A stretch of 25,747 nt of DNA. It comes from a virus. The notes below the pieces were generated by a model. It did no database searches and had not been told where the DNA came from. It saw only the letters and a program-made list of their open reading frames with translations. The DNA is taken from the IMG/VR virus record IMGVR_UViG_3300008262_000662, positions 1-25,747 of that record. One strand, written 5' to 3'. Both the position numbers and the translations under genes were made by a program. Positions 1 through 25,747 of the stretch are shown here, piece by piece (position 1 is the first letter of the stretch; each line of letters opens with the position of its first letter).

Positions 1-381
1 CCATCTAGAAAAAGAAAATATAAAGTAGGCGATCAAGTTTCGGTTGAAGTCAAAGGTAGACAGGAAGTGGGCGTTGTGTCCAATGTGTTGCCCAAAGGCT
101 ATGAAGTTGATATTAGTCACGTAAAAGATGCTCCGTCAAAATCAGTTAATATCCCTGAACCTATGTTTGAAGAGGCCAGCGCAGGTGCTACTTCTGCTGG
201 TAATATTGCCAGTACAGGAAATAGTCCTCACATAGCCGCAGGAACTCCAGCTGTTTTAAAACGTTGGAGCGGAGAACCTGGAAAAATGGGTAAAAGTATT
301 AAGCCTCCCAAAGCAGAACCTCAAGATTCTGACGATAATCCTGTGACAAATCCCAAAGTTGGCAACAACTTAATTTCGTAA
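1..381 (+). CDS. Partial protein of unknown function, 5' end cut by window edge
   Basis: The frame is open from the first base of the window to the TAA at 379-381, giving at least 126 residues; the true start lies upstream. The visible N-terminal part (KYKVGDQVSVEV, then EVGVVSNVLPKGYEVDISHV) alternates beta-strand-like hydrophobic residues with glycines and looks like a small SH3/Tudor-like barrel. The remainder is rich in Ala, Gly, Pro, Ser and Asn and is probably disordered. The in-frame GTG at 67 is a poor start because it would cut this barrel in half. The gene precedes the DUF3008-type and Lys-rich genes, and I infer, weakly, that it belongs to a virion or morphogenesis module. I do not recognise a specific function. 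Confidence 0.6.
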   Translation, partial: PSRKRKYKVGDQVSVEVKGRQEVGVVSNVLPKGYEVDISHVKDAPSKSVNIPEPMFEEASAGATSAGNIASTGNSPHIAAGTPAVLKRWSGEPGKMGKSIKPPKAEPQDSDDNPVTNPKVGNNLIS

Positions 382-387
382 TAAATA
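380..387 (+). promoter_or_regulatory. T4-late-type promoter box candidate (AATAAATA)
   Basis: AATAAATA matches seven of eight positions of the T4 late box TATAAATA. It overlaps the stop of the upstream gene. If spaced as in T4, transcription would start near 393, just before the GGAG ribosome-binding site at 395-398 of the gene at 406. The following bases make TAAATATAG, which is also found upstream of the tail-fibre gene on the minus strand. Short AT-rich boxes arise by chance in this DNA, so this is tentative. Confidence 0.35.
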
Positions 388-405
388 TAGTATCGGAGAA
401 TAACA

Positions 406-813
406 ATGCCAGCAAAGAGTAAAGCACAACAAAAATTTATGGGTATGGTACACGCTGCCAAAAAAGGTGAAAAGCCAGCCAGCAAAGAAGTTGCCAAAGC
501 CGCTAAAGGTATGAGCGGTAAGGCAGCTAAAGATTTTGCTGGCACTAAGCACAAAGGTTTGCCAGAAAAAGTTAAAAAGAGCAAAACTGAAGAATCTCTT
601 CTAAATGATTTTGAACAAGCCATTTCAGAAGTTACTGTTACTTCAGGTCCAAACAAAGGCAAGCAATGGAGTCCAAAAACTCCTGGACCAACAAATAAAA
701 ATTACAAAGAAATTGATGGCAATATTCCAAGTCCACCAGACGGAGCAACTGCACCTCCTCCAGGATATAAACCACCAAAAGGAAGTTTGGGCGGACCAAA
801 AGGTGATTGGTAA
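406..813 (+). CDS. DUF3008-type protein (135 aa)
   Basis: The N-terminal part begins MPAKSKAQQKFMGMV and continues with a Lys/Ala-rich stretch ending in FAGTKHKGLPEK at about residues 46-57. This is the pattern I recognise from the DUF3008 family, found in phages and bacteria and of unknown function. The C-terminal half (about residues 75-135) is Pro/Gly-rich with repeated PPP and GPT patterns and is probably disordered. The ATG at 406 has a well-placed GGAG at 395-398. The high Lys content suggests nucleic-acid or capsid-surface contact, which is inference. It sits between two other low-complexity genes in what looks like a late module. Confidence 0.7.
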   Translation: MPAKSKAQQKFMGMVHAAKKGEKPASKEVAKAAKGMSGKAAKDFAGTKHKGLPEKVKKSKTEESLLNDFEQAISEVTVTSGPNKGKQWSPKTPGPTNKNYKEIDGNIPSPPDGATAPPPGYKPPKGSLGGPKGDW

Positions 814-823
814 AGGAAAACAA

Positions 824-1585
824 ATGACCAAATCTGAACACGATGCTGATGTGAAGAAAAAGAAAGAAAAAGAAAAAATGAAAAAAATGGCTGAAGCATT
901 TATTCAAATTGGCCGTTTAGAACAAATGATCTTTGAAGCTAAGAAAAAAGGCGATGGCAACTTAGCCAATAATGCCAAGCCATATGACAAAGTTACACGT
1001 GGTGATGTTATTGCTGGTCGTTTAGGCAAAGATGAAATGGGTGGTAAGAAAAAAGATAAGAAAGTTGAAGAAGCAGAAGAAAAATGCAACCACACACCAA
1101 AAGGTAAAAAATGCCCAGTACATGGCTTAAAAGAATGTGGATCAATGTACGAAGGCAATGATGGCAACTTAGCCAATAATGCCAAGCCATATGACAAAGT
1201 TACACGTGGTGATGTTATTGCTGGTCGTTTAGGCAAAGATGAAATGGGTGGTAAGAAAAAGAAAAATTCAAAAACCACTGAAACATTTATGCCAAAAAAA
1301 CCAAAAACAGAAGTACCACAGCCAACTGACATAGTAAAAGATGTAGTTAAAAAAGCAACTGATAAATTTATAAAACCAAAAGCTCCAAGTAATCTTCCAA
1401 AAGCTGACACGAAAGCTGACGTGCCGACCGATAATAAAACAAGCAAGGACGCTTGGGGACCTTCAGATATAGCAGATGTAAATGAAGGATGGACTCATGA
1501 CAGTTTAGCCGCACAACTTTTTGAAAGTGGTGACGAATACATGGTATCGTTGCATAATCGATTGGCAAAACAACTAAAAGGTTAA
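824..1585 (+). CDS. Lys-rich protein with internal 34-residue duplication and Cys/His cluster (253 aa)
   Basis: The start is placed at ATG 824, ten bases after the stop of the previous gene and preceded by an AAAGGAAAA ribosome-binding site; longer in-frame extensions would run back through the upstream gene. The N-terminus is a run of Lys and Glu (MTKSEHDADVKKKKEKEK), probably a charged helix. A segment starting DGNLANNAKPYDKV occurs twice, at about residues 44-77 and 113-146, encoded by identical DNA. Between the copies lies CNHTPKGKKCPVHGLKEC, with Cys and His spaced like a small zinc-binding knuckle. The C-terminal 30 residues (WTHDSLAAQLFESGDEY) look like a folded helix. The gene ends just before a terminator. 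A structural or scaffold-type role is plausible but unproven. Confidence 0.75.
   Translation: MTKSEHDADVKKKKEKEKMKKMAEAFIQIGRLEQMIFEAKKKGDGNLANNAKPYDKVTRGDVIAGRLGKDEMGGKKKDKKVEEAEEKCNHTPKGKKCPVHGLKECGSMYEGNDGNLANNAKPYDKVTRGDVIAGRLGKDEMGGKKKKNSKTTETFMPKKPKTEVPQPTDIVKDVVKKATDKFIKPKAPSNLPKADTKADVPTDNKTSKDAWGPSDIADVNEGWTHDSLAAQLFESGDEYMVSLHNRLAKQLKG
953..1053 (+). repeat. 101-bp perfect direct repeat, copy 1
   Basis: This stretch is identical base for base to 1160-1260, 207 bp downstream. It encodes DGNLANNAKPYDKV and about twenty further residues, in the same frame in both copies. Identity ends where the trailing A run differs by one base. Confidence 0.95.
1160..1260 (+). repeat. 101-bp perfect direct repeat, copy 2
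   Basis: Second copy of the intragenic repeat. The offset of 207 bp is a multiple of three, so recombination between copies would delete or add exactly 69 residues without a frameshift. The spacer between copies holds the Cys/His cluster. Confidence 0.95.
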
Positions 1586-1593
1586 ACCAATAT

Positions 1594-1619
1594 AACAGGG
1601 CACTAGTTGCCCTGTTCTT
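1594..1619 (+). terminator. Rho-independent terminator after the structural module
   Basis: Perfect 9-bp stem AACAGGGCA / TGCCCTGTT (1594-1602 and 1608-1616) with a CTAGT loop, followed by a short T-rich tail (TTCTT). It lies 8 bases after the stop of the Lys-rich gene and just before a strong promoter, so it separates two transcription units. Confidence 0.75.
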
Positions 1620-1631
1620 ACGACTTGAGTG

Positions 1632-1660
1632 TTGACTTTGTATAACTACTCTGCTATAAT
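1632..1660 (+). promoter_or_regulatory. Sigma70-type promoter, TTGACT-17-TATAAT
   Basis: -35 TTGACT at 1632-1637 and -10 TATAAT at 1655-1660, separated by exactly 17 bases. TGC directly before the -10 box makes an extended -10. Transcription should start near 1667. An AGGAG ribosome-binding site at 1677-1681 follows and serves the ATG at 1687. This is a typical early phage promoter read by the host polymerase. Confidence 0.85.
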
Positions 1661-1686
1661 AACAAATATAACTATTAGGAGTAATT

Positions 1687-2019
1687 ATGTCACGAGTATT
1701 TGGAGCTGCCGAACAAACTAAACTGAAACAACTGGTAAAAGATGGTTGGCAGGTTATGGACGAAATTAAAAGTCTACAAGAAGGTCTTAATGAAACAATC
1801 AAAGCAGTAGCAGAAGAACTAGATGTCAAGCCTAGTGTTATTAAAAAAGCAATCCGTACAGCAATGAAAGATGACTGGGAACAAACTGCCAAAGACTTTA
1901 GTGATTTGGAAGATATTGTTCATACCACAGGTCACGCTGGTCCATGGAATCAACCTGCAACAAAAACAGTAGTAACAACACAAGGCACAAATGATTCAGA
2001 CGATTCAGCACCATTTTAA
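1687..2019 (+). CDS. dsbA: DsbA-like double-stranded DNA-binding protein (late-transcription regulator family)
   Basis: A 110-residue protein. Residues 12-65 follow the pattern of T4 DsbA as I remember it: helical, with a stretch LNETIKAVAEELDVKPSVIK like the T4 segment that ends ELGVDGKMFNRL, then KDDWEQ and an acidic helix. T4 DsbA binds double-stranded DNA near late promoters and enhances late transcription. The C-terminal 35 residues are low-complexity Thr/Asn/Asp and probably disordered. AGGAG at 1677-1681 fixes the start. It is the first gene after a strong early promoter and overlaps the next gene by 29 bases. The match is by pattern, not alignment, so the name is moderately supported. 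Confidence 0.6.
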   Translation: MSRVFGAAEQTKLKQLVKDGWQVMDEIKSLQEGLNETIKAVAEELDVKPSVIKKAIRTAMKDDWEQTAKDFSDLEDIVHTTGHAGPWNQPATKTVVTTQGTNDSDDSAPF

Positions 2020-2293
2020 TTTAACACAAAAATGGGTCAAAGCTGATTGGAACGCTAATCCTTGGCGCTTAATGGCGGAAACTTACAATGCCTTTACTGC
2101 ATTGGCCACTGCTGTTATTTTTGCCTTAATGGCGCCAAATGTTCCTTATGAAATAACATATCCACTTTGGCTTAGTGGAACATTTTTAATGATATTCTGC
2201 GGTATAAGCCGAGGAAGTTTTGGCATGGTAGTAATGAGTGTAGTTATGACAATAATAGACACTTATGGCTATATTAGATTTCTACTACAATAA
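1991..2293 (+). CDS. Small integral membrane protein, unknown function (100 aa)
   Basis: After an amphipathic N-terminal segment with an NPWRLMAE motif, three hydrophobic segments are visible at about residues 33-50, 58-74 and 78-98, so the product should sit in the host inner membrane with three spans. The start overlaps the DsbA-like gene by 29 bases and has AAGG at 1982-1985, suggesting translational coupling. Size and topology would fit a small holin-like or superinfection-related protein, but no family motif is visible. A vague resemblance to small phage transporter-like proteins is not strong enough for a name. Confidence 0.6.
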   Translation: MIQTIQHHFNLTQKWVKADWNANPWRLMAETYNAFTALATAVIFALMAPNVPYEITYPLWLSGTFLMIFCGISRGSFGMVVMSVVMTIIDTYGYIRFLLQ

Positions 2294-2338
2294 ATACTTA
2301 TGAGTAAGGTTGATCCAGCCATAATTGGATATATTGGT

Positions 2339-2362
2339 TTGCAAGCCGTAAGTTGCAAGGAG
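2339..2362 (+). promoter_or_regulatory. Hairpin abutting the DNA polymerase ribosome-binding site (candidate autogenous operator)
   Basis: TTGCAA at 2339-2344 and TTGCAA at 2353-2358 can pair as a 6-bp stem, or 7 with a U-G pair, around the 8-nt loop GCCGTAAG. The AAGGAG Shine-Dalgarno (2357-2362) begins inside the 3' strand of the stem. In T4 and RB69, gp43 represses its own translation by binding a short hairpin with an 8-nt loop next to its ribosome-binding site. The geometry here is alike, while the loop sequence differs. That it is an operator is inference. Confidence 0.45.
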
Positions 2363-2367
2363 AAAAA

Positions 2368-5043
2368 ATGAGTTATGTTGACGCGATGTGGGATCGCGAC
2401 AAGGACGTTGTTCACGTTGTTGAGCGTGACGAAAAAGGTGTAAGACGTTTTGTTGATTATCCTGTAAAATATACATTTTATTACCCAGACAACAAGGGTA
2501 AATTTCATAGCATATTTGGTGAGTCATTATCCAAAGTCACTGCTAGAAGTTTTAAAGAATTTACAAAAGAACAAAAAATACATAGCAATCATACATTGTA
2601 TGAAAGCGACATCAATCCAGTGTTCCGTGTTTTAGAGGAACACTATCTAGGCCAAGAGCCGCCAAAACTACACGTTGCATTTTTTGATATTGAGGTGGAC
2701 TTTGATCCAGAACGTGGCTACGCTAGTCCAGACGATGCGTTTATGCCAATTACTGCGATTGCTGTTCACCTACAATGGTTAGACACATTAGTTTGTTTAG
2801 CGTTGCCCCCAAAGACTTTAACAATGGAACAGGCAAAAGAACAAATTGCAGAATTTCCAAATACAATACTATTTGAAACTGAAGCAGAACTATTAGACAC
2901 GTTTCTAACACTAATTGAAGATGCAGATGTATTAACTGGTTGGAACTCAGAAGGTTTTGATATCCCTTACACAGTCAATAGAGTTGTCAAAGTACTGAGT
3001 AAAGAAGATACTAAAAGATTTTGTTTATTTGATCAGTATCCTAAAAAAAGAGAATACGAAAAATTTGGTCGCACAGCAATTACATATGACTTAGTTGGTC
3101 GAGTGCATTTGGACAGTCTCGAAGTTTACAGGAAATACAAGTATGAAGAAATGCACAGCTATCGACTAGATGTAATTGGCGAGTTAGAAGTTGGTGAGAA
3201 GAAAACTCAATATGAAGGAACGCTAGACCAACTATACAATAAAGACTTTAAAACATTTATTGAGTATAATAGACAAGACTGTGCATTGCTTGATAAAATG
3301 GATAGAAAGTTAAAGTTTTTAGACCTTGCTAACGTGTTGGCACACGGTAATACTGTATTGCTACAAACAACAATGGGTGCTGTGGCTATGACAGAACAGG
3401 CCATTATTAACGAAGCACATCAACATGGTCTTATTGTTCCAAGTCGTACACGTAAAGCAGAGCAAGGTGATACTGCGGCTGCTGGTGCGTATGTAGCATT
3501 TCCTAAAAAGGGCTTGCATGATTGGATTGGCGCAATTGACATTAACTCGCTGTATCCTAGTGCGATTCGTGCGCTTAACATGGGACCAGAAACTATTGTT
3601 GGTCAGTTGCGTCAAACTAAAACTATGGAATTTATTGAATCACAAATGACATTGCATAAAAAATCATTTGCTGGTTCATGGGAGGACAAGTTTGGCACTA
3701 TTGAATACGAAGCAGTTATTAACCAAGACAAAGCTGAGGAAATTACAATTGACTGGGAAAACGGTGAAGTAAGTGTTCATAGTGGTGCCGAGATTTATGA
3801 AATGATTTTTAATAGTCATAAGCCATGGATCCTAAGTGCTAACGGTACTATTTTTACTTACGAAAAAGAAGGTATTATTCCAGGCTTGCTCAAACGTTGG
3901 TACAGTGAACGTAAAGATATGCAGAAGAAAAGCAAGGAAGCAGAAAAAGCAGGCAATGCTGTTGAATCTGAATATTGGGATAAAAGGCAAATGGTGCGTA
4001 AAATTAATTTGAACTCACTATATGGAGCGTTGTTAAATCCTGGTTGCCGTTTCTTTGATAAGCGTATTGGTCAATCTACTACGCTAGTAGGTCGTCAAGT
4101 TGCACGTCACATGGCTAGTAAGATCAATGAAATTGTTTGTGGCACATATGACTACAAAGGTAAAAGTATCATTTACGGTGACACTGACTCATGTTATTTT
4201 AGTGCTTGGAGCACTTTAAAAAACGAAGTTGAAAAAGGTAATTTGCCTTGGGATAAAGATACTGTAGTTTCACTGTATGATCAAATTGCAGAGGAAGTTA
4301 ACCAAAGTTTTCCACAGTTTATGTTGGATTACTTTCATGTTCCAAAGTCACGTGGCGAAGTTATCAAAGGCGGTCGAGAACTAGTTGCTATTAAAGGTTT
4401 GTTTATTACTAAAAAGCGTTATGCAGTTCTTATCTATGATAAAGAAGGCAAGCGTATTGATGTAGATGGTAAGCCTGGTAAAATTAAGGCAATGGGTTTA
4501 GATCTCAAACGCAGTGATACACCAGAATATATGCAAGATTTTTTAGAAGAAATTTTGTTAGACGTTCTTCAAGGTAAACAAGAACAATTTGTATTAGATA
4601 AAATTATTGAGTTTAGAAGAGAGTGGAAAACTAGATCAGGCTGGGAAAAAGGAAGTCCTAGACGTGCTAATAATATCACTGACTATGCCGAGCAGGAACG
4701 TAAGCAAGGCAAAGCCAATATGCCAGGACATGTACGTGCATCAATTAACTATAACAGATTGCGCGAACTAAACGGCGACAAATATTCTATGCAGATTGTT
4801 GATGGTATGAAGGTATATGTTTGTAAACTGAAAAACAATGCGTTAGGTTATACCAGTGTTGCTTATCCAGTTGATGAACTAAAAATTCCCAAGTGGTTTC
4901 AAGAACTTCCCTTTGATGATTCTGCTATGGAACAGACTATTATCGATAATAAGATTGACAACCTCATTGGTATTCTCGAATGGGATATTGAAAGTACCAC
5001 TGACAGCGGTAGTACATTCAATAAATTATTTGATTTTGAGTGA
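2368..5043 (+). CDS. 43: Family B replicative DNA polymerase, gp43-like (891 aa)
   Basis: Replicates the phage genome and proofreads it. Length is close to T4 gp43 (898 residues). Exonuclease motifs: FFDIEVDFD (D107, E109), GWNSEGFDIP (D198) and YNRQDC (Y300, D304). Polymerase motifs: DINSLYPSAI (D391), KINLNSLYGAL, and YGDTDSCYF with the catalytic DTD at about 605-607, then KKRYAV. All catalytic acids seem intact. The last residues (FNKLFDFE) resemble the C-terminal clamp-binding peptide of RB69/T4 polymerases. ATG 2368 is chosen because AAGGAG ends 5 bases before it; the upstream in-frame TTG at 2353 lies inside the hairpin. The clamp gene follows. No intein or intron interruption is seen. 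Confidence 0.97.
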   Translation: MSYVDAMWDRDKDVVHVVERDEKGVRRFVDYPVKYTFYYPDNKGKFHSIFGESLSKVTARSFKEFTKEQKIHSNHTLYESDINPVFRVLEEHYLGQEPPKLHVAFFDIEVDFDPERGYASPDDAFMPITAIAVHLQWLDTLVCLALPPKTLTMEQAKEQIAEFPNTILFETEAELLDTFLTLIEDADVLTGWNSEGFDIPYTVNRVVKVLSKEDTKRFCLFDQYPKKREYEKFGRTAITYDLVGRVHLDSLEVYRKYKYEEMHSYRLDVIGELEVGEKKTQYEGTLDQLYNKDFKTFIEYNRQDCALLDKMDRKLKFLDLANVLAHGNTVLLQTTMGAVAMTEQAIINEAHQHGLIVPSRTRKAEQGDTAAAGAYVAFPKKGLHDWIGAIDINSLYPSAIRALNMGPETIVGQLRQTKTMEFIESQMTLHKKSFAGSWEDKFGTIEYEAVINQDKAEEITIDWENGEVSVHSGAEIYEMIFNSHKPWILSANGTIFTYEKEGIIPGLLKRWYSERKDMQKKSKEAEKAGNAVESEYWDKRQMVRKINLNSLYGALLNPGCRFFDKRIGQSTTLVGRQVARHMASKINEIVCGTYDYKGKSIIYGDTDSCYFSAWSTLKNEVEKGNLPWDKDTVVSLYDQIAEEVNQSFPQFMLDYFHVPKSRGEVIKGGRELVAIKGLFITKKRYAVLIYDKEGKRIDVDGKPGKIKAMGLDLKRSDTPEYMQDFLEEILLDVLQGKQEQFVLDKIIEFRREWKTRSGWEKGSPRRANNITDYAEQERKQGKANMPGHVRASINYNRLRELNGDKYSMQIVDGMKVYVCKLKNNALGYTSVAYPVDELKIPKWFQELPFDDSAMEQTIIDNKIDNLIGILEWDIESTTDSGSTFNKLFDFE

Positions 5044-5050
5044 TCTAAAG

Positions 5051-5079
5051 TTGACTTTGATCCTAAATAACATTAAACT
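5051..5079 (+). promoter_or_regulatory. Promoter of the clamp gene, TTGACT-17-TAAACT, with shared spacer core
   Basis: -35 TTGACT at 5051-5056 with a weak -10 TAAACT at 5074-5079, exactly 17 bases apart. The spacer contains TTGATCCTAAATAA (5057-5070), identical to the spacer of the folE promoter at 10379-10392. The core ends in CTAAATAA, a relaxed form of a T4-like late box. The weak -10 suggests help from a phage factor. AGGAG at 5087-5091 precedes the ATG at 5098. Confidence 0.65.
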
Positions 5080-5097
5080 TAACTACAGGAGATTATA

Positions 5098-5835
5098 ATG
5101 AAAGATATTTTACAAGACATCGTAGGTCATACACATAACCTAGGATTTTTAAACATCGTCAAAATTACAGGTGACGATGAAGCAACAAAAATTGATAGCA
5201 TGGCTGATGACCGTACTGTTATTATGCTTGGCGAAACAAATGCACCAGTTCCACAAATGTCTGGAGTATTTGGAATGCCACAACTTAATAAACTAAAATT
5301 TTTGTTAGATGGTAGTGAATATAAAGAAAACGCCAAAATTGAATTACAATATGCGGAAAGAAATGGAAATACTATCCCTGTTGGAATTCACTTTGAAAAC
5401 AAAGAAGGCGACTTTAAAAACGACTACCGTTTTATGAATACAGAAATCATTAATGAAAAATTAAAGTCAGTTAAATTCAAAGTACCTAAATGGGACGTAG
5501 AGCTTGAGCCAAGTGTTGCCGCAGTACAACGTTTTAATTTCCAGGCAGGTGCAAATACAGAACACACTACTTTCCTTGCCAAGACAGATGGCGACAAACT
5601 AAAGTTTATTTTTGGTGATGCAAGTACACACGGTGGCGAATTTGTTTTTGCAACTGGTGTTAGTGGTAGCCTAAATAAAGGTTGGACTTGGCCCGTTGGT
5701 CCAATACTATCTATCTTGAAAATTGCAGATGTAAACAACACTAAAATGAGTTTTAGTAACGAAGTTGGTGCTGTTATGATTACATTAGACAGTGGAATTG
5801 CAACCTACAAGTATATTGTTCCAGCACAGGCTTAA
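5098..5835 (+). CDS. 45: DNA polymerase sliding clamp, gp45-like (245 aa)
   Basis: The ring-shaped processivity factor that tethers gp43 to DNA; in T4-type phages it also activates late transcription. Length (245) is near the T4 value (228). The sequence reads as a two-domain clamp, and its C-terminal strand pattern (SILKIADVNNTKMSF, then VMITLDSGIATYKYIVPAQ) matches the end of gp45 proteins from aquatic T4-like phages. The gene directly follows DNA polymerase, whose C-terminal FNKLFDFE would be its docking peptide. It has its own promoter and AGGAG. The N-terminal domain (VGHTHNLGFLNIVKITG) is diverged from T4, so the call relies on the C-terminal pattern and context. Confidence 0.8.
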   Translation: MKDILQDIVGHTHNLGFLNIVKITGDDEATKIDSMADDRTVIMLGETNAPVPQMSGVFGMPQLNKLKFLLDGSEYKENAKIELQYAERNGNTIPVGIHFENKEGDFKNDYRFMNTEIINEKLKSVKFKVPKWDVELEPSVAAVQRFNFQAGANTEHTTFLAKTDGDKLKFIFGDASTHGGEFVFATGVSGSLNKGWTWPVGPILSILKIADVNNTKMSFSNEVGAVMITLDSGIATYKYIVPAQA

Positions 5836-5836
5836 T

Positions 5837-6226
5837 ATGATTAAAGGCATTACGCAATCTGGTCGTTATATAGCAGTAACAAATGGTAACGCCAGCACTT
5901 ATGTAAACGGTTATTCTGGATTACAAGGTGTTGGCAATATGCGCTACAATACTACCAATCAAAATATGGAAGTATTTGATGGCAACAATTGGGTGCAACT
6001 TGGTATGAGTTATGCTACTGTTGGACTAAATGGCGAGGCAGAATCATTACTAGATTGGGCTCGTGAACAACGTGATAAACAACTAGCTTATCAAGCCATG
6101 TCAATAGAACATCCAGCAGTTAAAAACGCTTTTGATGCTTTTAAACGGGCAGAAGAACAATTAGATTTAGTTTATAAGTTATCAAAAGATCATGAAAAAG
6201 ATCTTGGAGAGTTGACTGGTCCATGA
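5837..6226 (+). CDS. Small protein with a fibre-like N-terminal motif (129 aa)
   Basis: The start is ATG 5837, one base after the clamp stop; an upstream in-frame ATG would overlap the clamp gene. Residues 1-50 contain NMRYNTTNQNMEVFDGNNWV, the short motif (MRYN, V/I-F/Y-DG-N-W) common in phage tail-fibre and virion proteins, where it forms a small beta unit. Residues 65-129 are helical and charged, probably a coiled coil (EHPAVKNAFDAFKRAEEQLD). Lying between clamp and DpdA it is out of place for a structural gene. It may be a small virion decoration or fibre-related protein; no specific function is recognised. Its last four bases overlap the start of the next gene. Confidence 0.65.
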   Translation: MIKGITQSGRYIAVTNGNASTYVNGYSGLQGVGNMRYNTTNQNMEVFDGNNWVQLGMSYATVGLNGEAESLLDWAREQRDKQLAYQAMSIEHPAVKNAFDAFKRAEEQLDLVYKLSKDHEKDLGELTGP

Positions 6227-7728
6227 ATAGAATAGATTATACAAAAACACAAAGAGACTACGCTGTTTATTTGCCAGCTATTAGTAGTTTCTATAACAAA
6301 ATTATTAGCAATCAAAGATACAATACAAAGAGTGCTGTAGATACAAAACGCTTTCCAAAAGGTTTTGAACATGGCACAGAAAGTATGAACTTTTTAGATG
6401 CAGAGCGTGGAGCATTTACATACAAATACGGATTGTACTCAGCAGGTCATGCTCAGTTAGATTTAGATAAAACACTGATTCAAGATGCAATGATCCAAGA
6501 ACGCAATAGAGAAAATACTATTATTTTAGGTGACTCGGGCGGATTCCAAATTGGTAAGGGCGTGTTAAAATTTGACTGGAGTGATTTTAAAGGTAAAGGT
6601 GCAAACAAAACTCGTGATCAAATCTTAAATTGGTTAGAGTTAACTGCTGATTGGAGTATGGTATTGGATGTTCCAACTTGGGCTAGTAATGAGTTACATC
6701 GAGAAAAAACTGGTTTAAAAAGTTTTCAAGATTGTTTAGATGCAACCATTTGGAACAACAATTATTTTGCACAAAACAGATTGGGGAATACTAAATTCCT
6801 AAATGTGTTACAAGGCAATAGTCCAGAAGAAGCAGACATTTGGTATGATGCTGTTAAGCATTTGCCATTTGAAGGTTGGGCGATGGGTTCACAAAATATG
6901 TGTAACATGCCAATTATCCTAAATAGACTTATTACAATGCGTGATGAGGGTATGCTTAAGGATAAAAATTGGATGCACTTCTTAGGTACTGCACCACTTG
7001 ACTGGGCTTGCTATTTGACTAGTATTCAACGTCAACTACGTAAACATTGTAATCCAAACATTACAATTAGTTTTGACTGTGCTAGTCCATACATTGCTGT
7101 TGCATATGGACTATCATATACTGATCCAAGTTTCCGTAGAGATAAATGGTCAATTATTATGGAAAAGGCGCCTGATAATAAAATATGGGCTGGAGATGAT
7201 ATACCATTCCCATGGCGCAGTAGTATTGGTGACCGTTTAACAATGGGCGATGTTTGTTATTACAAGCCAGGCGACTTAAACAAAATTGGTAAGGAAGGTA
7301 AAACTAGCTGGGACAGTTTTAGCTACGGTCTTTACATGGCGCATAATACAGAAATTCATATTCAAGCAGTACAACGTGCTAATCAATTAATGGATATGGA
7401 ATGTGCTAGATATAAGCCAGATTGGAGACAGTGGAAGAAAATGAATTCAAAAGATGAGAAAAGTGATAGCCCAAGCGAATGGGTTCCGCGAAATATCTTG
7501 TATTTTGATCGTTTTGTCCAAGAGCTATTTGAAAGTGACGATCCACAAAGTATGCTCAAACATGCACACAAATTCTTAACCGAATTGCAGGGCGGATTAC
7601 AGAGAGGAAAAGTTCAAAATGATACATTTAACAACTTGTTTGAAATGGAAGATCCTATGCCTAGTGAGAATGATCTTTCAGACATGAATAATGAAAAAAT
7701 TATTGAGCTTGAACATACTTTGGATTGA
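6223..7728 (+). CDS. dpdA: DpdA-like 7-deazaguanine DNA transglycosylase (TGT superfamily, 501 aa)
   Basis: Predicted to exchange guanine in phage DNA for a 7-deazaguanine base. The tRNA-guanine transglycosylase signature is present in the right order: ILGDSGGFQIG with the general acid/base D104; SFQDCLDAT (168-174) like the TGT SFEECLEAT region; VLQGN (196-199) for substrate recognition; EGWAMGSQ like the GYAIGG loop; FLGTAP like MGVGTP; and SFDCASPY with the likely nucleophile D285 in the FDC position. The CxCxxC zinc site of tRNA-acting TGTs is not apparent, which together with the 501-residue length and neighbouring folE and queE favours the DNA-acting DpdA branch. GGAG at 6206-6209 is rather far (13 nt) from the ATG. 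Confidence 0.82.
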   Translation: MNRIDYTKTQRDYAVYLPAISSFYNKIISNQRYNTKSAVDTKRFPKGFEHGTESMNFLDAERGAFTYKYGLYSAGHAQLDLDKTLIQDAMIQERNRENTIILGDSGGFQIGKGVLKFDWSDFKGKGANKTRDQILNWLELTADWSMVLDVPTWASNELHREKTGLKSFQDCLDATIWNNNYFAQNRLGNTKFLNVLQGNSPEEADIWYDAVKHLPFEGWAMGSQNMCNMPIILNRLITMRDEGMLKDKNWMHFLGTAPLDWACYLTSIQRQLRKHCNPNITISFDCASPYIAVAYGLSYTDPSFRRDKWSIIMEKAPDNKIWAGDDIPFPWRSSIGDRLTMGDVCYYKPGDLNKIGKEGKTSWDSFSYGLYMAHNTEIHIQAVQRANQLMDMECARYKPDWRQWKKMNSKDEKSDSPSEWVPRNILYFDRFVQELFESDDPQSMLKHAHKFLTELQGGLQRGKVQNDTFNNLFEMEDPMPSENDLSDMNNEKIIELEHTLD

Positions 7729-7744
7729 TTTAACCAAAATAGTA

Positions 7745-7773
7745 TTGACATTTGAAGTTAAACGCTGTATTAT
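7745..7773 (+). promoter_or_regulatory. Sigma70-type promoter, TTGACA-17-TATTAT, predicting a leaderless mRNA
   Basis: -35 TTGACA at 7745-7750 and -10 TATTAT at 7768-7773, 17 bases apart. Only AAACAC separates the -10 box from the ATG at 7780, so the expected start site falls on or next to the A of the ATG. No Shine-Dalgarno is present. Confidence 0.8.
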
Positions 7774-7779
7774 AAACAC

Positions 7780-8316
7780 ATGCTAGACACACAACAAAGA
7801 CAAGACGTTACGTACTTTACAGGCTACGAAGTTGAGCATACTATTTGCCATGGTATGTTCACTTTGTTTGTCGTAGGTACTCCGCCTTTAGAAGAAATTT
7901 TGCGTAAAGCTGACGACACCCAAGCATATTTGGACGAAAGCAAACGTATTAAACATATCTACTTTGGAACAAGTCAAAGTTTTAATCCTAAAAATATTTC
8001 ACAAGAAGAATACAAACGATGGGATGACGTTATTGTAGGCTGTCTAAAAGCAGACTACTGGGTTACACTAGACTTTGGTGTTGAACACATTGAAGGTGTA
8101 TTGGAATCTTGTTATTGCGAATATCCTCGTTTTGTCCCTATGATTAGTGTTAAGTTACCTTACATTAATCAACTCAACTATAACGCCACACTTAAACTGG
8201 ATGACCGAACTTGGGGTGCTACAAATCCAGGTGTGTGGACACATCAACTACATGATCTAATGAGTAAAGACAAGTATACTCATTGGGATCAGTACACACA
8301 AGATACACCAACATGA
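7780..8316 (+). CDS. Conserved phage protein of unknown function between DpdA and the QueD-like gene (178 aa)
   Basis: No known enzyme motif is recognised. The N-terminal part (YFTGYEVEHTICHGMFTLFVVG, about residues 12-33) reads as beta strands with two closely spaced His (H20, H24) that could bind metal. The middle (IKHIYFGTSQSFN; LKADYWVTLDFGVEHIEG) looks like an alpha/beta fold. The C-terminus is polar. As I remember, proteins of this type occur beside deazaguanine genes in T4-like cyanophages, but that is unverified. The ATG at 7780 is chosen because the conserved-looking TGYEVEHT stretch begins 12 residues later and the next Met is at residue 25. Its end overlaps the next gene by 4 bases (ATGA), so the two are likely co-translated. 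A role in the modification pathway is inferred from position. Confidence 0.75.
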   Translation: MLDTQQRQDVTYFTGYEVEHTICHGMFTLFVVGTPPLEEILRKADDTQAYLDESKRIKHIYFGTSQSFNPKNISQEEYKRWDDVIVGCLKADYWVTLDFGVEHIEGVLESCYCEYPRFVPMISVKLPYINQLNYNATLKLDDRTWGATNPGVWTHQLHDLMSKDKYTHWDQYTQDTPT

Positions 8317-8708
8317 TTATCAAACAAGACGTCCGTCCTCACAAAATGATTTGGGTCACATTTCGTAAGGAGGGTATTCACAAATACCCAGCGGCCGCAA
8401 CTGATCCTAACCTTGCAACAGGAGATGAATATGATGTCTCGTTTTTGGCTAATCCCCATCGCCATATTTTTCATTTTAGGGTATGGCTTAGTGTCACCCA
8501 CAATGACAGAGATGTGGAGTTTATACAATTCAAGCGATGGCTCGAAAAACTGTATTCTAGCAACGAAGGTGTATTGTCGCTAGACTACAAGAGTTGTGAG
8601 ATGATGAGCGATGATCTATATGCTCAGATTCACGCAAAGTATCCAGACCGTGAGGTTTGGATTGAGGTCTCCGAAGACGGAGAAAATGGTTCATTTATCA
8701 AATATTAA
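8313..8708 (+). CDS. queD: QueD-like T-fold protein (6-carboxytetrahydropterin synthase family, 131 aa)
   Basis: QueD makes 6-carboxytetrahydropterin from dihydroneopterin triphosphate, the step between FolE and QueE. The three zinc histidines of the family seem conserved: H23 in FRKEGIHKYP (family FxxAHxL) and H49/H51 in NPHRHIFHFRV (family NLHGHNYRVEV). SCEMMSDDL (94-102) aligns with the family PT-SE-LA helix, keeping E96, and VWIEVSEDGENG matches the C-terminal V-x-E strand. However, the catalytic Cys expected four residues before the first HxH histidine is Leu, and the expected Asp-His pair reads D91-Tyr92. C95 is the only nearby cysteine. It may be a diverged enzyme or a T-fold protein with another reaction. 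ATG 8313 gives an ATGA overlap with the upstream gene. Confidence 0.6.
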   Translation: MIIKQDVRPHKMIWVTFRKEGIHKYPAAATDPNLATGDEYDVSFLANPHRHIFHFRVWLSVTHNDRDVEFIQFKRWLEKLYSSNEGVLSLDYKSCEMMSDDLYAQIHAKYPDREVWIEVSEDGENGSFIKY

Positions 8709-8720
8709 CAAGAGGCTATA

Positions 8721-9014
8721 ATGGCTAAGAACTACAAGGATTATTCCTATTTTGAAAATCGCCCAGACGTTGTAAAAGTTTGGGAGGATCTAGAAGCGTG
8801 GCACGACTATTGTCGTTTTAATTTGTTGGATTTTAATCCAGCGCATTTGTATAAATCTCCAGAGTATAAGGAGTTTGCACGTAAGAAAAATGGCAATTAC
8901 CGTTTCCAAGGAAAGAACGGAAATGCCAAATTTAACAATGGTGAACGCAAGCCATACCAAGGCAACAAACCTCGCTATGAGAATAGAAACAATGGCGAAC
9001 GTTTTTCTCGTTGA
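8721..9014 (+). CDS. Small basic protein with low-complexity tail, unknown function (97 aa)
   Basis: The first 50 residues (DYSYFENRPDVVKVWEDLEA, then YCRFNLLDFNPAHLY) look folded and helical. Residues 53-97 are Asn, Arg, Lys, Gly and Tyr-rich (KNGNYRFQGKNGNAKFNNGE), an RGG-like disordered basic tail that may contact nucleic acid. AGAGG upstream of ATG 8721 is a good ribosome-binding site. The gene lies 12 bases after the QueD-like gene and overlaps the glycosyltransferase gene by 23 bases, so it is in the same operon. The family seems conserved in aquatic T4-like phages, but I know no function for it. Confidence 0.75.
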   Translation: MAKNYKDYSYFENRPDVVKVWEDLEAWHDYCRFNLLDFNPAHLYKSPEYKEFARKKNGNYRFQGKNGNAKFNNGERKPYQGNKPRYENRNNGERFSR

Positions 9015-10068
9015 TTTAGAAGCAGTTGAAACAAGGTACACGGGACAATGGAAGTCCCATGTGCCTTTTTTGCTTAGAAAGGCTGGACACAATGTTCAAA
9101 TTATTGACGGCCCTGAAGATATCCCTAGGGCTACCACTCCTGGCGCTTTTCTTAACTTTGGTGGGACTAATATCTATAAGTCTTTACAAGTTGAAAAAAT
9201 TAGTAGATTATTTTGCGCTGGACGCATTCAAGCTGGCGACCATTTTATTTTTACTGATGCTTGGCATCCGGGCATTATAAATTTAAAATACATGAGTGAA
9301 CTATTACAGATTCCAGTAACTATTCACGCACTATGGCATGCTGGCAGTTATGATCCGCAAGACTTTTTAGGTCGATTGATTGGCAATGCTAAATGGGTAA
9401 GGCATACTGAAAAAAGTTTTTTCTATGCTATAGACCATAATTATTTTGCCACAGATTTTCATATTGAAATGTTTGGTCTAAACTTGATAGGTTTTGATCT
9501 TGAAACTTTGAGAACAAATCATATCAAAGATAAGAAAATTATTAGATCTGGCTGGCCCATGGAATATATGGACGTGACTTTAGATCCATATAAGAATATG
9601 AAAAAGCGTGATCTCATTTTGTTTCCTCATAGAATTGCTCCAGAAAAACAGGTTGAAATTTTTAGGGATTTAAAAGAACATTTGCCACAATATGAGTTTG
9701 TAGTTTGTCAAGATCAACAACTCACAAAAAATGAATATCATAATTTGTTGGGCGAAGCGAAAATGGTGTTTAGTGCTAACTTACAAGAAACACTAGGCAT
9801 CAGTTGTTTTGAAGGTGCTATCGTGGATGCTATTCCCATGGTGCCAGATAGACTAAGTTATAGTGAAATGTACTATGACATTTTCAAATATCCAAGTATA
9901 TGGACTGAAAGTTTTGAATCTTATCAAACACATCGTCCAAATTTGTGTTTTGCAATTATGCAACACATGGACAATTACGAAACAAGATTGTCAAAATTAA
10001 AAAATCAAACACAAGATTTAAAAAAGAACTTTTTCAGTGCAGACATATTATTGGAGAACATTACATGA
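8992..10068 (+). CDS. Glycosyltransferase, GT-B fold (358 aa)
   Basis: The start ATG 8992 gives MANVFLVDLEAVETRYTGQW, a typical first Rossmann strand followed by a turn; the upstream in-frame extension is a shadow of the basic-tail gene. The N-terminal domain (about 1-190) includes FLLRKAGHNVQIIDG and FIFTDAWHPG. The C-terminal nucleotide-sugar domain shows LFPHRIAPEKQVEIFRDL and then QETLGISCFEGAIVDAIPMV, containing the E-x7-E motif (E266, E274) of retaining GT-B enzymes. The sugar and acceptor are unknown. T4 uses GT-B enzymes to glucosylate hydroxymethylcytosine. Its position behind dpdA and the QueD-like gene suggests it might glycosylate modified phage DNA. Host surface glycan change is the main alternative. 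Confidence 0.8.
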   Translation: MANVFLVDLEAVETRYTGQWKSHVPFLLRKAGHNVQIIDGPEDIPRATTPGAFLNFGGTNIYKSLQVEKISRLFCAGRIQAGDHFIFTDAWHPGIINLKYMSELLQIPVTIHALWHAGSYDPQDFLGRLIGNAKWVRHTEKSFFYAIDHNYFATDFHIEMFGLNLIGFDLETLRTNHIKDKKIIRSGWPMEYMDVTLDPYKNMKKRDLILFPHRIAPEKQVEIFRDLKEHLPQYEFVVCQDQQLTKNEYHNLLGEAKMVFSANLQETLGISCFEGAIVDAIPMVPDRLSYSEMYYDIFKYPSIWTESFESYQTHRPNLCFAIMQHMDNYETRLSKLKNQTQDLKKNFFSADILLENIT

Positions 10069-10376
10069 AGTGGTTTGAAAAATGGATAGAAAAGAAATAT
10101 TATTCACATCAAGAAAAAAGAGAAAGGGAGATCAATAAAATGGGAACTGCACAAGCCATACCAAAAGGATTGATATCAATAGATAGAGGTCCAAATATTA
10201 GTCAAAATGGAATACGTTTTACAGTATATAAAGCTACCGGTGGTGTTGCTATAGAAACTCAAATGTATGATGAACGTAATGATCGTAATAGGTCCAGTTT
10301 ATATGTTATTACAAGTGATAAAGATATTGGCGAAGAAATTGGCAAAATTATCACATTAGAAGCACTTAAAAATTGA
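10065..10376 (+). CDS. Conserved small phage protein, unknown function (103 aa)
   Basis: ATG 10065 is preceded by GGAG (10053-10056) and overlaps the glycosyltransferase stop (ATGA). The N-terminus (MKWFEKWIEKKYYSHQEKRE) is a strongly charged helix. Residues 40-103 (FTVYKATGGVAIETQMYDER, then VITSDKDIGEEIGKIITLE) form a compact strand-helix pattern that I recognise from conserved unknown proteins in aquatic T4-like phages. No catalytic motif is visible. It is the last gene before the folE promoter, whose -35 box overlaps its stop codon. Confidence 0.75.
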   Translation: MKWFEKWIEKKYYSHQEKREREINKMGTAQAIPKGLISIDRGPNISQNGIRFTVYKATGGVAIETQMYDERNDRNRSSLYVITSDKDIGEEIGKIITLEALKN

Positions 10377-10401
10377 CGTTGATCCTAAATAATGTTACAA
10401 T
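10373..10401 (+). promoter_or_regulatory. folE promoter, TTGACG-17-TACAAT, with shared spacer core
   Basis: -35 TTGACG at 10373-10378 and -10 TACAAT at 10396-10401, 17 bases apart. The spacer begins TTGATCCTAAATAA (10379-10392), identical to that of the clamp promoter at 5057-5070. Over the 27 bases from the -35 box, 23 are the same in the two promoters, which points to a common regulator or a recent common origin. Confidence 0.75.
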
Positions 10402-10431
10402 GTAAAATATTAAAGTATTTTGGAGATTAAA

Positions 10432-11208
10432 TTGGTTTATAATAAAGCATACATCAGTAACGATATTGACGAGTCAGTGTCATTTGATAACATTGACGAT
10501 AAAGGATATCAAGAAGAAAAATATCTAGGCAATTACCTTCGTTCTAAAATGAAACGTGAAGGTAAGCGTTTTTGGGCAGGCGATAATATTAGTGAATATA
10601 TCAGCAACGAACATGTTAAAGAACAACTAATTGATGAAGCCGCAGAAGCATTTGAAACTGTTCTAGACCGTTTGCTAATTGATAGAGAAAATGATCCTAA
10701 TAGCAAGGGCACGGCACGTAGGTTGGCCAAGATGTACTTTAATGAAATAATGGCAGGTAGATATGACCCAGCACCAGACGCAACATGTTTCCCAAACGAT
10801 TCGGCGGACCGTTATGAAGGTATGCTGGTTGTTCGCAGTGAGCTTCGTAGTATGTGTAGCCATCATCATCAACCTGTGGTTGGTGTTGCTTATATTGGTA
10901 TTATTGCTGCCGAGAAACTTATTGGACTCTCAAAGTATACACGCATCGCACAATGGTGTGCCCGACGTGGTACTCTCCAGGAGGAACTTTGTAATGACAT
11001 TGCTAGGGAGATCGCCAAAGCTACAGGGGCCAAAGACATAGGTGTTTATATTCAAGCTACACATGGTTGTTGTGAAAATCGTGGTATTATGGCACATAGC
11101 AGTCTAACACAAACAACTGTACTACAAGGTTCGTTTAAAACTGATCCTGGTGCAAAGAAAGAATTTTTTGACAACATCAAACTACAGCAAGAATTTGCCC
11201 CACGATGA
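10432..11208 (+). CDS. folE: GTP cyclohydrolase I FolE (258 aa)
   Basis: Converts GTP to 7,8-dihydroneopterin triphosphate, the entry to both folate and 7-deazaguanine synthesis. FolE hallmarks are clear: MCSHHHQPVVGVAYIG with zinc ligands C142 and H144/H145, GLSKYTRIAQWCARR (166-179), and ATHGCCENRGIM with the third zinc Cys at 213/214, then the SSLTQTTVLQGSF strand. The ~130-residue N-terminal part is longer than in many bacterial enzymes. TTG 10432 is preferred as the start because TGGAG at 10421-10425 lies 6 bases before it; the in-frame TTG at 10420 would fall on the ribosome-binding site itself. No ATG is available nearby. It forms an operon with the following unknown gene by an ATGA overlap. 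Confidence 0.93.
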   Translation: MVYNKAYISNDIDESVSFDNIDDKGYQEEKYLGNYLRSKMKREGKRFWAGDNISEYISNEHVKEQLIDEAAEAFETVLDRLLIDRENDPNSKGTARRLAKMYFNEIMAGRYDPAPDATCFPNDSADRYEGMLVVRSELRSMCSHHHQPVVGVAYIGIIAAEKLIGLSKYTRIAQWCARRGTLQEELCNDIAREIAKATGAKDIGVYIQATHGCCENRGIMAHSSLTQTTVLQGSFKTDPGAKKEFFDNIKLQQEFAPR

Positions 11209-11423
11209 TTCGAAAACACAAAAAATTTTTAGGAACAAAAGTTCCTGGAATAGATGAACAACATAATTGGATGAAAACATACAGTATTGATCCAATTGAA
11301 CTAGGTCAAATGTGTGAGGAATATCCATCGTTAGAACGCAGTTGGAAACAGTTTAAAATTGTGTATGAACTATGTAAGGTAGAAAATGAAACTGACAAAC
11401 ATTTTTCTGAATTGGCTAGATAA
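11205..11423 (+). CDS. Small conserved protein, unknown function (72 aa)
   Basis: Translationally coupled to folE by an ATGA overlap. Contains the compact segment SIDPIELGQMCEEYPSLERS followed by WKQFKIVYELC, predicted as two helices. Two Cys (in QMCEEY and YELCK) are 18 residues apart. The sequence has the look of a phage-specific small helical protein, with no known motif. Its 3' end overlaps the cupin gene by 38 bases. Confidence 0.7.
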   Translation: MIRKHKKFLGTKVPGIDEQHNWMKTYSIDPIELGQMCEEYPSLERSWKQFKIVYELCKVENETDKHFSELAR

Positions 11424-11859
11424 GTGTGATCGCAAACGTGTTATTATGGACCGTACTTGTGACGAGCCACTTTTGACACGCTATTATCTTTTTTTAAAGG
11501 ATCGCAAAACGTTCCCGTTTAATGTGTTCTTACATAAGTTTCATAAAGGTGATCCAGGCGATGTACACGATCATCCTTGGCCTTATGCCACACTTATTCT
11601 CAAAGGTGGTTACTATGAATATACTCCAATATTTGAGTACGGTAAAATGGTTGGAGAAAAGAAGCACTGGCGAGGCCCTGGTCATTTCCGTATTTGTGGC
11701 GCATACAGTTATCATAGAATAGAGCTAAAGCCTGATGTTACTCCTTGGACTTTGTTCATGCCTGGTCCACAAAAAAGAGAATGGGGGTTTCTTGTTAATA
11801 ATCGTTGGGTCCAAAACGATCAATACTTAAAGGAAAAATATGAACAAGCTCATAATTGA
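11386..11859 (+). CDS. Cupin-fold protein (157 aa)
   Basis: The central barrel shows a cupin metal site: GDVHDHPWPYATLILKGGY with H61 and H63, and SYHRIEL with H110, with the typical RGPGHFR turn between. The family includes dioxygenases, isomerases and sugar epimerases; substrate and reaction cannot be read from the sequence. ATG 11386 with AAGG at 11376-11379 is chosen because the segment LDKCDRKRVIMDR before the next Met looks folded and conserved. The overlap of 38 bases with the upstream gene and 20 with the phosphoribosyltransferase gene places it in the folE operon. Confidence 0.75.
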   Translation: MKLTNIFLNWLDKCDRKRVIMDRTCDEPLLTRYYLFLKDRKTFPFNVFLHKFHKGDPGDVHDHPWPYATLILKGGYYEYTPIFEYGKMVGEKKHWRGPGHFRICGAYSYHRIELKPDVTPWTLFMPGPQKREWGFLVNNRWVQNDQYLKEKYEQAHN

Positions 11860-12400
11860 TAATAATCAATTTAAAGGGCTAGTTGCTAAAATTTGCAGAG
11901 ACATTACTGCAAGTAACTGGCGACCAGATTATATTGTAGGAATAACTCGAGGTGGACTTTTGCCAGCAGTTATGATCAGTCACTACTTTGATGTTAGATG
12001 TGAAACTTTAAAAATAAGTTTGCGTGATAGTGACAATGGTCCAGAAAGTAATTTGTGGATGGCCGAGGAAGCGTTTGGATACATTCCTATAGATATGCAA
12101 AAAGGTATCGATAAGAGAAGCGATGCAACCTACAAGAAAAATATTCTTATAGTTGACGATATTAATGACAGCGGAGCTACTTTTAATTGGCTGTTAAATG
12201 ATTGGCCCAGTGGGTGTTTGCCAAATGACGAAGCTTGGAACAACGTTTGGAACAACAATGTTCGATTTGCTGTAATTATTGATAACTTATCTAGTAAGTG
12301 TAATGTAAAAATGGATTACACTGGTATGGAAGTTAACAAAGCAGAAAAAGATGTTTGGATTGAATTCCCTTATGAAGAATGGTGGACTAAAAATGCGTGA
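11840..12400 (+). CDS. Phosphoribosyltransferase, type I (186 aa)
   Basis: The PRPP-binding motif NILIVDDINDSGATF (about 101-115) and the early YIVGITRGGLLPAVMISHYF (31-50) are the two diagnostic elements of type I phosphoribosyltransferases, closest in layout to xanthine/hypoxanthine/guanine salvage enzymes. It would join a purine base to PRPP in the cytoplasm. In this context it could raise the guanine nucleotide supply for FolE, which is inference. An unusual acidic/Trp-rich insertion (about 117-140, with WNNVWNNN) follows the PRPP loop. The start overlaps the cupin gene by 20 bases; AAAGGAAAA lies just upstream. Confidence 0.82.
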   Translation: MNKLIIDNNQFKGLVAKICRDITASNWRPDYIVGITRGGLLPAVMISHYFDVRCETLKISLRDSDNGPESNLWMAEEAFGYIPIDMQKGIDKRSDATYKKNILIVDDINDSGATFNWLLNDWPSGCLPNDEAWNNVWNNNVRFAVIIDNLSSKCNVKMDYTGMEVNKAEKDVWIEFPYEEWWTKNA

Positions 12401-12806
12401 AATTGTAATGTTAGATCAACCCCCTTTTATAGAAGACAGTAAAGCTCCTTGGGATAATTTATTAGAAGAAGACTTTCACGTCAAAGTTTTTTACGATAAA
12501 TATCCCGTTACCGAGGGGCATTTGCTTTTTGTGCCTAAATACAATACAGTAGCAGTGTTAATGGATGCCTTTGAAGACGCTGTGCGTGATGGTATGCGTA
12601 TGGTAGAAGATGGCGAATGCGACGGATTTAACGTCGGGTTCAACTATAGTAAGGCAGCAGGTCAAACTGTAGGTTGGCCGCATGTTCACCTTATTCCAAG
12701 AAGAACAGGTGATATGGAAGATCCAACAGGTGGTGTTCGTCATGTAATTCCAGAAAAAGGAAACTACAAAAAAGACGAAATTGGAAAAATTAAAAAATCA
12801 GTTTAA
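12393..12806 (+). CDS. HIT-family nucleotide hydrolase/transferase-like protein (137 aa)
   Basis: ATG 12393 (MREIVMLDQPPF) overlaps the phosphoribosyltransferase stop by 8 bases. The HIT core is seen as YPVTEGHLLFVPKYN (residues 37-51), NVGFNYSKAAGQTV (80-93) and GWPHVHLIPRRTGD (94-107). The canonical triad H-x-H-x-H reads W-P-H-V-H here, so the first His is Trp95 while H97 and H99 remain. HIT proteins hydrolyse or transfer nucleotidyl groups from NMP adducts and dinucleotides. The function in the phage is unknown; a nucleotide-metabolism role fits the neighbouring phosphoribosyltransferase. Confidence 0.85.
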   Translation: MREIVMLDQPPFIEDSKAPWDNLLEEDFHVKVFYDKYPVTEGHLLFVPKYNTVAVLMDAFEDAVRDGMRMVEDGECDGFNVGFNYSKAAGQTVGWPHVHLIPRRTGDMEDPTGGVRHVIPEKGNYKKDEIGKIKKSV

Positions 12807-13573
12807 TGCGTATTTCACTATTAGCATTAGTTCTATTGCTATCCTGTTTCCCTGTCTTTGCCAAAAAGACAAACGATTATTCTGTCTTAATTTATAATGA
12901 ATCTTTATCTCACCAAGTAGTTGCTTCTAATTTTGATCAAAGACCAATTGCTAGTCTAACAAAATTAATGACTGCAATGGTAGCATTAGATTATCGATTG
13001 AACCTAGATTCAAAAGCATTTTTGTCTGACAAGGCAGGTAGTAAACTCCCCAAAAAAATGTATACAAGGAGAGAACTTCTTAATGCTATGTTAGTTAGAA
13101 GTGATAATGGGGCGGCAGAAACTTTAGCTAATGATTACCCAGGCGGAAGAAAAATGTTCATTAAAGCAATGAACATTAAGGCTAAAAATTTAGGAATGAA
13201 TAATACTGTTTTTGTAGATCCAACAGGATTGGGCAAAGGTAATATTTCAAATATTGAAGACGTTAATAAAATGATGTCGAACGCTTCCAAATATAATTTT
13301 ATTAGTAATTTTAGTGTTAAAAAAGAAGTTTCTTTTGAAATACCTAAAAAGAATAATAAAACAAAAATAGTCACATTGGAAAATACCAATAAAAAATTGC
13401 TAAATGAATTTAATTTTATTACAGCTAGTAAAACAGGATTTACTTATCCGGCAGGTTTTTGTCTAGCACTAGCAGTTCAAAAAAATGAAAACAAATATAT
13501 CATTGTTGTATTAGGTGCAAAAAATCAATCACACCGTGCTCAAATAGTAAAAGATTTGATAGAAAAAATATGA
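12806..13573 (+). CDS. Secreted D-alanyl-D-alanine carboxypeptidase/endopeptidase (peptidase S11, 255 aa)
   Basis: A penicillin-binding-protein-type enzyme cutting D-Ala peptide bonds in peptidoglycan in the periplasm. The three serine motifs are intact: ASLTK (S50, K53), RSDNG (S99-D100-N101) and SKTG (K209-T210-G211). Residues 1-19 form a signal peptide with a positive N-terminus, a Leu-rich core and VFA before the likely cleavage site. The protein lacks the C-terminal domain of DacA-type enzymes and in length resembles the short PBP7/PbpG endopeptidases. It shares one base with the HIT gene (TAATG) and overlaps the next gene by ATGA. It is unusual cargo for a T4-like phage and probably host-derived. 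Confidence 0.92.
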   Translation: MRISLLALVLLLSCFPVFAKKTNDYSVLIYNESLSHQVVASNFDQRPIASLTKLMTAMVALDYRLNLDSKAFLSDKAGSKLPKKMYTRRELLNAMLVRSDNGAAETLANDYPGGRKMFIKAMNIKAKNLGMNNTVFVDPTGLGKGNISNIEDVNKMMSNASKYNFISNFSVKKEVSFEIPKKNNKTKIVTLENTNKKLLNEFNFITASKTGFTYPAGFCLALAVQKNENKYIIVVLGAKNQSHRAQIVKDLIEKI

Positions 13574-13779
13574 AAACTTTTAAACATCAAGTAAAAATTA
13601 ATTGGCACACTGGACAAGGAAATGTTTGGTGGAACGAAACCTGTGCTATGGTATTAGAAGTATTTGGTTTACCTGGTAATAGATTTATGTATAGACCATA
13701 TATGGATCATATGATTTTTGAATTTGAAAACGAAAAAGACCAAAGATTGTGTCAAATATTACTTTCAGATAGAATTTGA
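13570..13779 (+). CDS. Small conserved protein, unknown function (69 aa)
   Basis: Coupled to the D,D-peptidase gene by ATGA. The sequence INWHTGQGNVWWNETCAMVL, then EVFGLPGNRF and a C-terminal DQRLCQILLSDR helix, resembles a small protein type I recognise from T4-like cyanophages, with no known role. The Trp-rich N-terminal part and helical C-terminus suggest a compact single domain. The next promoter's -35 box overlaps its stop codon region. Confidence 0.72.
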   Translation: MKTFKHQVKINWHTGQGNVWWNETCAMVLEVFGLPGNRFMYRPYMDHMIFEFENEKDQRLCQILLSDRI

Positions 13780-13804
13780 CTTCCTTAAATTTTTATAGTA
13801 TAAT
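13776..13804 (+). promoter_or_regulatory. Sigma70-type promoter, TTGACT-17-TATAAT, predicting a leaderless queE mRNA
   Basis: -35 TTGACT at 13776-13781 and a consensus -10 TATAAT at 13799-13804, 17 bases apart. Only AACATT separates the -10 box from ATG 13811, so the start site should coincide with the start codon. No Shine-Dalgarno lies upstream. Confidence 0.85.
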
Positions 13805-13810
13805 AACATT

Positions 13811-14629
13811 ATGAGTAAAATTAAAATAGGACGTTACATGGGCGTTCCTTCTGTTTTCTTACGCACGTTTGGTTGTAACTTCAAGTGTGCAGGCTTTGGC
13901 ATGCCAAAAGGTCAACTAAGTACCGAAGCAGATGCAATCGCACAAATTGCAGATAAGTTTAAAACTTATGAAGAACTTCCTCTAGTTAGTACAGGATGTG
14001 ATAGTTATGCAAGTTGGGATCCTAGATTTAAAGATCTAAGTCCTATGCTTGAATCTGATGCTATTGTGGAACGTATTATGGAATTACTTCCATACAATGG
14101 ATGGGGAGACGAACATCTAGTCATTACAGGTGGCGAACCTTTGCTAGGTTGGCAACGTGCCTATGAAGACTTACTTATTCACCCAAACATGTCTAGATTA
14201 AAGGAAATAACATTTGAAACAAACGGGACACAACGTTTGACAGGTGATCTACACAATTTTCTACAACATTGGGTCAATCAAGATCCAGAAAGAGAAGTAA
14301 CTTTTTCTGTTAGTGCTAAACTAAGTTGTTCTGGTGAAGCAAGGCATGAAGCAATTATTCCTGAAATTGTATGCGAATACGAAACAATTGGCTACACATA
14401 TTTAAAATTTGTAATAGCCACTGAAGAAGATGCAGAAGAGGCATTAGAAACTGTAGACATTTATAGAGAAAACGGATTCCGTGGCCCAGTTTATTTGATG
14501 CCAGTGGGCGGGGTTGAAAGTGTATACACATTAAATAATCGCCGTGTAGCAGAACTAGCAATGAAGCACGGTTTTAGATATAGTGATCGTTTGCAAGTTC
14601 CATTATTTAAAAATGAGTGGGGTACTTAA
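13811..14629 (+). CDS. queE: QueE-like radical SAM enzyme, 7-carboxy-7-deazaguanine synthase (272 aa)
   Basis: QueE converts 6-carboxytetrahydropterin into 7-carboxy-7-deazaguanine. Seen: GVPSVFLRTFGCNFKC (11-26), the QueE-style start of a radical SAM barrel; VITGGEPLLGWQ with the SAM motif GGEP at 107-110; FETNGT after it; and FSVSAKLSCSGE, like the QueE SPK strand. The usual third cluster cysteine is missing: position 29 is Phe (C22-x3-C26-x2-F29). A cysteine in STGCDSYASW (C63) probably replaces it, because GCDS resembles the CDTD that follows the third cysteine in QueE. This gives CX3CX36C, with an inserted helix between. At 272 residues it is longer than typical QueE. It has its own promoter and probably a leaderless start. 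Confidence 0.85.
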   Translation: MSKIKIGRYMGVPSVFLRTFGCNFKCAGFGMPKGQLSTEADAIAQIADKFKTYEELPLVSTGCDSYASWDPRFKDLSPMLESDAIVERIMELLPYNGWGDEHLVITGGEPLLGWQRAYEDLLIHPNMSRLKEITFETNGTQRLTGDLHNFLQHWVNQDPEREVTFSVSAKLSCSGEARHEAIIPEIVCEYETIGYTYLKFVIATEEDAEEALETVDIYRENGFRGPVYLMPVGGVESVYTLNNRRVAELAMKHGFRYSDRLQVPLFKNEWGT

Positions 14630-14630
14630 T

Positions 14631-15023
14631 ATGGTAGCAAAAAAGACTACAGTAGCAGAAGCACCTGCTAAAAAAACAGTTAAACAAACTGCAACAAAAG
14701 CTCAAACTAGGACCAAAAAGAAATTTAGTAGTCCAAAAGAAGAAGCAACACATCATAAGCAACCTTGGGTTGGTGTATTAGAAACACATGTCAATCCAGA
14801 CAATCCTTCAAATGGCTTTTTCGAACTTGACTGGAATGAGTATTTTATAGTACAATTAAAGAGTCATGGATATGACGGGCCAACTGAAGAAAGTATCGTA
14901 GATGCCTGGTTCCAAAGTTTGTGCAGAAATATTGGAAGTGAAGCAGGATTAGATATGGAACGTCGTGGCAGTGGTTATATTAATATTAACAATCTTGGTA
15001 ACGGTAAATCGGAAGTAAGTTAA
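14631..15023 (+). CDS. Conserved phage protein with Lys/Ala-rich N-terminus, unknown function (130 aa)
   Basis: ATG 14631 is one base after the queE stop; an in-frame upstream extension would overlap queE. Residues 1-38 are Lys, Ala and Thr-rich (MVAKKTTVAEAPAKKTVKQT), like histone-type tails. The rest is folded: WVGVLETHVNPDNPSNGFFE, LDWNEYFIVQLKSHGYDG and a C-terminal GSGYININNLGNG. The family looks conserved in aquatic T4-like phages. The basic tail suggests DNA association, possibly with RNase H encoded next, but no function is known. Confidence 0.72.
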   Translation: MVAKKTTVAEAPAKKTVKQTATKAQTRTKKKFSSPKEEATHHKQPWVGVLETHVNPDNPSNGFFELDWNEYFIVQLKSHGYDGPTEESIVDAWFQSLCRNIGSEAGLDMERRGSGYININNLGNGKSEVS

Positions 15024-15024
15024 A

Positions 15025-16029
15025 ATGTCATTTATACTCGTAGACACTGCTAATACATTCTTTCGTGCTAGACACGCAATTAAAGGCGATTTGGAAACTA
15101 AGATTGGCATGAGTCTTCATGTTACCTTTAATAGTGTTAAAAAAGCATGGAAAGACTTCAATGGCACCCATGTTATTTTCTGTCTTGAAGGCCGCAGTTG
15201 GCGCAAAGATCATTATGGTCCTTATAAGCGCAATCGTAGCGATGCACGTGCCGCACATAATGAAAAAGAAGCAGAAGAAGAACGAGTATTTTGGGAAACA
15301 TTTGACGAATTTAAAACATTTGTAAATGAAAAAACTAATTGTAGTGTACTACAGCACCCTCAACTAGAAGCTGATGATTTAATTGCAGGATTCATACAAG
15401 CACATCCTAATGACAATCATGTCATTATCAGTACTGATGGCGACTTTGCACAATTAATTTCACCAAATGTAAAACAATATAATGGTGTTAGTGAAGTTAC
15501 AACAACACATGAAGGTTATTTTGATGCTAAGGGTAAACCAGTAAAAGATAAAAAAACTGGCGAAGTAAAGCCTGCGCCAAATCCAGAATGGTTGTTATTT
15601 GAAAAATGTATGCGTGGCGATACCAGTGACAATATCTTCTCAGCATTTCCAGGTGTGCGTACAAAAGGCACAAAGAATAAAGTTGGCTTAACTGAAGCAT
15701 TTGAAGATCGCAACAGTAAAGGTTGGGCGTGGAACAATTTAATGTTGCAGAAGTGGGTTGATCATGATGGTGTCGAACATCGAGTTTTAGATGATTATAA
15801 TAGAAACAAATTACTCTGTGATCTAACAGCACAACCTACTGATATTCGAAAAATTATAGAACAAACAATTCAATTAGAAACGCAAAAGGCAAAAGATATC
15901 TCACAAGTAGGTGTAAGAATGTTAAAGTTCTGCGCTGGCTATGAGTTGAATAAGATAAGCGAAAATATTCATCATTACGTTGATCCGTTTAATGCAAGAT
16001 ATCCAATTCAAGAAAAAATAGAAGCATAA
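15025..16029 (+). CDS. rnh: RNase H / 5'-3' flap exonuclease, T4 Rnh-like (334 aa)
   Basis: Removes RNA primers and 5' flaps from lagging-strand fragments. FEN-family metal-binding acids are visible in order: ILVDTANTFFRARH (D7), FCLEGRSWRKDHYGPYKRNR (E55), HPQLEADDLIAG (E115, D117, D118), IISTDGDFAQLI (D138, D140) and MRGDTSDNIF (D199, D202), followed by the helix-hairpin-helix region FPGVRTKGTKNKVG. Length is slightly above T4 RNase H (305). The start follows the previous stop by one base with a weak GGAAG upstream, so it probably relies on coupling. Together with polymerase and clamp it completes part of the replication set. Confidence 0.92.
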   Translation: MSFILVDTANTFFRARHAIKGDLETKIGMSLHVTFNSVKKAWKDFNGTHVIFCLEGRSWRKDHYGPYKRNRSDARAAHNEKEAEEERVFWETFDEFKTFVNEKTNCSVLQHPQLEADDLIAGFIQAHPNDNHVIISTDGDFAQLISPNVKQYNGVSEVTTTHEGYFDAKGKPVKDKKTGEVKPAPNPEWLLFEKCMRGDTSDNIFSAFPGVRTKGTKNKVGLTEAFEDRNSKGWAWNNLMLQKWVDHDGVEHRVLDDYNRNKLLCDLTAQPTDIRKIIEQTIQLETQKAKDISQVGVRMLKFCAGYELNKISENIHHYVDPFNARYPIQEKIEA

Positions 16030-16038
16030 GGAAATTAT

Positions 16039-16509
16039 ATGACAGGAATCGCTAAGCCACTTATTCCCAATAAAGAATGGATAGTTGAAGACAATGGTCG
16101 CAAACTAGGAACATTAAGTAAAGAAAAATCAGGCTATGTATTTTTTGGTAAGGGGACAAAAATACAATTTCATGATCTTAACGAAGTTCAAGAGGCAATG
16201 GAAATTTTTGTTGAACCCCCTTCAACTGTAAAATTATCAAAAAATAAAGATGTTTATGGATATGAAACAAAAACTATACCCCATAATCCTTTATATGATG
16301 TAAAACGTAAATTGCCCATTTATACTAAAAGTGCAAAAAGTACAAGTAAACATTGTGCTGGTCATTATATTATAAAATTTCCCAAAGGTTGGGTCAAAAG
16401 TCATTGCCCTAAATTGATTACTTTGGAAAGATATGCTTATAAAGGGCCTTTTCATACAGATGCAGAAGTAAGATTAGAACTAGCAAAGGCACATCGTGAA
16501 AGAACTTAA
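16039..16509 (+). CDS. Conserved phage protein of unknown function (156 aa)
   Basis: AAGGA precedes ATG 16039. The first 60 residues (WIVEDNGRKLGTLSKEKSGY, then VFFGKGTKIQFHDLNEVQEA) look like a small beta sheet with a helix. The second half carries CAGHYIIKFPKGWVKSHCPK and LITLERYAYKGPF, with two Cys and several basic residues. I recognise the type as conserved in aquatic T4-like phages, always unknown. The basic, aromatic-rich C-terminal half could bind nucleic acid. It overlaps the next gene by 14 bases. Confidence 0.75.
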   Translation: MTGIAKPLIPNKEWIVEDNGRKLGTLSKEKSGYVFFGKGTKIQFHDLNEVQEAMEIFVEPPSTVKLSKNKDVYGYETKTIPHNPLYDVKRKLPIYTKSAKSTSKHCAGHYIIKFPKGWVKSHCPKLITLERYAYKGPFHTDAEVRLELAKAHRERT

Positions 16510-16720
16510 TAGCTACTTAATAGAAGATTTCGCAAATAAAGTGTTTGCGGCACGTAAAACCAACCAAAAATCAGTCACTTTAGACATAAAAGAAGCCCAA
16601 TTATTGGTAGAAACACTCACTATTGTGCTATCTAGAGCAGTTGGTAACTTAGAACGTGCAAATACCACTGAACCACAGGACAATACAGTTTCAGTACAAA
16701 TGGATGGCGGCTCATTTTAA
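16496..16720 (+). CDS. Small helical protein with GTG start, unknown function (74 aa)
   Basis: Starts at GTG 16496 inside the previous gene, with AAAGG at 16485-16489. Two helices (YLIEDFANKVFAARKTNQK; IKEAQLLVETLTIVLSRAVG) are followed by a polar tail ending VSVQMDGGSF. The MDGGSF ending and RTNQKxxTL motif are features I recall from small proteins in T4-like cyanophages. No function is known. Confidence 0.7.
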   Translation: MKELNSYLIEDFANKVFAARKTNQKSVTLDIKEAQLLVETLTIVLSRAVGNLERANTTEPQDNTVSVQMDGGSF

Positions 16721-16728
16721 TAAATAAA

Positions 16729-16753
16729 CTACGTATATTAACAAGGTACGTAG
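16729..16753 (+). promoter_or_regulatory. Hairpin carrying the ribosome-binding site in its loop
   Basis: CTACGTA (16729-16735) pairs perfectly with TACGTAG (16747-16753) around an 11-nt loop that contains the AAGG Shine-Dalgarno (16743-16746). The ATG of the next gene follows at 16757. No T tract follows, so it is not a terminator. Translational control is inferred. An AATAAATA late-box-like element sits just upstream at 16719-16726. Confidence 0.4.
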
Positions 16754-16756
16754 ATA

Positions 16757-17059
16757 ATGAGCAGACCAAAACCAAAAGTATTATTAGAAATCGCTAATAA
16801 AAAAACTTTCAAAGTTGAGCAAGTACTCGACAGTGACGCTATTTGGGCAGTTTTTTATCAGGGAAAGCCTGTCAATTTAAAAACCAGTAGCCTTGTTGCC
16901 AGTTATCCTGGACCAAAATATAAGAAAGTTTCATTTTCAAATCCAGGTCATGCACACAATTTGGCTAAGAAACTTAATAAGATTTTCAATACTAGTGAAT
17001 TTCAGGTTTACAAACTTACTACCGGAGAGGTAGTTGATGAACAAACTAGAGATAACTAA
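16757..17059 (+). CDS. Small basic protein, unknown function (100 aa)
   Basis: Lys-rich, pI probably high. Residues 1-50 (KVLLEIANKKTFKVEQVLDS, then WAVFYQGKPVNLKT) look like beta strands. Residues 51-90 (YPGPKYKKVSFSNPGHAHNL) lead to a helix KKLNKIF and a strand EFQVYKLTTGE. No motif is recognised. The fold could be a small SH3-like nucleic-acid-binding unit, which is a guess. It overlaps the next gene by 23 bases. Confidence 0.68.
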   Translation: MSRPKPKVLLEIANKKTFKVEQVLDSDAIWAVFYQGKPVNLKTSSLVASYPGPKYKKVSFSNPGHAHNLAKKLNKIFNTSEFQVYKLTTGEVVDEQTRDN

Positions 17060-17432
17060 AAAATTAGCCGAAAAAGACGAACACTATAATAGTGATCCAA
17101 AATATATAAACATGCTATACAAAGCATGGTGGGTCAATTGGCGTAACACCGAAGATCGAAGATTTCGACTAACTGACAAAGGTTACGACTATTTCAAAAA
17201 CACTGCCGACGTCAAATTTTACGAAATTGTCTTTCCACTAGGGTTAGTGATTACTAACAAAATGGTGATAGATTTAGATAGATACATCGACTGTCCATAT
17301 TATCTAACAAACAAAAGTATTATGTTAACAGGTGAAAAATCTGCCCTACAATTAATACTCTTTGATGGCGATCTTACCAAATTTGGTAAAGCTAAAGACA
17401 GAACCAAACAGAAAAAACAAAAAAGCTCTTGA
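17037..17432 (+). CDS. Conserved phage protein of unknown function (131 aa)
   Basis: ATG 17037 has a good GGAGAGG at 17024-17030; the in-frame TTG at 17034 is less likely. The sequence FRLTDKGYDYFKNTADVKFY, then DLDRYIDCPYYLTNKSIML and TGEKSALQLILFDGDL, is a pattern I recognise as a widespread unknown family in aquatic T4-like phages. The tail is Lys-rich (KAKDRTKQKKQKSS). The N-terminal part resembles a winged-helix arrangement, so DNA binding is possible but unproven. It ends at the -35 box of the next promoter. Confidence 0.75.
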   Translation: MNKLEITKKLAEKDEHYNSDPKYINMLYKAWWVNWRNTEDRRFRLTDKGYDYFKNTADVKFYEIVFPLGLVITNKMVIDLDRYIDCPYYLTNKSIMLTGEKSALQLILFDGDLTKFGKAKDRTKQKKQKSS

Positions 17433-17457
17433 CTTTCTAGCCTATTAGCCGTATAAT
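17429..17457 (+). promoter_or_regulatory. Sigma70-type promoter of the MoxR-type ATPase gene, TTGACT-17-TATAAT
   Basis: -35 TTGACT at 17429-17434 overlaps the stop of the previous gene; -10 TATAAT at 17452-17457, spacer 17. The leader to ATG 17504 is about 40 nt and contains GAAAGG at 17492-17497. Confidence 0.87.
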
Positions 17458-17503
17458 AGTGGAACAGTAAACAAATTCTACCACTAACTTTGAAAGGTAT
17501 AAA

Positions 17504-18583
17504 ATGGCAGAGAAACTGAGCGCAAATCGTACCGTTACTCCTAACGATGCAAAAAATTCCATTCGTCATGCTATCAACAAAAAACGCCCTATTTTTATGT
17601 GGGGTGCTCCTGGCATTGGTAAGTCTGACATCGTAAAGCAAATTGCTGAGGAACAAGGTAGGGAAGTCATTGACGTTCGACTTCCACTTTGGGAACCTAC
17701 TGACATTAAAGGCATTCCTTATTACAATGCCACAGAAAATACAATGAGCTGGGCTCCTCCAGCAGAGCTTCCACATGATAAAGATAGTAAGGCTATTTTG
17801 TTCTTGGACGAACTTAACGCGGCTCCGCCATCCGTACAGGCTGCGGCTTATCAACTTATCCTTAATCGTCGTGTTGGTACATATCGTCTGCCAGAAGGCG
17901 TAAGCATTGTTGCCGCAGGTAACCGAGAAACTGACAAAGGTGTTACTTATCGTATGCCTGCTCCGTTGGCTAATCGTTTTGTTCACTTGGAACTACGTGT
18001 TGACTTTGATGATTGGAACACCTGGGCTACTGGTAACAAGGTTCACAAAGACGTTGTTGGTTATTTGAACTTTGCCAAAAATGATCTTTACGATTTTGAT
18101 CCTAAATCTTCAAGTCGTGCGTTTGCTACCCCACGTAGCTGGTCATTTGTTAGCGAGTTGCTTGATGACAACTTGAGCGACACTGTTCTAACTGACCTTG
18201 TTGCTGGTGCAATTGGTGAAGGACTTGCTGTTAAATTCATGGCTCATCGCAAGATTGCTGGTCAAATGCCTAATCCTTCAGAAATTTTGGATGGCAAAGT
18301 CAAAGAACTTAAAATTAAAGAAGTATCTGCAATGTACTCTTTGACTATTTCCATGTGCTATGAATTGCAAATTGGAAATGAACGTAAAGTTAAGAATTGG
18401 GATGAGCAATCTGACAATTTCTTCCGTTTTATGATGGATAATTTCCCAACTGAAATTGTTGTTATGGGTGCTAAGACTGCGCTGACTAATTTCCAACTTC
18501 CGTTTGATCCTGCAGAAATGCAAAACTTTGACGAATTCCACGATCGTTTTGGTAAGTATGTTATTACTGCTTTGGAAAAGTAA
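17504..18583 (+). CDS. MoxR/RavA-type AAA+ ATPase (359 aa)
   Basis: Walker A WGAPGIGKS (33-41), Walker B ILFLDELNAAPP (98-109) and sensor-1 VAAGNRE (136-142) are all intact, followed by RMPAPLANRF, the region of the arginine finger. The layout, with no zinc or protease domain, is that of the MoxR branch, whose members act as ATP-driven chaperones on partners with VWA domains. The next gene encodes such a partner. The C-terminal 150 residues form a helical lid (e.g. SEILDGKVKELKIKEVSAMY). It is transcribed from its own strong promoter and followed by a strong terminator, so it is a single-gene unit. Target in the infected cell is unknown. Confidence 0.93.
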   Translation: MAEKLSANRTVTPNDAKNSIRHAINKKRPIFMWGAPGIGKSDIVKQIAEEQGREVIDVRLPLWEPTDIKGIPYYNATENTMSWAPPAELPHDKDSKAILFLDELNAAPPSVQAAAYQLILNRRVGTYRLPEGVSIVAAGNRETDKGVTYRMPAPLANRFVHLELRVDFDDWNTWATGNKVHKDVVGYLNFAKNDLYDFDPKSSSRAFATPRSWSFVSELLDDNLSDTVLTDLVAGAIGEGLAVKFMAHRKIAGQMPNPSEILDGKVKELKIKEVSAMYSLTISMCYELQIGNERKVKNWDEQSDNFFRFMMDNFPTEIVVMGAKTALTNFQLPFDPAEMQNFDEFHDRFGKYVITALEK

Positions 18584-18597
18584 GCAACTAATAACTA

Positions 18598-18624
18598 AGA
18601 AAGGGCAGAAATGCCCTTTCTTTT
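18598..18624 (+). terminator. Rho-independent terminator after the MoxR-type gene
   Basis: Perfect 10-bp stem AGAAAGGGCA / TGCCCTTTCT (18598-18607 and 18612-18621) with a GAAA tetraloop, running into TTTT. It is the strongest terminator in the window and is directly followed by the next promoter. Confidence 0.9.
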
Positions 18625-18625
18625 A

Positions 18626-18654
18626 TTGACTTTTATCACTTTTGAGCTTATAAT
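18626..18654 (+). promoter_or_regulatory. Sigma70-type promoter of the VWA gene, TTGACT-17-TATAAT
   Basis: -35 TTGACT at 18626-18631 begins only two bases after the terminator T run; -10 TATAAT at 18649-18654, spacer 17. AAAGG lies a few bases before ATG 18682. Confidence 0.88.
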
Positions 18655-18681
18655 ATACTATACACTAAAGAAAGGTACCTA

Positions 18682-19956
18682 ATGTCTGCTAAATCAATTA
18701 TGAAAGATGAGCAAAATAAAAAGCTCATGAAACAAGAATATACTGCAAAAGAAAAAAACGATGCAGTAGAAAAATTGATCACTGCTCGCGTTGGTCTTCT
18801 TCTTCGTCAACCATTTTTTGGCAATCTTGCTACCCGTCTTGAGTTAGTTGATGCTAGTCAATGGTTGCCTACTTTGGCCACAGATGGTCGTAAATTTTAC
18901 TATAATGTTGGCTTTGTAAAAAGTCTAAGTGCCAAACAAATGGAATTTGGTTTTGGACACGAAGTTCTTCATAATGTATTTGATCATTTGACTAGACGAG
19001 AAGATCGAGATGCTCGTATTTTTAACTATGCCTGCGACTTTGCAGTTAATCAAATTTTGATTGATGAACGCATTGGTGAAAAGATTGATCAAGTACAGAT
19101 TTGCTATGATAGAAAATACATGGGCAAGTCTTCTGAAGAAATTTATGACGAACTGATGAAAAACGTCAAGCAAATGTCTATGGAAGAGTTCTTAGAAAGT
19201 CTTGGTGACCTACTTGACGAGCATTTAGATTGGGAAGAAGGTAATGAAGGCGGGGATAAGGACGGCGAAGGCGAAAAAGATGGCAAAGGACGACCACGCT
19301 ATAGTAAAGAAGAATTGAAAAAAATTCGAGATGAGATTAAAGAAGCAATGGTTGCCGCGGCTCAGGCCGCAGGTGCTGGGCGTGTACCAGCCGGTGTTCA
19401 ACGTTTCCTAAAAGATCTCACTGAACCAAAAATGGATTGGCGTCAAATGTTGCGTATGAATATTCAAAGTATCATCCGTAGCAATTACAGCTTTATGCGT
19501 CCTAGTCGCAAAGGTTGGCATACTGGTGCAGTATTGCCTGGTATGATGAATGATGAAACTATTGATGTCTGCATTGCATTAGATATGTCTGGATCTATTG
19601 GTGATGAACAAGCAAAGGACTTCATAGGCGAAGTTAAAGGTATTATGGATGAATATGTTGACTACAACATTAAATTGTGGTGTTTTGACACTGAGGTCTA
19701 TAATCTAGCTACCTTTACCGCAGATAACGGCAACGATTTGATGGATTATGAAGTCAAAGGTGGTGGCGGTACTGATTTTGATGCTAATTATAACTTTATG
19801 AAAGAACATGGAATTGAACCTAAAAAGTTCATTATGTTCACGGATGGATATCCTTGTGGAAGCTGGGGTGATGAGAATTATTGTGATACTTTATTCATCA
19901 TTCACGGTCCGGAAGAAATAAAATCTCCATTCGGTCAGTACGCACATTATAAATAA
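18682..19956 (+). CDS. VWA-domain protein with HExxH metallopeptidase-like domain (DUF2201 type, 424 aa)
   Basis: The N-terminal domain holds FGFGHEVLHNVFDH with HEVLH at 93-97, the zinc-metallopeptidase HExxH signature. The linker at about 180-215 is acidic and Gly-rich (EEGNEGGDKDGEGEKDGK) and probably flexible. The C-terminal VWA domain has a full MIDAS: ALDMSGSIG (DMSGS at 301-305), GGGGTDF and MFTDG. This pairing of HExxH and VWA parts is typical of DUF2201-type proteins encoded beside MoxR ATPases. The ATPase probably remodels a complex held through the metal-ion site. Whether the protease site is active is unknown. It has its own promoter rather than sharing an operon with the ATPase gene. 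A cytoplasmic location is expected, as no signal peptide is seen. Confidence 0.9.
   Translation: MSAKSIMKDEQNKKLMKQEYTAKEKNDAVEKLITARVGLLLRQPFFGNLATRLELVDASQWLPTLATDGRKFYYNVGFVKSLSAKQMEFGFGHEVLHNVFDHLTRREDRDARIFNYACDFAVNQILIDERIGEKIDQVQICYDRKYMGKSSEEIYDELMKNVKQMSMEEFLESLGDLLDEHLDWEEGNEGGDKDGEGEKDGKGRPRYSKEELKKIRDEIKEAMVAAAQAAGAGRVPAGVQRFLKDLTEPKMDWRQMLRMNIQSIIRSNYSFMRPSRKGWHTGAVLPGMMNDETIDVCIALDMSGSIGDEQAKDFIGEVKGIMDEYVDYNIKLWCFDTEVYNLATFTADNGNDLMDYEVKGGGGTDFDANYNFMKEHGIEPKKFIMFTDGYPCGSWGDENYCDTLFIIHGPEEIKSPFGQYAHYK
19948..19955 (+). promoter_or_regulatory. Exact T4-type late promoter box TATAAATA
   Basis: TATAAATA overlaps the stop codon of the VWA gene. With T4 spacing, transcription would begin near 19961, leaving an 11-nt leader before ATG 19972 with no clear Shine-Dalgarno. 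The box also encodes the last residues of the upstream protein, so chance is possible. Confidence 0.4.
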
Positions 19957-19971
19957 AATGCGCAGATTATT

Positions 19972-20265
19972 ATGGCATTGAAAAATGGCAAATTAAACCC
20001 GCTAAATGTTTTGGGGTTTAGGGTAGTAAATAAAATCCCAAAACATTTTACCACTATTAATGTGGAAGTAAGTTGTGACGTTCCAACGCTAACACGATGG
20101 ATTTTTAACAACTTACATAGCAGGTTTGGTGTGACCACAGGGTTGACTGTATCCGATCAAAATCATATGTCCGAAACGACAAAGGTTGGATTTGAAGACC
20201 CTAGAGAAACATCAATGTTCATGCTTACATGCCCATACTTAGATAACAACAGGAGAATTAAATGA
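19972..20265 (+). CDS. Conserved small protein, unknown function (97 aa)
   Basis: Strand-rich protein with FTTINVEVSCDVPTLTRWIF, then NNLHSRFGVTTGLTV and FEDPRETSMFMLTCPYL. The pattern suggests an alpha/beta fold in which an N-terminal basic segment precedes the core. No motif is recognised. Its ribosome-binding site is weak, and its stop overlaps the next start (ATGA), so it is the head of a small co-translated group. Confidence 0.7.
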   Translation: MALKNGKLNPLNVLGFRVVNKIPKHFTTINVEVSCDVPTLTRWIFNNLHSRFGVTTGLTVSDQNHMSETTKVGFEDPRETSMFMLTCPYLDNNRRIK

Positions 20266-20519
20266 CTGAGCAAGTACAAAATCAAGAAGTAGCACAAGCA
20301 CCTGCAGAAGGTGAAGCACAAGCTGCCGCTACTCCAGATTTGACCGTAAATGATTTACAAGCACTTAAAGCTATTATTGATGTTTGCACACAACGCGGTG
20401 CGTTTAGAGCAAATGAACTAGCAAGTGTAGGAACCGTTTTTAATAGACTAACTGCTTTCCTAGATCATATTGCCCCACAACAAAAAGAAGGTGCTCCAGC
20501 TGAAGCACCAAAACAATAA
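20262..20519 (+). CDS. Small helical protein with Ala/Gln/Glu-rich ends, unknown function (85 aa)
   Basis: AGGAG precedes ATG 20262. The core LTVNDLQALKAIIDVCTQRG, then AFRANELASVGTVFNRLTAF, forms two amphipathic helices that I recognise as a conserved small phage protein type. Both ends are Ala, Pro, Glu and Gln-rich and probably disordered. The function is unknown; size and helices would suit a small adaptor or regulator. Confidence 0.75.
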   Translation: MTEQVQNQEVAQAPAEGEAQAAATPDLTVNDLQALKAIIDVCTQRGAFRANELASVGTVFNRLTAFLDHIAPQQKEGAPAEAPKQ

Positions 20520-20528
20520 GGATAAAAT

Positions 20529-21122
20529 ATGAAACACGTCGGAAAAATGAAAAATAATAATGCCCCAGTTGCTATTGTTTTTCGAACACTTCCGGGTGAC
20601 CCTCACAGTTGTCTAGTAGTGGGTACCCAAGGGCTGGGGCCCACTAATCATGATGCTTTGATGAGTTTGATTGAAACTCCAGAAGCACAGAACGCAAATG
20701 AACTAGCAGACATACTAAGTGCCAGATTATTTCCAGATGGCAGTAATATGTTAGGTTGGCTACACACCAACAAAAACTTAAAAAAGGTTGCTACAAATGA
20801 AGTGGTGGTAACAGCTACTCCTCAATCAAGTGTTCCTTTAGATGAGTTGAATAAACTTATTGCAGAACAAAAAGGAATCACTTTAGAAGAGTTAGCTAAC
20901 GGTGAGGCGCCAAAATCATCTGAATCTAAAGTGACTGAAATTGCCAGCGTTACTGAAATGCCTGTTAATAAAGAATCAGAGATTCTTGATGACGGTGTTT
21001 TAGCAAAACGTTTGCGTAGTCAAGCAGATGCTATGTTTAAAGAAGCCCAAAGTTTAAGAAAACAAGCTGACGAATTAGACCCGCCTAAGAAAAAGACGAC
21101 TGTCAAAAAAGAAATAGCATAA
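20529..21122 (+). CDS. Conserved phage protein with coiled-coil C-terminus, unknown function (197 aa)
   Basis: AAGGA precedes ATG 20529. The N-terminal domain (MKHVGKMKNNNAPVAIVFRT, then LPGDPHSCLVVGT and DALMSLIETPEAQNANEL) resembles a family I recall from T4-like cyanophages, of unknown role. Residues 85-150 form a flexible Ser/Glu/Val-rich linker. Residues 155-197 (LAKRLRSQADAMFKEAQSL, then RKQADELDPPKKKT) are a charged heptad-like helix, so the protein probably oligomerises. A local GC-rich hairpin lies in the coding sequence at 20617-20646. Confidence 0.75.
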   Translation: MKHVGKMKNNNAPVAIVFRTLPGDPHSCLVVGTQGLGPTNHDALMSLIETPEAQNANELADILSARLFPDGSNMLGWLHTNKNLKKVATNEVVVTATPQSSVPLDELNKLIAEQKGITLEELANGEAPKSSESKVTEIASVTEMPVNKESEILDDGVLAKRLRSQADAMFKEAQSLRKQADELDPPKKKTTVKKEIA

Positions 21123-21134
21123 TAGGGGGTTACT

Positions 21135-21488
21135 ATTTCTAAAGCAATTCCCAGAAGAGTGAGAATAGTTTCTGGGCTAGATTCAAACTGGAAAGAAGTA
21201 CTTGAAGACGTATCATTACGAGCAATCCCAGTTAAATATATATCTAGCGTGGAACTACAACTCAGAGACGGCAGCTCATGCACTATTGACGTTGCATCAA
21301 AGTTGAATCTTGATTGGAGATCAAATTTGGACGAAGCTTCGAAAGAACTCGAAAGAATGATCGACGAGATATCTAACACCCAAGGAATCGAATTGGTCGA
21401 GTACTTGTTAGACTTTGATATGATCAAGAGTGAAGTTTCATTCACATCATCGAGGTTAGGAAATGAAAACAATAGCAATAATGGTTAG
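21135..21488 (+). CDS. Conserved phage protein with probable ATT start, unknown function (117 aa)
   Basis: The frame is open back to a TAG at 21123, with no ATG, GTG or TTG before the GTG at 21159. A strong AGGGGG (21124-21129) sits 5 bases before ATT 21135, and translation from there reads ISKAIPRRVRIVSGLDSNWK. This start keeps the basic N-terminal strand that I recall in related phage proteins. Starting at GTG 21159 would remove KAIPRR and has no good ribosome-binding site. The rest (VLEDVSLRAIPVKYISSVEL and a helical C-terminus) is an unknown alpha/beta domain. It overlaps the dihydrofolate reductase gene by 26 bases. Confidence 0.7.
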   Translation: MSKAIPRRVRIVSGLDSNWKEVLEDVSLRAIPVKYISSVELQLRDGSSCTIDVASKLNLDWRSNLDEASKELERMIDEISNTQGIELVEYLLDFDMIKSEVSFTSSRLGNENNSNNG

Positions 21489-21960
21489 TACTCCAACTGG
21501 TGGCCTAGGAATGAATGATAATCTTCCTTGGTTTCAATTGAGTATTCACACTGAAAATTTTGAAGAGATTGCCAAAGATCAGATAGTTCTTGTTGGGAGT
21601 TCTGCATTCAACAATCACAACTACTTACGCGGATCTGTTACGTATGTTTATTCTAAAAATGAAAATTTTCAAGAAACTGATTCATTAAAAAGAATTACTG
21701 GTGACGTACCCGAGGCAATAATTAATAAATTAAAAGCAGACCATCCAGATAAAAATATTATCATTGCAGGTGGAATAAGTGTTTTTGAAAAATTTTATGA
21801 TTTAATTGACGAATGGCGTGTCACAATCGTTGAAGACTTTGTTGTGTTCAATAGATATATTAATCTAACAGATATACAACACAAGTGGCCAAAGAGAAGA
21901 GTTGTTAGTTCAGGTCAGGATCTAAATCAAGTTTTTAACACATACCACTATTCGAAGTAA
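21463..21960 (+). CDS. frd: Dihydrofolate reductase-like protein (165 aa)
   Basis: Reduces dihydrofolate produced by thymidylate synthase, which is encoded next. The DHFR frame is visible: GGLGMNDNLPWFQLS (13-27) for the IG-x-x-LPW loop, VLVGSSAFNNHNY for the NADPH-binding strand normally MGRxTWES, and IIIAGGISVFEKFYDL (99-114) for the GG-x-x-hydrophobic NADPH loop. The acidic residue expected five residues after the Trp of LPW is not there (Ile27), with the nearest acid at E31. Length fits bacterial DHFR. AGGTTAGGAA precedes ATG 21463 inside the previous gene. Fold assignment is good; catalytic details are diverged. Confidence 0.83.
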   Translation: MKTIAIMVSTPTGGLGMNDNLPWFQLSIHTENFEEIAKDQIVLVGSSAFNNHNYLRGSVTYVYSKNENFQETDSLKRITGDVPEAIINKLKADHPDKNIIIAGGISVFEKFYDLIDEWRVTIVEDFVVFNRYINLTDIQHKWPKRRVVSSGQDLNQVFNTYHYSK

Positions 21961-21961
21961 T

Positions 21962-22834
21962 ATGGACAATTATCATAGTCTAATAGAAAAAATTTTAAAA
22001 GAAGGTTCAAAAAGAGAGGATCGAACTGGAGTTGGTACACTTAGTTTATTTGGTGAGCAACTTAAATTTGACCTTTCAAAAGGATTCCCAGCAATTACAA
22101 CCAAAAAACTTGCATGGAAAAGTGTAGCAAGTGAGTTACTTTGGTTTATACAAGGTAGTGGGGATGAAAGAAAATTAAAAGAATTACTTTATAATGATCC
22201 AAATAGTGATAAGAAGACTATTTGGACTCAAAATTTAGAAGCAGACTACTGGGTCAAACGTAGACATAAAAAACATGCACAAGACTTAGGTCGCATTTAT
22301 GGTGTACAGTGGCGCACATGGAGAGCGCCAGTATTTGGCGTTAACAAGATGGGCGTTAAGCACATTGACCAATTACAGCAATTAATTTCTGGCATTAAAG
22401 AAGATCCAACTGGACGTAGACATATTATTACTGCGTGGAACCCAGGGGAAATTGATTTGATGGCTTTGCCACCTTGTCATTGTTTTGCACAGTTTTATGT
22501 TAACAACGGCAAGCTCAGTTGCCAAATGTACCAGCGTAGTGCAGACATTTTCCTTGGAGTGCCTTTCAACATCGCTTCATACGCATTGTTCACGCATATG
22601 ATAGCACAAGCATGTGGTCTAACTGTTGGTGACTTGATCATCACATTTGGTGATGTTCACTTGTATTTGAATCATGTTGATCAAGCAAAAGAACAATTAT
22701 CAAGAAAACCATTTGCATACCCAACACTAAAACTAAACCCTGATGTTACAGACATCACAAAGTTTACTATGTCAGATATTGATTTGGTAAATTACGAAAG
22801 CCACGGCACAATTTCTGCGCCAATGGCTGTTTAA
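21962..22834 (+). CDS. td: Thymidylate synthase ThyA-type (290 aa)
   Basis: Makes dTMP from dUMP with methylene-tetrahydrofolate. Family motifs are complete: EDRTGVGTLSLFG (19-31), ELLWFIQG (58-65), DLGRIYGVQWRTW (108-120), the catalytic LPPCHCFAQFYV with C172, QMYQRSADIFLGVPFNIASY and FGDVHLYLNHV. No intron interrupts it, in contrast to the td gene of T4. It follows the DHFR gene with a TAATATG junction and no clear Shine-Dalgarno, so coupling is likely. The stop codon shares bases with the stop of the convergent tail-fibre gene. Confidence 0.97.
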   Translation: MDNYHSLIEKILKEGSKREDRTGVGTLSLFGEQLKFDLSKGFPAITTKKLAWKSVASELLWFIQGSGDERKLKELLYNDPNSDKKTIWTQNLEADYWVKRRHKKHAQDLGRIYGVQWRTWRAPVFGVNKMGVKHIDQLQQLISGIKEDPTGRRHIITAWNPGEIDLMALPPCHCFAQFYVNNGKLSCQMYQRSADIFLGVPFNIASYALFTHMIAQACGLTVGDLIITFGDVHLYLNHVDQAKEQLSRKPFAYPTLKLNPDVTDITKFTMSDIDLVNYESHGTISAPMAV

Positions 22835-24891
22835 AGAATTAGTGCTTCAATTACTTTAGGACCTTCGTCATCGGAGGTTTCTAAAGCTACAGCAAATACT
22901 CGACTAGCATGAGGTACAGCCATTGTTGCATAACCATTATCGGCTGCAATTAGGTCTTCACCTTTCTTGATACGACCAATAACTTTAACTGGCACACGAC
23001 CTTTTAGTGCTATATAAGTTCCGCCTTCAAGCTCACTGTTCATCATATAAGCAGGGTTAGCAGATACTACACCAATAGCACGACTTCCCCATGTACTAGC
23101 AGTAACTTCTTTCTCGCCACCAATTTTAACAACTGTGCCTACTTCATATTCTTGATCAGCTAGATATTTTTCTGCCAAGTCAGCAAAACGAGCAGAAGTG
23201 GCTACACCGTGCATGACGTTAACAAAGATATCACCAGCAACATCTCTAGCAACAATAGTTGAACCTACATTAGGTACTGAAGCAGATAAACCATTAAGTG
23301 TGTTAGCTGTTTCAGCGTTAGTTGCATTTGATGCAGATATACTGCCATCTGAATCTCTAATAACCACAGTATATGGTGCAGTGCCTATTGATCCTAATCG
23401 AGGAACGCCGTTTTGATCTAGTATTGCAGTTGCTTTATCTGCAATGCCTTTAAAATATCTTGCATATAAATCACCTGCGCTATCACGACAAGCAACTGTA
23501 TTAAAAAAACTAGAATTTGGACTTGCAGAATTTCCAATAAATCCTGCTAGTGGATTAGTAATGCCTGAAATTTTTAGTGCTGAAGCTGTTTCAGAAGTAC
23601 CAGAAAAAGCTCCTCTAAAAATAGTTGTTGCACCAGAAACATCAATAGCAACTTGATCAGGACCTGTTGCGTTAACGTTAACAACATTACCATAATGTGG
23701 TCCGTTTGATCTACCATTAAAAACAGGAACTAGTCCAGTAACGTTAATTACTTCAGTACCATCTGTTTTTAATATATTACCCCTAACATTACCAGTTAAA
23801 TTTCCTACAAATCCTTCACTAGCAGTCACGCTAGTTCCCACAACCCTACCTCTAAAAGCAGAATTATTTGGAGCAAGTGTTGGATCATCTATAGCATAAA
23901 AATTATTTGAATAAACATTTTTCCACTTTAGTGCCTGTGTTCCTAAATTATTTGTACTGTCTCTAATAGGAGTCATTTCAGATGCACTTACATTAATAAC
24001 TCTATTTAAAGAGCCATTATTAGTTACTGATAATATTATAGAATTTCCAGTTAAGTTAGAAATAAATCCTGTTCCAGAATTGTATCCAAAATAGAAGTTG
24101 TCTGACCCACCTATAAACATACCTCTCAAATTAGTGAATTGTCCATTGGTTGCAATGGTAGGTTCAATTCTTAATTTCAGATCGGTATTCATAATCTGTG
24201 AATTACCAACAGACTGTAAGAAATTACTTGCAGGATATTCAATAGAATTAATTAACAAAGACTCAGAAGTTTTAGCAACACCGCCAAAAGATACATTTGG
24301 AACAGATGATCTTGAAGGTAATGTTATACCTTTAAAGACTTTTGTAAAACCTGTTACAGGTGTTTGTTCTGAATTGATGTTAAACTCGTCTTTGCTAAAC
24401 ATAGCAATGACTGTTTCTCCAAAAACTGCCTGCAACACAGTTCTAAGATTTCCGCCATCATCAACTAGTCTTTTATTTGTCAACTGCGCGGCACTAGGGT
24501 TGGTCAATGGTGGACCAATCAGTTTGTGTTCTGATCCATCAAATATAAAAAATTGTCCAGTAGTTGTATTATACCATCCATCGCCAATCAATTGACCAGA
24601 AGGGGGTGAATTACCGTATTCAGTAGACGCTAGTGGTTTAAAATTTAAACCATTATAAACTTTTATCTTCTTAACAGTAGTGTCAAACCATAGTTGTCCA
24701 ATTACTTTGTTTGACGGCTCTACAGCATTTGCAAAATTTTCTAGTAAGAAAACTAGGCTTTGATTTAATGAAGATCCGTATCCAGCATAATTCTTTCCTG
24801 GCAGTTGTAGGTTCGTTGAAACGCTATCTACTGTTCCGTCTTGAATAGTAGCTAGGGTCTGACCGTTAAATTTCTTGATAGTGTATGGCAT
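22831..24891 (-). CDS. Tail-fibre-like virion protein with C-terminal processing-type domain (686 aa)
   Basis: N-terminal residues 1-60 (MPYTIKKFNGQTLATIQDGT, then LQLPGKNYAGYGSSLNQSLV) look like the virion-attachment part shared by fibre-like proteins of aquatic T4-like phages. The shaft carries repeated short fibre units: QLWFDTTVKKIKVYNG, GWYNTTTGQFFIFDG, NLTGN twice, and NLGTQALKWKNVYSNNF. The last ~115 residues (RFADLAEKYLADQEYEVGTV, then GVVSANPAYMMNSELEGGTY and ALKGRVPVKV) match a C-terminal domain common in such fibres, related to self-cleaving chaperone (Peptidase_G2-like) ends. It probably binds the host surface. It lies on the opposite strand from the early genes, with a late-type box upstream. 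Confidence 0.87.
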   Translation of the reverse strand: MPYTIKKFNGQTLATIQDGTVDSVSTNLQLPGKNYAGYGSSLNQSLVFLLENFANAVEPSNKVIGQLWFDTTVKKIKVYNGLNFKPLASTEYGNSPPSGQLIGDGWYNTTTGQFFIFDGSEHKLIGPPLTNPSAAQLTNKRLVDDGGNLRTVLQAVFGETVIAMFSKDEFNINSEQTPVTGFTKVFKGITLPSRSSVPNVSFGGVAKTSESLLINSIEYPASNFLQSVGNSQIMNTDLKLRIEPTIATNGQFTNLRGMFIGGSDNFYFGYNSGTGFISNLTGNSIILSVTNNGSLNRVINVSASEMTPIRDSTNNLGTQALKWKNVYSNNFYAIDDPTLAPNNSAFRGRVVGTSVTASEGFVGNLTGNVRGNILKTDGTEVINVTGLVPVFNGRSNGPHYGNVVNVNATGPDQVAIDVSGATTIFRGAFSGTSETASALKISGITNPLAGFIGNSASPNSSFFNTVACRDSAGDLYARYFKGIADKATAILDQNGVPRLGSIGTAPYTVVIRDSDGSISASNATNAETANTLNGLSASVPNVGSTIVARDVAGDIFVNVMHGVATSARFADLAEKYLADQEYEVGTVVKIGGEKEVTASTWGSRAIGVVSANPAYMMNSELEGGTYIALKGRVPVKVIGRIKKGEDLIAADNGYATMAVPHASRVFAVALETSDDEGPKVIEALIL

Positions 24892-24911
24892 AACAATTCT
24901 CTAATTTTCTA

Positions 24912-24919
24912 TATTTACC
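24912..24919 (-). promoter_or_regulatory. T4-late-type promoter box candidate (GGTAAATA) before the fibre gene
   Basis: On the minus strand the 29-nt gap before the fibre ATG reads CGGTAAATATAG near its start. GGTAAATA matches six of eight positions of TATAAATA, and the TAAATATAG portion is identical to that at 382-390 on the plus strand. A start near 24906 would give a short leader with an AGAG ribosome-binding site. Confidence 0.4.
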
Positions 24920-24920
24920 G

Positions 24921-25385
24921 TTAAATTACTTTCTTAGAAGCGAGGTCGTACTCATCAGAAGCAGAAATCCAAGTGTAAATATTAGGATTATTAGAATAAA
25001 CTGAAATTTTTTCGTTATGTTCTTCTCTAACCGCTTCCAAAAACTCTTTCATCTTCATAAAATCGTCAGTTTGGGGTATACCACTTTTATCTAACATATC
25101 AATAATTACATTAATTTGTTTGTGGATTGGGTACTGTTCCAATGCTTTTAAATTTGTAAAGTATCTAACTTGAGATTCTGAAATCACTGGTTTTTCAAAT
25201 CTAGATTTTACTGATCCATTATTAAAATCCCCATGCCAATACTCGCCGTTTTCTTCATCTATTTCTACTTGCTTTGTAAGAAATTGAGAGAGATCCATTA
25301 CTGATGTATCTACTTCGTCAGTAATTTCGCCTATCAACACACCTGTTGATTTTAAAAATAATAATTCTCTAATCTTTTTTGCCAT
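24921..25385 (-). CDS. Protein of unknown function upstream of the fibre gene (154 aa)
   Basis: ATG at 25385 shares one base with the stop of the oxygenase-like gene (TAATG), so the two are coupled. The N-terminus (KKIRELLFLKSTGVLIGEIT) looks like beta strands. The middle has EENGEYWHGDFNNGSVKSRF, and the C-terminal half is helical with charged residues (MKMKEFLEAVREEHNEKISV). No motif is recognised. The position between a 2OG oxygenase-like gene and a tail-fibre gene suggests a fibre assembly or virion role, which is inference only. Confidence 0.7.
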   Translation of the reverse strand: MAKKIRELLFLKSTGVLIGEITDEVDTSVMDLSQFLTKQVEIDEENGEYWHGDFNNGSVKSRFEKPVISESQVRYFTNLKALEQYPIHKQINVIIDMLDKSGIPQTDDFMKMKEFLEAVREEHNEKISVYSNNPNIYTWISASDEYDLASKKVI

Positions 25386-25738
25386 TATCTATATCCCCAA
25401 CTTAATACAAGGCTGTACTTTGGACATTCATTCTGCCCAATTTCAGTTACTTCATGTTCAATGTCTATTGGCATTTCTAAATACGCTCCTGGCTCTTCTT
25501 CGACTAAATTTGCCTTCCCATCCTGATCATACCAAATAAAATGTGGTTTATCACTTTGCAAATATATCAATTTAAATTTCCAATATCCACCAATACTATC
25601 CTTATGTCTTTGCAAATAATCACCTGGATCATATCTATTAATCACAAATGCATCTGCTGTTTTATCTTTTTCAGGTAACGTTTTAAAAATTGCTTCTTTT
25701 AATTCCTCACTCATATCAAAATAAAATAACGACTTCAT
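25385..25738 (-). CDS. 2-oxoglutarate/Fe(II)-dependent oxygenase-like protein (117 aa)
   Basis: A minimal double-stranded beta-helix fold of the prolyl-4-hydroxylase type. Iron ligands are visible as HxD (H45-K-D47 in GDYLQRHKDSIGGYWKF) and a distal His (H95 in MPIDIEHEVTEIG). The 2-oxoglutarate-binding basic residue is probably K107 in PKYSLVLSWG, where many relatives have Arg. At 117 residues it is short but holds the core. Aquatic T4-like phages often encode several such enzymes. Substrate is unknown; hydroxylation of a neighbouring fibre protein or of a nucleobase are both possible. Start ATG at 25738 lies 9 bases from the window end, so upstream signals are outside the view. Confidence 0.78.
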   Translation of the reverse strand: MKSLFYFDMSEELKEAIFKTLPEKDKTADAFVINRYDPGDYLQRHKDSIGGYWKFKLIYLQSDKPHFIWYDQDGKANLVEEEPGAYLEMPIDIEHEVTEIGQNECPKYSLVLSWGYR

Positions 25739-25747
25739 ATGACTGTC

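Follow-up and report, generated by a model that had tools for sequence, protein, structure and literature searches.

A phage QueE-like radical SAM enzyme with a probable insertion between the second and third cysteines of its cluster motif

QueE is the 7-carboxy-7-deazaguanine synthase, the product of which is an unusual base of DNA or RNA, and the spacing CX3CX2C serves to recognise radical SAM enzymes. The QueE of B. subtilis (PDB 5tgs/5th5) carries this canonical motif. In the portion of the literature source drawn on here, the unusual QueE motif is CX14CX2C, that of B. multivorans QueE (PDB 4njg), and the far-spaced one is the CX2CX21CX5C of PhnJ (PMC4389238). PhnJ presumably sets a precedent among radical SAM enzymes for a distant third cysteine, but it belongs to an unrelated family and has its motif close to the C-terminus. 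The E. coli enzyme (PDB 6nhl) is described, in the part of the paper used here, as binding its substrate through Q13, E15 and R27 and its cluster through C31, C35 and C38, with T40 as Mg ligand; the R27A and C38A variants abolished queuosine, whereas the effect of Q13A was negligible (PMC11142719).

The window, by which we mean the whole stretch of viral DNA analysed (25,747 nt; IMG/VR record IMGVR_UViG_3300008262_000662, positions 1 to 25,747), encodes a QueE-like radical SAM protein whose cysteines are arranged differently (Table 1). The original prediction had quoted C22, C26, F29 and C63, the last within STGCDSYASW, as a CX3CX36C layout, and the translation of the open reading frame agrees in every position. 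The canonical CX3CX2C motif is absent, as 36 residues rather than 2 separate the second and third cysteines (Cys2 and Cys3). Nor does the protein fall under queE_Cx14CxxC (TIGR04508), with 3 residues between Cys1 and Cys2 and 21.2 bits against a cut-off of 240.

Table 1. Positions in the window of the QueE-like gene, its proposed motif residues, FolE and a phosphoribosyltransferase-like gene of the same neighbourhood.
Feature	Position	Strand	Basis
GTP cyclohydrolase I (FolE), first pathway enzyme	10420..11208	+	PF01227 133.3 bits, phrog_2197
Phosphoribosyltransferase-like gene	11840..12400	+	PF00156 46.8 bits
QueE-like radical SAM gene, 272 aa (P0001)	13811..14629	+	open ORF, phrog_2076, PF04055
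Junction of in-frame 30-base deletion, 10 codons (AELFYSIQGE) absent	13827..13828	+	protein and DNA alignment
R18, matching the substrate-binding R27 of E. coli QueE	13862..13864	+	R in 25/25; alignment to 6nhl
C22, first proposed cluster cysteine	13874..13876	+	81/81 close, 25/25 diverse sequences
C26, second proposed cluster cysteine	13886..13888	+	81/81 close, 25/25 diverse sequences
Cys2-Cys3 segment, 36 residues against the canonical 2, AGF at start, G at end	13889..13996	+	
C63, proposed third cluster cysteine	13997..13999	+	81/81 close, 25/25 diverse sequences; alignment to third cysteine of B. subtilis QueE
D64-S65, counterpart of E. coli QueE D39-T40	14000..14005	+	D 25/25; S 22/25, T 3/25
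GGEP motif, G107-P110	14129..14140	+	

The window protein was compared with its relatives at two depths. The close set (n = 81) holds the window copy and the best 80 of 578 relatives from a scan of IMG/VR viral contigs; the diverse alignment (n = 25) holds the window, six close loci and 18 phage records picked for diversity from tblastn lists of 132 records at E 1e-5 and 173 at 0.01. The displaced layout is not a matter of chance, because C22, C26 and C63 are kept in all 81 close sequences (the window and the best 80 of 578 relatives) at a Cys2-Cys3 spacing of 34 to 39, namely 36 in 52/81, 39 in 13/81, 38 in 9/81 and 34 in 7/81. In the diverse alignment, the only columns made up wholly of cysteine are the three of the cluster motif, and both canonical CX3CX2C sequences place their third cysteine in the C63 column. 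The original prediction had proposed an alignment of phage QueE homologues as a check on C63 and had likened GCDS to the CDTD of QueE. C63 is supported as the counterpart of the third cluster cysteine: its column in the diverse alignment is invariant (25/25) and is the third cluster cysteine column of the CX3CX2C QueEs, and the third cysteine is followed by D in 25/25 and then by S or T in 25/25, at the positions of the Mg site. A displaced third cysteine, at a spacing of 6 to 40, is found in 16 of the 18 diverse phage QueEs, and CX3CX2C in the other two.

The same arrangement occurs in cellular genomes. A plasmid-borne QueE of Sulfurovum mangrovi, adjoining a QueD gene, reads CX3CX16C, and when it was used as query against 150 Campylobacterota genomes, 124 matched and all 124 were read. 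The third cysteine is displaced in 114/124 of these QueE-like genes, at a spacing of 6, 7, 12, 15, 16, 17 or 18, and CX3CX2C is present in 10/124 (2 by pattern, 8 by eye). Campylobacterota and phages have in common a GF...G bracket around the insert: phenylalanine stands three residues past Cys2 in 113, and glycine before Cys3 in 108, of the 114 displaced Campylobacterota proteins, and the phenylalanine recurs in 81/81 close and 21/23 displaced diverse sequences. A view of the layout as an oddity of the window gene is not supported, as it is common to 16/18 phage QueEs and 114/124 Campylobacterota genes; a restriction to the window phage was rejected on the phage alignment and the Campylobacterota survey alike. 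Four cellular QueEs from outside Campylobacterota (three haloarchaea, one Streptomyces) are all CX3CX2C. Seven Campylobacterota genomes (L166-L169, L171-L173) have as their sole match a shorter CX3CX2C protein, in which CDD or CDE follows the motif in place of CD[S/T]; these may form a further QueE-like subfamily.

Kinship with QueE, which had been proposed from the letters alone, is upheld by three lines of comparison: the PHROGs profile, a PDB sequence profile match and structural matches of a close relative. By profile, the window protein is a member of phrog_2076, 'QueE-like radical SAM domain' (E 2.6e-45), a label that spans both the canonical and the displaced form, being attached in their records to Laurie (CX3CX2C) and KVP40 (CX3CX40C). 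Pfam Radical_SAM (PF04055) gives 31.6 bits (cut-off 29.5), the match beginning at residue 63, and G107-P110 is presumably the GGEP motif of radical SAM enzymes. When a profile of 65 sequences was set against all PDB chain sequences, only three distinct sequences matched, all of them QueE. The alignment with B. subtilis QueE breaks off one residue beyond Cys2 and picks up again where the C63 column meets the third cysteine of that chain. The two proteins share the arginine before the motif and, after the third cysteine, D-S and an aromatic-rich stretch (CDSAFTWD in B. subtilis, CDSYASWD here), but differ in having 2 and 36 residues, respectively, between Cys2 and Cys3.

Structural comparison points the same way. 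An AlphaFold2 model of L001, an intact relative 93% identical to the window protein over aligned columns, has a mean pLDDT of 90.3 and a pTM of 0.90. Its best match (VIA-align 2) is B. subtilis QueE (Z 21.9, rmsd 2.5, 223 residues aligned), and the QueEs of E. coli (Z 18.5, rmsd 2.9, 203 residues) and B. multivorans (Z 17.4, rmsd 3.4, 202 residues) also precede the next protein, pyruvate formate-lyase activating enzyme (Z 15.0, rmsd 3.7, 215 residues); Foldseek alone ranks the E. coli and B. multivorans QueEs at the top. The window-allele model matches the QueE chains with Z 13.2-16.5, the lowest of these values being level with those of the proteins ranked next (13.1 and 13.0). Both L001 and the window protein are predicted, on these models, to have the radical SAM / QueE fold.

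It might be argued that the protein is a radical SAM enzyme of some other function that merely resembles QueE. The curated cut-offs of the NCBIfam QueE models are indeed far from being reached (31.8 vs 206.1 bits), which counts against the QueE reading, and the canonical-motif QueE of phage Laurie likewise lies under the cut-off (83.2 vs 206.1 bits). However, the substrate, cluster and Mg positions shared with E. coli QueE (PMC11142719, in the part used here) are conserved in the 25-sequence alignment, QueE is the top structural match and the sole PDB family by sequence, and a FolE gene lies nearby. We regard another function as improbable.

The C63 column falls on the third QueE cysteine and the L001 model is QueE-like, which together argue for an insertion between Cys2 and Cys3. 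This placement, given in the original prediction as unlike that of the CX14CX2C QueE, is upheld by the 25-sequence alignment and the PDB profile match. The B. multivorans enzyme has in common with the window family the QueE fold and an enlarged cluster loop; its own enlargement, however, lies between Cys1 and Cys2, whereas that of the window family would lie between Cys2 and Cys3 (motif from the part of PMC4389238 drawn on here). E. coli QueE differs in another way, by an extra region (E45-W67) which follows its third cysteine C38 and serves a further function, in cell division (PMC11142719, same part). We suggest, with a probability of roughly 0.8, that the window gene comes from a line of QueE enzymes whose radical SAM cluster motif has acquired a loop between Cys2 and Cys3, and we read the displaced-cysteine layout as a functional QueE variant. 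Sequence comparison establishes where the three cysteines lie and that they are conserved, that their columns match those of canonical QueE, that the layout is spread over phages and Campylobacterota, and that FolE is present nearby.

In such an enzyme, the chain would depart from the cluster loop behind C-x-G-F, run on for about 6-40 residues and re-enter it at G-C-D-[S/T]. C22, C26 and C63 would be the ligands of the same three irons as in other radical SAM enzymes, in a single [4Fe-4S] cluster, and the D-S/T pair after C63 would stay where the Mg site normally lies. The lineage would convert 6-carboxytetrahydropterin to CDG for a 7-deazaguanine base, destined for phage DNA or host tRNA.

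Could the cluster instead be held by C22, C26 and some residue other than C63? Candidates would be a cysteine of the insert in some relatives and C173 or C188 here. A further cysteine does lie inside the insert in 31/114 displaced Campylobacterota proteins, which counts against the simplest reading, and C173 and C188 are found in 80/81 and 74/81 close sequences (the window and the best 80 of 578 relatives). However, in the diverse set these two positions are cysteine in only 9/25 and 7/25, compared with 25/25 for C63, and among the long-insert phages an extra insert cysteine is present in 0/81 close and 1/23 displaced diverse sequences. A ligand other than C63 therefore seems very improbable to us; C173 and C188 in particular were rejected, since they are not conserved beyond close relatives. 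Separately, 24/114 of the Campylobacterota proteins (L148, L149, L151-L158 and others) have an extra cysteine at Cys2+5, in GFGC or GFNC, and this could possibly be an alternative ligand or a redox partner.

How often the insertion arose was approached with a tree of 64 rows, which is midpoint-rooted and has several long branches, with a possible long-branch join flagged. The 23 long-insert phage sequences lie to one side of a branch (support 97/92) and 32 Campylobacterota on another (95/92), and the phages, the Campylobacterota and Campylobacter phage CP220 are split from the canonical rows, HVTV-2 and phiSM (95/88). Haloarcula virus HVTV-2 (CX3CX22C) and Cellulophaga phage phiSM (CX3CX6C) have inserts without the GF...G bracket and are grouped with canonical QueEs, so insertion at this place probably arose more than once. 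The topology would fit a GF...G insert that arose once, with the inserts of HVTV-2 and phiSM arising independently of it, an interpretation to which we attach little weight. No relative was found when genome contigs were scanned with the HVTV-2 protein. A more speculative reading, which we consider unlikely, makes the insert a functional module placed directly within the iron-sulphur loop and retained as a single lineage by Campylobacterota and large phages. Were it so, the insert could be, for example, a docking or gating element for an electron donor or for a phage or host partner, and a second role of the enzyme could follow, as with the extra region of E. coli QueE.

Neither an account of a QueE with a displaced third cysteine nor a biochemical test of such an enzyme turned up in searches of the open-access full-text literature; most subscription papers are outside this scope, so that absence is unproven. 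A QueE lineage with its third cysteine 6-40 residues off would mean that the cluster loop can open between Cys2 and Cys3 too, in an arrangement found in most of the Campylobacterota genes read and in many large phages. The displaced QueEs offer a ready test of the tolerance of the cluster loop to insertion and of whether the insert has a role. They also carry a warning, as displaced-cysteine enzymes will escape scans with the short motif.

The window copy has lost part of its N-terminus, a loss of 10 residues that the original prediction does not mention. The protein begins MSKIKIGRYMG, where 80/80 close relatives (the best 80 of 578) have MSKIKIAELFYSIQGEGRYMG or a near variant; these same 80 encode AELFYSIQGE or a near variant that the window lacks, and in the DNA the gap is exactly 30 bases, located after 13827. 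The deletion takes out the counterparts of Q13 and E15 of E. coli QueE, i.e. the substrate-binding QGE motif. Among the Q-x-E and R substrate positions, the window protein keeps R18 only, whereas 80/80 close relatives keep all. The model of the window allele has a mean pLDDT of 82.7, against 90.3 for L001, with residues 1-7, 235-238 and 268-272 under 50, and matches B. subtilis QueE with Z 16.5 (rmsd 2.8, 207 residues), against Z 21.9 for L001.

In our view, either the window copy lacks activity or the record was wrongly assembled, and we do not consider the family as such inactive; the observations agree with a recent deletion as well as with an assembly error. That the gene is a dead or dying allele, in which the deletion removed QGE and the first strand and no CDG is made, has in our view a slightly better than even chance. 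The universal presence of the missing stretch in the close relatives and the weaker model both speak for it, as does the binding of substrate by Q13 and E15 in E. coli QueE (PMC11142719, in the part used here), although the same source reports the negligible effect of Q13A on Q formation. The rest of the gene, moreover, is in frame, and its divergence from L001 (dN/dS 0.039) indicates strong purifying selection, a value in which a deletion of recent date would not show. For the phosphoribosyltransferase and cupin genes, the same comparison gave no dN/dS value, owing to saturation. A metagenome assembly error, with an intact gene in the real phage, we rate as plausible but short of an even chance. 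The junction pattern has no second occurrence among the viral contigs scanned, a set from which near-identical records may be missing, and none of the 80 close relatives (best 80 of 578) has the gap; against an error stand the exactly in-frame gap and the neighbours aligned to L001 (FolE, PRT, HIT, 15025, 17504, 18682), which show no frame break.

The surroundings of the gene bear on its pathway. Among the 21 related loci of at least 12 kb, FolE is present in 20 and the phosphoribosyltransferase-like gene in all 21; QueD is present in only 2/21 and QueC in 0/21, which counts against our preferred explanation. Over all 93 related loci, most of them short, the numbers are 54 for FolE, 54 for the phosphoribosyltransferase-like gene, 7 for QueD and 0 for QueC. 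In Synechococcus phage BUCT-ZZ01, QueE, phosphoribosyltransferase, QueD and FolE lie side by side, with the phosphoribosyltransferase adjoining QueE. Vibrio phage nt-1, whose QueE is CX3CX40C, has dPreQ0, dADG and dG+ at low level in its DNA, and in HVTV-1, to judge by its name related to the HVTV-2 whose QueE was read here, about 30% of G is present as dPreQ1 (PMC6884629, in the part used here). Hosts may contribute to the modified bases of nt-1 and HVTV-1. The QueE of phage 9g, a protein outside the sequences compared here, replaces E. coli QueE (PMC6884629, same part). For the displaced-cysteine QueE itself, we infer the role in this pathway.

Several other reading frames of the window, all on the plus strand, deserve mention. 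A D-alanyl-D-alanine carboxypeptidase (12806-13573; Peptidase_S11, 130.9 bits), the N-terminus of which is hydrophobic and signal-like, sits in the phage pathway neighbourhood, and a phrog_4786 'cysteine dioxygenase'-like frame (11386-11859) sits between FolE and the phosphoribosyltransferase-like gene. A frame of phrog_17812, function unknown (8283-8708), is found in 12/21 long related loci and has a 38% identical counterpart in BUCT-ZZ01; it gave no PDB sequence match. The 501-aa frame at 6223-7728 contains LGDSGGFQ, which we take to be a tRNA-guanine-transglycosylase-like motif, and may possibly encode a DpdA-like base exchanger; comparison with Pfam, PHROGs and the PDB sequences gave no match for it, and none of the 93 related loci searched has a copy. 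Finally, the translation of the frame at 605-1585 has a near-perfect internal repeat of ~30 residues, in which GDGNLANNAKPYDKVTRGDVIAGRLGKDEMGGKK appears twice.
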